In this document: in pieces, positions 1-64,000 of the stretch | Numbering within the stretch: the stretch's first letter is position 1 | How the letters are laid out: each line of letters starts with the position of its first letter | Assembly: GCF_000296465.1 (NCBI RefSeq) | Contig: NZ_JH815203.1 | Span: 682,001 to 746,000, forward strand | Reading direction: 5' to 3' | Source of the DNA: Barnesiella intestinihominis YIT 11860 | Lineage (GTDB): Bacteria; Bacteroidota; Bacteroidia; Bacteroidales; Barnesiellaceae | Length of the DNA stretch: 64,000 bases | Position numbers and translations under genes: made by a program | Notes under the pieces: model-generated | The model's database searches: none | Seen by the model: only the letters and a program-made list of their open reading frames with translations | What the model was told of the DNA's origin: nothing

Positions 1-15
1 TTATCACAAAAAATT

Positions 16-1203
16 ATGAAAACTACCGTAGGTGTTTTTTTCGGAGGCCGCTCCACCGAGCACGAAATCTCCGTTATCTCGGCTCTCCAAGCCATCAATG
101 CTTTTAATAAAGAGAAATACGAAATCATACCCATATACATCACCAAACAAGGACGTTGGTTCAGCGGCGACGCCCTGCTCGAAGTAAAAAACTATCGCGA
201 CATGGCTGCCCTGCAAAACATGTGCGCCGAGGTTTACATGATTCCCGAATACGGCGACTACAACCTCTACCGCAAGAAAAGAGCCCTTTTCGGGAACAAT
301 ATATGGGCAAAACTCGACGTAGTCATTCCCGTACTGCACGGCAGTAACGGCGAGGACGGCATATTCGAGGGCATACTCGAATCCATCGGTATACCCTATG
401 CCGGTTGCAACACACTCTCCTCGGCCAACGGCATGGACAAGATAACCATGAAGATGATTATGGAAAAGAGCGGTATCCCCATCGTCGATTACGTATGGTT
501 CACCGACAAACAATGGTTCGCCCAACGCGATAAGCTCATCGAGGAAATCGAGACCCGATTGGGATATCCCGTCATCGTGAAACCTGCCAATTTAGGTTCG
601 AGCGTAGGTATCTCGCATGCCGATAATCGTGAAGAACTCATCGCCAAAGTAGATGTCGCCGAAAAATACTCTACCCGTATCGTTATCGAAGATATGGTCG
701 AAGAACTGAAAGAAATCAACTGCTCGGTATTGGGCGACTGCGACGACTACCGTACCTCGGTATGCGAGGAGCCTATCAAAAGCGGCGATATTCTCACTTA
801 CGAAGACAAATACATGGGTGGAGGCAAATCCAACAAAGGCATGCAAGCCACACAAAAACGTATTCCCGCCGACCTCTCTCCCGAAGATACCGCACGGGTA
901 CAATTCCTTGCCGGCGAAACGTTTCGGGTATTGTCTTGCCACGGAGTCGCCCGTGTCGATTTTATGATCGACGGTAAAAGCGGCGACATCTACGTCAACG
1001 AAATCAACACCATTCCCGGTTCCCTCTCGTTCTACCTGTGGGAAGCCTCCGGCATACGCTTCGACCAGCTTATGGACAAATTGGTAGACCTCGCCTTGAA
1101 ACGCAAACGCGAGTCTTCCATGAAGACCGTTAGCTACGACCAAAACATTTTCAACCTCGGCAAAGGGCTGAAAGGTGGGAAAATGGGCGCAAAACAACCA
1201 TAA
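16..1203 (+). CDS. ddl: D-alanine--D-alanine ligase
   Basis: This ATP-grasp enzyme joins two D-alanines in the cytoplasm to make the dipeptide that ends the peptidoglycan stem peptide. Visible marks are the N-terminal glycine-rich FFGGRSTEHEIS segment, HGSNGEDG at residues 108-115, the KPANLGSSVG nucleotide-binding strand near 189-198, and NEINTIPGS at 328-336, which holds metal-binding Glu and Asn. The omega-loop region has a YEDKY stretch near 262-266, as in ordinary D-Ala ligases; I see no sign of a D-lactate (vancomycin-resistance) type. At 395 residues it is slightly longer than many Ddl proteins because of a basic, glycine-rich tail. The ATG at 16 is the first possible start. The gene to the left lies outside the window, so its operon cannot be judged. 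Confidence 0.95.
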   Translation: MKTTVGVFFGGRSTEHEISVISALQAINAFNKEKYEIIPIYITKQGRWFSGDALLEVKNYRDMAALQNMCAEVYMIPEYGDYNLYRKKRALFGNNIWAKLDVVIPVLHGSNGEDGIFEGILESIGIPYAGCNTLSSANGMDKITMKMIMEKSGIPIVDYVWFTDKQWFAQRDKLIEEIETRLGYPVIVKPANLGSSVGISHADNREELIAKVDVAEKYSTRIVIEDMVEELKEINCSVLGDCDDYRTSVCEEPIKSGDILTYEDKYMGGGKSNKGMQATQKRIPADLSPEDTARVQFLAGETFRVLSCHGVARVDFMIDGKSGDIYVNEINTIPGSLSFYLWEASGIRFDQLMDKLVDLALKRKRESSMKTVSYDQNIFNLGKGLKGGKMGAKQP

Positions 1204-1335
1204 AGAGACAGCCACAAAGCTAACTGATACACAAGTAATTGATTATTCTCTCTTGCCATGTCCCGTAGTATTACGAGGTTCTGTGTAAGCGGTATAGAGA
1301 AAAACAGCGAAGAAATAGAAAAGCTGAAAAAGATA

Positions 1336-1458
1336 ATATGTTTACTTGAAGAGTTTACCTCCTCGCCCTATGGGCACTTCCTCCCTATATTTCTTCGGAA
1401 ACACCCCGTAGCATTGCGGGGAGCTGTGTTAGCGATATATAGAGAGGGGGGTAAATAA
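1336..1458. repeat. Dispersed intergenic repeat, family 2, copy 1
   Basis: GC-rich, partly palindromic intergenic sequence holding CTCGCCCTATGGGCACTTCC and, on the minus strand, CGCTAACACAGCTCCCCGC. Close relatives lie at 48246-48306 and 54140-54325. A 66-codon open frame runs through it but only translates the repeat. The rest of the gap between ddl and ettA (1204-1335) shows nothing recognisable. Confidence 0.6.
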
Positions 1459-1508
1459 TCCATTTACAACCTCGAAAAGAGACAAAAGCCACTACCCCCA
1501 TAAAACAA

Positions 1509-1536
1509 AAGCGGCGAACCTCCCGACCCGCCACTT
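1509..1536 (-). terminator. Rho-independent terminator of ettA
   Basis: On the minus strand AAGTGGCG pairs with CGCCGCTT (one G-U pair) and is followed by TTGTTTT. It sits about 20 bases past the ettA stop codon. Confidence 0.6.
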
Positions 1537-1557
1537 CTTCTATAAAAAACAAATTGA

Positions 1558-3243
1558 TCATTCCATAAGTTTGCGATAACGCACCCGGTGTGGTTCCACA
1601 TCGCCCATACGCTTTTTCTTATTTTCCTCGTATTCCGAATAAGAACCTTCGAAATAGAACACTTTCGAATCGCCTTCGAAAGCAAGTATATGGGTACAGA
1701 TACGGTCGAGAAACCAGCGGTCGTGCGAGATGACTACGGCACAACCGGCAAAATTTTCAAGACCTTCTTCCAATGCCCGCAAAGTGTTTACATCGATGTC
1801 GTTGGTAGGTTCGTCGAGCAAGAGTACATTACCCTCCTCTTTCAAAGCCATAGCCAAATGCAGACGATTACGTTCTCCACCGGAAAGCACCCCGATGAGT
1901 TTCTCCTGATCGGCTCCCGTAAAATTGAAGCGGGAGAGGTAGGCACGAGCGTTCATATCCCGACCACCCATGCGGAACGTTTCGAGTCCACCCGAAACGA
2001 CTTGATAGACTGTCTTGGCAGGGTCTATATCTTTGTGGGTCTGGTCCACATAAGCGATCTTCACGGTCTCGCCCACTTCGAAAGTTCCTTTGTCGCAAGC
2101 CTCCTGTCCCATAATCAGTTTGAACAGCGTGGTTTTTCCGGCTCCATTCGGTCCTATCACACCCACGATGCCATTGGGAGGCAATACGAAATCGAGATTA
2201 TCGAAAAGCAATTTGTCACCGAAAGCCTTAGCGACTCCGTGAGCCTCGATAACCTTGTTACCTAGACGAGGCCCGTTGGGAATAAAGATTTCGAGTTTTT
2301 CCTCTCGTTCCTTTTGGTCTTCATTCAATAGCTTATCGTACGAGTTCAAGCGAGCTTTACCTTTCGACTGTCGGGCTTTGGGAGCCATACGAACCCATTC
2401 CAACTCCCGTTCGAGAGTCTTACGCCGCTTGCTCGCCTGTTTCTCCTCCATCTCCATACGTTTGGTCTTCTGTTCCAGCCACGAGGTATAATTTCCCTGC
2501 CAGGGAATACCTTCGCCCCGATCGAGTTCGAGAATCCACCCGGCCACGTGGTCGAGGAAATAACGGTCATGGGTAATGGCAATAACCGTACCGGGATATT
2601 GCTGCAAATGCTGTTCCAACCAATCGATCGACTCGGCATCGAGGTGGTTGGTAGGTTCGTCGAGTAACAAAATATCAGGCTGTTGCAACAGCAGACGGCA
2701 CAATGCCACCCGACGACGCTCTCCTCCCGAAAGGAATTTTACGAGTTGATCCTCAGGCGGACAGCGAAGCGCATCCATCGCCCGTTCCAATTTGTTGTCT
2801 ATGTTCCACGCATCGGAGGCATCAATGTGGTCTTGCAATTCGGCTTGACGAGCGATTAAAGCCTCCATCTTGTCCGGGTCTTCGAGTACGTCGGGATCAC
2901 CGAACGACTCGTTTACCTTTTCATATTCTGCCAGTAAGTCGAGAATAGGTTGCACCCCTTCTTGTACGATCTCTTTTACTGTTTTTTCAGGGTCGAGTTT
3001 GGGCTCTTGTTCGAGATACCCCACCGAATACCCCGGCGAGAATACCACTTCGCCCTGATACGATTTCTCCACTCCGGCAATAATCTTCAACAACGTAGAC
3101 TTACCCGAACCGTTGAGACCGATAATACCAATTTTCGCCCCGTAAAAAAACGAAAGATAAATATCTTTGAGCACTTGTTTATGCGGAGGGAACATCTTGC
3201 TCACCCCCACCATCGAGAATATGATTTTTTTATCGTCTGCCAT
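1558..3243 (-). CDS. ettA: Energy-dependent translational throttle protein EttA (ABC-F ATPase)
   Basis: Soluble ABC-F protein with two ATPase domains and no membrane segments. The family binds the ribosomal E site and couples translation to ATP level. Domain 1 has Walker A GLNGSGKST at residues 42-50, signature LSGGERRRVALCR and Walker B LLLDEPTNHLD. The inter-domain linker is rich in Lys, Arg and Glu (KRMEMEEKQASKRRK). Domain 2 has GPNGAGKTT, LSGGERNRLHLA and LLLDEPTNDID. The 561-residue length and the N-terminal phrase about KMFPPHKQVLKDI match EttA rather than Uup or antibiotic-resistance ABC-F members. It is the last gene of a leftward ruvX-def-ettA run, starting 30 bases after def ends. 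Confidence 0.94.
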   Translation of the reverse strand: MADDKKIIFSMVGVSKMFPPHKQVLKDIYLSFFYGAKIGIIGLNGSGKSTLLKIIAGVEKSYQGEVVFSPGYSVGYLEQEPKLDPEKTVKEIVQEGVQPILDLLAEYEKVNESFGDPDVLEDPDKMEALIARQAELQDHIDASDAWNIDNKLERAMDALRCPPEDQLVKFLSGGERRRVALCRLLLQQPDILLLDEPTNHLDAESIDWLEQHLQQYPGTVIAITHDRYFLDHVAGWILELDRGEGIPWQGNYTSWLEQKTKRMEMEEKQASKRRKTLERELEWVRMAPKARQSKGKARLNSYDKLLNEDQKEREEKLEIFIPNGPRLGNKVIEAHGVAKAFGDKLLFDNLDFVLPPNGIVGVIGPNGAGKTTLFKLIMGQEACDKGTFEVGETVKIAYVDQTHKDIDPAKTVYQVVSGGLETFRMGGRDMNARAYLSRFNFTGADQEKLIGVLSGGERNRLHLAMALKEEGNVLLLDEPTNDIDVNTLRALEEGLENFAGCAVVISHDRWFLDRICTHILAFEGDSKVFYFEGSYSEYEENKKKRMGDVEPHRVRYRKLME

Positions 3244-3273
3244 ATAAAAAAAGATAGAATTAAAGAGTAAAAC

Positions 3274-3840
3274 TTATTTTTTCAAGGGAGTCGCTTTCAC
3301 GCGATAATCGCAGCGTACTTTCCCTTTAATGATATTGGTCAACTTCGATTTTATCAATTGCTTGCGAATGGGCGAGATTCGGTCGATAAAGACCTTCCCT
3401 TCCAAATGGTCGTATTCGTGTTGAACCACTCGTGCGAGATATCCCTCAATAACCTCATCATGAGGTTGAAAATTCTCATCGAGCCATTTCAACCGAATCT
3501 TCTCGATACGGGGAACCGGTTCGTGAATACCGGGCAGACTGAGACAGCCCTCCTCCCGGGTCTCCTTCGACCCGTCCTCCAATGCTTCGAGAACCGGATT
3601 TATCAAGGTCAGCTTCACATCGGCACATTCGGGGAAATACTCGGCCATAGGATTTACGTCGATAACGATCAACCGGATAGAAAGTCCTATCTGCGGAGCT
3701 GCCAGCCCGATACCTTCGGTAGCATACATCGTCTCATACATATTTTCAATCAGCTCTTTCAGCTGAGGGTAAGAAGCATCGATCTCTTCGGTCTCCTTAC
3801 GAATTACGGGATGCCCGTAAAGATAAACAGGTAGTACCAT
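3274..3840 (-). CDS. def: Peptide deformylase
   Basis: Metalloenzyme that removes the formyl group from the N-terminal methionine of new proteins. All three family motifs are present: [10 protein letters not shown] at 43-52, EEGCLSLPG with metal ligand Cys99, and HEYDH at 141-145 with two His ligands and the catalytic Glu. At 188 residues it has the usual length. It starts 3 bases after the ruvX stop, so the two are almost certainly co-transcribed and translationally coupled. The pairing of ruvX and def is common in Bacteroidales. Confidence 0.95.
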
Positions 3841-3843
3841 ATC

Positions 3844-4260
3844 TTATTGTTTTTTACTTTCCAAATAATCCCTCAGAATTATCGTCGCGCTTATCTCATC
3901 GACCAGCTCCTTATTTCGCCGAGCCATTTTGGACAAGCCACCGTCGATCATCGCCCGATGAGCCAAAACCGAAGTGAACCGCTCGTCAAAAAACTCTATC
4001 GGCACATTGGGAAAAAGTTTTTTGAACCGGTTGACAAAAGGGGTTATATAGCGCATACTCTCGGACGGCTGGTTATTCATCTGCCGTGGCAGCCCCACGA
4101 CGACCCGTTCGACCGACTCTCGCTGCATATACTGCGTGAGAAAATCGATCAACTGCGACGATGCCACGGTTGTCAATCCGTTTGCTATAATTTGCAACGG
4201 ATCAGTCACCGCTATGCCCGTACGCTTTCTTCCGTAATCTATTGAAAGAATCCTTGCCAT
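3844..4260 (-). CDS. ruvX: Putative pre-16S rRNA nuclease / Holliday-junction resolvase RuvX (YqgF)
   Basis: Small RNase H-fold nuclease of 138 residues. It has the family's DYGRKRTGIAV start with the first acidic catalytic Asp near residue 7, the RVVVGLP strand and the FFDERFTS motif. YqgF proteins are linked to 16S rRNA 5' maturation and have also been called RuvX. The frame is open for 31 more codons upstream, but those translate a dispersed repeat (4264-4400). The ATG at 4260, giving MARILSIDYG, is the correct start. Its promoter lies inside that repeat. First gene of the ruvX-def-ettA run. Confidence 0.9.
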   Translation of the reverse strand: MARILSIDYGRKRTGIAVTDPLQIIANGLTTVASSQLIDFLTQYMQRESVERVVVGLPRQMNNQPSESMRYITPFVNRFKKLFPNVPIEFFDERFTSVLAHRAMIDGGLSKMARRNKELVDEISATIILRDYLESKKQ

Positions 4261-4269
4261 ATTAGAGTA

Positions 4270-4300
4270 CAAAGATACGTATAAGCGGGAGCAGAGCAAA
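4270..4300 (-). promoter_or_regulatory. ruvX promoter (Bacteroidetes -33/-7)
   Basis: Minus strand TTTG (4300-4297), 19 bases, TATCTTTG (4277-4270). The -7 box ends 10 bases before the ruvX start codon. It lies within the dispersed repeat. Confidence 0.7.
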
Positions 4301-4392
4301 ACAAAGCTCGTTTTAATTTTATTCGGCCGAGCGGAAGTATCTTCGAGTTTCAACTCAAAGATAGCAAAAGGTGAGTGCAGAGGTCAAATAAA

Positions 4393-4424
4393 TTTGGCTA
4401 TGCACTCACTTATGCGTATATTTG
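4393..4424 (+). promoter_or_regulatory. Promoter of the mannosidase operon
   Basis: TTTG (4393-4396), 20 bases including TGCACTCAC, then TATATTTG (4417-4424). The start codon of the GH92 gene follows 110 bases later. Confidence 0.7.
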
Positions 4425-4533
4425 AACCATATTTTATTCCACACCACCAATAACAAAAAAAATAAGGATTCGTTACGATTCCTTACGAATGAATGTGCGT
4501 CGAACCGATCATATTAACATAACACCTGATAAG

Positions 4534-6819
4534 ATGAACAAATTTTCTGTCATTTTCAAATTATCCTTCATCAACACTATCTTTTTTTATCTACCCGTTC
4601 TCGCAAACAATTCTCCCGTAGATTACGTAAACACTCTCGTAGGGACCCAATCGAAATTCGAACTATCCACCGGAAATACCTATCCAGCTATTGCAATGCC
4701 GTGGGGTATGAACTTCTGGACTCCGCAAACCGGAGATATGGGCGACGGTTGGACATATACATACAATGCCGACAAAATAAAAGGGTTCAAACAGACCCAC
4801 CAACCCAGTCCCTGGATGAACGATTACGGGCAATTCGCCCTTATGCCGGTAACCGGAGGAGTCGTGTTCGAACAGAACCAACGAGCCAGTTGGTTCTCCC
4901 ATAAAGCCGAGATAGCTAAACCTTACTATTATAAAGTATATTTGGCCGACCATGATGTCACCACAGAAATGACGGTAACGGAACGAGCCTCTTTATTCCG
5001 TTTCACATTTCCCGAGGAGCAAAATTCGTATGTTATCGTCGACGCTTTCGACAAGGGCTCTTATATAAAAATCATACCCGAAGAGAATAAAATCATCGGA
5101 TATTCCACCCGGAATTCGGGGGGTGTTCCCGAAAATTTCAAGAACTATTTTATCATTGTTTTCGACAAACCGTTTCAATTCACTGCCGTGGCCCTCGATA
5201 ATGCCATCAAGACCAATCAAACCGAAATCGAAGGGAACCATGCAGGCAGTATTATCGGTTTCTCCACACACAAAGGAGAACAAATACACGCACGAGTAGC
5301 CTCGTCTTTCATCAGTTTCGAGCAGGCGGAATTGAATTTGCAGGAACTCGGCGATGGAGATTTCGACCGTTTAACAGAAGAAGGAAAGAACCGTTGGAAC
5401 GAAATATTATCCAAAATTGAAATTGAAGACAACGACATCGACAATTTGCGTACGTTTTATTCCTGTTTATACCGGTCGGTTCTTTTCCCACGGGCATTTT
5501 ACGAAATAAATGCCGAGGGTGAAACCATTCATTACAGCCCTTACAATGGACAAGTATTACCCGGTTACCTATTTACCGACACCGGATTCTGGGATACCTT
5601 CCGCTCTCTATTCCCGCTGTTAAATCTAATATATCCCTCGATGAACGAAAAAATGCAAGAGGGATTGGTCAACGCTTACAAAGAAAGTGGATTTTTACCC
5701 GAATGGGCCAGTCCAGGACATCGGGATTGTATGGTTGGAAACAACTCGGCCTCGGTTGTCGCCGATGCCTATATCAAAGGCTTGCAAGGCTATGACATAG
5801 AACTGTTATGGGAGGCTTTGAAACACGGAGCGAACAACCACCTGAAAGGTACGGCATCGGGAAGAGTCGCTTTCGAAGCGTACAACCGGTTGGGATATGT
5901 ACCCAATAATATCGGTGTGGGACAAAATGTCGCTCGCACATTGGAATATGCCTATAATGACTGGTGCATTTATACCCTCGGTAAGAAATTGGGAAAACCC
6001 GATAGCGAAATAGAGATTTATAAACAGCGAAGCCTAAACTATAAAAATGTGTACAACCCGTCGGAAAAACTCATGGTCGGGAAAGACGATCGGGGAAAAT
6101 TCAATCCTCGTTTCAGCGCCACGGATTGGAGCGGCGATTTTTGCGAAGGGAACAGTTGGCATTGGAGTTTCTGCGTGTTCCACGACCCGCAAGGGCTCAT
6201 AGACTTGATGGGGGGCAACGAAGCATTCAACCAGATGATGGACTCGGTTTTCGTCATACCCAGCTACTTAGGAATCAAAAGCCGGGGAGTCATACATGAA
6301 ATGAGGGAAATGCAAGTGATGAATATGGGACAATATGCCCACGGCAATCAGCCCATACAACACATGGTATATCTGTATAACTACTCGGGAGAACCGTGGA
6401 AAGCGCAATATCGGGTGAGGGATATCATGGAAAAGCTCTATTCCGCCACTCCCGACGGATATTGCGGTGACGAAGACAACGGACAAACCTCGGCTTGGTA
6501 CATATTCTCGGCTCTCGGATTCTATCCTGTCTGTCCCGGAACCGACCAATATATTATCGGGACACCATTATTCAAGGAGGCAAAGCTGCATCTGGAAAAC
6601 GGGAAGTGCCTGACCATCGAGGCCAAAAACAATAGCGCAACAAACAAATATATTCGTTCGATAAAACTCAACGGAAAGAACCACACACTCAATTATTTCA
6701 AGCACAACGTCTTGGTAGAAGGCGGGGAAATACAATTCCTCATGGACAACGAACCCAATTTGAAACGAGGCTCAACCAAAGAAACTGTGCCTTATTCTTT
6801 CTCTTTGGCGAATGAATAA
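4534..6819 (+). CDS. GH92 family alpha-mannosidase
   Basis: Secreted exo-acting alpha-mannosidase of the calcium-dependent GH92 family, 761 residues, the usual length. From the ATG at 4534 a signal peptide is visible (KLSFINTIFFYLPVLA); an earlier in-frame ATG at 4489 would put 15 polar residues ahead of it and is less likely. Then come the N-terminal beta domain (VNTLVGT, GNTYPAIAMPWGMNFWTPQT) and the (alpha/alpha)6 catalytic domain. The CEGNSWHW motif holds the general-acid Glu, and GDEDNGQTSAW holds the aspartates that act as base in characterised members. First of three genes with an EEP protein and GH125. The likely substrate is alpha-linked mannose on N-glycans or yeast mannan; linkage cannot be told from sequence. 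No SusC/SusD pair is nearby. Confidence 0.93.
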   Translation: MNKFSVIFKLSFINTIFFYLPVLANNSPVDYVNTLVGTQSKFELSTGNTYPAIAMPWGMNFWTPQTGDMGDGWTYTYNADKIKGFKQTHQPSPWMNDYGQFALMPVTGGVVFEQNQRASWFSHKAEIAKPYYYKVYLADHDVTTEMTVTERASLFRFTFPEEQNSYVIVDAFDKGSYIKIIPEENKIIGYSTRNSGGVPENFKNYFIIVFDKPFQFTAVALDNAIKTNQTEIEGNHAGSIIGFSTHKGEQIHARVASSFISFEQAELNLQELGDGDFDRLTEEGKNRWNEILSKIEIEDNDIDNLRTFYSCLYRSVLFPRAFYEINAEGETIHYSPYNGQVLPGYLFTDTGFWDTFRSLFPLLNLIYPSMNEKMQEGLVNAYKESGFLPEWASPGHRDCMVGNNSASVVADAYIKGLQGYDIELLWEALKHGANNHLKGTASGRVAFEAYNRLGYVPNNIGVGQNVARTLEYAYNDWCIYTLGKKLGKPDSEIEIYKQRSLNYKNVYNPSEKLMVGKDDRGKFNPRFSATDWSGDFCEGNSWHWSFCVFHDPQGLIDLMGGNEAFNQMMDSVFVIPSYLGIKSRGVIHEMREMQVMNMGQYAHGNQPIQHMVYLYNYSGEPWKAQYRVRDIMEKLYSATPDGYCGDEDNGQTSAWYIFSALGFYPVCPGTDQYIIGTPLFKEAKLHLENGKCLTIEAKNNSATNKYIRSIKLNGKNHTLNYFKHNVLVEGGEIQFLMDNEPNLKRGSTKETVPYSFSLANE

Positions 6820-6856
6820 AATGTAGTACTTTTGGAAAGACAAATCAATATCATAT

Positions 6857-7795
6857 ATGAACTATAAGAATAGCATAGGTATCCTATCCGTAATAATCAT
6901 ACTGTTATGTGGTTGTCAACCCGATAAAAAAACCATATTTACCGCAGCCTCCTATAACCTGAGGAACGCAAACAGCGCCGATTCGTTGCAAGGAGACGGT
7001 TGGGGAAATAGATGCCCTATCATAGCCAGGCTAGTACAGTTTCATGAATTCGATATTTTTGGGACACAAGAAGGGCTCAGACATCAATTAGACTCCCTGA
7101 AAACGAGCCTCCCGAAATATGATTACATAGGCGTGGGGCGTAATGATGGAAAAAAGGAAGGCGAACATGCAGCCATTTTTTACCGAATCGATAAATTCGA
7201 ATTATTGGAACACGGAGACTTTTGGCTATCGGAGACGCCTGAAAAACCGAGCGTCGGCTGGGATGCGGTTTTACCGAGAATCTGCACTTGGGGACATTTC
7301 AAATACAAAGATACCGGATTTGAATTTCTCTTTTTCAATCTCCACATGGACCATATAGGGAAACAAGCCCGGGTAGAAAGCGCTTTGCTCGTACAACAAA
7401 AAATGAAAGAAATCGGCGAAAATCTACCAGCTATACTCACCGGAGATTTCAATGTAGACCAGACTCATCGCTCCTACCTCGCTTTAACAGAAAGTGGAAT
7501 ACTCCGAGACGCATTCGAAGTGGCCGACTTGCGTTATGCGACCAACGGCACATTCAACGGTTTCGACTCTGACAACTACACCGAAAGCCGAATCGACCAT
7601 GTGTTTGTAACGCCTACATTCCATATTCTGAAATACGGCGTTCTCACCGACAGCTATCGTCGTATGAAAGAAGGCAATCAAAAAGCCTCGGTAAAAGATT
7701 GTCCCGAAGAAATCTCAATCAGAAGTTACGAATCTCGCATACCGTCCGACCATTTCCCTGTAATGGTCAAGTTGGAAGTATGCGATAAAAACTAA
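6857..7795 (+). CDS. Endonuclease/exonuclease/phosphatase-family lipoprotein
   Basis: A 312-residue protein of the EEP fold. A lipoprotein signal (IIILLCGC, Cys near residue 21) places it outside the inner membrane. EEP motifs are visible: SYNLRNAN near the N-terminus, GTQEG (metal-binding Glu), LFFNLHMDH, LTGDFNVD and the final SDHFPVMV His. It begins 37 bases after the GH92 stop. EEP proteins beside mannosidases in Bacteroidales glycan loci are often annotated as hydrolases of unknown substrate. A phosphodiesterase acting on phosphorylated mannans is a reasonable guess, but nothing in the sequence proves it. Confidence 0.85.
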   Translation: MNYKNSIGILSVIIILLCGCQPDKKTIFTAASYNLRNANSADSLQGDGWGNRCPIIARLVQFHEFDIFGTQEGLRHQLDSLKTSLPKYDYIGVGRNDGKKEGEHAAIFYRIDKFELLEHGDFWLSETPEKPSVGWDAVLPRICTWGHFKYKDTGFEFLFFNLHMDHIGKQARVESALLVQQKMKEIGENLPAILTGDFNVDQTHRSYLALTESGILRDAFEVADLRYATNGTFNGFDSDNYTESRIDHVFVTPTFHILKYGVLTDSYRRMKEGNQKASVKDCPEEISIRSYESRIPSDHFPVMVKLEVCDKN

Positions 7796-7870
7796 AACGA
7801 TATACGTCGATTCCCCAATTATAACTGATACACATTTTTTATTTATTAACCATACATACAGTATATTTTT

Positions 7871-9316
7871 ATGAAATCTATTGCAAAAGTAAGTTGCTTA
7901 TGTCTGGCTCTCGGATATGGATTCTCCTATACCCATGCAGCCACAGCTCGTGTAGCGACAGCACAGCAAGACAACACCCGGGTACAATACACAAGCAACC
8001 GTCCGCAAGAACGCTTGTTCGTATCCAACGCCGTAGAAAAACAAATCAAACGAGTAAAATCTTTATTGACAAATGCTCGGCTGGCTTGGATGTTTGAGAA
8101 CTGTTTCCCGAACACACTCGATACGACCGTACATTTCGATGGGGACGACGATACTTTCGTATATACCGGTGATATACACGCCATGTGGTTGCGCGACTCA
8201 GGAGCTCAAGTATGGCCCTACGTGCAATTGGCTAACCAAGACCCTCGATTAAAGAAAATGTTGGCAGGGGTCATCAACCGCCAATTCAAATGTATCAATA
8301 TCGATCCATACGCAAACGCATTTAACATGGGTCCTACCGGAGGGGAATGGATGTCCGACATGACAGATATGAAACCCGAACTGCACGAGCGCAAATGGGA
8401 AATAGACTCGCTGTGTTATCCCATTAGGTTAGCCTATCAATATTGGAAAGTTACCGGTGATACCAGTGTATTTGGCGAAGAATGGATACAAGCCATTACG
8501 AATGTACTGCGGACTTTCAAAGAACAACAACGGAAAGAAGGAAATGGCCCCTACAAATTCCAACGTAAAACAGAGAGAGCTCTTGATACAATGACCAACA
8601 ACGGATTAGGAAATCCGGTAAAACCCGTCGGACTGATAATCTCTGCGTTCCGTCCCTCCGACGATGCCACGACATTCCAATTTCTCGTTCCTTCAAATTT
8701 CTTTGCCGTAACTTCATTGAGAAAATCTGCTGAAATCCTGCGGAAGGTAAATCACAACGAGAAACTAGCGAAAGAATGTTCCGATCTGGCCCAAGAGGTA
8801 GAAACCGCCCTGCAAAAGTATGCGGTTTATAATCACCCGAAATACGGTAAAATATATGCCTTCGAAGTCGATGGATTCGGGAACCAACTGCTGATGGACG
8901 ATGCCAATGTTCCCAGCCTGCTGGCAATGCCCTATTTGGGAGATGTGGACATAAACGATCCTATTTATCAAAACACCCGCAAATTCGTATGGAGCGAAGA
9001 CAACCCCTATTTCTTCAAAGGTAGCGCCGGCGAAGGCATAGGAGGCCCCCACATCGGTTATGATATGGTATGGCCTATGAGTATTATGATGAAGGCATTT
9101 ACCAGTCAAAACGATCAAGAAATAAAAGAGTGCATAGAAATGTTGATGAAAACAGATGCCGGAACAGGATTTATGCACGAATCGTTCCATAAAAACGATC
9201 CTAAAAATTTCACTCGGGCTTGGTTCGCTTGGCAAAATACACTTTTCGGCGAATTAATTCTGAAACTGGTAAATGAAGGGAAAGTAGACTTATTGAATAG
9301 CATCGACATTCAATAA
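7871..9316 (+). CDS. GH125 family exo-alpha-1,6-mannosidase
   Basis: Metal-independent alpha-mannosidase of family GH125, 481 residues with an N-terminal signal peptide (LCLALGYGFSYTHAA). Family landmarks are GDIHAMWLRDSGAQVWPY, the RPSDDA segment with the probable acid Asp, GPHIGYDMVWPMS, and GTGFMHESF with the probable base Glu, which fit an inverting (alpha/alpha)6 barrel. Known GH125 enzymes cleave alpha-1,6-mannose. It closes the GH92-EEP-GH125 operon and is followed by a strong terminator. Together GH92 and GH125 would trim branched alpha-mannan or high-mannose N-glycan in the periplasm. Confidence 0.92.
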   Translation: MKSIAKVSCLCLALGYGFSYTHAATARVATAQQDNTRVQYTSNRPQERLFVSNAVEKQIKRVKSLLTNARLAWMFENCFPNTLDTTVHFDGDDDTFVYTGDIHAMWLRDSGAQVWPYVQLANQDPRLKKMLAGVINRQFKCINIDPYANAFNMGPTGGEWMSDMTDMKPELHERKWEIDSLCYPIRLAYQYWKVTGDTSVFGEEWIQAITNVLRTFKEQQRKEGNGPYKFQRKTERALDTMTNNGLGNPVKPVGLIISAFRPSDDATTFQFLVPSNFFAVTSLRKSAEILRKVNHNEKLAKECSDLAQEVETALQKYAVYNHPKYGKIYAFEVDGFGNQLLMDDANVPSLLAMPYLGDVDINDPIYQNTRKFVWSEDNPYFFKGSAGEGIGGPHIGYDMVWPMSIMMKAFTSQNDQEIKECIEMLMKTDAGTGFMHESFHKNDPKNFTRAWFAWQNTLFGELILKLVNEGKVDLLNSIDIQ

Positions 9317-9333
9317 AAATAAAACGCAAAAGA

Positions 9334-9370
9334 AATAAAAATGCCCCTGTAATTACAGGGGTATTTTTAT
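9334..9370. terminator. Terminator of the mannosidase operon
   Basis: Perfect palindrome CCCCTGTAATTACAGGGG (9344-9361) flanked by A-rich and T-rich arms, so it could also stop leftward transcription. It lies 18 bases after the GH125 stop. Confidence 0.85.
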
Positions 9371-9440
9371 TTCTTTTCTTTAAAACAGCAGCTCAAATAT
9401 TAAAATAGCATAAAATAAGAATGATTTTTCAGAAAACATG

Positions 9441-9469
9441 TTGTAAAACATATAAAAGCAGTATATTTG
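9441..9469 (+). promoter_or_regulatory. Promoter of a candidate small RNA
   Basis: TTG (9441-9443), 18 bases, TATATTTG (9462-9469). No open reading frame of note follows; a terminator ends about 70 bases downstream. Confidence 0.6.
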
Positions 9470-9475
9470 CACTGT

Positions 9476-9545
9476 GTTTTTCATGGTATTAGATTTAAGG
9501 TTAAGAAGATTGGTTGTCGGGAGACAATCAATTTTTTTTATTTTT
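9476..9545 (+). ncRNA. Candidate small RNA with its own promoter and terminator
   Basis: About 65-70 bases between a Bacteroidetes promoter and an intrinsic terminator. The terminator stem pairs ATTGGTTGTC (9509-9518) with GACAATCAAT (9523-9532) around a GGGA loop, followed by eight T bases. A short leader containing CATGGTATTAGATTTAAGG precedes it. A 28-residue peptide frame could be read through the hairpin, but it has no clear ribosome site. I believe similar sequence recurs in Bacteroidales genomes, but this is from memory and unchecked. The rest of the 300-base gap is AT-rich and shows nothing else. Confidence 0.5.
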
Positions 9546-9619
9546 ACTCTCATAGTAAAATCATCGATATAATCAAAAGATGCCCCGACGACCGTAACAA
9601 GAAATCATTTCCATCTTAT

Positions 9620-10921
9620 TTATCGAAGAGTAATATATACCGGAGCCCCTGTCAGGCACGGCTCTATAACTCCATTCGACACCTCTACAATATCGGTCCG
9701 ACCATATAAATCGGTTGTGACCAATCGGGGAGAAACATCTCCCACCGCTATCTTTATTGAATGAGGCACTATCTTATCAGGACTTTCCATTACTCCCGGA
9801 GCCGTCCAAGCGACCAACTTTTCATTGCCGTTCTTGTCGATAAAACGGAGTACGAAATCCCTCTTGTTCTCTGTCTTCATTCGGCAATCCAACTTGTATC
9901 CGCTTAACTCTTTCACAAAGGTTTTACAAGCATTATAGGCGGGAGTCATATTTCCTGCACGGTATAAAGCAAATCCCTCTTTTCCACCCCATTCATACCA
10001 AATGGTTACAAGCAACCCCTCTAATAAATCAACAAGGTATTGCCGAATCACGTGCCACGCTTGATATTCATACGCAAGAGAAGGATCGCCCCCTGCATAT
10101 CCCTCGGCCTTTCCCAAAGGGAAACCCCGCTCCGAATTTATCCAAAGACGTCCGGTATCTCCACCGGCTTTCTTCATTAAATTGCGAGTATGAGAATACG
10201 CCTCCATGTAATCCTCCGGGGCTTTCACGCCATAAGGATGCACCGACCATATATCCCAATGGATATCCAACATACCATCTGCAAAACAATAGGACATCCA
10301 TTTATAAGACTCAGACCACATGTTCGAAACCGAACCCGCCAAAATCACACAATCGGGATTGGCCTTTTTCATGGCCGGCACGGCAGCCCGTACCAAATCT
10401 GTATATTCCCGGGCATACTGAGGGGAGTTGCCGACTTTCCCATGACGTCCCCAAAATGTCATCGTATTCGGTTCGTTCCATATCTCCCATATAATATTTC
10501 GCCCTTTATAGTGTTTTACCAACTCAGCTGCAAAATCGGCATAAGCCGAACGAGCCGGTTCGTCTTTCACATGCCCGTACAGTTTATTACTAAAAGCCAT
10601 ACAGCCAATAATTTTCAAACCTCTCTTCTCACAATCGTTTACAAAACGATCATACTGACTAAAATCATAAACACCTTTTTCTCGTTCGATAGATTCCCAA
10701 ATAAACCCTCGTCTTACCCACTTCATACCTAATTCCTGTACACGATCTAAATCCTCCGGACCATCGGTATCGCCTTTTAACTGAACTCCCATATTATAAG
10801 GAATTGTTCCATCGGGAATAATTTTCGACAAAGCAAAAGAAGGGAAAACCGAAAACGATAACAAGCCTAAAAAAGCTAAATTCTTCAAGAGTTTCACATT
10901 CATAACTAAACCAATTTTCAT
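9620..10921 (-). CDS. Clan GH-A glycoside hydrolase (cellulase-like), secreted
   Basis: A (beta/alpha)8-barrel hydrolase of 433 residues. It has a signal peptide (LAFLGLLSFSVFPSFA), the strand-4 acid/base motif WEIWNEPN (second Glu near residue 150), and a strand-7 WINSERGF whose Glu is the likely nucleophile. A small C-terminal beta domain follows. The layout resembles GH5/GH39-like exo-enzymes, but I cannot assign a family or substrate. A start at 10903 (MNVKLLKN) is nearly as good; the ATG at 10921 adds MKIGLV. The gene converges on the mannosidase operon and may belong to the same glycan-degrading set. Confidence 0.8.
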   Translation of the reverse strand: MKIGLVMNVKLLKNLAFLGLLSFSVFPSFALSKIIPDGTIPYNMGVQLKGDTDGPEDLDRVQELGMKWVRRGFIWESIEREKGVYDFSQYDRFVNDCEKRGLKIIGCMAFSNKLYGHVKDEPARSAYADFAAELVKHYKGRNIIWEIWNEPNTMTFWGRHGKVGNSPQYAREYTDLVRAAVPAMKKANPDCVILAGSVSNMWSESYKWMSYCFADGMLDIHWDIWSVHPYGVKAPEDYMEAYSHTRNLMKKAGGDTGRLWINSERGFPLGKAEGYAGGDPSLAYEYQAWHVIRQYLVDLLEGLLVTIWYEWGGKEGFALYRAGNMTPAYNACKTFVKELSGYKLDCRMKTENKRDFVLRFIDKNGNEKLVAWTAPGVMESPDKIVPHSIKIAVGDVSPRLVTTDLYGRTDIVEVSNGVIEPCLTGAPVYITLR

Positions 10922-11079
10922 GATATTACTATATACATAAAGACGATAAAAGAAAAAATCTTTACCCACCTCAAACCAAAATATTTAGAAACGTTCTCTA
11001 TTTTTTATTCATAGATAGCCTACCGCCATCATACCGGAAAGATACAGAGTCTTTAAATTTATCCCCGACAAAACAAAAA

Positions 11080-11106
11080 AAGCCTGTAAGAATTCTTACA
11101 GGCTTT
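11080..11106 (-). terminator. Terminator of tRNA-Leu
   Basis: AAGCCTGTAAG, AATT, CTTACAGGCTT with seven T bases on the minus strand, immediately 3' of the tRNA. Confidence 0.85.
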
Positions 11107-11108
11107 GT

Positions 11109-11189
11109 GCGGACGACGGGACTCGAACCCACACGTCGCAAGACACTAGATCCTAAGTCTAGCGCGGCTACCAATTACGCCACGTCCGC
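11109..11189 (-). tRNA. tRNA-Leu (anticodon UAG)
   Basis: An 81-base cloverleaf. The acceptor stem GCGGACG pairs with the 3' CGTCCGC, the anticodon stem is CTAGA/TCTAG around CTTAGGA (anticodon TAG), the T arm contains GGTTCGAGTCC, and a class II variable arm is present. CCA is not encoded. A promoter lies just upstream and a terminator just downstream, so it is a stand-alone unit. Confidence 0.95.
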
Positions 11190-11200
11190 AAACGACGGTG

Positions 11201-11232
11201 CAAATATACGAGAAGTTTACAAACTATACAAT
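11201..11232 (-). promoter_or_regulatory. Promoter of tRNA-Leu
   Basis: Minus strand ATTG (11232-11229), 20 bases, TATATTTG (11208-11201), 12 bases before the tRNA. Confidence 0.6.
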
Positions 11233-11274
11233 TATTAAGACACAAAGTTTATCGGGTGAAAAACAAATCTTTCA

Positions 11275-12297
11275 TCAAGAACCTGTTATGTAAGAGATTG
11301 CCCGATCGAGTATGGTATCGTGACCTTTCGAAGCCTGTTCGGAATCCATATCCATCTTAAACCCCTCGGTCGGCTCAACACCGAACTCTGTATGTTGCCG
11401 TTCTATATCATATATCGGGGAAGCCGAAAACCGAATGCTCCAACCATTAGGAAGTTCCGACGAAAAAGGCAATCCACTACCGCCCCCCGTACAATCGCCT
11501 ATGACAATAACATTTGGCAGAGCTTTCATCACCGATACAAAATTATTCCCCGCACTAAATGTACCTCGATTGGCCAATACAACGACCGGCTTTTGATAAC
11601 GAATCCGGCTCGACGGAGAATATTCTATTGGATAAAGCTCAGAGAAGTCCTGATGCCCGAATCCCGTTTTATGGGAAATATAACCGACGACCGTCTTTCG
11701 GTTAATAAACCGAGACACCAAAGTCTCGACATTCGACAAAGACCCGCCGCCATTGCTGCGCACATCGATAATCAATCCCGTAGAAGTCGATAAATAGGCC
11801 AATATCTGGTCGAGGTTGCCATCGCCTATGGTACTAGAAAAACTGCCGTAGTACATATATCCTACATTTTGAGGCAATATCTTATATTTTATACCACTGG
11901 TATACCGATAGTCGAAATTAAGATAATACTCATCTATAATACGTTCGTCGTAATTCGTGGGAGAACCATACAACCAATCCCAATACCGCGAGGTATCATG
12001 TGCGGCGATAAGATTCACATGGCCGTCTTTCAACTCCATGAGCATATCGTTACAGACACTGAATAACTCCTCCGATGTCATTCTCGATGTCAGCTTCTTC
12101 CGATATTTGGTTCGTATTTGCGTCCAATCTATATTCTTATACTCAAAAAAACAGTATCGTTCATCGAGAATAGTCCACAAAGCATCGAAATTACCATAAG
12201 GATCATCTTCGAACACTTCCACTTTATGGCAAGACGGAAACATGAAAACCGATAAAATCGAAACCAACAGTCCTATTTTTGAAAACCTATGCATCAT
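11275..12297 (-). CDS. S41 family peptidase, lipoprotein
   Basis: A 340-residue protein related to C-terminal processing (tail-specific) proteases. A lipobox (FMFPSC) predicts lipid anchoring. The N-terminal helical part is followed by the protease core LIIDVRSNGGGS and the nucleophile segment RGTFSAGNNF, where Ser is expected to be catalytic; GDCTGGGSGLP follows. I see no clear PDZ domain, as in many short Bacteroidetes S41 proteins. It starts 13 bases after the barrel-protein gene and is probably transcribed with parC. The start is an ATG-ATG pair; either may be used. Confidence 0.88.
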   Translation of the reverse strand: MMHRFSKIGLLVSILSVFMFPSCHKVEVFEDDPYGNFDALWTILDERYCFFEYKNIDWTQIRTKYRKKLTSRMTSEELFSVCNDMLMELKDGHVNLIAAHDTSRYWDWLYGSPTNYDERIIDEYYLNFDYRYTSGIKYKILPQNVGYMYYGSFSSTIGDGNLDQILAYLSTSTGLIIDVRSNGGGSLSNVETLVSRFINRKTVVGYISHKTGFGHQDFSELYPIEYSPSSRIRYQKPVVVLANRGTFSAGNNFVSVMKALPNVIVIGDCTGGGSGLPFSSELPNGWSIRFSASPIYDIERQHTEFGVEPTEGFKMDMDSEQASKGHDTILDRAISYITGS

Positions 12298-12310
12298 ATC
12301 CTATCTCCCA

Positions 12311-13174
12311 TTAATAATAAACCGAAACTATCCGACGATCCGAAGGAGCCGCACGAAATATCTCACCGGAAATTCCCAACACAAATGTATGAGTCAATAC
12401 TTGTGTATCTATACTATTGATATGCGTCGTACGCATTACTTGACGATACCCCAGACGTAATGCCCGCTTTCCTACATGAAGATCGACCGAAATATAATTC
12501 CGCACATCGACCCGGTTATGCCATGCTCCGAAATGGACAATCCCGCTACAATTCCCTATACCGAACATCTCATAATAGGACTGCCCGAATTCAGGAGAGA
12601 AAAAAGTACCGATTACCGGTAATGAAACCTGATAGCGAAGAGTTACCGGCAATCGTGATATATAAAAATGATATGAAGCCATAGCGGTAGCACCCAAGTC
12701 GATGGCAGCTTTCGCCGTTGCCGGATTATTGGAATTACGCAAATTATACAATCCCCCCAACGTAAGTGCGGCCTCTCCTCCCCCAGACACATACAGTCCA
12801 TCGAGCAACTGCCATCTCCTTAACATCGCAAACGAATAGTCCAAATAAAACGATAACATAGAGCCGCTCCCCGATTGATTAGTCTTCGAGGCGAATGAAC
12901 CGGAAACATTGTGGCGGGTAAACCACTTTTCCGGGGCAAAACTAACCGCCCGAAGACGTTCGTACCCCAAAGCCACATCTAATCCCCAATAACGGATAGG
13001 TGTCAAATAGGTATCCAAAGCACTTTGCCTTCCGAGTTCGACCGTAAATACAGACGTGACCGGGCGTAACGGTTTCTCCGATTCTTTTTCCTGTGCCGAT
13101 ACGCATAAAGGAGAAAATATCGAAAAAGTAATACCCATTAAAATGGCACGTAAAATCGCCTTACATTTCGTCAT
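12311..13174 (-). CDS. Hypothetical secreted protein, probable outer-membrane barrel (DUF3316-like)
   Basis: A 287-residue protein with a signal peptide (ILMGITFSIFSPLCVSA). The mature part is rich in alternating aromatic and polar residues (RYWGLDVALGYERL, SFYLDYSFAML) and ends in a tyrosine pair, typical of outer-membrane beta-barrels. It resembles the DUF3316 family found in Bacteroidales, but I recall this only by general look. The gene starts 2 bases after the parC stop and precedes the S41 peptidase. No enzymatic motif is visible, and its function is unknown. Confidence 0.65.
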   Translation of the reverse strand: MTKCKAILRAILMGITFSIFSPLCVSAQEKESEKPLRPVTSVFTVELGRQSALDTYLTPIRYWGLDVALGYERLRAVSFAPEKWFTRHNVSGSFASKTNQSGSGSMLSFYLDYSFAMLRRWQLLDGLYVSGGGEAALTLGGLYNLRNSNNPATAKAAIDLGATAMASYHFYISRLPVTLRYQVSLPVIGTFFSPEFGQSYYEMFGIGNCSGIVHFGAWHNRVDVRNYISVDLHVGKRALRLGYRQVMRTTHINSIDTQVLTHTFVLGISGEIFRAAPSDRRIVSVYY

Positions 13175-13176
13175 AA

Positions 13177-15852
13177 TTAAAACAAAGTCATTTGTCCCGA
13201 AGCACTATCTTCCGGTTTATCGACATTACTATCCATAAAAGTATCCGTTTCGACACTACTGTCATCTTCGACGACAGAATCGTCTTCTTGCCTCAACGGT
13301 TCCAATTCGTTAATGGTCGCGACAGAATAAGTCGTAAGCCGTTTCCCCTTCGCTTTAAAGCCTTTCACTGCGATAAATTCGGCTGCATTCACAACCATAG
13401 GTTCCCGGAAAGAGTCCCCCTCTCCGAATGCGACTTCAATACGAGGATAAGACGTATCGGTAATCAACAACAAACGGGAATCCGGATTATCTCCCAAGAA
13501 ACTTTGTTTACGGCTACCCGCTTCAAAAACAAATCGTTTCAAATAGGGATAACCTTGCGCCGCATCATACAAAGCTACTGTCCAAACTTTATCGGGATCA
13601 AATTTCTCTATCCGTAAAATATTGGGGTCATAATGATTCGTGGCATCCGATGTCGTCGTGCAAAACTCGCCATTCTCCAAAACGACAAGCACTTGATCGT
13701 CTCCATGAAATTCGCCCAAATATTCTCCTCGTCCATCATAATTCAAGCGGAGAACATCTCGATCGAACCAAACCTTGCGTCCACCCAATGTAGATCCGCC
13801 CCGTTCCTTCAAAGAAATACGATGAATCTCATTTTTAGTAAGAATATTTCCCATAGATTGACGGCCCTTAATGGCTATTTCACTGAAATCGCGGTCGACA
13901 AACAGAGTTTTCATGCGAGGCTTCGGGACAAAAGTCACCCGCAAAACCTCGGCTTCTCCATTGGGATTCGCTGTAAACCAAACGACCCTCGACCCCGGTT
14001 TACCCTGCGTAAGATCATATTCCTTATCCCGAGTCACACCGGTCACAGCAAAACGTTTCATATAATGCAATCCTGCCTTTCCGTCCCGATAAACCGCATT
14101 GTATATCGTACGTTTATCATTCTTCTTAAATACGGCAATATGTAAAAGATTTTTCCCTACGAACATTTTCTCACTCACCTTCACTACCTTATATTTTCCA
14201 TCTCGGTAGAAAAGAATAATGTCGTCTATATCGGAGCAGTTACAAACGAACTCGTCTTTCTTCAACGATGTACCGATGAACCCCTCTTCTTTATTGATAT
14301 AGAGTCTTTCATTCGCCTCGACCACTTTGGTAGCCTCGATGGTATCGAAACTACGAACTTCTGTCAATCGGGGATAACGACTGCCGTATTTTTCTTTCAA
14401 AGAGTCGTACCACTTGATTGTATAATCGACCAAATGGTCTATATCATAATCGATTTGAGCGATTTGCTCTTTTTTAGCAGCGATCAACTCATCGGCCTTC
14501 TCTGAATTAAATTTAAGGATACGAGCCATCTTTATTTCCATCAACTTCAATATATCGTCGGAAGTCACCTCCCGGATAAAAGAAGGCTTGAACGGTTCCA
14601 AACGCTTGTCTACATGCGCGATAGCCTCGTCCATAGAACGGCTTTCCTCAAATTCCTTATCCTTATAAATGCGTTTCTCTATAAATATTTTTTCTAATGA
14701 TGCAAAATGCAAAATCTCTTGCGCTTCACCCTTCTGTATAAGTAGTTCCTTATGCAGCAATTCTTTCGTGTTTTCGACACTGATACGCAACAAATCGCTC
14801 ACAGTCATGAAGTGAGGTTTGTCCTCATTGATGACACAACAGTTGGGTGAAATGCTCACTTCACAATCGGTAAAGGCATACAAAGCATCAATAGCCTTAT
14901 CGGAAGAAGTGCCCGGTATGAGATGAACCAATATCTCGGCATGCTGGGCTGTATTATCATCGACCTTTCGTATTTTTATCTTTCCCTTGTCCTGGGCTTT
15001 AAGAATAGATTCTATCAGTGTCGATGTTGTCTTGCCATAAGGAATTTCTACGATAGAAAGCGTACGATTATCGATCTTCTCGATTTTAGCACGTACTTTC
15101 ACGCTGCCGCCTCGTTCCCCATCGTTATATTTAGAAACATCTATAAATCCACCTGTCTGAAAATCGGGGTACAAATGAAACTCCTCGCCCCGCAGATAAG
15201 CCACAGCCGCTTGTAATATCTCATTAAAATTATGAGGTAATATCTTCGAAGCCAACCCCACAGCGATACCCTCGACGCCCTGTGCCAACAACAAAGGGAA
15301 TTTGACAGGAAGAGTCACCGGCTCTTTCTTACGACCGTCATAAGACAACTTCCATTCGGTAGTCTTCGGATTAAATACGACATCTAAGGCAAACTTGGAT
15401 AAGCGAGCTTCTATATAACGAGGAGCAGCGGCAGAATCGCCCGTAAGTATATTTCCCCAATTTCCCTGACACTCTATCAACAAATCCTTTTGGCCTAACT
15501 GCACCAATGCATCACCTATGGAAGCATCGCCATGAGGGTGGAACTGCATAGTATGTCCCACGACATTGGCGACCTTGTTGAAACGCCCGTCATCGAGCAA
15601 TTTCATCGCATGAAGAATACGCCTTTGTACCGGTTTCAGACCATCGGCCAAATGAGGAACCGCCCGTTCAAGTATCACATAAGAAGCATAATCGAGAAAC
15701 CAGTTCTGAAACATTCCCGAAAGTTGGAATTTAATATCCGGCTTATCCGATACGGGTACTTTGTAAGCCGAATGAGACTCCGCTGAAACTCCGGATTCAG
15801 CGGAACGATCTTGGGGCATATCTTCTTGCGGTGTCGTTATTTCGTCGCTCAT
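13177..15852 (-). CDS. parC: DNA topoisomerase IV subunit A (ParC; GyrA-type)
   Basis: Breakage-reunion subunit of a type IIA topoisomerase, 891 residues. The winged-helix region carries RAVPHLADGLKPVQRRIL and HPHGDASIGDALV, and the catalytic Tyr is in AAAPRYIEARLS near residue 135. A coiled-coil tower follows, then a C-terminal beta-pinwheel region with degenerate repeats. The pinwheel lacks the GyrA-box Q(R/K)RGG(R/K)G, and the length fits Bacteroidetes ParC rather than GyrA. The acidic tail ends in QMTLF, which looks like a sliding-clamp-binding pentapeptide. The position equivalent to quinolone-contact Ser83/Ser80 is Ala here (GDAS instead of GDSA). It heads a leftward run with the two genes that follow. 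Confidence 0.9.
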   Translation of the reverse strand: MSDEITTPQEDMPQDRSAESGVSAESHSAYKVPVSDKPDIKFQLSGMFQNWFLDYASYVILERAVPHLADGLKPVQRRILHAMKLLDDGRFNKVANVVGHTMQFHPHGDASIGDALVQLGQKDLLIECQGNWGNILTGDSAAAPRYIEARLSKFALDVVFNPKTTEWKLSYDGRKKEPVTLPVKFPLLLAQGVEGIAVGLASKILPHNFNEILQAAVAYLRGEEFHLYPDFQTGGFIDVSKYNDGERGGSVKVRAKIEKIDNRTLSIVEIPYGKTTSTLIESILKAQDKGKIKIRKVDDNTAQHAEILVHLIPGTSSDKAIDALYAFTDCEVSISPNCCVINEDKPHFMTVSDLLRISVENTKELLHKELLIQKGEAQEILHFASLEKIFIEKRIYKDKEFEESRSMDEAIAHVDKRLEPFKPSFIREVTSDDILKLMEIKMARILKFNSEKADELIAAKKEQIAQIDYDIDHLVDYTIKWYDSLKEKYGSRYPRLTEVRSFDTIEATKVVEANERLYINKEEGFIGTSLKKDEFVCNCSDIDDIILFYRDGKYKVVKVSEKMFVGKNLLHIAVFKKNDKRTIYNAVYRDGKAGLHYMKRFAVTGVTRDKEYDLTQGKPGSRVVWFTANPNGEAEVLRVTFVPKPRMKTLFVDRDFSEIAIKGRQSMGNILTKNEIHRISLKERGGSTLGGRKVWFDRDVLRLNYDGRGEYLGEFHGDDQVLVVLENGEFCTTTSDATNHYDPNILRIEKFDPDKVWTVALYDAAQGYPYLKRFVFEAGSRKQSFLGDNPDSRLLLITDTSYPRIEVAFGEGDSFREPMVVNAAEFIAVKGFKAKGKRLTTYSVATINELEPLRQEDDSVVEDDSSVETDTFMDSNVDKPEDSASGQMTLF

Positions 15853-16067
15853 AGAGTGTATTTGGATTTATAAACGGGAAAAGCACACACAAAAGTGTGA
15901 CTCTTTTTAATTTTTAAATACTCGTGTAACTACATTCCCCTGCAAAAATACAAATTTAATCGAAAAAAATCATTTACTTTGTGCTCTAAAATCGTCTGAT
16001 TTAAGAAAGTAATCGGCTCGAAAATAATAAAGGTAAAAACAAGATAGCAACATAACATACAAAAGAA

Positions 16068-17612
16068 ATGGCACAGGAAGACGTTTTTAAGAAATTGGTA
16101 TCCCATTGCAAAGAATATGGATTTGTATTCCCTTCAAGTGAAATATACGATGGATTGGCTGCCGTATATGACTATGGACAAATGGGTGTCGAATTGAAAA
16201 ACAACATAAAAAAATATTGGTGGGACAGTATGGTCCTACTGCACGAAAACATCGTGGGTATCGACTCCGCCATCTTTATGCATCCGACTATTTGGAAAGC
16301 ATCCGGGCACGTAGATGCATTCAACGATCCGTTAATCGACAACAAAGATTCTAAAAAACGTTACCGAGCAGACGTGCTTATCGAAGATTGTATCGCCAAA
16401 ATGGACGAAAAAATCGAGAAGGAGGTCGAGAAAGCCGCAAAACGATTCGGAGATTCTTTCGATGAAAAACTTTTCAGAGAGACCAATCCAAGAGTTTTGG
16501 AACACAAAGCCAAACGAGATGAGCTGCACGCTCGTTATGCCCAAGCAATGAACGATGTAGATTTGAACGAATTGCGTCAAATCATACTCGATTACGAAAT
16601 AGTTTGCCCCATTAGCGGGACCAAAAACTGGACCGATGTACGTCAATTCAATCTGATGTTCTCGACCGAAATGGGCTCTACCGCAGATGGTTCGATGAAA
16701 GTCTATTTACGTCCCGAAACAGCACAAGGAATCTTCGTGAACTTCCTGAATGTTCAAAAGACCGGTCGCATGCGTATTCCGTTCGGAATCGCCCAAATCG
16801 GGAAAGCGTTCCGTAACGAAATCGTAGCTCGTCAGTTTATTTTCCGCATGCGGGAATTCGAACAAATGGAAATGCAATTTTTCGTACGTCCGGGAGAGGA
16901 ATTAAAATGGTTCGCCAAATGGAAAGAAACCCGTCTGAAATGGCATAAGGCTTTGGGATTGGGAGACCAAAAATACAGATTCCACGATCATGAAAAATTA
17001 GCGCACTATGCCAATGCCGCTACCGATATAGAATTTGAAATGCCTTTCGGGTTCAAGGAAGTGGAAGGTATCCATTCAAGAACAAATTTCGACTTAGGCA
17101 ATCACGAAAAATTCTCCGGAAAAAAAATACAATACTTCGATCCGGAGTTAGGAGAATCCTATACACCGTACGTTATAGAAACCTCTATCGGTGTAGATCG
17201 CATGTTCCTGAGTATTATGGCTGCCGCTTATTGTGAAGAGACACTGGAAGGAGGAGATAGTCGCGTAGTGTTGCGATTACCGGCAGCGCTCGCCCCTGTA
17301 AAAGTTGCAGTAATGCCTTTGGTTCGCAAAGACGGCCTACCCGAAAAGGCACGTGAAATTATCGACAATTTGCGTTTCGATTTCAAATGTCAATACGACG
17401 AAAAGGATTCTATCGGGAAACGTTATCGCCGTCAAGATGCCATCGGCACACCGTTCTGTGTAACGGTAGACCATCAGACTCTCGAAGACAATACGGTCAC
17501 CATACGTTTCCGAGACTCGATGGAACAGCAACGGGTGGCCATAGACCAGCTCCAAAATATAATTGGAGAACAGGTTAGCCTGAAAACATTATTAAAGAAA
17601 ATTGTAGAATAA
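16068..17612 (+). CDS. glyS: Glycyl-tRNA synthetase (single-chain, dimeric type)
   Basis: Class II aminoacyl-tRNA synthetase of the eukaryote-like alpha2 type, 514 residues. Early residues VFPSSEIYDGLAAVYDYG and the class II motifs (PFGIAQIGKAFRNEI, FRMREFEQMEMQFF, the late ETSIGVDRMFLSI) are clear, with a C-terminal anticodon-binding domain from about residue 415 (LAPVKVAVMPL). It starts a rightward run with the LemA and FKBP genes; lemA follows after 17 bases. Confidence 0.96.
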   Translation: MAQEDVFKKLVSHCKEYGFVFPSSEIYDGLAAVYDYGQMGVELKNNIKKYWWDSMVLLHENIVGIDSAIFMHPTIWKASGHVDAFNDPLIDNKDSKKRYRADVLIEDCIAKMDEKIEKEVEKAAKRFGDSFDEKLFRETNPRVLEHKAKRDELHARYAQAMNDVDLNELRQIILDYEIVCPISGTKNWTDVRQFNLMFSTEMGSTADGSMKVYLRPETAQGIFVNFLNVQKTGRMRIPFGIAQIGKAFRNEIVARQFIFRMREFEQMEMQFFVRPGEELKWFAKWKETRLKWHKALGLGDQKYRFHDHEKLAHYANAATDIEFEMPFGFKEVEGIHSRTNFDLGNHEKFSGKKIQYFDPELGESYTPYVIETSIGVDRMFLSIMAAAYCEETLEGGDSRVVLRLPAALAPVKVAVMPLVRKDGLPEKAREIIDNLRFDFKCQYDEKDSIGKRYRRQDAIGTPFCVTVDHQTLEDNTVTIRFRDSMEQQRVAIDQLQNIIGEQVSLKTLLKKIVE

Positions 17613-17629
17613 ATTATTCCTATCCAAAT

Positions 17630-18208
17630 ATGAAATACTTCGTTCGAGCCATTTTAGCAACGATCATAGCGGCACTACTTTCTTCGTGCAGTTACAACAG
17701 CATGGTCGAAGCCGATGAGAACATAAACGCCCAATGGGCAAAAGTAGAGAATCAATATCAACGTCGCGCCGATTTGGTTCCCAATTTGGTCAATACGGTT
17801 AAAGGATATGCAGCGCACGAAAGCGAAACGCTCGAAGCTGTAATCGCAGCCCGATCGAAAGCGACCCAAATTACCGTAGATCCGGCGAACTTGACAGAAG
17901 AAAATTTACAAAAATACCAAGAAGCACAGGGTGAATTGTCGAGTGCTTTGGGAAAATTGTTGGCAATCACCGAGAACTATCCCGATTTGAAGGCCAACCA
18001 AAATTTCTTGGAATTACAAGCTCAGCTCGAAGGAACTGAAAACCGCATTGCGACAGAACGCTCTCGCTACACGGACGCAGTGAATGCCTATAACAAAAAA
18101 ATCCGTAAATTCCCCGCTTTGATTACGGCAAAGATTTTCGGATTCGACGCAAAACCTCAATTCAAAGCCGAAGCGAGTGCTGCGCAAGCTCCCACCGTGG
18201 AATTTTAA
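17630..18208 (+). CDS. LemA family lipoprotein
   Basis: A 192-residue LemA-fold protein. A lipoprotein signal (ALLSSCS) is followed by the family's hallmark sequence NAQWAKVENQYQRRADLVPN and by NLVNTVKGYAAHE, then a long helical bundle and the TERSRYTDAVNAYN stretch. LemA proteins are membrane-anchored helical-bundle proteins of unclear function. The usual TPM/YgcG partner gene is absent here; the next gene is an FKBP-type isomerase. Confidence 0.92.
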   Translation: MKYFVRAILATIIAALLSSCSYNSMVEADENINAQWAKVENQYQRRADLVPNLVNTVKGYAAHESETLEAVIAARSKATQITVDPANLTEENLQKYQEAQGELSSALGKLLAITENYPDLKANQNFLELQAQLEGTENRIATERSRYTDAVNAYNKKIRKFPALITAKIFGFDAKPQFKAEASAAQAPTVEF

Positions 18209-18224
18209 TGAATAGCAATATACA

Positions 18225-18776
18225 ATGAAAAAGTTACCTATTTTCTTACTTATCTGCCTTTTGATAGGCATTGTCGCCTGTAAGGAGACAGAAGACTATT
18301 GGACGCAGTACGAGCAATGGCGAGAGACCAACGAATCATGGTTCATCGAACAACTTGGAGCCAAAGATGAAAAAGGAAATCCCATTTACACCAAAGTAGT
18401 TCCAAGCTGGGACCACAGTATTTATGTATTGATGAAATACTACAACGATACGAGTCTCAACCGAGATGCCCAATCGCCTTACCAAACCAGTACGGTAGAT
18501 GTGATATACAAGGGTATGTTATATGACGGAACTCCTTTCGATTCTTCTTATCTGAGAACCGACAGTATTTATCGTACACAGGTAAAACAAAACATCAAAG
18601 GTTGGATCATAGCTCTCGAACAAATGAAGGTGGGAGACAGTTGCCGTGTGATTATTCCTCAAACATTAGGATACGGAGCTCAATATATGTCGTCTCTGAT
18701 CCTTCCCTACACGACTTTGGTATTCGACATGAAATTAGTCGATATTCCCGGGTTAGATAAACCGGTGACCGAATAA
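18225..18776 (+). CDS. FKBP-type peptidyl-prolyl isomerase, lipoprotein
   Basis: A 183-residue protein with a lipobox (GIVAC, Cys19) and a C-terminal FKBP domain from about residue 85: VDVIYKGMLYDGTPFDSS, GWIIALEQMKVGDSCRVIIP, LGYGAQ and LVFDMKLVDI. The order is standard for FKBP, but the usual IPP.S.L loop reads SLILPYTTL, so activity is likely but not certain. Last gene of the glyS-lemA-FKBP run, closed by a strong terminator. Confidence 0.88.
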   Translation: MKKLPIFLLICLLIGIVACKETEDYWTQYEQWRETNESWFIEQLGAKDEKGNPIYTKVVPSWDHSIYVLMKYYNDTSLNRDAQSPYQTSTVDVIYKGMLYDGTPFDSSYLRTDSIYRTQVKQNIKGWIIALEQMKVGDSCRVIIPQTLGYGAQYMSSLILPYTTLVFDMKLVDIPGLDKPVTE

Positions 18777-18802
18777 AAGCATTCTCTTTCCTATTATTAT
18801 AA

Positions 18803-18838
18803 ATGAGACGGCTGTTAAAAAAACAGCCGTCTCATTTT
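18803..18838 (+). terminator. Terminator after the FKBP gene
   Basis: ATGAGACGGCTGTT pairs exactly with AACAGCCGTCTCAT around an A-rich loop, followed by TTT. Confidence 0.85.
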
Positions 18839-18861
18839 ACAATATGGTTCAAGATAAAAAA

Positions 18862-19152
18862 TCGAGGCCACTTTTCCTCTGCTCTCTTTTCACTATCTTT
18901 GTAGAATATAGGATACGGTTCGGCAGAGTCAAGTCGGAAATGTAAATTCCGCTTGCCATTGCACTCACCTTTCACTATATTTGAGTTGAAGCTCGAAGAT
19001 ACTTTCGCTCGGCTGAATAAAATTAAAGCGAGCTTTGTTTTGCTCCGCTCTCGCTTATTCGTATATTTGTAGAACATAGGAGCAGTTCGGTAGAGCCAAG
19101 CCGGAAATGTAAATTTCGCTTGCCTTTGCACTCACCTTTCGCTATATTTGTA
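18862..19152 (+). repeat. Array of promoter-bearing repeats (alternating modules A and B)
   Basis: Two module types alternate. Module B contains GGTTCGGCAGAGTCAAGTCG-like sequence, then CTTGCC..TGCACTCACCTTTC and a TATATTTG box (boxes end at 18983 and 19150). Module A contains GAAGCTCGAAGATACTTTCG, AGCGAGCTTTGTTTTGC and ends in TATATTTG near 19066-19073. The order is partial A, B, A, B. All copies face phoU. An open frame of 99 codons on the minus strand only translates the repeats. Single copies occur at 4264-4424, 48044-48150 and 53466-53560. Confidence 0.85.
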
Positions 19153-19206
19153 TGTAAATATGAAAATAAGCTGCACATCGCCAGAATTTCTTTTCTCGAA
19201 TTGCAC

Positions 19207-19214
19207 TATTTTTG
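19207..19214 (+). promoter_or_regulatory. -7 box upstream of phoU
   Basis: TATTTTTG 88 bases before the phoU start. No clear -33 TTTG at the expected distance, so it is tentative; the array just upstream could also drive phoU. Confidence 0.35.
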
Positions 19215-19301
19215 TAAAGCAAATGTAACACAAAGGAAACATGAATGACGTTTCTTTGTTTCAATAAATAGGAATCTTCATACTTTTAAAAATCTACGAA
19301 A

Positions 19302-19970
19302 ATGATATACATCGAAAAAGAACTCGACGATCTGAAAAAAGAAGTCCTCGAAATGTGGGACTTGGTTAATTCTCAGCTGAACCGTGCAGGAGAAGCCCTT
19401 TTGTCTATGGACAAAGAGCTGGCGCACGAGGTAACCTACCGGGAAAAAAGAGTGAACGCATTCGAGCTGAAAATAGACAGCGATTGCGAAGACATCATCG
19501 GATTATACAACCCCGTAGCTTTGGATTTGCGCTTTACATTGTCCATGATGAAGACAAGCAATAACCTCGAACGCATAGCCGACTTTTGCGATGGAATAGC
19601 CCGATTCGTTATCGACTATCCCGAAGTAAACATTGAATCGGAATTGTTCGAAAAAACGGGTATTAAAGAAATGCTCGACATTGTCAAAGCCATGATGTTG
19701 CAAGCCGAAAATGCTCTTATCGAAGAAAAATCGTCCGAAGCGATAGCCGTCTTCAACAAAGACAACCGGGTGGACGAACTGAATCACGCCGCAGTCCCCA
19801 TCATCGCCGAATATTTACAACAGTTCCCCGAAAGAGCCATAGAGTGCCTTAATCTCATCAGCATTATCCGACGACTCGAACGCATTGGCGACCACTGCAA
19901 CAATATAGCCGAAGAAATCGTATTTTACTTGGACGCAAAAATATTGAAGCACGCCGGAAAACGTTCTTAA
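19302..19970 (+). CDS. phoU: PhoU-family phosphate signalling protein
   Basis: A 222-residue all-helical protein made of two tandem PhoU repeats. Each has the acidic metal-binding pattern (NNLERIADFCDGIA near residue 88, RLERIGDHCNNIAEE near 195). PhoU restrains phosphate uptake by acting with the PstSCAB transporter and PhoR kinase. Here it stands alone, with no pst genes and a long repeat array upstream. The length and both E-R-I-x-D motifs are intact, so it should be functional. Confidence 0.93.
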   Translation: MIYIEKELDDLKKEVLEMWDLVNSQLNRAGEALLSMDKELAHEVTYREKRVNAFELKIDSDCEDIIGLYNPVALDLRFTLSMMKTSNNLERIADFCDGIARFVIDYPEVNIESELFEKTGIKEMLDIVKAMMLQAENALIEEKSSEAIAVFNKDNRVDELNHAAVPIIAEYLQQFPERAIECLNLISIIRRLERIGDHCNNIAEEIVFYLDAKILKHAGKRS

Positions 19971-20175
19971 TCACATTACGGGAAGGAGAAAGGTCTGACA
20001 AAATAAAATGTTTTTATCATCTTTTACAGTAAAAAAGCGGGTTACTGTCAGAAGAAAATAATATCTTTGTTTAGGTAAAAACAGAGACGTAATTTTTTTT
20101 TGTTAGCCGACAAGGTAATGACAGCCGTTTCTTTTACCAGAAGCCACAAGAAACTTCGAGTACATAATTAAAAAG

Positions 20176-20874
20176 ATGAAACATTTTATCATAGCTATCA
20201 TACTTTTCTTCGGTATCTCCTCCATGCATATCTATTCTGCTGAGACAGCCACAGTAGAAATTCCCGATATGGAGAAAATAGAAAATGCCGTCCGAGATAG
20301 CCGCTCGCCCTATTATTATCCCGACCTGATGAAAAAATACCTCGGCAACGACACGACAATGACGTTGCAGGATTTCAGACATTTATACTTGGGATATGCC
20401 AGCCAAGAAGATTACAATCCCTATCGCACAGTCGAGATTCCCGAAAGGATAGAAAAACTTTATGCTCAGACCGTTCATACCGAATCGGAATGTGATTCGC
20501 TTATCAAATACGCGCGAATCGCCTTATCCGATATACCTTTCGATTTACGACAAATAAATTTCTTGATTTACGGACTTCGACAAAAAGGAGAGACAGAAGA
20601 AGCCAACCTATGGGAATACCGGCTGAAAGGTATCATACAAGCCATACTTTCGACCGGCGACGGAAAAGCGCCCGAAACAGCTTGGTTTGTCATTTATCCT
20701 GCCGACGAATATAATATCGTAAATCGACAAGGATTTACCGCTACGGAATTTACATTCGTCGAGCCTTATTTCGATTACATATCGATAGAGAAGAACCCTC
20801 TTAAAATCGAAGGGTTCTATTTCAATGTAAAAAAACTGCTCAAAGAATACAACCGTAAATTCTACGAGCGTTAA
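20176..20874 (+). CDS. DUF4919-like secreted protein
   Basis: A 232-residue protein with a signal peptide (IIAIILFFGISSMHIYSA). The mature part carries YYYPDLMKKYLGNDTTMTLQDFRHLYLGY and a C-terminal VEPYFDYISIEKNPLKIEG-type segment that I associate with DUF4919 proteins of Bacteroidetes. No catalytic motif is evident. It is a single gene; the SlyD-like FKBP gene follows after 48 bases. Confidence 0.7.
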   Translation: MKHFIIAIILFFGISSMHIYSAETATVEIPDMEKIENAVRDSRSPYYYPDLMKKYLGNDTTMTLQDFRHLYLGYASQEDYNPYRTVEIPERIEKLYAQTVHTESECDSLIKYARIALSDIPFDLRQINFLIYGLRQKGETEEANLWEYRLKGIIQAILSTGDGKAPETAWFVIYPADEYNIVNRQGFTATEFTFVEPYFDYISIEKNPLKIEGFYFNVKKLLKEYNRKFYER

Positions 20875-20922
20875 TCTAACCCTATTCGAATTATACTAAT
20901 CATTTAATCATATAAAACCATT

Positions 20923-21486
20923 ATGGAAATAAAACCCGGTAAATTTGTAGTTCTGACCTACGACCTGTACGCAGGCGCAGGCGAACCGGAAGAAACATTA
21001 ATGATGCGCGCTACCGACGAAATGCCCGACCAATTCGTGTTCGGAGTGGACCAAAATATTCTTCCTTCCATGTTAAAACGGCTCGAAGGATTAAAACAAG
21101 GCGACAAATTCGATTTTGTACTTTCTTGTGAAGAGGCCTTCGGAGAACGCAACGAAGAACACGTCATGGAGTTAGACAAGGAGATTTTCATGGTAGACGG
21201 AAAATTTGACGACCAAACCGTATTCGAAGGAAATACCGTGCCGATGATGACATCGGAGGGCTACCGTATAAACGGCTCCGTACTAAAAGTTACAGACGAC
21301 AAAGTTTTGATGGATTTCAATCACCCGTTAGCCGGTGAAAATCTGCATTACGTAGGTATGGTCAAGCTCGTACGCGATGCCACGGAAGAGGAACTTCACC
21401 CCCGCCATAGTTGCGGTTGTGGTTGCGGTCACGATCATGGCAGTTGCGGTGACGGCTGTGGAGATTGCTGCGACGGTTGTCATTAA
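20923..21486 (+). CDS. SlyD-like FKBP peptidyl-prolyl isomerase with metal-binding tail
   Basis: A 187-residue cytoplasmic FKBP of the SlyD type. It opens with VVLTYDLYAGAG, has the FKBP strand GLKQGDKFDFVLSCEEAFGE and an inserted insert-in-flap chaperone domain (about residues 70-125), and then returns to FKBP (DFNHPLAGENLHYVGMV). The last 29 residues are a Cys/His-rich tail with 8 Cys and 5 His in CGCGCGHDHGSC-type pattern. By analogy with E. coli SlyD, this should bind nickel or other metals. No hydrogenase or nickel genes are nearby. Confidence 0.92.
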   Translation: MEIKPGKFVVLTYDLYAGAGEPEETLMMRATDEMPDQFVFGVDQNILPSMLKRLEGLKQGDKFDFVLSCEEAFGERNEEHVMELDKEIFMVDGKFDDQTVFEGNTVPMMTSEGYRINGSVLKVTDDKVLMDFNHPLAGENLHYVGMVKLVRDATEEELHPRHSCGCGCGHDHGSCGDGCGDCCDGCH

Positions 21487-21501
21487 CAGACACATAAGAG
21501 C

Positions 21502-21532
21502 GAGGGCGGGTGCATGGCTGCGACCCGCCCTC
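21502..21532. terminator. Possible terminator between convergent genes
   Basis: GAGGGCGGGT pairs exactly with ACCCGCCCTC around an 11-base loop. The T tract is poor on both strands, so termination is plausible but not certain. Confidence 0.45.
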
Positions 21533-21551
21533 ATCGTTTCCTACTAATAAG

Positions 21552-22262
21552 CTAATATCCGATTATCAACATAACCCCGACAGCGATTATCACAGAAAAC
21601 AGGAGATAAAGAACCGAAGCCCACAGTGTGCGCCCCAACGTTTTCCAAAACTTATCGGGGAAAAACGAATACGCCGCCCAATAAGTGGGGAGCAAGCAAA
21701 GAACCATCGAAGTCCACTCATACACCGTATAATACGAGGCGTCCAACACCCACCCGATAGGCATTAACACCAACGAAAGCAAAATATACAACACCGACAG
21801 GTAACAACAACCCAGCAGATACTCTACCCAATTGTACCGCGCAGCACCGGCCTTGCGGAAGGCAATCTTGACAGCCAACACCATGAACGGAACCGTGACG
21901 ATAGTGAGTAAAGTATAGTGCTCGACAATCCAATTGTGAGTAGCCGATCCCTCGATAGTCGAAATAGTCCCGGCCCCACCCTCGATATGTCCGAAGAAAA
22001 GAAGGATTACACACCATACCGCCAGTAACGGGATAGGAGCCATATAACCTTTGCGACGTCCGGCGAAGTAATCACTTATTAGCCGGTCGGGGTGGACGAC
22101 CAACGTACGCGTTGTCTTAACAAAGGTATTGTCGACATGAAAAATACCATGCAGAATATTGTCCCACACACTCTTCCAAGTCAATCGCTCCACCGTGGAT
22201 TTTTGACCGCAATGGTTACAAAAGTTACCTTCAAATTCGGTTCCGCAATTTTTGCAAATCAT
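21552..22262 (-). CDS. DUF3667 membrane protein with N-terminal zinc ribbon
   Basis: A 236-residue protein that starts with a zinc-ribbon CKNCGTEF...CNHCGQK and continues with TWKSVWDNILHGIFHVDNTF and TLVVHPDRLISDYFAGRRK, the conserved DUF3667 core. Four or five hydrophobic membrane segments follow. The ATG at 22262 begins exactly at the zinc ribbon; an upstream in-frame extension to 22328 has no family similarity. Function is unknown; the family is common in Bacteroidetes. It lies 78 bases after the end of the three-gene cassette and could be co-transcribed with it. Confidence 0.8.
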   Translation of the reverse strand: MICKNCGTEFEGNFCNHCGQKSTVERLTWKSVWDNILHGIFHVDNTFVKTTRTLVVHPDRLISDYFAGRRKGYMAPIPLLAVWCVILLFFGHIEGGAGTISTIEGSATHNWIVEHYTLLTIVTVPFMVLAVKIAFRKAGAARYNWVEYLLGCCYLSVLYILLSLVLMPIGWVLDASYYTVYEWTSMVLCLLPTYWAAYSFFPDKFWKTLGRTLWASVLYLLFSVIIAVGVMLIIGY

Positions 22263-22340
22263 CTCCTTCTCGTCATTAAAAATCGGGAGACAAAGATACA
22301 TCGTCACACACTTCTCGCCAACAAACAACAGCCCGAATTT

Positions 22341-22853
22341 TCAAAAATAGTTCGTCGGGCGGTGTGGCCGGCGGTTACAGGCCAACCGGATATCGCTCTT
22401 CACGGCCGACATCGCCCCCTTGTATTGCAACTGACGGCGAACGCTCTCCTCGGGTTGTTTCGTAGCGAACCATTGATTCAAAACATGATGTACTATCGCC
22501 CGTTCAAGCTGATGACAAATTGATTCATCGAGCGCCAACGGGCGTTGCCGAGACAAAAAAACGGCAAAAACAAGTGCTGTTTCGGAGGAAACAGACTCAT
22601 CGGATAAATAGGCAGACAAAGCCCGCATCATTTCGTCCCGGGCATCGGCAAGCCAACGGGAAAGAAATGGTTTATCGTCTTCGGAAAAAATTATAGAACG
22701 GCTCCACCCCAACTTCAAATCAGACTGTCCCACTAAACTTTTTGCCACATAGGAACTTTCGGCAATCAACTCACGCAATATCTGTTCTTCTGAGAATGAA
22801 AATACGACTGTCTCAAACTCAAACGGATTTTCTACATTTCTTATCTTTTTCAT
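22341..22853 (-). CDS. Hypothetical protein, cassette gene C
   Basis: A 170-residue hydrophilic protein with no signal peptide or membrane span. It begins KKIRNVENPFEFETVVFSFSE and ends in a basic tail (CNRRPHRPTNYF). I do not recognise the family. The ATG at 22853 overlaps the previous stop as ATGA, with AAGAAGGA just upstream as a ribosome-binding site, so translation is probably coupled. Upstream in-frame codons to 22907 translate the end of gene B in another frame and are rejected. Third gene of an overlapping cassette (23700-22341) that resembles small phage or prophage-remnant modules. Confidence 0.65.
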   Translation of the reverse strand: MKKIRNVENPFEFETVVFSFSEEQILRELIAESSYVAKSLVGQSDLKLGWSRSIIFSEDDKPFLSRWLADARDEMMRALSAYLSDESVSSETALVFAVFLSRQRPLALDESICHQLERAIVHHVLNQWFATKQPEESVRRQLQYKGAMSAVKSDIRLACNRRPHRPTNYF

Positions 22854-23299
22854 TTCCTTCTTATGATATAAAAAAACAATATGACAATAAAAATCATTAG
22901 GACACACCCCGACACTCTATGAGTGTCCATTTCCTTTGAACTACGATGGTTTTGTTCCTTCTCCGAACGAGATTGTAAGGCAGCGGCCTCGTTTAATGAA
23001 TCAGAAACGGCAGTCTCGTTCCGAGCGACAACTTTTTTCGATTGTTTCAAACGAGTAATCGAAATGGAAGGATTGACAGTTTCGTCCCGTACGGAATCGA
23101 ACACATCGACATGTGTCCATTCCCATTCGGTAAGCCCCGACCATTCATTCCGACACAGCGAATCAATGACGACATGTAAATCGCGATCAATAGAATGCAC
23201 ACGATTTTCCCGAGCCTCACCGACTGTCTGCCGAGACGTATGACATGCCCAAACAAAAACTGGAAAAACAATACACAAAATATAAGGAAACCTTTTCAC
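22850..23299 (-). CDS. Spanin-like lipoprotein with C-terminal membrane anchor, cassette gene B
   Basis: A 149-residue protein starting at GTG (23299), which overlaps the previous stop as GTGA and is preceded by a strong Shine-Dalgarno sequence AAAAAGGAGG. The N-terminus is a hydrophobic signal ending in FVWAC, a weak lipobox. A polar, helix-prone middle follows (KQSKKVVARNETAVSDS, AAALQSRSEKEQ), and the C-terminus is one membrane span, VLMIFIVILFFYIIRRK. Outer-membrane lipid anchor plus C-terminal inner-membrane span is the layout of phage unimolecular spanins. No lysin or holin is adjacent, so the role is inferred only. A frame open to 23395 was rejected in favour of this start. Confidence 0.6.
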   Translation of the reverse strand: MKRFPYILCIVFPVFVWACHTSRQTVGEARENRVHSIDRDLHVVIDSLCRNEWSGLTEWEWTHVDVFDSVRDETVNPSISITRLKQSKKVVARNETAVSDSLNEAAALQSRSEKEQNHRSSKEMDTHRVSGCVLMIFIVILFFYIIRRK

Positions 23300-23700
23300 G
23301 ATACACCTCCTTTTTGCATACGATAAATTGTCAACAGAGCCGACCGCTCGGACAAATAAAAACGAGGAGCTCGTTTTTCTGCCAATATCGTACAAAGCGC
23401 ATCGTTAAACGGGACTTGGGGACGTCGCCTCAAATAGCTCGCCAACATATTGGCCAAATCGTTGTACATCTCTGTTCTTGTCGACGACACACATCGAGGT
23501 GAATAGCCTTTAAAAATTCGTTTCACATTCCGCCTCGCTTCCTCATAACTGATATAGAAACGAGGAGCTATGGAATAAACCACATGCCTGACAATCTGCT
23601 CCCGGGGAACATTCACGGCCATTTTTCCCAATGATTTGAGGGCTTCGTTGTATGCCCTAAACAAATCTCGGTCTCTTTCTTCCTTGTAATATAGTTCCAT
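23296..23700 (-). CDS. Hypothetical protein with duplicated APRFY motif, cassette gene A
   Basis: A 134-residue basic protein whose two halves share the motif APRFYIS...ARRNVKRIF and APRFYLS...ALLTIYRM, suggesting an internal duplication of a roughly 60-residue helical unit. There is no signal peptide. The ATG at 23700 (MELYYKEERDRDLF) is chosen over an upstream extension with no sensible sequence. A Bacteroidetes promoter lies 69 bases upstream. First gene of the overlapping cassette. I recall similar PRFY-containing small proteins near phage-type genes in Bacteroides but cannot name a family. Confidence 0.65.
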   Translation of the reverse strand: MELYYKEERDRDLFRAYNEALKSLGKMAVNVPREQIVRHVVYSIAPRFYISYEEARRNVKRIFKGYSPRCVSSTRTEMYNDLANMLASYLRRRPQVPFNDALCTILAEKRAPRFYLSERSALLTIYRMQKGGVS

Positions 23701-23768
23701 ATAATTCTTATTACAAGAAGAGATACAAAAACATAGCTTTCTCAAAAGCCTTTACGAAACGGGTAACA

Positions 23769-23800
23769 CAAATATATATCCAAATTGGTATAAATACAAA
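23769..23800 (-). promoter_or_regulatory. Promoter of the three-gene cassette
   Basis: Minus strand TTTG (23800-23797), 20 bases, TATATTTG (23776-23769). Confidence 0.65.
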
Positions 23801-23913
23801 TATTTATGGTTATTTTACCACAATATTATATTTTTTTATTTTTTCAGATGTTAATTTAGAGACGAGATGGAGTAGAAAATATGTATTTTTGAGGTGATAA
23901 ACCAAATAATAAA

Positions 23914-24903
23914 ATGAATTTCAGAACGGCCATAAATTTTCCCGGTAATCCCGGATATATCGACCATCGGCAACAAATTTTGTTGCTGGGGTCGTGCTTT
24001 GCCGAAAACATAGGCTTATGGCTGCAACAGCGTAAATTCAATGTCGATATAAATCCATTCGGCACATTATACAATCCCCTTTCCATTGCCCAAAGCTGGG
24101 AACGAATCGTCGAGGGAAAAGCGATTATTGAAAACGAACTTTTCGCTTTCAATAATCTATGGCACAGTTACGATCACCATTCCCGATTCTCGGGGTGCGA
24201 CAAGAAGGCCACGTTATCGCTCATGAACCGCCGAATCGAAAAAAGCCACCGCCAAGTACCGAATATCGACCGAATAATCATCACATGGGGAACCGCTTAT
24301 GTATTCCGATTAAAAGAGACGGGTAAAGTTGTCGCCAACTGCCACAAACAACCGGCCTCGATATTCGACCGAATGCTGTTATCGGTCGATGAAATAGTTT
24401 CCCGATGGAGAGACATCATAAAATATATCGAAGACAATCTACCTCAATGTCGTATATTGTTCACCGTGAGCCCCATACGTCACCTTAGCGACGGAGCACA
24501 CGGCAACCAAATAAGCAAATCGACGCTGCTACTGGCGATAAACCGATTACAACAAGAGTTCGGGATTTGCGATTACTTTCCTTCTTATGAAATCATGATG
24601 GACGATCTGAGGGATTATCGTTTCTACGATACCGACATGACGCACCCCTCGAAATCGGCGATCGCTTATATAACCGAAATATTGGAGGAAGCATACCTTT
24701 CTCCCGAAAGCAAAGAAATAGCCTCTCAATGGTACAAGATACAAAGAGCTTTGGAGCATCGCCCCCTGATGCCCGATAAAGACGAGTACACTATTTTTTT
24801 ACAACATACGCTCGACAAGGTCATGAGATTTCAACAAATGTATCCTTACATAAATGTATCGAACGAAATTACAGAATTAAACACAAGAATCAGTCAAATA
24901 TGA
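23914..24903 (+). CDS. GSCFA domain protein
   Basis: A 329-residue cytoplasmic protein bearing the eponymous motif LLGSCFAENIG near residue 25, then INPFGTLYNPLS, TWGTAYVFR and TVSPIRHL. The family is related to SGNH/GDSL hydrolases: GSCFA contains the candidate nucleophile Ser, and DMTHPSKSA has the late Asp/His pair. Its substrate is unknown, though the gene is widely conserved in Bacteroidetes. It overlaps murF-alr by ATGA, indicating coupled translation and a possible envelope-related role. Confidence 0.9.
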   Translation: MNFRTAINFPGNPGYIDHRQQILLLGSCFAENIGLWLQQRKFNVDINPFGTLYNPLSIAQSWERIVEGKAIIENELFAFNNLWHSYDHHSRFSGCDKKATLSLMNRRIEKSHRQVPNIDRIIITWGTAYVFRLKETGKVVANCHKQPASIFDRMLLSVDEIVSRWRDIIKYIEDNLPQCRILFTVSPIRHLSDGAHGNQISKSTLLLAINRLQQEFGICDYFPSYEIMMDDLRDYRFYDTDMTHPSKSAIAYITEILEEAYLSPESKEIASQWYKIQRALEHRPLMPDKDEYTIFLQHTLDKVMRFQQMYPYINVSNEITELNTRISQI

Positions 24904-27368
24904 ATTACACGATTACCGAAATAGCAACTATCGTCAAGGCACAGAAAAGAGCCTACAAAGACTATACTATCACGGCTCTATTAACCGACAGCCGTTCTCT
25001 CACGTTTCCCGAGGAGACTTTGTTTTTCGCCTTGGTTACCGAACGAAACGACGGTCACCGTTACATCAAAGATCTCTACCGAAAAGGAGTACGAAACTTC
25101 GTGGTAGAACATCGGATAGCCGATGAAGAGCTTATGCCCGAAGCAAATTTCATCATCGTAAAAAACACATTAGATGCCTTGCAACAATTAGCTGCGACAC
25201 ATCGAAAAAAATTCGATATACCGGTAATCGGTGTTACGGGAAGCAACGGAAAGACCACAGTCAAAGAGTGGCTTTATCAACTTCTCCAACCAGACTACAA
25301 TACGGTGCGCTCTCCCCGCAGTTACAACTCTCAAATAGGAGTCCCGTTATCGGTATGGCAAATAGGGTCGAAAACCGAGATGGCTATTTTTGAAGCCGGA
25401 ATTTCTCAACCCGATGAAATGATTCATTTGGAAGAAATCATCAAACCGACGCTCGGTTTGATAACCAATATCGGAGAAGCCCACCAAGAGGGATTCCAAA
25501 CCATACAGCAGAAATGCATCGAAAAACTCACTTTATTGAAAGCCTGTGATTGCATTATTTACGATGGAGACAACGAACTTATCTGCGAATGCGTGGAGAA
25601 ACTCTGCTTCGGGTGTCGAGAAATTGCTTGGTCCAGAAAAGACCGGGACAAACCGCTGTACATCTCCAAAATAATCAAAGGCAACGATTCTACAAAAATA
25701 GAATATACTTACTTGCAATACCACAGTTATATTACTATCCCATTCGTAGAAGATGCTTCCATCGAAAATGCGATTCATTGTCTGGCAGTCATGCTTTACT
25801 ACAACCGACCGCCCGAAGCGATAACCGACCGCATGAAGCGTTTGACTCCGGTAGCCATGCGTATGGAAGTCAAAGAAGGGATAAACAACTGCCTAATTAT
25901 AAACGACAGCTATAACTCGGATATCAATTCACTCACCATAGCCCTCGACTTTCAAAATCGAAGGGCGGCAGCCAAAGGTATGCGCCGCACGCTTATACTG
26001 TCGGACATTTACCAGACGGGGCTACCCCCGGCCAGCCTATACCGGAAAGTCGCCGATATCATATTGCACAAAGGAATAGAACGCCTCATCGGGATAGGCC
26101 CGGTAATCTCGGATAACGCTTACCTTTTCAATCTCGAAAAAGAATTTTATCCGACGACCGAAAGTTTCCTTGCACAACTTGACCCGGCCGACTTTCATAA
26201 TGAACTGATTCTAATCAAAGGTGCGCGAGAATTTCATTTCGAGCTCATCTCCGAAACCTTAGAACTGAAACAGCATGAAACCATACTGGAAATAAATCTC
26301 GACGCCATCGTCCACAATTACAACCTATTCAAATCGAAATTACGTCCCGAAACAAAAATCATCTGTATGGTAAAGGCTTTCGGCTACGGAGCCGGTTCTT
26401 ATGAATTAGCAAAGACCTTACAGGACAGAGGAGCCGATTTCCTTGCAGTAGCCGTTGCCGACGAAGGAGCCGAATTGCGGAAAGCGGGAATAACCATGCC
26501 CATCTTGGTGATGAATCCCGAAATGAGCAGTTTCAGAACACTGTTCAGCTATTATCTCGAACCCGAAATATATAGTTTCGAACTGCTGAGAGCGATTATC
26601 GCAGAAGGGGAAAAATTAGGTTTAGCGGGCTATCCTGTGCACATAAAAATAGATTCAGGCATGCATCGGCTCGGATTCGAAGAAAAGGATATGGAACAAG
26701 TCGTGGAAATTCTCAACGACCAAACCGTCGTCATCGCCCGTTCGGTCTTTTCTCATTTCGCAGGAAGCGACGAAAAAAGATTCGACGATTATTCTCATCG
26801 TCAAATCGAAACATTCTCCCGTTGTGCCGACTACCTACAACAACACTCCAAGCATAAAATACTGCGACACATACTAAATACGGCGGGAATATTACGCTTC
26901 CCCGAATACCAAATGGATATGGTAAGGCTGGGTATAGGATTATACGGAGTCTCCCCTATCGACACACCTTGCGGGCTGGAAACAGTCAGCACATTGAAAA
27001 CAACTATCCTTCAAATCAAGACACTGTCTGCCGGAGAAACCATAGGGTACGGAAGAAAAGGTGTATTATCTCGCGATTCCCGCATAGCGGCAATTCCCAT
27101 AGGATATGCCGACGGACTCGACCGCCATCTGGGAAATGGAAAAGGGGGTGTCGTTGTAAACGGAAAACGAGCTGCCATCGTAGGTAATATTTGTATGGAC
27201 GTATGCATGATCGATGTAACCGATATAGATTGTAAACCGGGTGACCGAGTTGAAATATTCGGAGAACAACTGCCCGTCACCGAAATCGCAGAAAAACTCG
27301 ATACAATCCCTTATGAAATTCTCACTTCGGTTTCTACCCGGGTGAAGCGAATCTATTACAGAGAATAA
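24900..27368 (+). CDS. Bifunctional UDP-MurNAc-tripeptide:D-Ala-D-Ala ligase / alanine racemase (MurF-Alr fusion)
   Basis: An 822-residue fusion. Residues 1 to about 455 are MurF: DSR at 30-32, P-loop GSNGKTT at 114-120, a YNSQIGVPLSVW Mur-ligase motif and NDSYNSDINSL. Residues about 460-822 are alanine racemase: EINLDAIVHNYN, PLP lysine in KAFGYGAGS near 491, SHFAGSDE, and GYADGLDRHLGNG with NICMDVCMIDVT. The fused enzyme would supply D-alanine and attach D-Ala-D-Ala to the peptidoglycan precursor, complementing Ddl at the left of the window. This fusion is usual for Bacteroidetes. It overlaps the GSCFA gene by four bases. Confidence 0.95.
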   Translation: MNYTITEIATIVKAQKRAYKDYTITALLTDSRSLTFPEETLFFALVTERNDGHRYIKDLYRKGVRNFVVEHRIADEELMPEANFIIVKNTLDALQQLAATHRKKFDIPVIGVTGSNGKTTVKEWLYQLLQPDYNTVRSPRSYNSQIGVPLSVWQIGSKTEMAIFEAGISQPDEMIHLEEIIKPTLGLITNIGEAHQEGFQTIQQKCIEKLTLLKACDCIIYDGDNELICECVEKLCFGCREIAWSRKDRDKPLYISKIIKGNDSTKIEYTYLQYHSYITIPFVEDASIENAIHCLAVMLYYNRPPEAITDRMKRLTPVAMRMEVKEGINNCLIINDSYNSDINSLTIALDFQNRRAAAKGMRRTLILSDIYQTGLPPASLYRKVADIILHKGIERLIGIGPVISDNAYLFNLEKEFYPTTESFLAQLDPADFHNELILIKGAREFHFELISETLELKQHETILEINLDAIVHNYNLFKSKLRPETKIICMVKAFGYGAGSYELAKTLQDRGADFLAVAVADEGAELRKAGITMPILVMNPEMSSFRTLFSYYLEPEIYSFELLRAIIAEGEKLGLAGYPVHIKIDSGMHRLGFEEKDMEQVVEILNDQTVVIARSVFSHFAGSDEKRFDDYSHRQIETFSRCADYLQQHSKHKILRHILNTAGILRFPEYQMDMVRLGIGLYGVSPIDTPCGLETVSTLKTTILQIKTLSAGETIGYGRKGVLSRDSRIAAIPIGYADGLDRHLGNGKGGVVVNGKRAAIVGNICMDVCMIDVTDIDCKPGDRVEIFGEQLPVTEIAEKLDTIPYEILTSVSTRVKRIYYRE

Positions 27369-27460
27369 ATACAGGCGTCTTAGGAAATTATTATACATTC
27401 CTTTTTTACAAAATTCCAATCGTTCAAAAAAACAATTTTTCTTTTGCCGATTCAAAAAAA

Positions 27461-27483
27461 TAGAGGCCCTTCGGGGCCTCTAT
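27461..27483 (-). terminator. Terminator of the RNase E/G gene
   Basis: TAGAGGCCC TTCG GGGCCTCTA with seven T bases on the minus strand, 20 bases past the rng stop. Confidence 0.88.
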
Positions 27484-27502
27484 AAACTGAGATAATACTC
27501 TC

Positions 27503-29077
27503 TCATTTTTTAATTTCAATTTCTTCTTTCAGGTCAATTTCATTTCTCTCGGCATCATAAAATTTATATTCGAGATAAGCGAGAGACTGATTAGGAATTA
27601 CTTTCAGCTGAAAAGTGTATTTACAGCGCCACTTCATCTTCAAAGAAAATACACCTTGATTGACATATGCAGCTACAAAAGGATGTACGTGTAATGTGAA
27701 TTTCTTTATTTTCAACTTATACACCAGATAATGAATCTTCGACTCCAACAGATCGGTAAAAAGTAAGGAAGGAGGAATAGTACCTTTACCATGACAAGTC
27801 GGGCAATCTTCACTGGTAATAATATCGAGTGCCGGCCGCACCCGCTGGCGGGTAATCTGCATCAATCCGAATTTACTCAACGGCAAAATATTGTGCCTTG
27901 CCCTATCATTAGCCATCAGCTCACGCATGCGGTCATATAGTTTCTGACGGTTCTCGGCTTCGTCCATATCGATGAAATCGATCACGATAATACCGCCCAT
28001 ATCGCGCAACCTCAGTTGCCGTGCTATTTCTTCGGCGGCATTCATATTTACATCAAGGGCATTGCTCTCCTGATCGGAAGAAGCCTTCGAACGATTTCCG
28101 CTATTTACATCGATAACATGCAGAGCCTCTGTATGTTCGATAATGACATACGCTCCACTTTTAAAAGAAACGGTTTTTCCTAATGAAGATTTTATTTGCT
28201 TGGTAATAGCGAAATTATCAAAAATAGGCAACTCCCCATCGTAAAGTTTAACTATATCTTTTCGATCGGGAGAAATAAGACTCACATAGTTGTATATTTG
28301 GTTATATGTTTCCTTATCGTTTACATAAATATTTTCGAAAGAAGGGCTAAATATATCACGCAGTATCCCTACGGTTCTACCCGTTTCCTCATAAACGAGC
28401 GACGGAAGCTGAGCCTTTTGCAACTTCACTAACATATCTTCCCAACACCTTACCAACGTTTTAAGTTCGTTATTCAACTCTGCGACCCGTTTCCCTTCGG
28501 CAACAGTTCTGACAATCACACCGAAATTGCGGGGTTTAATACTTTGTATGAGCTGCCTAAGGCGCAATTTTTCCTCGTTCGATTTAATCTTTTGCGATAC
28601 AGATACTTTATCTGAAAAAGGGATTAACACTAAAAAACGACCGGCAAAAGAAATCTCTGCCGTAAGGCGAGGTCCCTTAGACGAAATAGGTTCCTTAGCA
28701 ATTTGAACCAACACTTCTTGACCCACCTTCAAAGCATCGTTAATCGTACCGTCTTTTTCAATATCGGGCAATAAATCAAATTTAGAAAGAGACAACACTC
28801 GTTTGCGATCGGCAAGCGACTGTTTAAGAAACTTTGCACTCGAATTATATTGTGTACCTAAATCGAGATAGTGCAGGAAAGCATCCTTTTCGTAACCTAC
28901 ATCAACAAATGCAGCATTAAGTCCCGGCATCAGCTTTTTGACCCGTCCCAAATAGATATCGCCCACAGAAAACGATATGTTCCGAGCCTCTTTCTGAAGC
29001 TCCACCAATCGATTATTCTCGAGCAATGCAATAGAAATCTCTTTGGGTTGTACGTCTACTACAAGTTCGCTGGACAT
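27503..29077 (-). CDS. rng: Ribonuclease E/G family protein
   Basis: Endoribonuclease of the RNase E/G family, 524 residues (RNase G length). An S1 RNA-binding domain covers about residues 37-130 (GDIYLGRVKKLMPGLNAAFVDVG, HYLDLG). The 5'-sensor and RNase H-like parts follow, then the DNase I-like catalytic core with NSG and IVIDFIDMD aspartates, and the zinc-link CPTCHGKG. It processes rRNA and mRNA ends. The long C-terminal scaffold of RNase E is missing. Upstream lies a 37-base inverted repeat in the untranslated leader, a possible autoregulatory cleavage site. Confidence 0.94.
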   Translation of the reverse strand: MSSELVVDVQPKEISIALLENNRLVELQKEARNISFSVGDIYLGRVKKLMPGLNAAFVDVGYEKDAFLHYLDLGTQYNSSAKFLKQSLADRKRVLSLSKFDLLPDIEKDGTINDALKVGQEVLVQIAKEPISSKGPRLTAEISFAGRFLVLIPFSDKVSVSQKIKSNEEKLRLRQLIQSIKPRNFGVIVRTVAEGKRVAELNNELKTLVRCWEDMLVKLQKAQLPSLVYEETGRTVGILRDIFSPSFENIYVNDKETYNQIYNYVSLISPDRKDIVKLYDGELPIFDNFAITKQIKSSLGKTVSFKSGAYVIIEHTEALHVIDVNSGNRSKASSDQESNALDVNMNAAEEIARQLRLRDMGGIIVIDFIDMDEAENRQKLYDRMRELMANDRARHNILPLSKFGLMQITRQRVRPALDIITSEDCPTCHGKGTIPPSLLFTDLLESKIHYLVYKLKIKKFTLHVHPFVAAYVNQGVFSLKMKWRCKYTFQLKVIPNQSLAYLEYKFYDAERNEIDLKEEIEIKK

Positions 29078-29203
29078 AAATTGTTATTTAGATTACTGAT
29101 ATTCACGCAGCATGTCGGCCTTCTTAAAAAGAACAGGCATCCTGCCAAAAGAGTTTTTAATACTAACCATTTGTTATACAAAATGGTTTCGATAAAGCAG
29201 AAA

Positions 29204-29240
29204 GAACAAATCTAATGACTAAATCGCATTAAATTTGTTC
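29204..29240 (-). promoter_or_regulatory. Inverted repeat between the COX24-like gene and rng
   Basis: GAACAAAT.TAATG pairs with CATTA.ATTTGTTC (13 pairs, one mismatch). On the minus strand TTTCTGCTTT follows. It could be a terminator of the HU/COX24 transcript or a structured element in the rng leader. A second smaller hairpin, AACCATTT/AAATGGTT, is at 29165-29188. Confidence 0.5.
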
Positions 29241-29273
29241 TTCGTGTTCTGTCATTCATTGAGCCGACAGACA

Positions 29274-29363
29274 TTATTTCTTCTTATGTCTGTTTTTTCT
29301 CAATCTTTTTTTGCGTTTGTGAGTAGCCATCTTATGGCCTTTTCTTTTTTTTCCACTCGGCAT
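29274..29363 (-). CDS. Tiny basic ribosome-associated protein (COX24/AURKAIP1-like)
   Basis: A 29-residue, extremely basic protein starting MPSGKKRKGHKMATHKRKKR and ending RLRKNRHKKK. More than half its residues are Lys, Arg or His. It matches the very short proteins annotated in Bacteroidetes as having an AURKAIP1/COX24 domain, the bacterial counterpart of mitoribosomal mS38, thought to sit in the small subunit near the decoding centre. It lies between HU and rng, 45 bases after HU. It is too short for most gene finders. Confidence 0.75.
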   Translation of the reverse strand: MPSGKKRKGHKMATHKRKKRLRKNRHKKK

Positions 29364-29407
29364 AACGGTATGCTTTTAAAGATTAATACTTATATTTATT
29401 GATTTTC

Positions 29408-29680
29408 TTATTTTACTTCACCCATAAAAGTTTTTGCAGGCTTAAATGCCGGAATGTTGTGGGCCGGAATTATTATCGTAGTATTTTTGGAAATATTGCG
29501 AGCCGTTTTCTGTGCTCTTTTCTTTACGATGAAACTACCAAAACCTCTCAGGTACACATTTTCACCTTTTGCCAAAGAGCCCTTTACACTCTCCATAAAT
29601 TTTTCAACGGTTTCAAGAACAACAGCTTTTTCTATTCCTGTGTTTTTAGAAATTTCGTTTACAATGTCAGCCTTAGTCAT
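29408..29680 (-). CDS. HU-family DNA-binding protein
   Basis: A 90-residue nucleoid protein starting MTKADIVNEISKNTGIEKAVV, with the dimer core VYLRGFGSFIVKKRAQKTARN and the beta-arm segment PAHNIPAFKPAKTF. It bends DNA non-specifically and compacts the chromosome. The ATG at 29680 matches other HU N-termini; a longer frame to 29737 is hydrophobic and unrelated. A TATATTTG box lies at 29742-29735 on the minus strand. A TTTG box sits 24 bases further up, slightly wider than usual. Confidence 0.94.
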   Translation of the reverse strand: MTKADIVNEISKNTGIEKAVVLETVEKFMESVKGSLAKGENVYLRGFGSFIVKKRAQKTARNISKNTTIIIPAHNIPAFKPAKTFMGEVK

Positions 29681-29891
29681 TTTGCTATAAATTATAATAT
29701 TTATGAATAATATTGTTTTTAATTTTTTGGACTGCAAATATATAGCTTTTTACCCATCTAAAAAAGCAAAAACACTTTTTTTTCTCAAATTAAAAGCCTC
29801 AATCCATACTGTTTTGCGAGTGCAAATATCGTACTTATTTTTTACTTTTCAGCAACTTATATTATTTTATTCTTATAGGAGTGTTCCATTC

Positions 29892-29911
29892 ACCGGTTTA
29901 AGACAACCGGT
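29892..29911. other. Short hairpin in the HU-CNNM intergenic region
   Basis: ACCGGTT TAAGAC AACCGGT, a 7-pair stem without a T tract. The 373-base gap 29681-30054 otherwise holds the HU promoter, the CNNM promoter and AT-rich sequence with no other feature. Confidence 0.3.
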
Positions 29912-29998
29912 AAAACCATTTACTCGATCGTTACATCTTAACGAATCTGAAAATAAACTACCCAAATAAAATTAAAAAAAGACTCTTATATAAACAAA

Positions 29999-30031
29999 TT
30001 TGTAACATTCCGATTTATTTTCGTATATTCG
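29999..30031 (+). promoter_or_regulatory. Promoter of the CNNM/CorC gene
   Basis: TTTG (29999-30002), 21 bases, TATATTCG (30024-30031), 23 bases before the start codon. Confidence 0.55.
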
Positions 30032-30054
30032 CCCTTGTAAATCTCTATTCTCAC

Positions 30055-31335
30055 ATGGAAATTATAATTATAGTACTTCTTATTTTATGTAACGGAGTAC
30101 TTTCTATGTCTGAAATTGCACTGGTTTCAGCACGAAAAGTCAAATTAGAAAATAGTGCGAAAAAAGGTAGCAAAGCGGCATTATCAGCCTTAAAACTATC
30201 ACAAGACCCCGACCGATTTCTTTCAACCGTACAGATAGGTATTACCCTCATTGGAATTTTAACGGGTCTTTACTCTGGCGAAGCCTTAGCCCAAAGCCTT
30301 GCAAAACTATTAGCTAAAAGTTCTTTATTAGCTCCTTATGCAGTAGGTTTGGCACAAGCCATCATTGTTATTATAGTTACATATTTAACCCTTATCATCG
30401 GCGAATTGGTTCCCAAACGTATCGGTATGATAGCCTCGGAACGAGTAGCAAAGATCGTATCGAGACCTATGTCGTGGTTATCGTATATTGCATCGCCTTT
30501 CGTGTGGATACTCACCAAAAGTACAGCCGGGGTATGCCGTTTCTTAGGGCTTTCATCTCAAAAAGAAGGAATCACCGAAGACGAAATAAAAGCTATCGTT
30601 CGAGAAGGTACAGAGGGTGGGTGTGTACAGGAGGTAGAACAAGAGATTGTAGAACGAGTTTTTAACTTGGGAGATCGCAATATATCCTCTATCATGACCC
30701 ACCGGAGCGACTTAATTTGTCTCGATGTGCAAGATAACAACACTACACTGAAATCAAAGATTACCAGTGATCTTCATGCCGTATATCCGCTATGCGAAGA
30801 CAGCCTCGATAACATTATCGGAATAGTTTCTTTAAAAGATTTATTCGGAAAGATCGATGATAAAAATTTCGATATCAGAGCCGTCGCCTCAACCCCTTAT
30901 TTCCTGCCGGAAAATATGAGTGTATATACTGCGATGGAAAGGCTCCGCAATGAAAACCAACGCTATGGATTAGTAACCGACGAATTTGGGAGTATTGAAG
31001 GAATTGTGACGATAAGCGATATTTTGGGAGCTTTGGTCGGTTCTGTATCATCGGGGCCTTCGGCAGATATTATTATCCGGGAAGATGGCTCTTGTCTCAT
31101 CGACGGACAATGCTCTTTCTATGATTTTCTAGACCACTACGACATGACGGATCGTTATCAAGAATACAATTACAATACTCTAAGCGGGCTTATTCTCGAA
31201 TTATTACAACACATTCCAACCGAAGGAGAAAAGATAGAATGGCTATGCTTCACTTTCGAAATCGTCGACATGGACGGAGCCCGCATCGATAAAGTTCTGG
31301 TTCAAAAAAATGAAACGGATAACATAACCTTGTAA
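30055..31335 (+). CDS. CNNM/CorC family transporter (DUF21-CBS-CorC_HlyC)
   Basis: A 426-residue integral membrane protein, often annotated hemolysin-family. Residues about 1-180 form a DUF21 transmembrane domain (LCNGVLSMSEIALVSARK, GELVPKRI), 200-325 a pair of CBS domains (IMTHRSDLICLD, RYGLVTDEFGSIEGIVTISDILG), and the C-terminus a CorC_HlyC domain. CNNM/CorC proteins are linked to magnesium efflux; hemolysis is not implied. A CAT-like acetyltransferase gene begins 11 bases after its stop, so the two are probably co-transcribed. Confidence 0.92.
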   Translation: MEIIIIVLLILCNGVLSMSEIALVSARKVKLENSAKKGSKAALSALKLSQDPDRFLSTVQIGITLIGILTGLYSGEALAQSLAKLLAKSSLLAPYAVGLAQAIIVIIVTYLTLIIGELVPKRIGMIASERVAKIVSRPMSWLSYIASPFVWILTKSTAGVCRFLGLSSQKEGITEDEIKAIVREGTEGGCVQEVEQEIVERVFNLGDRNISSIMTHRSDLICLDVQDNNTTLKSKITSDLHAVYPLCEDSLDNIIGIVSLKDLFGKIDDKNFDIRAVASTPYFLPENMSVYTAMERLRNENQRYGLVTDEFGSIEGIVTISDILGALVGSVSSGPSADIIIREDGSCLIDGQCSFYDFLDHYDMTDRYQEYNYNTLSGLILELLQHIPTEGEKIEWLCFTFEIVDMDGARIDKVLVQKNETDNITL

Positions 31336-31346
31336 CATCGATCTCA

Positions 31347-31973
31347 ATGACAAAGACCAAACTGAATATCGAATCTTGGAACCGGAAGGAACACTTCCGG
31401 TTCTTTTCTGCTTTTGACGATCCCTTTTTCGGAATAACTACAAACGTAGATTTTACTACTATATATCTCGAAGCCAAACATGATTCTCAATCTTTTTTCC
31501 TTTACTCGCTCCATCATATATTGACAAAAGCCAACGAAACAGACGAATTCAAATTAAGAATCGAGGAAGGGAATTCTGTCGTTAAATACGATACCATACA
31601 CGTATCTCCGACAATAGGAAGAGAAGACGGAACATTCGGTTTCGCTTTTTTCGAATATATCCCCGATCGCAACGATTTCATTCAACAAGCAATTCAAGAG
31701 ATAACAAGAGTAAAAAACAGTACAGGGTTATCCTTTTCGAAAAATACAGGAAGAGAAGACGTTATCAGATACTCTTCTATTCCGTGGTTCTCCTTCTCCG
31801 AAATGAAACACGCTGTTTCTTTCAAGAACGGAGACTCGGTTCCTCGCATATCGACAGGAAAACTCATCGACACAAATGGGAAAATGCTTCTTCCCATATC
31901 GATCTGTGCCCATCACGGACTCATGGACGGGAAACATGTAGCCCAATTCTTAAATAAATTATCCGAACCATAA
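31347..31973 (+). CDS. CAT-like acyltransferase (chloramphenicol acetyltransferase fold)
   Basis: A 208-residue protein of the trimeric CAT fold. It has NRKEHFRFFSAFDDPFFGIT near the start, the YSSIPWFSFSE segment (the CAT transition-state Ser region) and HHGLMDG at 189-195, the catalytic His/Asp motif (HHAVCDG in classical CAT). It is about ten residues shorter than resistance enzymes, and the substrate-pocket sequence differs. It may acetylate something other than chloramphenicol, and resistance should not be assumed. It sits in a chromosomal operon with CNNM, not on a mobile element. Confidence 0.85.
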   Translation: MTKTKLNIESWNRKEHFRFFSAFDDPFFGITTNVDFTTIYLEAKHDSQSFFLYSLHHILTKANETDEFKLRIEEGNSVVKYDTIHVSPTIGREDGTFGFAFFEYIPDRNDFIQQAIQEITRVKNSTGLSFSKNTGREDVIRYSSIPWFSFSEMKHAVSFKNGDSVPRISTGKLIDTNGKMLLPISICAHHGLMDGKHVAQFLNKLSEP

Positions 31974-32079
31974 AAAATTTCTGCTCCCCATAAGTCTTCC
32001 AATCCTGTCTTGTTATGACATAGATATACTATCTGTACCAATGGTAGAGACAAACGAAACGAGGTATATCCCCGATGAA

Positions 32080-32110
32080 TTTGTTTTTACCTTCGTTTGT
32101 ATTATCTTTG
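32080..32110 (+). promoter_or_regulatory. Promoter of yhhQ-queF
   Basis: TTTG (32080-32083), 19 bases, TATCTTTG (32103-32110). The predicted transcript start near 32116 gives a leader of about 75 bases containing the riboswitch. Confidence 0.75.
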
Positions 32111-32140
32111 CACCCCTAAAAGATTTAGTATAAAACAGGA

Positions 32141-32186
32141 GAGGATAAATATCCTCCGTGTGCTTGAACACCACGTAAAAAACAAG
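32141..32186 (+). promoter_or_regulatory. Candidate preQ1-I riboswitch upstream of yhhQ
   Basis: The aptamer core is 32157-32186. Stem P1 pairs CGTG (32157-32160) with CACG (32172-32175). The loop TGCTTGAACAC contains CTTG (32163-32166), which pairs with CAAG (32183-32186) after an A-rich TAAAAAA linker, forming the H-type pseudoknot of preQ1-I. The loop C just before CACG matches the ligand-reading cytosine. A separate GAGGAT/ATCCTC hairpin (32141-32156) precedes it. The pseudoknot ends 4 bases before the ATG, so ligand binding would block translation. The downstream genes handle queuosine precursors, which strongly supports the call. Confidence 0.8.
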
Positions 32187-32190
32187 AATT

Positions 32191-32874
32191 ATGAATCGTT
32201 CTTTTTCCCTGCCCTTTTTAATCATGGGCGTCGTCTTTTGTGTCTGCCTCATCTGCTCGAATTTACTCGAAGTAAAGATGATTTCGTTAGGAGGTATTAC
32301 TGCGACCGCAGGTCTCATCGTTTTCCCCATCTCTTACATTATCAACGATTGTATCGCAGAGGTTTGGGGGTATCGAAAAGCCCGACTCATTATTTGGCTC
32401 GGATTCCTGATGAACTTAATGGCTATCATCTTTATACAGATAGCGATTATATTACCATCGGCTCTATTTTGGGACGGACAGAAATCGTTCGAAACCGTAT
32501 TTTCATCAACACCCCGCATCTTATTAGCAAGTTTCATAGCTTTCCTCGTAGGCTCCTTTTTGAACGCCTATGTCATGAGTAAAATGAAAATATCGAGCAA
32601 GGGTAAACACTTTTCATTACGAGCCATTACATCGACCGTAGTGGGCGAAAGTGCCGATTCGCTCTTGTTTTTTCCTATCGCATTCGGTGGAGTAGTCCCT
32701 GTAAACGAACTATTGATTCTCATTGTAACACAAGCCTGCCTTAAAACGGCCTATGAAATCGTCATATTGCCGGTAACGATAAGAGTCGTACGATTCGTAA
32801 AAAAGATAGACGGCAGCGATGTCTACGACCAGAAAGTTTCATACAACATATTCAAGATAAAAGAACTACAATAA
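32191..32874 (+). CDS. yhhQ: Queuosine precursor transporter (YhhQ/QPT family)
   Basis: A 227-residue inner-membrane protein with about six hydrophobic segments and the family signatures NLLEVKMISLGGITATAG, FPISYIINDCIAEVWGYRKAR and GESADSLLFFPIAFGG. Family members import preQ0 or preQ1 as precursors of the modified tRNA base queuosine. The start codon directly follows a preQ1-I-type pseudoknot. queF begins 15 bases after the stop, so import and reduction of preQ0 are encoded together. Confidence 0.93.
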   Translation: MNRSFSLPFLIMGVVFCVCLICSNLLEVKMISLGGITATAGLIVFPISYIINDCIAEVWGYRKARLIIWLGFLMNLMAIIFIQIAIILPSALFWDGQKSFETVFSSTPRILLASFIAFLVGSFLNAYVMSKMKISSKGKHFSLRAITSTVVGESADSLLFFPIAFGGVVPVNELLILIVTQACLKTAYEIVILPVTIRVVRFVKKIDGSDVYDQKVSYNIFKIKELQ

Positions 32875-32889
32875 TCAACACGACTTATT

Positions 32890-33345
32890 ATGAAATCAGA
32901 GACATCACAACTGACCCTGCTGGGACATAAGACCGTGTATAAACAGGATTATGCACCCGAGGTCTTGGAAACATTTATAAACAAACACCCGGAAAACGAT
33001 TACTGGGTACGATTCAACTGCCCGGAGTTTACCAGTCTGTGCCCGATTACCGGACAACCCGATTTCGCTACCATACAAATCGACTATATTCCCGGAGAAC
33101 ATATGGTAGAAAGCAAGAGTCTGAAACTTTATTTATTCAGTTTCCGTAACCACGGAGCTTTTCATGAAGATTGCGTGAACATCATCATGAAAGACCTCGT
33201 TAAGCTCATGAATCCCAAATACATCGAAGTAACAGGTTTCTTCACGCCCCGCGGCGGTATCAGCATATATCCGTATTGTAATTACGGACAACCGGGTACA
33301 GAATACGAGCAAATGGCGAAACAGAGATTACAAAACCACCGTTAA
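32890..33345 (+). CDS. queF: NADPH-dependent 7-cyano-7-deazaguanine reductase QueF
   Basis: A 151-residue cytoplasmic enzyme that reduces the nitrile of preQ0 to the amine of preQ1, a step to queuosine. It is of the short, T-fold (YkvM-like) type. Key marks are the catalytic Cys51 in [14 protein letters not shown], the QueF motif [21 protein letters not shown] that supplies the NADPH-binding residues, and the late [12 protein letters not shown]. It is co-transcribed with yhhQ. The absence of queD/E/C here fits a salvage arrangement, though those genes could be elsewhere. Confidence 0.95.
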
Positions 33346-33351
33346 ACCGGC

Positions 33352-34284
33352 TCAGACTTCGGTGAACAACTTTCCTTGCCAAGTATCGCGTTCTTTCATT
33401 CGCTTCAACAAACGAGCCGTAAACTCATAGTTCTTTATCCCCCAATTCGGAGCGATAAGCAGTTCGGCCGGGGACTGAGAGACAAAACGTTCGATAGCGA
33501 TGTGCGGAGACAATCGCTCGGCAAAATCGATTGCCAGATCGATATACTCATCGACATCGTACAAATGAAAATCATTCGGATTGCTTTTATATTCGGCAGC
33601 CATACGGGTATGGAGAATAAGCTGTAACTGATGCAACTTAATCGTGTCGAGCGGCAACCGGGACATCTTATCGGCATGAGATAAAATCATCTCCCGATTC
33701 TCTCCCGGCAATCCCAATATCATGTGAGCCCCCACTGCAATACCCATTTCAGCCGTACGACAAATAGCATCGACCGAAGCGGCAAAATCATGTCCCCGGT
33801 TAACCCTACGCAAAGTTTCGTCGCAAGTACTCTCCACGCCATACTCCACCAATACGAATGTATGTCGGGACAAATCCGCAAAATACTCCAACAGTCCGTC
33901 GGGCATACAATCGGGGCGAGTACCGACAATAATCCCCACGACACCGGGGTGAGACAACGCCTCCTCATACTTCTGCTTCAAAACAGCAAGCTCTCCATAC
34001 GTATTCGTATAAGCCTGAAAATAGGCCAAATAGTGCATTTCAGGATATTTACGGGCAAAAAAAGCTATCCCCTCTTCCAACTGGGAGGTGATACTCTTCC
34101 CCGTGTGGCAATAATCAGGACTGAACGTCTGATTGTTGCAATAAGTACAACCACCGACCCCAATACTCCCGTCCCGATTAGGGCAAGTAAACCCTGCATG
34201 TAACGATATTTTTTGGACTTTGCAATCGAAATGGAGATTCAAAAAATCGGAAAAATCCCGATACCGTTTTTCTCCCGTCACCAT
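33352..34284 (-). CDS. TIGR01212-family radical SAM protein (YhcC-like)
   Basis: A 310-residue radical SAM enzyme. The iron-sulfur cluster cysteines lie in CPNRDGSIGVGGCTYC, an unusually wide CX10CX2C spacing typical of the YhcC family. Others of its signatures are KSITSQLEEGIAFFARKYP, YFQAYTNTYG, GTRPDCMPD and VEYGVESTCDETL. The reaction is not established for most members. The ATG at 34284 overlaps the dipeptidase stop by one base (TGATG); a TTG one codon upstream is unlikely. Last gene of the leftward aroC-dipeptidase run. Confidence 0.9.
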   Translation of the reverse strand: MVTGEKRYRDFSDFLNLHFDCKVQKISLHAGFTCPNRDGSIGVGGCTYCNNQTFSPDYCHTGKSITSQLEEGIAFFARKYPEMHYLAYFQAYTNTYGELAVLKQKYEEALSHPGVVGIIVGTRPDCMPDGLLEYFADLSRHTFVLVEYGVESTCDETLRRVNRGHDFAASVDAICRTAEMGIAVGAHMILGLPGENREMILSHADKMSRLPLDTIKLHQLQLILHTRMAAEYKSNPNDFHLYDVDEYIDLAIDFAERLSPHIAIERFVSQSPAELLIAPNWGIKNYEFTARLLKRMKERDTWQGKLFTEV

Positions 34285-35642
34285 CAATGCCCAAATTGAT
34301 TATAAAATTCGACTACCGCAATAATTCCTTTTTCGTACATTTCGATCAGGAAATTTTCATTCGGCGAATGCGTGGCATCCGATTCTAATCCGAATCCCAT
34401 TAAGACCGATTTCACACCCAAAACTTTTTCAAAAGTTGCTATAATAGGGATACTTCCTCCACGACGTACTGCCAATGGACGTTTTCCGAACGCCAGCTCA
34501 TACCCCTTTTCCGCAGCCCGATAAGCCGGCAAATCGATAGGACATACATAGCTTTCACCCCCATGCATCGGGCTCACTTTCACCTTTACGCTACGAGGAG
34601 CGACAGAGTATATGTAATCGATAAACATCTTGGATATCTCCTCATGATTCTGATGGGGAACCAACCGGCAAGAAACTTTGGCATAGGCTTTTGACGGCAA
34701 TACAGTTTTTGCACCTTCGCCCGTGTACCCGCCCCAAATACCGCAAATATCGAACGTAGGACGAATGGCGGTACGCTCCAAAGGTGAATAACCAACCTCT
34801 CCCGAAAGAGCTTCCACATCGATCGCCGCTTTATATTTTTCTTCATCATAAGGCACGGCTCCCAACATGGCTCGTTCTTGCGCCGAAACAGTTTCTACTT
34901 TGTCGTAAAAATGCGGTAAGGTTATATGACCATTTTCATCTACGACACCGGCCAGCATTTTGCAAAGTTCGTTAATGGGATTAGCTACCGTTCCCCCGAA
35001 AATTCCCGAATGCAAATCCCGATTAGGACCAGTGACCTCTATCTCCCAATAGGCCAATCCTCGCAATCCGGTCGTGATAGACGGAGTATCCAAACCGACC
35101 ATACTCGTGTCTGAGACCAGTATCACATCGCATTTCAACAAATCGAGGTGTTCCTTACAAAAAGCCTCTACTCCGGGGGAACCGATTTCCTCGCCACCCT
35201 CTATCAAAAATTTCACATTACAGCGTAACAAACCCTCTTTGACCGCAATTTCAAAGGCTTTCAACTGGATAAACCCTTGCCCTTTGTCATCGTCGGCCCC
35301 CCGAGCCCACAATTTCCCGTCTTTTACTACCGGCTCGAAAGGCTCGGTATGCCACAGTTCAAGCGGTTCGACAGGCATCACATCATAATGAGCATATACC
35401 AGTACCGTAGGGAAACTCCTATCAACTATCTTTTCGGCGAAAACCACAGGCGAGGCCGAGGTAGGCATCACTTCGGCTCTATCGGCTCCGGCTTCCAAAA
35501 GCAAATCCCTCCATCGTTCGGCACAAAGCTGCATATCCTTTCTATGTTCAGGCAACGCACTGATAGAAGGAATACGAAGCAACGAAAATAACTCGTTGAA
35601 AAAACGCTCTCTATGACTGTCTATATACTTTTTTGTATCCAT
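34284..35642 (-). CDS. M20 family dipeptidase
   Basis: A 452-residue zinc metallopeptidase of the M20 family. The first metal-site motif VYAHYDVMPVEP, the bridging-Asp and catalytic RGADDDKG, and LIEGGEEIGSPG with the general-base Glu are all present. A dimerisation domain sits in the middle (about 185-345, GLRGLAYWEIEVTGPNRDLHSG). These enzymes cleave dipeptides such as carnosine-like or Xaa-Ala substrates. The ATG at 35642 (MDTKKYIDSHRERF) is used; upstream in-frame sequence overlaps aroC and has no family similarity. It starts 10 bases after aroC ends. Confidence 0.92.
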   Translation of the reverse strand: MDTKKYIDSHRERFFNELFSLLRIPSISALPEHRKDMQLCAERWRDLLLEAGADRAEVMPTSASPVVFAEKIVDRSFPTVLVYAHYDVMPVEPLELWHTEPFEPVVKDGKLWARGADDDKGQGFIQLKAFEIAVKEGLLRCNVKFLIEGGEEIGSPGVEAFCKEHLDLLKCDVILVSDTSMVGLDTPSITTGLRGLAYWEIEVTGPNRDLHSGIFGGTVANPINELCKMLAGVVDENGHITLPHFYDKVETVSAQERAMLGAVPYDEEKYKAAIDVEALSGEVGYSPLERTAIRPTFDICGIWGGYTGEGAKTVLPSKAYAKVSCRLVPHQNHEEISKMFIDYIYSVAPRSVKVKVSPMHGGESYVCPIDLPAYRAAEKGYELAFGKRPLAVRRGGSIPIIATFEKVLGVKSVLMGFGLESDATHSPNENFLIEMYEKGIIAVVEFYNQFGH

Positions 35643-35652
35643 ATTTTTTAAT

Positions 35653-36726
35653 TTATAATTTATGACTTTGTGCCAACAAATAATAATCGAGAATAACCAT
35701 TGCTGCCATAGCTTCCACCACAGGTACGGCACGGGGCAATACGCAAGGGTCATGACGTCCTTTTGCCCTCAACACGGTCGGGTTTCCTTGCGAATCGACT
35801 GTCTCTATATCTTTCAATAAAGTAGCGACCGGCTTGAACGCGACTCTGAAATAAATATCTTCTCCATTGGAAATTCCACCTTGAATCCCACCCGAATGAT
35901 TGGTTCTCGCTACGATTTTGCCCTGTTGAGTTTCGAATACATCATTCATTTGAGAACCTCTGTATCTCACCCCTCCAAAACCCATACCATATTCAAAGCC
36001 TTTTACAGCGTTTATGCTCAACATCGCACTACCCAATGCGGCATGCAGCTTGTCGAACACAGGCTCGCCCAACCCTGCCGGAACATGTCGAACGACACAG
36101 GTAACAACACCTCCCACTGTATCGCCTTCTGACTTTACTTTTCCGATATATTCCTCCATTCGTTTTGCCATATCCGCATCGGGACAACGTACCGGATTTT
36201 TTTCTATCTCGTCGAAGTCATATCGATTATAATCGCCGGACAAAGACAATTCCCCCACCTGCGAAGTATACGCCCAGACTTCTATGCCCAGCCGAGTTAA
36301 AACAAGTTTTGCAAGAGCTCCGGCGACACAGCGAGCTATCGTCTCGCGAGCCGAAGAACGACCACCTCCCCGATGATCCCGTACCCCGTATTTCTGGGTG
36401 TATGTATAATCGGCATGCGAAGGGCGGAACACCTCCCGCAAATTATCATAATCCGATGAGTGTTGATTCTCATTATACACAAGAAAACCGATAGGCGTAC
36501 CGGTTGTCTTCCCTTCGAAAATCCCGGAGAGGAATTCTACCCGATCGTTTTCTTTACGAGAGGTGACAATCGACGATTGCCCGGGACGACGCCTGTTTAA
36601 CTCTCGCTGTATATACTCCATATCCACAGGAATACCGGCAGGCATACCGTCTACCACCCCACCGATCGCCCTACCATGAGACTCTCCGAATGAAGTAAGT
36701 GTAAAGAGATTTCCGAACGTGTTCAT
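35653..36726 (-). CDS. aroC: Chorismate synthase
   Basis: A 357-residue FMN-dependent enzyme catalysing the last step to chorismate, the precursor of aromatic amino acids and folate. Signature [18 protein letters not shown], the [23 protein letters not shown] stretch, [13 protein letters not shown] and [14 protein letters not shown] are all intact. It is the first gene of a leftward run with the dipeptidase and radical SAM genes, which have no obvious link to aromatic synthesis. Confidence 0.96.
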
Positions 36727-36752
36727 CTCGATTATTGTATTAGTTAATTAAA

Positions 36753-36784
36753 CAAAGATAGTACAAACTAAAAGCAAAAACAAT
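36753..36784 (-). promoter_or_regulatory. Promoter of aroC
   Basis: Minus strand ATTG (36784-36781), 20 bases, TATCTTTG (36760-36753). A second TATATTTG is at 36873-36866. The remainder of the 341-base gap to the OmpA gene is AT-rich with only a TATTTTTG box (37036-37043) before that gene. Confidence 0.5.
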
Positions 36785-37068
36785 ACTCGCATGAATTATA
36801 CCGGTCATTCTATAACTTATAATACAAATATTTATCTTCCATATAGAACCTTAATCCTATTGTTACAAATATAGATAAGAGAACTAAAAAGCGAACGACT
36901 CCATTTTTCGACGATGGTACATTTTCCATAACATCGAACATAATAATCTCAAATACTGTTATTTATTTTCAAAGGAGCCATATACTCCTTTCCTCAAAAA
37001 AATAATATAAACAAATATCATATCGATTTTTTCTTTATTTTTGTAAATCAATTTCTAAAACTAAAAAA

Positions 37069-37782
37069 ATGAAGAGCATTAAAATTATGTCTTGTATATT
37101 GGCTGCCGGCATGCTATTTACAAGCTGTAACATGTCAAATACCGGAAAAGGAGCCCTTATCGGGGGAGGTAGCGGGGCCGCTGTCGGCGCCGGATTAGGT
37201 GCGATTTTCGGAAAAGGCAAAGGAGCTGCTATCGGTGCTGCCGTGGGTGCTGCCGTAGGAACAACGGCAGGAGCCCTTATCGGAAAGAAAATGGACAAAG
37301 CGGCCGAACAAGCCAAACAGGTAGAAGGTGCACAAGTCGAGCAAGTTACCGACAACAATGGATTACAAGCTGTAAAAGTGACATTCGACTCGGGAATCCT
37401 TTTCTCGACAAGCAGTTCAAACCTCAGTTCATCGGCTAAATCGTCTTTAAGTAAATTCGCTAACGACGTACTGAACCAAAATCGTGATATGGACGTCACT
37501 ATCTACGGATATACAGATAATCAGGGCTGGAAAAACTCGACAGCAGAACAAAGTTACCAGAAAAATCTGAACTTATCTCAGGAGCGAGCTCAAAGTGTAG
37601 CAAGCTATCTGCTGGCATGCGGAGTTTCCACGAACCAGATCAAATCTGTGCAAGGTATGGGCGAAGCCAATCCCATAGCCGACAACTCCACGGCAGCAGG
37701 CCGACAAGAAAATCGTCGTGTAGAAATCTATTTGTATGCAAGCCAACAAATGATTCAACAAGCCGAAGCCGGAACCCTTTAA
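37069..37782 (+). CDS. OmpA-family lipoprotein with glycine zipper
   Basis: A 237-residue lipoprotein (lipobox MLFTSC). A glycine-zipper segment (about residues 28-85, repeated GAAIGAAVGAAVG) could insert in or lie on a membrane. The C-terminal OmpA domain (about 105-230) is marked by VTFDSGILFSTSSSNLS, IYGYTDNQG, NLSQERAQSVASYL and GRQENRRVEIYL, with the conserved Asp and Arg that bind diaminopimelate of peptidoglycan. It likely tethers the outer membrane to the wall. Single gene with its own terminator. Confidence 0.92.
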   Translation: MKSIKIMSCILAAGMLFTSCNMSNTGKGALIGGGSGAAVGAGLGAIFGKGKGAAIGAAVGAAVGTTAGALIGKKMDKAAEQAKQVEGAQVEQVTDNNGLQAVKVTFDSGILFSTSSSNLSSSAKSSLSKFANDVLNQNRDMDVTIYGYTDNQGWKNSTAEQSYQKNLNLSQERAQSVASYLLACGVSTNQIKSVQGMGEANPIADNSTAAGRQENRRVEIYLYASQQMIQQAEAGTL

Positions 37783-37797
37783 GGAATAACGCCATCA

Positions 37798-37834
37798 TAA
37801 ATCCACTGACAGGTATATTCTGTCAGTGGATTTA
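37798..37834 (+). terminator. Terminator after the OmpA-family gene
   Basis: TAAATCCACTGACAG pairs exactly with CTGTCAGTGGATTTA. Confidence 0.8.
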
Positions 37835-37940
37835 TAAAATATGGGTCCAACAACTATTTATGTCATTCGATTGTATATACGATATAAAATCAGAATGAGT
37901 TTCTCCAAACATTAATTTGACACTAAAAAAGATCCGAATA

Positions 37941-38486
37941 ATGAAAACCGTTTATTTATTTCTCGCAACAGGATTTGAAGAAATAGAAGCTCTCACGATC
38001 GTAGATATGTTACGCCGAGCCGAAATCGATATTACAACTGTTTCCATATCGCGAAATCTTCAAGTTGAAGGAGCTCATGGAATAACTGTTACAGCCGATT
38101 GTACATGGGTGGAACTATCGACCGAAGATGCAGACTGGTTAATTTTACCCGGAGGAATGCCGGGAACAAAACACTTGGGAGAATGCAAACCGTTGGTTTC
38201 TTTATTGCAACGCCAAGCCGCTGCCAACAAGAACATCGCTGCCATTTGTGCCGCTCCGTCGGTTCTGGGCCAGGCAGGATTGCTTAACGGATATAAAGCT
38301 ACCTGTTATCCCGGATTTGAGCAATTCCTCACTGGCGCAACTGTAACAGGCGACAACGTGACTGTCGACCGAAACATTACCACAGGAAAAGGTCCGGGAG
38401 CTGCCATATCGTTCGCCACAGCCATCATCACCCAAATTGCCGGGGAAGAAAAAGCCCGTGAGGTCACGAGCGGCATGTTATTGTAA
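37941..38486 (+). CDS. DJ-1/YajL/PfpI superfamily protein
   Basis: A 181-residue flavodoxin-like protein of the DJ-1 type. It starts MKTVYLFLATGFEEIEALT, with the conserved early Glu, and carries the nucleophile-elbow Cys in AAICAAPSVLG near residue 98; the late GPGAAISFA segment is present. Family members act as redox-sensing chaperones or glyoxalase/deglycase-like enzymes; the exact activity is debated. The ATG at 37941 is the correct start; a TTG eight codons upstream is not needed. Confidence 0.92.
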   Translation: MKTVYLFLATGFEEIEALTIVDMLRRAEIDITTVSISRNLQVEGAHGITVTADCTWVELSTEDADWLILPGGMPGTKHLGECKPLVSLLQRQAAANKNIAAICAAPSVLGQAGLLNGYKATCYPGFEQFLTGATVTGDNVTVDRNITTGKGPGAAISFATAIITQIAGEEKAREVTSGMLL

Positions 38487-38510
38487 ATCTTCAAAACCAT
38501 ACAGATAAAA

Positions 38511-38537
38511 AATAGCCCCGGCAATGCCGGGGCTATT
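38511..38537. terminator. Bidirectional terminator between the DJ-1 gene and alaS
   Basis: AATAGCCCCGGC AAT GCCGGGGCTATT with A runs on the left and T runs on the right, serving both converging genes. Confidence 0.88.
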
Positions 38538-38566
38538 TTTGTCATATTACAAATTCAACTATCGAA

Positions 38567-41185
38567 TTATCCCACAATAGACGAAACCATCTTATCCAAC
38601 GCTTCGGTCAATTTGTCGGCATTCTTTCCGCCGGCTTGTGCGAAATAGGGTTGCCCGCCTCCGCCACCTTGTATCAACTTAGCAGCATCCCGAACAATCG
38701 CAGAAGCATTCTTCCCATCAGCAACCAAGTCATCGCTCAGCATAACAGTCAATAGAGGTTTATCTTTATCCCGGGTCGCGGTGACAAAAGCCAATCCTTT
38801 GGAGACTTCGCCTCGAAGTAAAAAGGCGATTCCCTTAACCATATCGGACGGCATCGGACCGATGAAACGAATAAGTTTCACGCCGTCTATACTCTCGGCC
38901 GATTTAACCATACGATCTTTCAAGACAATCATTTTCTCCTTAACATATTCCTCGGCCTGTTTCCTCAATTCGGCATTTTCATCGATGGCTTTATGAATCG
39001 CTTGTAACAAATTGGGAGCATTATTAAACAAGATTCCTATCTCTTTCAACGAATCTTGCAAGGCGTTCATCGTTTCCTCCACCCGAGCTCCTGTTATAGC
39101 CTCGATACGACGGATTCCCGCAGCAATCGAACTCTCAGTTATAATTTTTATCATACCGATATTTCCGGTATTGGATACATGAGTACCACCGCACAACTCG
39201 ACAGAAGATCCAAAACGAATCACCCGGACTTCTTCTCCATACTTTTCACCAAACAGAGCCATCGCTCCCATAGCCTTAGCCTCGGCAATGGGAACATTAC
39301 GATGTTCATCTAACGGGATAGCTTCACGCACTTTTCGATTGGCTATCATCTCGACTTTTCTCAACTCTTCGTCTGTGACTTTTTGAAAATGAGAAAAATC
39401 AAAACGCAACGACTGCGGAGAGACATAAGAACCTTTTTGTTCTACATGAGTTCCTAAAACTTCACGCAGAGCTTCGTGCAAAAGATGAGTCGCCGTGTGA
39501 TTACATGCAGTCGCCCGACGTGCCTCTTTATCGATAACGGCATGGAATGTAGCGGTCACATCTTCGGGTAATCGCTCGGCTATATGAATACTCAAATTAT
39601 TTTCCCGCTTGGTCTGTAATATCTCCACGATATCATTTCCAGAAATCAACTTTCCTGTATCGCCTACCTGACCACCCATTTCGGCATAGAAAGGGGTTCT
39701 GTCCAAAACAATCTGATAAAACTCGCGAGCTTTTTGTTTTACCTTACGATAGCGTAATATTTCGGCGTCGCACTCAGTCATATCGTATCCCACGAATTCG
39801 GGCTCACCCTCTTTCAATACAACCCAGTCGCCCGTTTCTACGGCAGCCGCATTACGAGCCCGTTCCTTTTGTTGTTGCATTTGGGCGTTGAACTCGTCGA
39901 TATCCACTCCTAACCCTTTTTCTTTCAATATCAACTCGGTCAAATCAAGAGGGAAACCATAAGTGTCGTACAACACGAAAGCATCCCGCCCGCTAATCTC
40001 GCTCTTACCGGCAGCCTTTGTATCGGCAGTTACTTTATCGAGCAACTTAATACCGGTTTCGAGAGTACGCAAGAAAGCATCTTCCTCCTCTTTAATTACT
40101 TTTCCGATAAGGACCTTTTGAGCCTTCAATTCAGGATAGGCATCTCCCATCGTTTCAATAAGAATGTCCAATAATTTATAAAGGAAAGCCTGCTTCTGAC
40201 CCAAGAATGTATACCCGTAACGTACAGCCCGACGTAAAATACGACGAATTACATAACCGGCTTTCGCATTCGATGGCAACTGCCCGTCGGTAATAGAAAA
40301 TGCAATCGTACGTATGTGGTCTGCAATGACACGCATAGCAATATCGACCTTAGGATCGTCGCCATATTTCTTACCGCAAAGACGCCCGATTTCCCCGATA
40401 ATTGGTTGGAATACATCGGTGTCATAATTAGACGTCTTTCCTTGCAACGCCATACAAAGCCGTTCGAATCCCATACCGGTATCGATTACCCGAGCAGGAA
40501 GAGGTTCGAGCGAACCATCGGCTTTACGGTTATATTGCATAAACACAAGGTTCCATATCTCTATCACTTGCGGGTGACTCTGGTTAACCAATTTCAATCC
40601 GTCGACTTCGGCTCTCTCGGCATCACTCCGCAAATCGATGTGAATCTCAGAACAGGGTCCACAAGGTCCCGTATCTCCCATTTCCCAAAAATTATCATGT
40701 CGATTTCCGTTAATTATATGATCTTTGGGCAAATGCGCTTCCCAATACGAGGCTGCCTCGTTATCTCTCTCCAAACCTTCGGACGCATATCCTTCGAATA
40801 CGGTAGCGTATAATCGGGCCGGATCTATTTTCAATACGTCGACCAAATATTCCCAAGACCAATCGATCGCTTCTTTCTTAAAATAGTCCCCGAACGACCA
40901 GTTACCGAGCATCTCGAACATGGTGTGATGATAGGTATCCAGTCCCACCTCTTCCAAATCGTTGTGCTTACCGCTCACTCTCAAACATTTTTGTGAATCC
41001 GCGACCCGCTTATATTTTGCCGGAACATTTCCCAAGATAATATCTTTAAACTGGTTCATTCCCGCATTGGTAAACATCAACGTAGGGTCATCTTTAATCA
41101 CCATCGGAGCCGAAGGCACGATCTGATGGCCTCGTTCTCTGAAAAAATCCTTAAAAGATTCACGAATCTCTTTTGCTGTCAGCAT
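38567..41185 (-). CDS. alaS: Alanyl-tRNA synthetase
   Basis: Class II synthetase, 872 residues, full length. The catalytic domain begins [15 protein letters not shown], with [15 protein letters not shown] and [13 protein letters not shown]-type motifs (here DTGMGFERL). The editing domain has the zinc-binding [11 protein letters not shown] and [10 protein letters not shown]. The C-Ala domain ends with [20 protein letters not shown]. Single gene, divergent from the M23 peptidase gene. Confidence 0.97.
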
Positions 41186-41275
41186 AACAATTTAATTATA
41201 TTAAGTTCCACGGCTTTCTTTTTCGTTATCGAAATAGAAATCGCCAATACGGTATATTAATATTACCAAAAACAA

Positions 41276-41306
41276 TTTGCAAAAATAGCCCAAATTATTA
41301 TTTTTG
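41276..41306 (+). promoter_or_regulatory. Promoter of the M23 peptidase gene
   Basis: TTTG (41276-41279), 19 bases, TATTTTTG (41299-41306). A minus-strand TATTTTTG (41287-41280) may serve alaS. Confidence 0.65.
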
Positions 41307-41397
41307 TACCCATGTGCAGATAAAAAAATGCTTAGAAACATATTTTTTTACGGTCTATAAAAGCTTTTGCCAATAAGAATGAGCCGACAAATAATCA

Positions 41398-42369
41398 ATG
41401 AGTAAAAAAATATTCTACATATACAATCCTAAAACACTGACATACGAACGGGTATATCCTTCACTTCGCCAGCGCATCATCGTTGTTTTACGCCATTTGT
41501 TCGTCGGTAGCATACTAAGTATAGGGGTCATCGTCGCATTTTATTTTTGGTTCGGTTCGCCCAAAGAAGAGCTTCTGAAAATGGAAAACGAGCAAATGCA
41601 GACACAATATAAAGTGCTTTCCAAACGAGTCGACGCTGCGCTGGAAGTTCTGAATGATTTACAACAACGAGACGACAACATGTATCGGGTCATTCTGCAA
41701 GCCGAGCCTGTAAACGACGAAATCAGAAATAACGGAATATACAACCCCAGCCGGTACGAGAATCTGTTGCAAATGAGCGATGCGGAACTGGTTGTTTCCA
41801 CCAGTCAAAAAGTAGACAACCTCGCAAGGCAAGTATATGTACAATGTAATTCCATGAACGAACTCGTCAAACTGGCACAAGGCCAAGAGGAGCGCATAAA
41901 ACACATTCCGGCCATACAACCCGTTTCTAACAAAGATTTGAAACGAACAGCATCGGGGTATGGTTATCGAATAGATCCGATCTACAAGACCACAAAATTC
42001 CATCAGGGAATGGACTTTTCTGCCAATGTGGGAACCCCTGTTTACGTAACCGGAAACGGCCGTGTCGTTGAAACCGGCTGGCAACAAGGATTTGGAAACA
42101 CGGTAGTCATCGATCACGGATATGATTATAAAACCCGATATGCTCACCTCAGTAAAATACTAGTCCGTAAAGGACAAGAAGTCATACGAGGTGAAGAAAT
42201 AGCCGAAGTAGGCAATACGGGGAAATCCACAGGGCCGCATTTACATTACGAAGTTCTATACAAAGGGAAAGCACAGAATCCTATCAATTACTATTTCTTC
42301 GACCTTTCACCCGAAGATTACGACCGCATGACTCAACTTGCCGAAAATCAAGGGCGTGTAATGGATTAA
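41398..42369 (+). CDS. M23 family metallopeptidase (membrane-anchored)
   Basis: A 323-residue cell-wall endopeptidase. One N-terminal membrane span (about residues 35-55, LFVGSILSIGVIVAFYFW) is followed by a coiled coil (LLKMENEQMQTQYKVLSKRV) and the C-terminal LytM domain, with zinc ligands HQGMD, and HLHYE in GNTGKSTGPHLHYEV. The complete zinc set suggests an active enzyme that trims peptidoglycan cross-links, unlike degenerate EnvC-type LytM proteins. A MerR-type regulator gene follows after 11 bases. Confidence 0.92.
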   Translation: MSKKIFYIYNPKTLTYERVYPSLRQRIIVVLRHLFVGSILSIGVIVAFYFWFGSPKEELLKMENEQMQTQYKVLSKRVDAALEVLNDLQQRDDNMYRVILQAEPVNDEIRNNGIYNPSRYENLLQMSDAELVVSTSQKVDNLARQVYVQCNSMNELVKLAQGQEERIKHIPAIQPVSNKDLKRTASGYGYRIDPIYKTTKFHQGMDFSANVGTPVYVTGNGRVVETGWQQGFGNTVVIDHGYDYKTRYAHLSKILVRKGQEVIRGEEIAEVGNTGKSTGPHLHYEVLYKGKAQNPINYYFFDLSPEDYDRMTQLAENQGRVMD

Positions 42370-42380
42370 AAACAAATCGC

Positions 42381-42719
42381 ATGAAAGAACCTGTAACAAA
42401 TAAACAAAAACTATATTACACGATCGGTGAGGTATCGGACATGTTCAATGTAAACCAATCCTTACTCCGATATTGGGAAACAGAGTTTAAAACAATCAAT
42501 CCTAAACGATCCCCCAAAGGGACTCGTTATTATTCCCAAAAAGATATCGAAGAAATAAAGCTCATTCACTATTTGCTGAAAGAAAGAAAGTTGAAAATAG
42601 AAGGAGCGAAACAAGTGTTGAAACACAAAAGAGAAAGTACCGTTCGGTCCCAACAAGTAGTGGAACGACTGAAATCACTGCGTTCCGAACTAATTGCCAT
42701 TATGGAAGAACTGGAATAG
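42381..42719 (+). CDS. MerR-family transcriptional regulator
   Basis: A 112-residue protein with an N-terminal winged helix-turn-helix of MerR type: YYTIGEVSDMFNVNQSLLRYWE, then GTRYYSQKDIEEIKLIHYLLKE. A short coiled-coil dimerisation helix follows. No effector-binding domain or cysteine pattern is present, as in the small MerR proteins found next to M23 genes in Bacteroidales. It is co-transcribed with the peptidase gene; target genes are unknown. Confidence 0.9.
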   Translation: MKEPVTNKQKLYYTIGEVSDMFNVNQSLLRYWETEFKTINPKRSPKGTRYYSQKDIEEIKLIHYLLKERKLKIEGAKQVLKHKRESTVRSQQVVERLKSLRSELIAIMEELE

Positions 42720-42751
42720 CTTGGCTGTTAAGAAGGAAGATATTGACGATT

Positions 42752-43150
42752 TCAAGAAAGTTTCTTACACTTCCTAAACAAATAAGGTACACTATTCACA
42801 CCGAGAATAAGCCCCAGAATCGCCCCGCAACTATTGGCGAGAAAATCATACCAGTCCGCACTTCGACCCATAGACATAGCACCCTGCAACAACTCCATCA
42901 AGCCACCCCACACAATAGCCCCGCACACGAGCAAAATCAACTTGGGAGCGGTAAACTTCGATACCCGATATATATCGAAACAGCCTATCCAAACAAGCCC
43001 CAAATACATACAACCGTGTACCAGCTTATCGGCTCCTTCGAATAAATAAAACTCCTGACTATGTACCGGATTCTTAGCCAGAGACAAATATGTAATTACA
43101 ACCAATACTATAATCGTAGGGACAAACGCCAAAAATCTAAAAGGCCTCAT
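42752..43150 (-). CDS. VanZ-like membrane protein
   Basis: A 132-residue protein with four hydrophobic segments and the VanZ-like pattern: GADKLVHGCMYLGLVW, LLQGAMSMGRSADWYDFLANSCGAILG. It shares only the fold family with the teicoplanin-resistance VanZ; resistance is not implied. It converges with the MerR gene 32 bases away and has its own promoter. Confidence 0.87.
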   Translation of the reverse strand: MRPFRFLAFVPTIIVLVVITYLSLAKNPVHSQEFYLFEGADKLVHGCMYLGLVWIGCFDIYRVSKFTAPKLILLVCGAIVWGGLMELLQGAMSMGRSADWYDFLANSCGAILGLILGVNSVPYLFRKCKKLS

Positions 43151-43233
43151 ATCTATTCACGTAATCTTTACAACAAACAAAAAGGTACAATTATCTCCTT
43201 TTTACAGAAATACTTGCTTTTGCAATCCTTTGA

Positions 43234-43265
43234 CAAAGATAAAGTAAGCTAAGAATAAAAACAAA
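43234..43265 (-). promoter_or_regulatory. Promoter of the VanZ-like gene
   Basis: Minus strand TTTG (43265-43262), 20 bases, TATCTTTG (43241-43234). Confidence 0.65.
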
Positions 43266-43408
43266 TCACCCGATTTCTGCCAAGGATCAATCTACCTGTA
43301 TCTCCTGTCACAAAGGCCTCATTTTCATTTACGACAAAACCAAATCCATTTGCATTTGGTTATATAATCTATCATTCATTTTTCACAAAAAGGATTACAC
43401 TTTCATAG

Positions 43409-43433
43409 AAAAAGGGTTCTATTCCCTTTTTAT
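43409..43433 (+). promoter_or_regulatory. Hairpin with T tract upstream of the SNF symporter gene
   Basis: AAAAAGGG TTCTATT CCCTTTTT followed by ATTA. It precedes a TACTTTTG box (43469-43476), so it may end an unseen upstream transcript rather than attenuate the symporter. Another stem, AACCAAAT/ATTTGGTT, lies at 43338-43361. The gap 43151-43497 shows no gene. Confidence 0.35.
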
Positions 43434-43497
43434 TACGCTATTATATGGACAAATAAATTAAAATTTTATACTTTTGTAATTATATCTTGAACTAAAA

Positions 43498-44841
43498 ATG
43501 GGAGAACGGACAAAATTCGCGACCAAGTTAGGAGTAATAGCCACCACGGTAGGATCGGCGGTAGGATTAGGAAATATTTGGAGATTCCCTTATGAAGCCG
43601 GAATGAACGGAGGGGGAGCATTCTTAATGATTTACATTCTATGTGTTCTTATATTAGGTGTTCCGGTTATGTGTGCCGAATTCATTATCGGAAGGAAATC
43701 CAAATCCGACACGGTAGACGCATTCAAAAAATTAATCCCCGGCAGTCGATGGTACTACATCGGATATATCGGAATATTGGCCTCGATTCTTATTTTAGGA
43801 TATTATATGGTCATATCGGGTTGGACGCTCGAATATCTTTTTCAAGCAGCCTGTAACAATCTGACCGGAAAAACGGCAGCAGAATTCAAAGCTGAACAAA
43901 ACGCATTTATCCAGAACGATTTTCGGCCGTTACTATGGATATACATTTTTCTCTTTATCAACTATATCATCATATCCAAGGGTGTACAGAAAGGAATCGA
44001 AAAAATGTCCAACATATTGATGCCTATACTGTTCATTATTCTCATCGTTTTTTGCATACGATCGTTAACACTACCCGAAGCCAACGAAGGGCTGAAATTT
44101 TTCCTACACCCCGATTTTTCGAAAATCACACCCCAAGTCATCGTACGGGCAATGGGGCAAGCATTCTTCTCTTTAAGTTTAGGTATGGGTATCCTCATCA
44201 CCTATTCCTCCTACTTCAATAATAAAACTCATCTGATAAAAACAGCCGGCACGGTAGCGATACTCGACACAACCGTTGCTATTTTGGCCGGAGTAATTAT
44301 ATTCCCGGCTGTTTTCTCTTATGGTGTGGATCCTGTCGCCGGTCCCGATCTTGTATTTGTCACCCTCCCCAATGTATTCAATCAAATGCCGGTATCTGCG
44401 TTATGGTCTGCATTGTTTTTCTTACTCCTCACTGTGGCAGCTCTTACTTCCACCGTTTCTCTTTTCGAAGTTGCAGTTGCATTTTTTATCAACCACATGC
44501 ATCTGTCAAGGAAAAAGGCAACCCGGACAATGATGATCATTGTTGCCATATTAAGCACTATCTGCTCTCTTTCTATCGGTTCATGGAGCCATATACGCAT
44601 TTTTGGGAAAACCATATTCGATGCCTGCGATTACTTCTCAGCTATCATCTTGTTGCCGATAGGCGGACTGTTGATAAGTATTTTCATCGGGTGGATACTG
44701 AAACGAAATATCTCCCGGGAGGAATTGACTAACCGAAATAAATTGCACGAGCCACTATTCAACGCAATCTTTTTCTGTATCAAATACATAGCTCCAATCA
44801 TCATCATTTTAATCTTTTTATCAGGATTTGGTATTATCTGA
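43498..44841 (+). CDS. Sodium-dependent transporter (neurotransmitter:sodium symporter family)
   Basis: A 447-residue membrane protein with about eleven spans. The N-terminal signature is TTVGSAVGLGNIWRFPYEAGMNGGGAF, where the unwound TM1 binds sodium and substrate. It also has the YYMVISGWTLEYLF, AMGQAFFSLSLGMGILITYSSY and SLFEVAVAF segments. The substrate is likely an amino acid, but which one cannot be read from sequence. Its stop overlaps the next small gene by TGATG. Confidence 0.95.
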   Translation: MGERTKFATKLGVIATTVGSAVGLGNIWRFPYEAGMNGGGAFLMIYILCVLILGVPVMCAEFIIGRKSKSDTVDAFKKLIPGSRWYYIGYIGILASILILGYYMVISGWTLEYLFQAACNNLTGKTAAEFKAEQNAFIQNDFRPLLWIYIFLFINYIIISKGVQKGIEKMSNILMPILFIILIVFCIRSLTLPEANEGLKFFLHPDFSKITPQVIVRAMGQAFFSLSLGMGILITYSSYFNNKTHLIKTAGTVAILDTTVAILAGVIIFPAVFSYGVDPVAGPDLVFVTLPNVFNQMPVSALWSALFFLLLTVAALTSTVSLFEVAVAFFINHMHLSRKKATRTMMIIVAILSTICSLSIGSWSHIRIFGKTIFDACDYFSAIILLPIGGLLISIFIGWILKRNISREELTNRNKLHEPLFNAIFFCIKYIAPIIIILIFLSGFGII

Positions 44842-45131
44842 TGGCACTTAAAAACGATTCTTTTTTCTCATTATCGAAAAGCGAACGCAGAGCGACTCTG
44901 TTATTGATTATCATTCTGTTAATCCTCACAGGAGCTCGCATTGCGCAATACTACTATCATTCACGAGAAAAGGTTGAAGTTACAATGGAATACGAATCAT
45001 TTCAATCCGAACTGGAAGAATTCAATCGTTCTTTGAACCATCAAAACGAAAAAGCAAAAAATGCCGAACGGCAATCATCTAAAAGTTCCCGTCCTCCTAA
45101 AAGTTTAAAACCAGTTCCCCGGGAAGAATAG
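44841..45131 (+). CDS. Small membrane protein, N-terminal remnant of a helix-hairpin-helix protein?
   Basis: A 96-residue protein with one membrane span (LLLIIILLILTGARIAQ) preceded by FFSLSKSERRAT, and a Lys/Ser/Pro-rich tail (KSSRPPKSLKPVPREE). The first 40 residues resemble the start of Bacteroidetes ComEA-like helix-hairpin-helix proteins, whose DNA-binding domains would follow but are missing here. It overlaps the symporter stop by one base. Whether it is a shortened functional protein or a decayed gene cannot be decided. Confidence 0.6.
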   Translation: MALKNDSFFSLSKSERRATLLLIIILLILTGARIAQYYYHSREKVEVTMEYESFQSELEEFNRSLNHQNEKAKNAERQSSKSSRPPKSLKPVPREE

Positions 45132-45265
45132 TGCCAAAGAAGTTTTTTTAAATCCATACCTTACTATTCAACAAAAAGAATTATCTTCGCTTAACATAAC
45201 AGCAGGCCGGTATGCAATGCCTCTATCGGCAGGTCTTGTTATATGATTTCAAAACGTACAGCACT

Positions 45266-46129
45266 ATGTTCCAGTGGATACAAAAAGAACCGTTGTCTTT
45301 GAATCTTGGTGGAGAATTGGTTTCCCTATCGAGACCATTAATCATGGGAATACTCAATATCACCCCCGACTCTTTTTACCCCGGAAGCCGTACTACGGAA
45401 GAAGAACAAATCGCCGAGCGACTGCATAAAATGGTGAATGAAGGCGCCGACATCATAGACATAGGAGCCTACTCCTCGCGACCTAATGCCGATGACATCT
45501 CACCCGACGAAGAGATGAAACGACTTTCGAAGGGACTCGATATTATCCGCAAACTATATCCCGATGCACGAGTTTCGGTCGATACATTTCGTGCCGATAT
45601 AGCCGCTCGCTGTGTCCGGGAATACGGAGTACAGATGATCAACGACATATCGGGGGGAGAACTCGATTCTCAAATGTTCGAAACCATAGCCGAATTGAAA
45701 GTCGCCTATATTTTGATGCACATGAAAGGGACGCCCCAAACCATGATGCAACAAATCCGATACGAGCATATCATTCCCGAAATGCTTTACTATTTCTCAG
45801 AACGTATCGCCCGACTCGAAAGCCTCGGTGTCAACGATATCATTATCGATCCGGGATTCGGATTCAGCAAATCGGTCGACGACAACTACTTGCTCATGAA
45901 CCGACTCGACGAATTTACCCGTATAGGCTACCCCTTATTGGTGGGAATATCTCGTAAATCAATGATATATAAATACTTTGGATACACTCCCGAAGAAAGT
46001 CTAAACGGAACTACAATCTTAAACACGCTGGCTTTATTAGGAGGAGTCGACATTTTGAGAGTACATGACGTAAAAGAAGCTGTGGAAGCGGTAAAAATAG
46101 TTTCAAAAACCATACAATCCGTAAAATAA
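45266..46129 (+). CDS. folP: Dihydropteroate synthase
   Basis: A 287-residue TIM-barrel enzyme that joins p-aminobenzoate to the pterin in folate synthesis. It is the target of sulfonamides. The two PROSITE-type motifs are clear: IMGILNITPDSFYPGSR and GADIIDIGAYSSRPNAD, followed by SVDTFRADIA, NDISGG, LMHMKGTPQTM and DPGFGFSK. The ATG at 45266 (MFQWIQKEPL) is preferred over an earlier in-frame ATG at 45212, since the added residues are not family-like. cdaA starts one base after its stop. Confidence 0.95.
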   Translation: MFQWIQKEPLSLNLGGELVSLSRPLIMGILNITPDSFYPGSRTTEEEQIAERLHKMVNEGADIIDIGAYSSRPNADDISPDEEMKRLSKGLDIIRKLYPDARVSVDTFRADIAARCVREYGVQMINDISGGELDSQMFETIAELKVAYILMHMKGTPQTMMQQIRYEHIIPEMLYYFSERIARLESLGVNDIIIDPGFGFSKSVDDNYLLMNRLDEFTRIGYPLLVGISRKSMIYKYFGYTPEESLNGTTILNTLALLGGVDILRVHDVKEAVEAVKIVSKTIQSVK

Positions 46130-46130
46130 A

Positions 46131-46895
46131 ATGTTTTCATTCGGCATAAAAGATATTATCGACATACTCATCGTAGCCCTGCTTCTGTACACTCTTTACA
46201 AAATGATGAAAGAGTCGGGAACAATAAGCATATTCACCGGCGTATTAGCATTCGTGGGAGTATGGATCGTTGTAACGCAAATTCTCGACATGCGTCTCAT
46301 CGGGTCTATCATGGACAAATTTATGAGTGTAGGTCTCCTTATACTCGTTATTTTGTTTCAAGATGAAATCAAGCGCTTTCTCGTACAACTCGGGTCGCAC
46401 AAACGATGGAGATTCTTTTTCAATTTCTTCCTTAAACACAAAGATACCGGAGAAAAGCCCTATATCATGCCCATCGTACATGCCTGTATGAATATGTCCA
46501 AGACAAAAACCGGAGCCCTGATAGTCATCGAGCAAGGAGTTTCACTCGATAATTACAAAAATACCGGCGACACGATCAACGCAAATGTAAATGCAAGGCT
46601 CATCGAGAATATATTTTTCAAAAATAGTCCTTTACACGACGGAGCCATGATTATCGCCGATGATCGAATAGCCTCGGCAGCTTGCATATTACCGGTCTCG
46701 CACAATACGAGAATACCCAAATCGATGGGGCTAAGACATCGGTCGGCATTAGGTATAACCGAAGTAACCGATGCCCTTGCCGTCGTCGTATCGGAAGAAA
46801 CGGGAAATATCTCTTTGGCTCACAATGGAAAAATAACGACCAAAATCTCAGGGAAGGACCTCGAACGTATGCTGGCACAAGAATCTATTGATTGA
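46131..46895 (+). CDS. cdaA: Diadenylate cyclase CdaA
   Basis: A 254-residue membrane-bound enzyme making the second messenger c-di-AMP from two ATP. Three N-terminal membrane spans (about residues 5-75) are followed by the DAC domain with LHDGAMII and the RHRSALGITE motif, both needed for catalysis. In other bacteria c-di-AMP governs potassium and turgor control and wall homeostasis. Coupling with folP is common in Bacteroidetes. The usual CdaR partner is absent. Confidence 0.95.
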   Translation: MFSFGIKDIIDILIVALLLYTLYKMMKESGTISIFTGVLAFVGVWIVVTQILDMRLIGSIMDKFMSVGLLILVILFQDEIKRFLVQLGSHKRWRFFFNFFLKHKDTGEKPYIMPIVHACMNMSKTKTGALIVIEQGVSLDNYKNTGDTINANVNARLIENIFFKNSPLHDGAMIIADDRIASAACILPVSHNTRIPKSMGLRHRSALGITEVTDALAVVVSEETGNISLAHNGKITTKISGKDLERMLAQESID

Positions 46896-46896
46896 C

Positions 46897-47829
46897 TCAA
46901 AACATCTGAATCGAAACAAAATCGCTCCACGGAAATCGTTCAGCATAAATCACGCGAGAACAGCTCGGGACATGAAGAATCACTTCCGACAGAATGGACG
47001 GATTAAAACCATCGGCCACCGCAGGAGGTATCGGAGCCTCGATATAAATATCTTTCAACCGGAGACAGCCTGTAAAAAGATGATCGCCGATACACGTCAC
47101 CTCCTTACCGAAAACCACAGTCATAAGAGTCTTGATTTTACCGAAAGAAAAATTTTCAAATTTCAAATTCCTCCCCACATAAAGTTTTTCCAAAGGACAA
47201 TTATAAAACAAATTATCTCCCACCTGCAAAGGTTTATTCCCATCGACAAATATCGCCTCTTTCAAAGAAATACAACTCCTGAATGCGTACACTCCTATCG
47301 TGTTCACATCACACCCTATCGACACCACCCCCAAAGACTCACATCTATAAAAAGCCAATTCACCTATATCCCGAACTTTATCCGGTATAACAACCGACGA
47401 CAAATTATAACAACACCCGAATGCTCCTTCTCCGATAGACAATAGATTATCGGGGATTATCACTCTTGTCAATCGGGCACATTTATAAAAAGTATAATCT
47501 CCTATCTTATTATCCGAGGCACTATAATTTCCATAATAGGTATTTCCCCCATTTACAATATTTACCCCCGACAAATCCAAAACGGACAAACAACCGCCTG
47601 TCTCCTTTCCGTTTGCATCACACCCGCTCATCTCGCGAATGTATCTTAGGTCCGTGCCATTTAATTCCCCTATCAGTGTAAGCTCTACGATTCTGTATTT
47701 CAAATGAGACGCTATCAACGACGGTAGTGTACCAGCTTCATTCACACGAATAACCATACTCTTGTTACTGGGCCTTAATCTTCCGATCAACGCCCTTAAC
47801 GACCACATAACACATTTCAAATTTTTCAT
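46897..47829 (-). CDS. BspA-like leucine-rich repeat (LRR_5) protein
   Basis: A 310-residue protein built from BspA/TpLRR-type repeats of about 23 residues: YTFYKCARLTRVIIPDNLLSI, GAFGCCYNLSSVVIPD, LAFYRCESLGVVSIG, YAFRSCISLKEAIF. Before them comes the common ELTLIGELNGTDLRYIREM cap. Relatives are usually exported surface proteins, yet the N-terminus MKNLKCVMWSLRALIGRLRP is basic with no convincing signal peptide, and no C-terminal sorting domain is seen. It may be 5'-truncated or use a start I misjudge; a frame is open to 47901. A promoter-bearing repeat faces it from 48044-48150. Confidence 0.75.
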   Translation of the reverse strand: MKNLKCVMWSLRALIGRLRPSNKSMVIRVNEAGTLPSLIASHLKYRIVELTLIGELNGTDLRYIREMSGCDANGKETGGCLSVLDLSGVNIVNGGNTYYGNYSASDNKIGDYTFYKCARLTRVIIPDNLLSIGEGAFGCCYNLSSVVIPDKVRDIGELAFYRCESLGVVSIGCDVNTIGVYAFRSCISLKEAIFVDGNKPLQVGDNLFYNCPLEKLYVGRNLKFENFSFGKIKTLMTVVFGKEVTCIGDHLFTGCLRLKDIYIEAPIPPAVADGFNPSILSEVILHVPSCSRVIYAERFPWSDFVSIQMF

Positions 47830-48043
47830 AAATGCAATAAACTCTATAAAAGAACAATTCCCCCAACAATTAAAAATATAAGAAATCGTTTGTCCACCCA
47901 CTAGAAATACAAACTCAGTATGACAACAACATCATACGCAACCCAAACGTAAATTCGACTCCGTCAAAAAAACTTTATTCCCTCTTTATAAATAAAACTA
48001 AATACTTCAACACAACACGATCGCTATACTTCGAAGTAATTTT

Positions 48044-48150
48044 TGTATAGCGTCACAAATATTGGAAATGGCGAGTGCAGAGACAAACGAAAATCTTATT
48101 TCCGACTCGACTATGCCGAACCATATCCTATATTCGTATCTGCAAATATA
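48044..48150 (-). repeat. Promoter-bearing repeat, single B module
   Basis: Minus strand: GGTTCGGCATAGTCGAGTCG, then GTTTGTCTCTGCACTCGCC and AATATTTG (48064-48057). TTTG at 48088-48085 is 20 bases away. It points toward the LRR gene. The rest of the gap 47830-48471 holds a family-2 repeat and the typA terminator. Confidence 0.75.
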
Positions 48151-48245
48151 ATAAAATCTGTTATAACAGATATGAATCCTATTTGTAATACACAATTTTA
48201 TATATATTATATAGATTCAGTCGATAATTGATGGTGATTTTCCTT

Positions 48246-48306
48246 GTATATCCTAACCCCTCTCCTATATCGCTAACGCAACACAGGGGAGAAGGGGTGA
48301 ATACAA
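48246..48306. repeat. Dispersed intergenic repeat, family 2, copy 2
   Basis: CCCCTCTCCTATATCGCTAA then CGCAACACAGGGGAGAAGGG, able to fold back on itself (CCCCTCTCC with GGGGAGAAGGGG). Near-identical words are at 54177-54216. Confidence 0.6.
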
Positions 48307-48417
48307 TCCCATTCAATTCGCTAAATTAATGTGGCAGAAAATAGAGCTGTCCCTACTTTCTACTTCCCCATTATATATCGACTAAACAAAAACATTTCTT
48401 GAATTTATTTAAAACAG

Positions 48418-48446
48418 TTGAGGCGTAGAGTATTTTCTACGCCTCA
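48418..48446 (-). terminator. Terminator of typA
   Basis: TTGAGGCGTAGA pairs exactly with TCTACGCCTCAA; CTGTTTTA follows on the minus strand, 25 bases past the typA stop. Confidence 0.75.
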
Positions 48447-48471
48447 ATACCCTATTTATATTGTAACTATT

Positions 48472-50268
48472 TTATCGATTAGCTCGCTTACGCTCCGTCT
48501 CATCTAAGATAATTTTACGTAAACGCAAATGATGAGGAGTCACCTCCACATATTCGTCTTCTTTTATATATTCGAGAGCTTCTTCCAGACTGAATATAAC
48601 CGGAGGAACGATACGAGCCTTATCGTCTGCACCAGAAGCTCGCATATTCGTCAGTTTCTTCGACTTGGTAACATTCACCACGATATCGTTATCCTTAGCA
48701 TTTTCCCCAACAACCTGTCCGGCATAAACTTCTTCCTGAGGGAAAATAAAGAACCGACCTCTATCTTGCAACTTATCGATAGCATAGGCATAGGCCGTAC
48801 CCGCTTCCATCGCAATTAACGAGCCGTTTGTACGGCGGTCTATATCGCCTTTCCAGGGCTGATATTCCAAAAAGCGGTGAGCCATAATAGCTTCTCCCGC
48901 CGAAGCGGTCAGCACGTTGGTTCGCAATCCGATAATACCACGCGAAGGAATATGGAACTCGATGTGTATGCGATCGTTCTGCGTAGTCATCGATACCATC
49001 TCTCCTTTCCGGCGTGTAACCATATCGATAATCTTGCTGGCATATTCCTCTGGAAGATTGATTGTCAACAACTCCACCGGCTCACATTTCTGCCCGTCAA
49101 TTTCCTTAATAATTACCTGAGGCTGTCCTACTTGCAACTCATATCCTTCACGTCTCATAGTTTCTATCAAGACCGACAAATGTAACACTCCACGTCCATA
49201 AACAGTCCACGCATCATCGGTATCGCCCCGCTCCACACGTAAAGCCAGATTTTTATCCAACTCTCTTGTCAAACGATCGGCTATGTGCCTCGAAGTCACA
49301 TATTTTCCATCTTTACCGAAAAAAGGAGAATCGTTAATTGTAAACAACATAGACATGGTAGGCTCATCGATAGCGATTCTCGGTAAGGCCTCCGGTTCGA
49401 CGACATCGGCTATGGTATCGCCAATTTCGAAATTCTCGATACCGATGAGAGCACAAATATCCCCCGAACCTACCGACTGAACTTTGGCACGTCCCATACC
49501 CTCGAAAACATCGAGCTCTTTAATCCGCTGTTTAACGACCGAGCCGTCTTTCTTACACAAGGCCACGTCCATACCCTCTTTCAGCTCACCGCGATGAACA
49601 CGGCCGACAGCAATACGTCCCACATAAGGAGAATAATCGAGCGAAGTAATCAACATCTGGGGTGTACCTTCGATATACTGCGGTTCGGGAATATACTCGA
49701 TAATCGCATCGAGCAAAGCGGTTATATTGTCGGTCGGTTTCCTCCAATCTGTCGAAAACCAACCCTGTTTGGCCGAACCGTATATCGTAGGGAAATCAAG
49801 TTGTTCTTCGGTTGCATCGAGACTAAACATAAGGTCGAGAACCATCTCTTGGACTTCGTCCGGGCGGCAATTGGGTTTATCCACTTTATTGATGACCACA
49901 ACCGGTTTCAATCCCATTTCAATAGCCTTCTGCAAAACGAAACGAGTCTGAGGCATAGGGCCCTCGAAAGCATCGACTAACAGCAAACAGCCGTCGGCCA
50001 TGTTGAGTACACGCTCTACCTCCCCACCGAAATCGGCGTGCCCTGGAGTATCGATAACATTGATCTTGTAATCCTTATAACGGATAGAAACATTCTTCGA
50101 AAGAATCGTAATTCCTCGCTCCCTTTCCAAATCGTTATTATCCAATATCAACTCCCCGGAATTCTGGTTCTCGCGAAAGAGATGCCCGGCCAATAACATT
50201 TTATCCACCAACGTAGTTTTACCGTGGTCGACGTGAGCGATAATCGCAATGTTTCTGATTTTTTGCAT
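48472..50268 (-). CDS. typA: Translational GTPase TypA/BipA
   Basis: A 598-residue ribosome-binding GTPase. G1 [13 protein letters not shown]2 RERGITI, G3 [10 protein letters not shown] and G4 NKVD are all present in residues 1-135. Domain II follows, then EF-G-like domains III and V, and the TypA-specific C-terminal domain ([38 protein letters not shown]). It assists 50S assembly and growth under stress. Single gene. Confidence 0.97.
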
Positions 50269-50368
50269 ATAACCTATTTTAACCGCGCAAAGTTACTACA
50301 TTTTTTTAAATGGTATATCACTTTCCTTCATTTAGTACTTAGGAGACTTTGCGAGCGTACGGAACATG

Positions 50369-51373
50369 CTATAACAACGATGACTTTCTATCTTTGATTT
50401 TTAAATAAACATATCTCAAACCCGGCAACAACGGCTTTACAATAGTACTCACCATAAAAAACAGCCGGGGATATCTCCCGATAAATGAAACCAACTTGTC
50501 TTTACAAGGTAACATCGGTTTATAGGTTACTAATAATTCTTTTCTATCTTTATATGACAAACGCCACCAATAACGGCGAATAATACTTTTAAACCGAAAT
50601 TCATAATGTGCATTTATCACCATCGCTACACCATAATCTCTCTCTTTTTCGTCTAAACAAAGGGATTTTATCCGCTCATTCAACTCAAACAACCCGACCA
50701 CCTTATTTATGTCTGCACCTATTTGCGAAGTTTGAGTATCATACACCCTATATCGATATACTATAATTGGAACATATTTTATCGATACTGCACGTCTTAT
50801 ACAATCTATGACATAATCGGCATCTTCAAACAATACATTCTCTTCAAAAAACAAATTATTGTCTACCAGAAACCTCCGACGATAAACGCAAAGCCAGGGA
50901 ACCCACGGTATAGAATTCCTTTTTAGAAATTCACGGCCGCTCATCACATCTTGGTTATCGGACACCGCAATACACGTTTTTATTGCACTATCCTTAACAA
51001 GAAAATAATCAAATTTCAGTATATCTATCCCCTCATATTTTTCTAATTCCTTTTTCAGCAAAGGCAATGCGTTCGACTCAAAAGTATCATCTGCATCAAT
51101 ATACAAAATATAATCACCCTTAGCAACTTTTACACCTGTATTGCGAGCGCTTCCCTGTCGTCGGTTTGTTTCATGATTAATCAATCGTATATTTTGATGA
51201 AATTTCCCATATTCCGAAATAACCTGTGCCGTATTATCCGTTGAACAGTCATTGACACAAATCACTTCAAAATCATCGTCCCCCAGTCCCTGCCGATAAA
51301 TGCTGTCCAAACAATTTTTTATATACTGTTCCCCATTATAGACCGGAATAATAATAGAAAAGAACACACCCAT
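50369..51373 (-). CDS. Family 2 glycosyltransferase
   Basis: A 334-residue GT-A enzyme. The N-terminus FFSIIIPVYNGEQYIKNCLDS, CSTDNT, RRQGSARNTG and the metal-binding YILYIDADDTFE are standard for GT2. The C-terminal part (KYVPIIVYRYR, FKSIIRRYWW) resembles capsule or LPS side-chain transferases. The donor and acceptor are unknown. AT content rises and codon use loosens compared with typA, as usual for surface-polysaccharide genes. It sits alone between typA and the HTH gene. Confidence 0.88.
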   Translation of the reverse strand: MGVFFSIIIPVYNGEQYIKNCLDSIYRQGLGDDDFEVICVNDCSTDNTAQVISEYGKFHQNIRLINHETNRRQGSARNTGVKVAKGDYILYIDADDTFESNALPLLKKELEKYEGIDILKFDYFLVKDSAIKTCIAVSDNQDVMSGREFLKRNSIPWVPWLCVYRRRFLVDNNLFFEENVLFEDADYVIDCIRRAVSIKYVPIIVYRYRVYDTQTSQIGADINKVVGLFELNERIKSLCLDEKERDYGVAMVINAHYEFRFKSIIRRYWWRLSYKDRKELLVTYKPMLPCKDKLVSFIGRYPRLFFMVSTIVKPLLPGLRYVYLKIKDRKSSLL

Positions 51374-51448
51374 AACAAAGCATTTTTAGTATGGGCAAAA
51401 GAACAAAACAGGATTAAATATTTTTAAAATAATATATCGCTGCGATCG

Positions 51449-51682
51449 CTACGAATTTGTAGACTTTTTAGCTACACCCTTATCGAAAGACTGGGTATAT
51501 TCCGAAAAAAAATCGTAACCTAAAATACAAGAGATACGATATAACATCGATGAATCGATACTCGATTTTTGAAAAATTTTATACACATTGGTTCTATCGC
51601 AATGTAAGGCGGTGGCAAACCAAGTAACTGTACGACCTTGTTCGCGCAACTTTTTTTCTATGAGAGAACCGATGTGTATCAT
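51449..51682 (-). CDS. Small helix-turn-helix (XRE-like) regulator
   Basis: A 77-residue protein whose bulk is one lambda-repressor-like HTH: IGSLIEKKLREQGRTVTWFA, then ALHCDRTNVYKIFQ and a third-helix area SMLYRISCILGYDFF. The tail is short and basic. A candidate structured RNA and a Bacteroidetes promoter lie in the 360 bases upstream, so it may have a long leader. Targets are unknown. Confidence 0.8.
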   Translation of the reverse strand: MIHIGSLIEKKLREQGRTVTWFATALHCDRTNVYKIFQKSSIDSSMLYRISCILGYDFFSEYTQSFDKGVAKKSTNS

Positions 51683-51725
51683 CGTATCGACATCGTGCGA
51701 CTCCCCTACACGAGCTAAACAAACA

Positions 51726-51856
51726 CAAAAAAGGCGTGAGAATCACACTCCTGCCTATCTCGGTGTCAGGCTCTCGCATCGCCCTTCTATAGAGATAAGC
51801 AACGCTGAAAGCCCACGCCGATATGCATATACGGCATGCGATAAATCGGCACGCCC
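51726..51856 (-). ncRNA. Candidate structured RNA upstream of the HTH gene
   Basis: On the minus strand GGCGTGGG (51818-51811) pairs with CTCACGCC (51739-51732), and GCTTATCTC (51802-51794) pairs with GAGATAGGC (51761-51753). This leaves an asymmetric bubble of about 11 and 12 bases and a complex apical loop; TTTTTT follows at 51730-51725. A second hairpin, GCCGAT/AUCGGC, lies just 5'. The shape is that of a bulged terminator hairpin, somewhat like 6S-type RNAs but shorter. It could be a stand-alone RNA or a leader attenuator. A 112-codon open frame through it looks spurious. Confidence 0.45.
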
Positions 51857-52045
51857 TACTATATAACATATCCCGTAGACGTTCGGTTGCCTTCATCTTT
51901 GTATAGAAGTTCAAATTTGCGAGATTCGACACTCCAAAGACAAACGCTTGTAAACGCCTTTCCTAATAAAAAACTCCACCCCTCCATCTGGTTTGAAAAC
52001 AAACAAGACCTATCCCGAAACCGGGGTATTCAGCGTGAAGTTTTG

Positions 52046-52076
52046 CAAATATAGCGAAAGGTAAAAGAAAGACAAA
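52046..52076 (-). promoter_or_regulatory. Promoter upstream of the structured RNA/HTH region
   Basis: Minus strand TTTG (52076-52073), 19 bases, TATATTTG (52053-52046). The end of the spacer, ACCTTTCGC, equals that of the dispersed promoter repeat. Its transcript would run about 360 bases before the HTH start. Confidence 0.6.
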
Positions 52077-52177
52077 ATGAACAAATTCATTTTTCATTTC
52101 AAAGCGTATTCCATAAGTTAGAAATGAGAAAACAATCGTTTTCCCGCAACTATTTAATGAAAATAAAAAGACGAATA

Positions 52178-52194
52178 TCTGCTAAAAAAGCAGA
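52178..52194 (-). terminator. Possible weak terminator after the acyltransferase gene
   Basis: TCTGCT AAAAA AGCAGA, 57 bases past the stop. It is a short stem with T-rich sequence some bases further on the minus strand. Nothing else is seen in 52077-52251. Confidence 0.3.
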
Positions 52195-52251
52195 CTTCAT
52201 CTTTACCTGACAAATCATATACTTCCGCTCAAAACGAGCAGTTGAAACTGT

Positions 52252-53382
52252 CTATATTCTAAGAAAGACATTTCGCTTATACAACTGTCGGAGTATAAAA
52301 AAGACTATGAGATAGTTGGCGAAACACAGCCATACCGAATAATAATCACCCAAATACCGCTCCAAGCCATAACTGACCGATGCCACTATGCACCGGAAAT
52401 TAACAACCTCCCCCAACAGATAAGCCGTTATAGAATTCATACCATATATTTTCAGCCAGTTCAATCCCCAATCATGGCCTTTACAATCTATCCAATAATA
52501 AAACAAAGCCATCAATAAAAAACAATATCCGCCAGACAGCAATGTCATGCTACAAGTCCATATACGTTTGATAACCGGCATTTGAAAACTCCATGCCCAA
52601 GCCGCAACGATAAGGGCCACCCCTACCAAAAACAACCGGCGAGCCACCTTCTGCCGATGAAAAGTACCCTCTTTCATCATTCGACCCGCAAACACGCCCA
52701 ACATAACGGTAACCCCAAAAGTGAGACTGCTCAATATCCAAGTGTAATGATAGTCCGATGAGAAGCTCCATGTCCCGTCTGCATTCCAATAAACACCGTC
52801 ACGGAATCGGCCCAAGACAAAACGATCCACCCTCTCGGCAAAATTCCCTTCCGGTGTGAAATCTCCAAAAAATGTCATAGGGAACCAATAGGCCAACAAC
52901 AACAGAAACGTCATACCCATCTGCCCTTTTAAAGAAAAGTTCAATTGAATGAGCGCAGCGATCAAATATCCGGCAGCGATAGCCTGCAACGTGTTTGAAT
53001 ACAAGCGAATATATTTAAGATCGAGACCCAGCAAATTACCCTGAACAACCATGCCCAACAAGAAAAGTATGACAAAACGTCTCAATACCTTTTTATAAAT
53101 GAACCGCCGGCTTTCCACCCTCTCATACTTCGAAAAAGAAAACGGCATCGAAACACCCGTCATAAAAAGGAACAGCGGCATCACCAAATCCCAAAAACGA
53201 AATCCCTCCCACACCTCATGGTCGAATTGATACAAAACGGCATTCATCACAGAGCTATCCACACATGCTCCCAACGAGACCAATACAGGCTGTAAAAACA
53301 CCAGTAAAAACAAGTCGAATCCTCGCAGAATATCCAATGAAGCCAAACGCTGGCCGACAGGCTGTGTCGCATTTCCCAACAT
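52252..53382 (-). CDS. DUF5009-like membrane acyltransferase (heparan-alpha-glucosaminide acetyltransferase-type)
   Basis: A 376-residue integral membrane protein with about ten spans. It begins QRLASLDILRGFDLFLLVF, the start motif of this acyltransferase group, then FWDLVMPLFLFMTGVSMPFS and the late LKIYGMNSITAYLLGEVV. Relatives are thought to move acetyl groups across the membrane onto sugars, often near glycan-degradation genes, but none is adjacent here. The ATG at 53382 is chosen because upstream in-frame codons to 53598 translate a dispersed repeat. Confidence 0.82.
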   Translation of the reverse strand: MLGNATQPVGQRLASLDILRGFDLFLLVFLQPVLVSLGACVDSSVMNAVLYQFDHEVWEGFRFWDLVMPLFLFMTGVSMPFSFSKYERVESRRFIYKKVLRRFVILFLLGMVVQGNLLGLDLKYIRLYSNTLQAIAAGYLIAALIQLNFSLKGQMGMTFLLLLAYWFPMTFFGDFTPEGNFAERVDRFVLGRFRDGVYWNADGTWSFSSDYHYTWILSSLTFGVTVMLGVFAGRMMKEGTFHRQKVARRLFLVGVALIVAAWAWSFQMPVIKRIWTCSMTLLSGGYCFLLMALFYYWIDCKGHDWGLNWLKIYGMNSITAYLLGEVVNFRCIVASVSYGLERYLGDYYSVWLCFANYLIVFFILRQLYKRNVFLRI

Positions 53383-53465
53383 ACAAGAATTAAGATTATT
53401 ATAAAACAATAATACCGATATTTCTGTTTCCACCGCATGCTTCGATCGGATACAAAAAAAACGAT

Positions 53466-53560
53466 ATTTACAAATACAGGGGAAAGTATGTGCAGAAGCA
53501 AACGGAAGTCTCATTCCCAACTTGATTACGCCCAACCCCATCTTATCCCCTGCAAAGATA
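53466..53560 (-). repeat. Promoter-bearing repeat, single B module, upstream of the acyltransferase gene
   Basis: Minus strand: TGGGGTTGGGCGTAATCAAG, then CGTTTGCTTCTGCACATAC and TGTATTTG (53478-53471), with TTTG (53502-53499) 20 bases away. It is the most diverged copy in the window. It faces the acyltransferase gene. Confidence 0.65.
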
Positions 53561-53643
53561 GCGAATTGCCACATAAGAGACAACCTGTTTATAAACATGG
53601 CCTACAAACACCGCAAAAAAGAAAAAAAGAGAATGAAACTATT

Positions 53644-53674
53644 TTTGAAAATCCGAAACAAATGCTTACCTTTG
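53644..53674 (+). promoter_or_regulatory. Promoter of rpsO
   Basis: TTTG (53644-53647), 19 bases, TACCTTTG (53667-53674), 37 bases before the start codon. Confidence 0.75.
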
Positions 53675-53711
53675 TGCGCTCAATAATTTATTAACAACAA
53701 AACTCAAAGAA

Positions 53712-53987
53712 ATGTATTTAGATTCTGAGAAAAAGAAAGAGATCTTTGAGAAATACGGAAAGTCCAATACTGATACTGGCTCACCCGAAGCTCAGATTGC
53801 ATTATTTTCCTACCGTATTGCTCATTTGACTGAACATTTGAAGTCAAATCATAAAGATCATAGCACTGAACGAGCTCTTAAAATGTTGGTTGGTAAACGT
53901 CGTCGTTTGCTCGACTACCTCATCAAAGTCGACATCAACCGCTACCGTGCCATCATTGCACAAAAAGAGTTGGGTATCAGAAAGTAA
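53712..53987 (+). CDS. rpsO: 30S ribosomal protein S15
   Basis: A 91-residue primary rRNA-binding protein of the small subunit. All S15 landmarks are present: GSPEAQIALFSYRIAHLTEHLK, NHKDHSTERAL and LVGKRRRLLDYL. The length is typical. It is a single gene with its own promoter and terminator. In many Bacteroidales it lies next to typA; here three genes intervene. Confidence 0.97.
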   Translation: MYLDSEKKKEIFEKYGKSNTDTGSPEAQIALFSYRIAHLTEHLKSNHKDHSTERALKMLVGKRRRLLDYLIKVDINRYRAIIAQKELGIRK

Positions 53988-54009
53988 TTTTTCGCTACAC
54001 AGCAACAAA

Positions 54010-54041
54010 AAAGCGATTCGTATTTTCCGAATCGCTTTTTT
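54010..54041 (+). terminator. Terminator of rpsO
   Basis: AAAAGCGATTCG, TATTTTC, CGAATCGCTTTT followed by a T run. Confidence 0.88.
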
Positions 54042-54139
54042 TGTTACCTCACATCGACGGTAAACCCTATTCGCGGCTCAGCCGATCATTCGTGGGGATA
54101 TCGGCTCAATAGAAAATCAGAGGGGATTATCTTTTTATA

Positions 54140-54325
54140 TCTCTAACTCCTCTCCTCAGAAACCATCGTTTCTTCGGTCTCTCTCCTATCCCGCTAACAA
54201 CACAGGGGAGAAGGGTAAAATCTGTCCTCATGCAGAAATGAGAAACACCATTTTAATCCTCTCCCTCTGCTCATCGCAGATGAGATAGGGGGAGTGCCCG
54301 TAGGGCGAGGGGGTTAAACAACAGT
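54140..54325. repeat. Dispersed intergenic repeat, family 2, copy 3 (composite)
   Basis: The left part has CTCTCCTATCCCGCTAACAA then CACAGGGGAGAAGGG, like 48246-48306. The right part has GGGGGAGTGCCCGTAGGGCG, the reverse complement of the word at 1365-1385. It is the largest copy and links the two halves into one family. The remainder of the gap 54042-54399 shows nothing else. Confidence 0.6.
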
Positions 54326-54399
54326 CGAGCGAAGATGCAAAAAAATTATACACACCGCCCCTCCCCGAATCGCAAACGAGTTACTAATAAACATAACAA

Positions 54400-54440
54400 A
54401 GCTGCGGTTTTAAAGAATAATATTCTTTAAAACCGCAGCT
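54400..54440 (-). terminator. Terminator of the uridine phosphorylase gene
   Basis: AGCTGCGGTTTTAAAGAATA pairs almost fully with its downstream complement (about 19 pairs), followed by TTTGTTATGTTT on the minus strand. Confidence 0.75.
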
Positions 54441-54455
54441 ATAAATCCCCTCCGC

Positions 54456-55325
54456 CTATATTCTTTCCAAAACCGTTTGAATAAGATCCGATACGGCTGT
54501 TTTATAATTAGGATTAGCATGATGTGCTACCCTATTGGCAATGATACTGCACACAGTCATCGCCTTGTGCCCCATAAGTTTAGCCAAACCTGCCAATGCC
54601 GAGCTTTCCATTTCATAATTAGTCACGACCTGCGAACCGTATTTAAAAGCCTCTATTTTCTTGTTCAGTTCAGGGTCGGCCAAAGGAATTCTCAATTCCC
54701 TGCCTTGTGGCCCATAGAAACCATTGGCAGAGATCGTGACACCTCGCACCATATCGTCACCGCCGATACGAGCGACCAATTCCGAATCGGCATCTACTAC
54801 ATAAGGAGCAGCCCATAAAGGATTCCACTTCACAAACTCACAAAAAGCTCTTTCAAAATCAAGGTCACAGACCCTATCCCGACCGGCATAAAAATTAAGC
54901 ACACCATCGAAACCGATAGATTTCTCGGCTATTACAGGGGTCCCGATTGGTACATGAGGCTGTAATCCACCCGAAGTACCTACCCTCACCAGAGTCAACT
55001 GTCGAAATTGAGGTTTCTCATATCGAGTGGAAAAATCGATATTTGCCAAAGCATCGAGTTCATTCACTACGATATCGATATTATCGGTTCCGATACCATG
55101 CGACAAACACATCACCAATTTACCCTTGTAAGTACCGCCAATCGTGTGAAACTCTCTGCTCGAAACTTCAAATTCACGTGTATCGAAAAACGATGCGACC
55201 AAATCGACCCGTCCCGGGTCTCCCACCAATATTATTTTATCCCGCAACTGCTCGGGCTGCAAATGCAAGTGAAATACACTACCGTCTGCATTGATAATAA
55301 ACTCCGATTCTGGAAAATGTTTCAT
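54456..55325 (-). CDS. udp: Nucleoside phosphorylase (uridine phosphorylase-like)
   Basis: A 289-residue PNP/UDP-family enzyme that splits nucleosides with phosphate for salvage. Phosphate-binding VGDPGRVDLVASFF, the RVGTSGGLQPHVPIGT loop and the late NYEMESSALAGLAKLMGHKA, where Glu contacts ribose, are all present. Length and motifs are closest to uridine phosphorylase, but base preference is inferred. Single gene with terminator. Confidence 0.88.
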   Translation of the reverse strand: MKHFPESEFIINADGSVFHLHLQPEQLRDKIILVGDPGRVDLVASFFDTREFEVSSREFHTIGGTYKGKLVMCLSHGIGTDNIDIVVNELDALANIDFSTRYEKPQFRQLTLVRVGTSGGLQPHVPIGTPVIAEKSIGFDGVLNFYAGRDRVCDLDFERAFCEFVKWNPLWAAPYVVDADSELVARIGGDDMVRGVTISANGFYGPQGRELRIPLADPELNKKIEAFKYGSQVVTNYEMESSALAGLAKLMGHKAMTVCSIIANRVAHHANPNYKTAVSDLIQTVLERI

Positions 55326-55494
55326 ATATTTTTTCTTTTATACTAACACATCATTGCGTGATAGCAAACGAATATACAGATATAAATCTGTATATTCGAA
55401 ATGGTTTATTCTAATTATATATAAAAAACATCTCTTTAAGATATAACACCCGTACTCTCTATCAAAAAAAAGTTCGATATATACAAATTTCCAC

Positions 55495-56871
55495 TCAATC
55501 TTTCTTAGAAACGACTTTCTTTGAACTTTCAGCAGCCTTTGCCTCCTTCGCTTTTTTTGCTTCCGCTCGTTTAGAGTGTCGCTCAATCCGAGCCGATTTC
55601 AGCTCCTTTTGCAACATCTCTATTTCGGCCGACTGATTCCGAATCGTCGTCAATAAAGCATTCAACTCTTCGTTTTCTATCGATTCGGGATATTGCGCTT
55701 CCACCCGTACGATAAAATCGCTGAGCACATTCATGTAATTGGTAAAAGCCTCATACGGACTATCGTAAGGACTGTAATGGCTATGTACAGCTCCGTCGGA
55801 CAAATACTTCGTACACATATAATAGAAGTGGTCGCTGGCTTGCAAATAATACCAGTCTTGTTTCAAACGACGGTCGTCACACAAGCGGACGCGCTCGGCA
55901 ACTGAATAGAGCTTGCGGAATGCTTCGTTCTGCAACGTGTTTCCCAACCATGCACTGGTGTCCCGTGCTTCGTCGGCCCACGACATCGGATAAGGAACCG
56001 ACAGCATATCGACCGGTTTCAATTTACTGATCGCCTCGGTCGGCGTGCAGAACCCGACACCCTCTTGTTCGGCAAAACGAGGAAGGGCTTTCATAAACTC
56101 GAAAATACCCGATTCGCGAGGTTGCAGTTCGCCCAATGTCTCGTAATTCATGAAAAGATTGACGATAGGTTCTTCTTCGGGATAATTCTTCACCCACGAA
56201 ATAAACTTCTCTGCCGTCAAAGGATAATCGCTCCATTCGTAATTAGAGAAACGGAATGAAATATCATCGCTCATTTTGTAATTTTTCAACAACATTTTCA
56301 GCTTGGGAGCAGCTGCCGAACTATACAAATAATTCGGGCTCTTCCAACCCAAAATATGCTTCGCTCCCTCTGTAATAACGCCTTTGAATCCCATCGAAGC
56401 TATCATAGAGGCTATGTCGTCGGAAAATATCAACTCGGTATTTCTGAACACTTTGGGCTTCACGCCGAAAAGCTGCTCTATCTTCTCGTCGTGTTGTCTC
56501 ACCTGCATCTTGAACTCCTCCGGATCGCACAACGATGCCAACGAGTGCGCATAAGTTTCGGATAAGAACTCCACACAATCGGTCTTGACCAATTCTTTCA
56601 TGCTGTCGATAAATTCAGGCACACAAACTTCGAGTTGCTCTAAGGCTACCCCCGATATGGAAAAAGCCACCTTGAACTTACCATTGGCATTTTTAATCAT
56701 TTCAAGTAATGTCGCATTCGCCGGGAGGTAAGAACGCTGAGCTATGCGAGTGATAATATCGTCATTGGCAAAATCATCATAGTAATAGTGATCGTTACCT
56801 ATATCGAAGAAACGATATCGTTTCAATCGAAACGGTTGATGAATTTGAAAATAGAAACAAATAGTTTTCAT
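55495..56871 (-). CDS. GH57 family glycoside hydrolase (alpha-amylase-type)
   Basis: A 458-residue cytoplasmic enzyme. Conserved GH57 regions are visible: FYFQIHQPFRLKRY (region 1), VFRNTELIFSDDIA with the nucleophile Glu (region 3) and VNLFMNYETLGE (region 4). A C-terminal coiled coil rich in Lys and Ala (KELKSARIERHSKRAEAKKA) is added. It should act on alpha-1,4-glucans such as glycogen or maltodextrin. Third gene of a leftward run after the debranching enzyme and the GT4 synthase. Confidence 0.92.
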   Translation of the reverse strand: MKTICFYFQIHQPFRLKRYRFFDIGNDHYYYDDFANDDIITRIAQRSYLPANATLLEMIKNANGKFKVAFSISGVALEQLEVCVPEFIDSMKELVKTDCVEFLSETYAHSLASLCDPEEFKMQVRQHDEKIEQLFGVKPKVFRNTELIFSDDIASMIASMGFKGVITEGAKHILGWKSPNYLYSSAAAPKLKMLLKNYKMSDDISFRFSNYEWSDYPLTAEKFISWVKNYPEEEPIVNLFMNYETLGELQPRESGIFEFMKALPRFAEQEGVGFCTPTEAISKLKPVDMLSVPYPMSWADEARDTSAWLGNTLQNEAFRKLYSVAERVRLCDDRRLKQDWYYLQASDHFYYMCTKYLSDGAVHSHYSPYDSPYEAFTNYMNVLSDFIVRVEAQYPESIENEELNALLTTIRNQSAEIEMLQKELKSARIERHSKRAEAKKAKEAKAAESSKKVVSKKD

Positions 56872-56897
56872 ATAAGGTCAAGTTTTTTCATTAGTTA

Positions 56898-58160
56898 TTA
56901 ATTGTGCATTACCTTGTGGTAAATATCGATTACTTTCTGTCCGGCATATTTCCATTTGATTTCGTTCACCTCCCGCTCTCCTTCTTCGCGCAGTTGCTTA
57001 TAGATAGCAGGATAAGTGATTATAGAATAAATGGCATCGGCCATAGCATCGATATCCCAATAGTCGGTCTTAATGACATTGGTCAAAATCTCGGCACACC
57101 CCGACTGCTTCGAAATAATCGAAGGCACACCCACTTGCATGGCTTCGAGCGGAGAAATACCGAATGGTTCCGAAACCGAAGGCATCACATACACATCGCT
57201 GGCCTTCAACATTTCATAAACCTGCTTTCCTCTCAAAAATCCGGTAAAATGGAAACGGTCGGATATATTACGCTGAGCCGACAAGAGAATCATCTTATTC
57301 ATCATATCTCCGCTCCCGGCCATGACGAACCTCACTCCATTGGTCTTCTTCAACACCCGCGCCGCAGCCTCCACAAAATACTCAGGGCCTTTTTGCATGG
57401 TAATGCGTCCCAAGAAAGTAACCACCTTTTCTTTCGGACTGTGAGGAACTTCTATCGATTTAATCTCGTCGCTCAAAGGCTCTACGGCATTGTGCACGGT
57501 CGTCACCTTCGCCGGATCGATATGATACTTTTCGATAACCGTCTGACGAGTCAGATTACTTACCGTAATAATATGGTCGGCATGCAACATACCGTCCCGT
57601 TCGATATTATACACCGTAGGATTTACATTACCCCGGCTTCGGTCGAAATCGGTCGCATGCACGTGAATAACCAGCGGTTTACCGCTCACCTGCTTGGCGT
57701 GAATACCGGCCGGATAGGTGAGCCAATCATGGGAATGAATGACATCGAACTGAACCGTACGGGCAATCACCCCGGCTACAATCGAGTAATTATTTATCTC
57801 CTCCATCAGATTATCGGGGTAACGTCCCGAAAATTCGATACACCCCAGATCATTGGTTTTCAGATAATTAAAATCCGCATAAATATGGCTGCGAAGATCG
57901 AAATATTCTTGGGGATCCATACAATAGCCATAACGCTGCTGTACATAATCCCAACTTACGTCTCTCCATGCGACAGGTGTATTCGCAGCTCCGATAATAT
58001 GGGCAAAAGTTTTATCCTCGTCTCCGTATGGTTTAGGTATGACAAACGTGATGTCTATATCGCCACACTCTGCCATGCCTTTGGTCAGCCCATAACTGGC
58101 CGTACCCAAACCTCCCAAGATATGAGGAGGAAACTCCCAACCGAACATAAGCGCTTTCAT
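56898..58160 (-). CDS. GT4 glycosyltransferase, glycogen synthase-type
   Basis: A 420-residue GT-B retaining enzyme. The N-terminus LMFGWEFPPHILGGLGTASYGL resembles glycogen/starch synthases, and the donor site SVSEPFGISPLEAM (E-x7-E) is intact; FDVIHSHDWLTYPAG is also typical. It would elongate alpha-1,4-glucan from a nucleotide-glucose. It lies between debranching-enzyme and GH57 genes, the standard Bacteroidetes glycogen cluster. A 420-codon antisense frame exactly overlaps it and is judged a codon-bias shadow. Confidence 0.9.
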   Translation of the reverse strand: MKALMFGWEFPPHILGGLGTASYGLTKGMAECGDIDITFVIPKPYGDEDKTFAHIIGAANTPVAWRDVSWDYVQQRYGYCMDPQEYFDLRSHIYADFNYLKTNDLGCIEFSGRYPDNLMEEINNYSIVAGVIARTVQFDVIHSHDWLTYPAGIHAKQVSGKPLVIHVHATDFDRSRGNVNPTVYNIERDGMLHADHIITVSNLTRQTVIEKYHIDPAKVTTVHNAVEPLSDEIKSIEVPHSPKEKVVTFLGRITMQKGPEYFVEAAARVLKKTNGVRFVMAGSGDMMNKMILLSAQRNISDRFHFTGFLRGKQVYEMLKASDVYVMPSVSEPFGISPLEAMQVGVPSIISKQSGCAEILTNVIKTDYWDIDAMADAIYSIITYPAIYKQLREEGEREVNEIKWKYAGQKVIDIYHKVMHN

Positions 58161-58176
58161 AGATAGGAATCAGGCT

Positions 58177-60123
58177 TTACATGTTATACTTTTTCAATAA
58201 ATTCAATACTCTCAATATTTCACCGACATTGGCGGCATAGCTGATAGCTCCCCGGCCTGCGAAAGGTGGATTCCCGTCGAACAGCTCGGAGATAGAGCCA
58301 ATGCAAGTCTGAGACATTTCATCTTCAAACCCTATCAGCATACGTTCCAAAAACGATACCCCGCTAATACCGAATATCTTCAAATAGGCATCGGCATACG
58401 CTCCCATCAACCACGGGCGAGCAGGTCCTTGATGATAAGCATATTCGCGTTCGGTCTGCGACCCTACATAAGTAGGATTGTAGCCATAGCTCTTAGGACT
58501 CAGAGTGCGGATACCTTTGGGGGTCAGCAATTCCCGTGTAACCACTTCCAATGCACGTTTCCTCTGCCGTTTGTCCAACGGAGAATAATCGAGCGACAGA
58601 GCTATCAACATATTGGGACGTACACTCCAATCGGACATCGCACCGTCCACATAGTCTACCAGATAACCATAATCGTTCAAGAAGGTATGTACGAACGACT
58701 CTGCCGTCTTATCGGCGATAGCGTTCCACTGCTCGACTTTCGATGCCATCTCTTTGTCTTCGGCAAAGAGTGCGGCGGCAAACCTCAATCCGTTATACCA
58801 TAGTCCGTTAAATTCGACCAAATAGCCGCTTCTCGGATTCACAGGACGTCCGTCGACAACCGCGTTCATCCATGAAATTACCCGTTCCTTTCCATTGGAA
58901 TAAAGCAATCCGTTATCGTGCAAGAACAGGTTGGGATGCCCACCTTTCACGATATAATCCAAAATATCGCAAACAAACTTCCCATATTTCTGTCGGCAAA
59001 TCTCCATACCTTTCTCTTTGGCATAATGATACACAGTCCATAACGCCCACAAAGGAATATCCGGCAAATCTATTTCTCCGATATTTTCATCGAGCTCTCC
59101 GCTCGACATAAAGTGACGTAACGCTTTTTCCGACGAATGCATCACATCTTCAAAAGTCTTGTCGTCTCCGACAGCCAACGTACATCCCGGCAAAGCGATG
59201 AACTGGTCGCGAGCCCTTACCCCAAACCACGGATAACCGGCTAATAAATAGTGACCTCTTTTTGTTTTGAAATAAAACTGCTGAGCCGAATTTTTCAAGC
59301 AATTGAAGAAACTGGACCGACACATGTGACGGTTGGCGAGTTCTTCATTGTAAGTACGGGCGAACGAACGCGGTTTCGCTTCTATCGTACCGGCCGAGAA
59401 AATAATACTCTCGCCCTTTTTTATCGGGAGCTCGAAATACCCCGGCACATATAAATCTTCCTGATAAGGATAGCCGCGTTCTTGATCTTTGATATATTCT
59501 ATACCTTTATACCAATGGGGATCGAATATAAACTGAGGAGCCTTATTAAATTGCATATACAACCGGGGATACCCCTGATACAGACAACAACTTATTCCGT
59601 TCGCCACCTCCTCGTAACGTTGGTCGAGTACGTAATTCTCGACACACAGCTCGTTGGCATTACGAAACGCCAGAAACGGACGAAACTGTAACACCGTAGG
59701 GGAATGAGCATCGACAAGAGTATATTTGATCAATATACGGTTTTCATGTGAAATAAACACTTTCTCTTTGGTCATAATTACCCCGCCCACGCGATACATC
59801 GTTTGCGGGACAGATTCGCAATTAAACTCCCGAATGTATTTGTGTCCGTTAGGACTGAAACAATCGCCTCGATATTTATGCAACCCCAAGTTAAAGGCCG
59901 CTCCATGCTGTATCACGGTTTCGTCCAAAGACGACAGCATCACGTGATTATCCTTGTCCAACTCGGGTATCGGGATAACCAACAACCCATGCTGTTTTCG
60001 AGTATTGCAATCAACGATTGTCGTACAATGATAGGCCCCCGACTTATTGGTCCGCAACATCTCTTTCGGCAAAGACCATTCGAGATTTATCATCAGATTC
60101 TTGTCAAATTTCAGATAACTCAT
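58177..60123 (-). CDS. Glycogen debranching enzyme (amylo-alpha-1,6-glucosidase family)
   Basis: A 648-residue protein. An N-terminal beta domain (ILIKYTLVDAHSPTVLQFRPFLAFRN) precedes the (alpha/alpha)6 GDE_C barrel with FKTKRGHYLLAGYPWFGVRARDQFIALPG, SWMNAVVDGRPVNPRSGYLVEFNGLWYN and EYAYHQGPARPWLMGAYADA. It hydrolyses alpha-1,6 branch stubs in glycogen. First gene of the operon; the GT4 gene follows after 16 bases. Confidence 0.93.
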   Translation of the reverse strand: MSYLKFDKNLMINLEWSLPKEMLRTNKSGAYHCTTIVDCNTRKQHGLLVIPIPELDKDNHVMLSSLDETVIQHGAAFNLGLHKYRGDCFSPNGHKYIREFNCESVPQTMYRVGGVIMTKEKVFISHENRILIKYTLVDAHSPTVLQFRPFLAFRNANELCVENYVLDQRYEEVANGISCCLYQGYPRLYMQFNKAPQFIFDPHWYKGIEYIKDQERGYPYQEDLYVPGYFELPIKKGESIIFSAGTIEAKPRSFARTYNEELANRHMCRSSFFNCLKNSAQQFYFKTKRGHYLLAGYPWFGVRARDQFIALPGCTLAVGDDKTFEDVMHSSEKALRHFMSSGELDENIGEIDLPDIPLWALWTVYHYAKEKGMEICRQKYGKFVCDILDYIVKGGHPNLFLHDNGLLYSNGKERVISWMNAVVDGRPVNPRSGYLVEFNGLWYNGLRFAAALFAEDKEMASKVEQWNAIADKTAESFVHTFLNDYGYLVDYVDGAMSDWSVRPNMLIALSLDYSPLDKRQRKRALEVVTRELLTPKGIRTLSPKSYGYNPTYVGSQTEREYAYHQGPARPWLMGAYADAYLKIFGISGVSFLERMLIGFEDEMSQTCIGSISELFDGNPPFAGRGAISYAANVGEILRVLNLLKKYNM

Positions 60124-60354
60124 ATCTCTACAATCAAATTTCTCTTATTCCTTTCTAAAAATTCCCGAACGAACTTATAATCGTAAATATTCACAAACTA
60201 CAAGTTTTCAAAGAATTTGAAATAAGCTATTAATATTGTTACGAATTTAACATAACAGAAAATAAAATGCAAACATTTTGACAGCGAAAATGGTATGTTC
60301 TTAAACATATAGTTACAATCGACAATATATCAACACCTTATAACCGTTCTAAAA

Positions 60355-60387
60355 CAAAAAAGGTTCCGATTTTCATCGGAACCTTTT
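60355..60387 (-). terminator. Terminator of the GLUG-repeat protein gene
   Basis: AAAAAGGTTCCGAT TTTC ATCGGAACCTTTTT; strong on the minus strand, 18 bases past the stop. Confidence 0.88.
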
Positions 60388-60404
60388 TCATAACGACTAA
60401 TTAT

Positions 60405-63140
60405 TTATAGTTTCACCAAACGTACGACTTTATCTCCCGTCCTCACCAAATAAACACCGGCTACCAATCTCGACATATCCACGACTGTAATTTCTTCTGT
60501 CGGATCGATAATCGAAACGATATGCCCGGCAAGGTTATAGACATAAATCGGACTCTCGGTTCCACACACGAAAAGCTCTCCCGATACAGTCGTCGGATAT
60601 ATCCGCACGCCCGACACCACAGATTCTACACCGGTATAACCGGGATCCTGATCGGTAAATACCGGATACCCGTCATTCTCGGCATCCTCGACTTTCCAAT
60701 ATAGAGTCTGCCGGCCTGTTTCCGAGGAATTGTTCGTCTTGGACCAATCGTTCAATCTTGCGGCAAAAGCTGTCGATTTCATATAGTCGACCGTCAACGC
60801 CGTTCCGGCATAAGAGCCCTCCCCTTCCACACAATTCGTCAGATAATAACAATCCTCCGAATCGGCCGATAAAATCGGCACGACCGGGTACGATTTTCCG
60901 GGGACACCCGATACGGTTCCTATATTATAACAATTTGCCACACGAATATCGGCATTATCGGTATAAGATAATATTCCTCCGGCAAAACCGGATCCCGACA
61001 GCCGCACTCCTGCCGCATTATAACAGTTCGCAATAAACGTCGAACTCCCGGAGTTATACCCGACAATCCCCCCTGCACAAGAATCATATTCCGGCAAAGC
61101 CTCTACCGCGACAACTGCATGATTGCTGCTGTTTATAATCGTGGACTCTTGATTAACTCCCGCAATACCGCCGGCATAAACAAGGCAAGAGGCATAATTA
61201 TCGGAAGGTTGAACCGTACCGGTTACAATACCGAGATTCTCACAACGATCGATCGAAGAAGTCGAAACAACATACCCGGCTATCCCACCTACATATCCGG
61301 CGGGGCCTTCAAACGAAACAGAAGCCCGATTTTCGCATGAAACAATTTCCGACTCCTGAGCATAAGCCACAACACCGCCGCCATAATAGGAAGTCCGTAT
61401 TTCACAATCTTCCGCTAAAACCACACGGGTGACCTGTGCCTGATAAATAGCTCCGAAAAGTCCGGAATAAGCCTCACCGGTCGATATCACTTCCGAACGA
61501 AGGTTATGTATTTCGTAGCCACCCCCGTCAAAGACACCCTTAAAAATTTGCTGTAAATTCGCTTTTCCTATCGGTTCCCATTTAAGCCCGTCCAAATCGA
61601 TATTCCCGGTCAAAGTGACTGTTTTACCCTCGAAAGTCCGGCCGTTCTTCACCAAGTAAGCCACACCCGCCAGTTGTGCCGGGGAGGAAATGGAGAACGA
61701 ATCCTCGGCCTCGTCATACCACGAAATATCGTAATTTCCGGCCGAAGTCCACCAACCGCCGGCCTCTACGGCCTCACCGAATACGGGGAAACCATCGTTC
61801 TCTTCCGGTCGAACCGTCCAAGAAAGCATTTCGGGCAGGTCGGGATCACTCTTGACAAGAGAGGCTGCATGGGAGGTCAGCAATTCGGCAAACGCAAAGG
61901 ATTTCATTTCATCGGCCGTCATCGCCGTACCCTTGACATTCATTCCGGTCGTATCTTCCACACAAGCGATATCGTAGTAACCATTTTCAACACTCGCACC
62001 GTAAGAAGCGACAATTGGGGAAGCCGTTGCAACCGGCTCCGGCTCAGGAATAATCGATCGTCCCGTCGCCGTAAGTCGACCGGTATTATACACATTATTC
62101 AACTGCGCAAACGAGGGGGTTATTCCCCCGACCTCCACACTCGGTCCCGTACCCGATATATTCCCGGTATTATACCCGTTCACTACCTTCGCATTAGCTG
62201 CCACCAGCCCCGAGACACACACAATGCCCCAAGTCGAAAATCCGACAACATCATTCGCATTGGAGCAATTATAAACCGGATTATATTGGTTGTCAAATCC
62301 CAAAATACCGGCGGCGAATATATCATCGAAAAGGCTTCGAGCCTCTATATAGGCCCGATTATGACAATTCGCAATATAATTACCACCCAACACACCACAT
62401 ATACTTCCCACATTAAGGTATTGCGAACCGGTAGCGGTAACCCGCACCGCGCAATCTTCCGCCAAAGTCACATTTTCGATCACTCCGGAAGAATAGCCGA
62501 AGAAACCGACAAGACACGTAGTACTCCCTTGCGCATACGAATACGCCTTCATACTTATATTCAGATTACGTATCACGTGCCCCCCACCGTCGAACGTTCC
62601 GCCAAAAATTGCCACAGACTGTGCATTTCGGGAATTACGTCCAATGGGAACCCATAAATGTTCCGCCAAATCAATATCGTTTGTCAACAAAATTGTTTTA
62701 CCGCTAAACGTATGGCATGTATTCACCAAATAAGCCAATCCCGCCAACTGTGCCGGAGTAGAAATAGTGAACTCGGTACGAGAGCCGTCATACCACGAGA
62801 CATCGTAGTTTCCGTCCGAAGTCCACCAATTGGACTGCACATAATCCTCCTCTATCAATGCAGGTCCGTTTTCTCCCGGCCTCCACATCTTCAAGGAAGA
62901 TACGAAAGGATCGCTCAAAACGATACCCGACGCAGCTGAATTCATCGTACGCACCTGCGCATCGGAAAGCAATTCGTCCGAAGGTAACGCAGTTCCTATA
63001 TCATTGTAACCGTCTCCGACGCAACCGTCCCCATAAAAACATTTCTCCAAAAAGGTATTGTAGGACGTCCCGACAATACCGCCCGTCGTTACCTGCTCTT
63101 CGTTCTTAACAGCCGTGAACGGCGGTACATAGCCTTCCAA
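60405..63140 (-). CDS. GLUG-repeat surface protein with T9SS sorting domain, C-terminal part of a frameshifted gene
   Basis: About 911 residues. Two long repeat blocks each begin WWTS.GNYD.SWYD and S.PAQLAG.AYLV, continue with FDGGG..I.NL (right-handed beta-helix entry), and contain GLUG-like turns (GGIAGYVVSTSS, AGGIVGYNSGS, VGGIAG). The last about 70 residues form a type IX secretion sorting domain ending GVYLVRTGDKVVRLVKL. The protein is thus probably exported and surface-attached, acting as an adhesin or glycan binder. The frame continues upstream in a different register (next entry) without a natural start, so this is the 3' part of one gene split by a frameshift near 63147-63150. Confidence 0.8.
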   Translation of the reverse strand: MEGYVPPFTAVKNEEQVTTGGIVGTSYNTFLEKCFYGDGCVGDGYNDIGTALPSDELLSDAQVRTMNSAASGIVLSDPFVSSLKMWRPGENGPALIEEDYVQSNWWTSDGNYDVSWYDGSRTEFTISTPAQLAGLAYLVNTCHTFSGKTILLTNDIDLAEHLWVPIGRNSRNAQSVAIFGGTFDGGGHVIRNLNISMKAYSYAQGSTTCLVGFFGYSSGVIENVTLAEDCAVRVTATGSQYLNVGSICGVLGGNYIANCHNRAYIEARSLFDDIFAAGILGFDNQYNPVYNCSNANDVVGFSTWGIVCVSGLVAANAKVVNGYNTGNISGTGPSVEVGGITPSFAQLNNVYNTGRLTATGRSIIPEPEPVATASPIVASYGASVENGYYDIACVEDTTGMNVKGTAMTADEMKSFAFAELLTSHAASLVKSDPDLPEMLSWTVRPEENDGFPVFGEAVEAGGWWTSAGNYDISWYDEAEDSFSISSPAQLAGVAYLVKNGRTFEGKTVTLTGNIDLDGLKWEPIGKANLQQIFKGVFDGGGYEIHNLRSEVISTGEAYSGLFGAIYQAQVTRVVLAEDCEIRTSYYGGGVVAYAQESEIVSCENRASVSFEGPAGYVGGIAGYVVSTSSIDRCENLGIVTGTVQPSDNYASCLVYAGGIAGVNQESTIINSSNHAVVAVEALPEYDSCAGGIVGYNSGSSTFIANCYNAAGVRLSGSGFAGGILSYTDNADIRVANCYNIGTVSGVPGKSYPVVPILSADSEDCYYLTNCVEGEGSYAGTALTVDYMKSTAFAARLNDWSKTNNSSETGRQTLYWKVEDAENDGYPVFTDQDPGYTGVESVVSGVRIYPTTVSGELFVCGTESPIYVYNLAGHIVSIIDPTEEITVVDMSRLVAGVYLVRTGDKVVRLVKL

Positions 63141-64000
63141 CCAACCGAAATCCCATCATTGGTATATCTGACCAACATCGTGGCATAGGCTCCATACGAT
63201 CCCAGTTGTTGTTCCCCTATGGAAATATGCAAACAACCATCATCTTCTATAAAACCTGTTAATGTATAAACAATACCATACCTCGAAGACCTCCAACCGA
63301 TAGTCAATCTTTCGGGAGACGAATCATCGGCTTCGATGGTCATCTCGAAACTTTGAGTTTCCTCTCCCTCAAAAGGAGAACCGGCGGTCACCGTATAGCT
63401 TCCCACCCAAGCATTCGCAGCTTCGAGTTTCGACACACGACCGTTAAAGATAGATGCCAATACCGAAGAGTTATCGGAATTCCCGACCAAACCGCCTGCG
63501 GTATATCCCTGCACCGCAGCATCGGAACGACAGTTCATAATCGCGCTTTCATTCATACTCCCGGCTATGGAACCGGCCACAGAGCCGACCACCACGCAAG
63601 ACGAGGAGAGCATGACATTACGAATATCGGTAGAAGCAACCGCCCCGAACAATCCCGAAAACTTCTCCATATCCGTATGCAAACCGGAGATCGTATGGCC
63701 GCCACCATCGAACAGACCTTTAAACTCAACTCCTCTTGTACCTATCGGAATCCATTTGTAATTCGACAAATCGATATCTGCGGACAAACGTACCGTACAA
63801 TATTGGAAATTCTTACCTGCACGGACCAAATAGGACAACCCGGCTAACTGCGCCGGAGAGGAAAGAGAAAATTCGTCTTTCGTCTCGTCATACCAAGAAA
63901 TATCGTAATTTCCATCAGCGAGCCAAGAGTTGGCAGAAACGGCATTCCGAAACGCCGACGAATTCGCGGTAACCGAAGAAACGGCTGACCGCGATAATAT
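63089..64000 (-). pseudogene. GLUG-repeat surface protein, N-terminal part, frameshifted and cut by the window edge
   Basis: The frame is open from the right edge of the window to a stop at 63089. It carries a first copy of the same block (NYDISWYDETKDEFSLSSPAQ, then LSYLVRAGKNF, FDGGGHTISGL, GSVAGSIAGSM, AGGLVGN) and a beta-rich domain ending VRYTNDGISVGW, after which it reads out of phase into a stop. Adding one base in the TTT run at 63148-63150 joins it to the downstream frame (GWLEGYVPP). The true start lies beyond 64000. It could be a real inactivating mutation, a phase-variable site or a sequencing error. Confidence 0.75.

Follow-up and report, generated by a model that had tools for sequence, protein, structure and literature searches.

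Gene transfer agents (GTAs) have been studied mostly in alphaproteobacteria, and the agent of Rhodobacter capsulatus (RcGTA) has a core head-tail cluster and a long tail. A 2026 gut study described GTA-like packaging in Bacillota and lateral transduction in Bacteroides (PMC12946183); the head operon (portal, scaffold, capsid, terminase) of the agent of Faecalibacterium prausnitzii (FpGTA) is present in all Faecalibacterium genomes examined (PMC12946183). A literature search that took in neither subscription papers nor preprints found nothing linking Barnesiella with GTAs, and no such system is described in the accessible portions of the literature that names Bacteroidales or Bacteroidota together with GTAs. 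Here, we analyzed a window of 64,000 nucleotides from Barnesiella intestinihominis YIT 11860, i.e., the whole stretch of DNA under study, in which three overlapping genes, A, B and C (Table 1), probably represent one locus of a domesticated short-tailed phage with particle genes spread over at least six loci, that is, of a GTA.

A sequence-only reading had described a three-gene overlapping cassette with Shine-Dalgarno (SD) sites that are rare in Bacteroidetes, preceded by a single promoter and located between ordinary genes. The layout was verified: A and B overlap as GTGA, B and C overlap as ATGA, and SD sites precede both B and C. The rarity of such sites holds for the window. We counted 45 window open reading frames (ORFs) with a length of 150 aa or more from the first ATG, a definition that leaves B (149 aa, GTG start) outside the count. 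In gene C alone (1/45), a 5-base SD core is present in the 20 nt before the start, and for this reason SD use is unusual for the window; the core is expected in 2.7% of random 20-mers. The gene overlaps and the SD site before B are kept in the other eight Barnesiella genomes, in which the site before C is AAAAAGGAG in some and merely purine-rich in others. The divergent intergenic region between A and the GSCFA gene (23701-23913) is strongly conserved in nine Barnesiella genomes; from its sequence elements (Table 1), it is likely to be a promoter under repressor control, serving either A-B-C or the divergent GSCFA gene. The proposal of a single promoter agrees with the presence of one conserved promoter-like region before A, which is common to the divergent gene. 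The same region also contains an inverted repeat, TTGTA..TACCAA. No operator common to the upstream regions of all loci was found in a by-eye comparison of the loci.

Table 1. Features of the cassette (window positions) and of the particle-gene loci (positions on contig 1)
Feature	Position	Strand	Remark
Gene A	23296..23700	-	ATG start, 134 aa
Gene B	22850..23299	-	GTG start, 149 aa
Gene C	22341..22853	-	ATG start, 170 aa
Shine-Dalgarno AAGGAGG before B	23306..23312	-	window sequence
Shine-Dalgarno AAGAAGGA before C	22855..22862	-	window sequence
Promoter element TATATTTG	23769..23776	-	invariant across the genus Barnesiella; of the Bacteroidetes -7 type, TAnnTTTG
Operator-like inverted repeat TGGTAAAATAACCA	23807..23820	-	identical in 8/9 Barnesiella genomes
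Second operator-like repeat TTGTATTTATACCAA	23785..23799	-	overlaps the -33 region
Tail protein (~870 aa)	near 479 kb, contig 1		
Portal	near 499 kb, contig 1		
Three genes, two related to phage gp70 and gp68	507-510 kb, contig 1		
A-B-C cassette	704-706 kb, contig 1		
Scaffold, capsid and three more genes	835-839 kb, contig 1		
Terminase	931-933 kb, contig 1		

Searches of A, B and C against Pfam and NCBIfam gave no accepted family. The role of C as a head-to-tail adaptor of the short-tailed-phage type is well supported by its structural model (mean pLDDT 85), which has a fold in common with P22 gp4, T7 gp11, Sf6 gp7 and the SU10 adaptor, at middling Z scores from 8.6 to about 6 (SU10 8.6, T7 7.8, KP32 7.3, Sf6 6.6, P22 6.3); all structures at ranks 1-15 are phage adaptors or chains of tail or connector complexes. 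Foldseek alone gave nothing significant for C, and its sequence had no significant match among solved structures. The profile of C matched, with E = 1.8e-13, a gene (L036 10782-11285) of another Bacteroidales genome, G027, where it is part of a compact prophage and directly neighbors a P22-type portal.

The protein encoded by A is basic (pI 9.9), with a confident, all-helical predicted structure (pLDDT 92). Its two halves resemble each other, both containing an APRFY(I/L)S motif (APRFYIS.. and APRFYLS..), and the protein looks like an internal tandem duplication of a small helical domain. A Foldseek comparison of this structure with the PDB and a viral library returned no match, nor did a scan of viral contigs with A as the sole query; a PHROGs search gave only phrog_27246 (unknown function). 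In three temperate phages of Bacteroides, homologues of A are located directly upstream of a rhomboid-like gene and the large terminase. The structure also has weak helix-turn-helix-like matches (Z about 5), and our guess is that A may be a small terminase or, possibly, a DNA-binding protein or regulator.

Gene B encodes an N-terminal lipobox (VWAC) and a C-terminal membrane anchor, and both the lipobox and the hydrophobic anchor are kept in every B checked (nine Barnesiella genomes and two others), despite strong sequence change. The unimolecular spanin gp11 of phage T1 likewise has a lipobox at the N-terminus, AWAC, which is similar to that of B and works, and a C-terminal membrane anchor (PMC6139136); the likeness considered here is one of topology, and the window B differs in having a periplasmic cysteine, C49, that is absent in the 58 u-spanins surveyed (PMC6139136). 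The identification of B as a spanin-like lysis protein with unimolecular-spanin topology is moderately supported. In the G027 prophage, a protein of B-like topology adjoins a peptidase M15 endolysin and a small protein that we read as a holin. In G068, B is a 331-aa fusion (L032 9934-10929) in which a lipoprotein-plus-anchor part is joined to a rhomboid-like membrane domain; in the phages, by contrast, the rhomboid is a separate gene after A. Several genomes have A and C adjacent with no B between them (L034, L035, L135, L137, L138), so the spanin-like part appears to be optional, or located elsewhere. The product of gp23 of phage BS-TP4, suspected from length and position to be a homologue of B, was rejected; its sequence resembles adaptor proteins instead.

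The cassette is found at the same place in all nine Barnesiella genomes, and its neighbors are ordinary genes, as had been claimed: GSCFA and murF-alr on one side, DUF3667 and further conserved genes on the other. Identity to the window copies across Barnesiella is 73-84% for A, 66-76% for C and about 29-37% for B. In a scan of genome contigs, A was detected at 21 Bacteroidales loci, with C adjacent to it in 18 of the 21. In two genomes from distant families, G068 and G029, the cassette is at the same site as in Barnesiella, close to murF-alr, GSCFA and a slyD-type gene.

Each Barnesiella genome (9/9) also contains exactly one P22-type portal, one SU10-type capsid protein and one terminase, as well as one gene for a structural (tail) protein of ~870 aa, which is interrupted by contig ends in G008, a fragmented genome. 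In the window genome, the particle genes occupy at least six separate loci on contig 1 (C1), spread over ~454 kb (Table 1). Neighbors include miaA, a Dps-type ferritin, H+-pyrophosphatase, fumarase, GSCFA and murF-alr; within the neighborhoods of the six loci, the adjacent ORFs are housekeeping or unrelated genes, with no integration or replication genes. The two genes near the portal that are related to gp68 and gp70 possibly encode ejection-type proteins. The terminase of the window genome has intact TerL motifs (KARQWGGST, SE, VVDIGGR, ESNT, HHDD); the ATPase motifs are conserved in all homologues and the nuclease motifs are present in this copy, so that the enzyme is intact by its motifs and predicted to be able to package DNA. 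The terminases of the nine genomes are 48-51% identical to that of Bacteroides phage BF1-TP2. It should be noted that the terminase has as divergent neighbors a DNA methylase of the Eco57I type and a partner gene (L091 6587-8750, 8826-10901), an arrangement kept in several Barnesiella genomes. A search for an endolysin or holin in Barnesiella found none, and neither the holin of G076 as a query nor the 2155-aa prophage protein had a detectable homologue there. The idea of a domesticated lysis or tail module stands for the components, B being spanin-like and C tail-adaptor-like, but not for a lone module; the cassette is one locus of a dispersed set with portal, capsid, scaffold and terminase elsewhere.

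Using one genome from each of about 110 other Bacteroidales families, we surveyed the co-occurrence of these genes. Portal and capsid were confined almost entirely to genomes with A and C (G029, G036, G068, G076 and G096, i.e., five other families) and were absent from about 100 others. The exceptions were the compact prophage of G027 and a divergent portal/capsid set without A or C in G033; in G096, where A was not found, the distance from C to a contig end is 0.6 kb. Overall, A was present in 6 of the 8 families that have portal and capsid, and in 0 of the 103 that lack them (hypergeometric probability about 1.2e-8, with families taken as independent). The sequence-only reading had proposed checking co-occurrence in Bacteroidales genomes and in phages, and the cassette does track portal, capsid and terminase, with A homologues in three Bacteroides phages. 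In G033, a short portal (459 aa) is located beside a capsid gene, and the terminase is on another contig (L089, L106, L108); this may be a domesticated set that is decaying, or one of a different kind. The cassette lies within 3-8 kb of a capsid-scaffold cluster in G076 and in two other metagenome-assembled genomes (MAGs), with a holin-like gene between the two in the case of G076; such proximity supports a grouping of the cassette with the head genes. These observations bear on the possibility that A-B-C was recruited for a role of its own in the envelope or in regulation, without relation to the rest of the phage genes. Such a role would fit a cassette that is alone between housekeeping genes in Barnesiella, an A without a known fold match and an optional B; however, the cassette is confined to genomes with portal, capsid and terminase, is beside the capsid cluster in several, and includes a head-to-tail adaptor by fold, and we regard a separate role as very unlikely.

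The nearest phages for A, terminase, capsid and portal are the same three Bacteroides phages, BF1-TP2, BKO1-TP3 and BS-TP4 (PQ571263, PQ571269, PQ571277), which are the only matches of the capsid among phage records. They have homologous A, terminase, portal, capsid, scaffold, a 900-aa structural protein and adaptor-like genes, with only 23-47% identity for A, TerL, capsid and portal; unlike the Barnesiella set, they are complete phages of 64-68 kb that carry integrase and replication genes. The records of these phages (L029, L030, L031) label the terminase as a tail spike protein and one rhomboid-like gene as a glycoside hydrolase; these annotations look wrong. Between families, the identity of capsid, portal and terminase is 59-72%, but it is only 34-46% to the related G027 prophage and phage BF1-TP2. 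In phylogenetic trees, the 14 genomes form one group apart from the phages and the prophage, with bootstrap support of 94 for terminase, 64 for portal and 64 for capsid, and Barnesiella forms one clade with bootstrap support of 100 for all three genes.

The ratios of nonsynonymous to synonymous rates (dN/dS) in the closest pair indicate purifying selection: 0.01 for A, 0.08 for C, 0.06 for terminase, 0.07 for portal and 0.03 for capsid, with 0.21 for B. The GC3 of A, B and C tracks that of murF-alr, a flanking host gene, across nine genomes (r 0.96-0.99). Taken together, conserved flanks, dN/dS, GC3 and trees indicate that the genes were inherited vertically within the host lineage and kept under purifying selection. 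If the genes were instead scattered relics of old prophages, kept by chance and decaying, a fate that is common for prophages and might agree with the fast evolution of B (dN/dS 0.2-0.5 over close pairs), we would not expect full-length single copies without internal stops in 9/9 genomes, at positions conserved across families, under strong purifying selection and with near-perfect co-occurrence. This explanation is already largely refuted by the intact, constrained genes, and we give it hardly any weight. The earlier suggestion of a phage-derived, domesticated block is supported by the adaptor fold of C, the A homologues in phages, purifying selection and the conserved loci. Close homologues in conserved non-phage loci had been named as evidence against that suggestion; they do exist in the literal sense, and they show domestication, not a non-phage origin.

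Since head, neck, packaging and ejection genes are scattered as single copies without adjoining integrase or replication genes, no self-propagating phage is possible. Among known systems, such a gene profile points to GTAs (PMC12946183, PMC11841831) and, less likely, to PBSX-like defective particles. In the latter case, a domesticated defective phage would form DNA-filled particles without gene delivery, and would kill competitors or serve altruistic lysis. The same gene set is expected for such a particle, which would look the same at the sequence level, and a C-like adaptor and a B-like spanin suit any released particle; however, the possible ejection-type proteins near the portal (gp68 and gp70 homologues) and the intact terminase are not obviously needed for pure killing, and we consider this alternative unlikely. 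The points that we counted against a GTA include the failure to find an endolysin or holin in Barnesiella, the absence of B from some genomes with A and C, the lack of a promoter motif common to the loci, and the bootstrap support of only 64 for a single clade in the portal and capsid trees. The best explanation is a highly dispersed, previously unrecognized GTA of podovirus origin. In this GTA, a host-controlled trigger would cause all loci to be expressed together, and scaffold and capsid protein would form the head. The terminase, perhaps with A as a small subunit or DNA-binding partner, would package fragments of host DNA into the head by way of the portal; C would then close the portal and join the ~870-aa tail protein. 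B and an endolysin, the latter not yet located, would break the envelope, and the particles would deliver DNA to related cells. We infer particle formation, packaging of host DNA and transfer from the gene content. We lean, by a small degree, toward an active, independently evolved GTA in gut Bacteroidales, the most dispersed described so far, that would move chromosomal DNA between Barnesiella cells.

If this is true, Barnesiella and related Bacteroidales, a major gut order, would have an added route of gene exchange, and the set would represent a domesticated phage that arose independently of the known ones; another consequence would be that prophage finders based on clusters miss agents with capsid, portal and terminase hundreds of kilobases apart. 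Compared to known systems, the Barnesiella set resembles FpGTA, which is also from a gut bacterium, is podovirus-like and has genes in more than one locus (PMC12946183). FpGTA, of the Bacillota, consists of two operons with about 125 kb between them, and a single 10.5-kb cluster contains the head genes (PMC12946183), whereas in the Bacteroidales set portal, capsid and terminase are each at their own locus, and the six loci extend over about 454 kb. FpGTA particles have been observed (PMC12946183), whereas the Barnesiella set is known from genes alone. RcGTA is likewise phage-derived, vertically inherited, distributed over several loci and host-controlled, with a headful-type terminase (PMC7947584, PMC11841831); unlike RcGTA, the Barnesiella set descends from a short-tailed phage lineage of Bacteroides and is apparently of independent origin.
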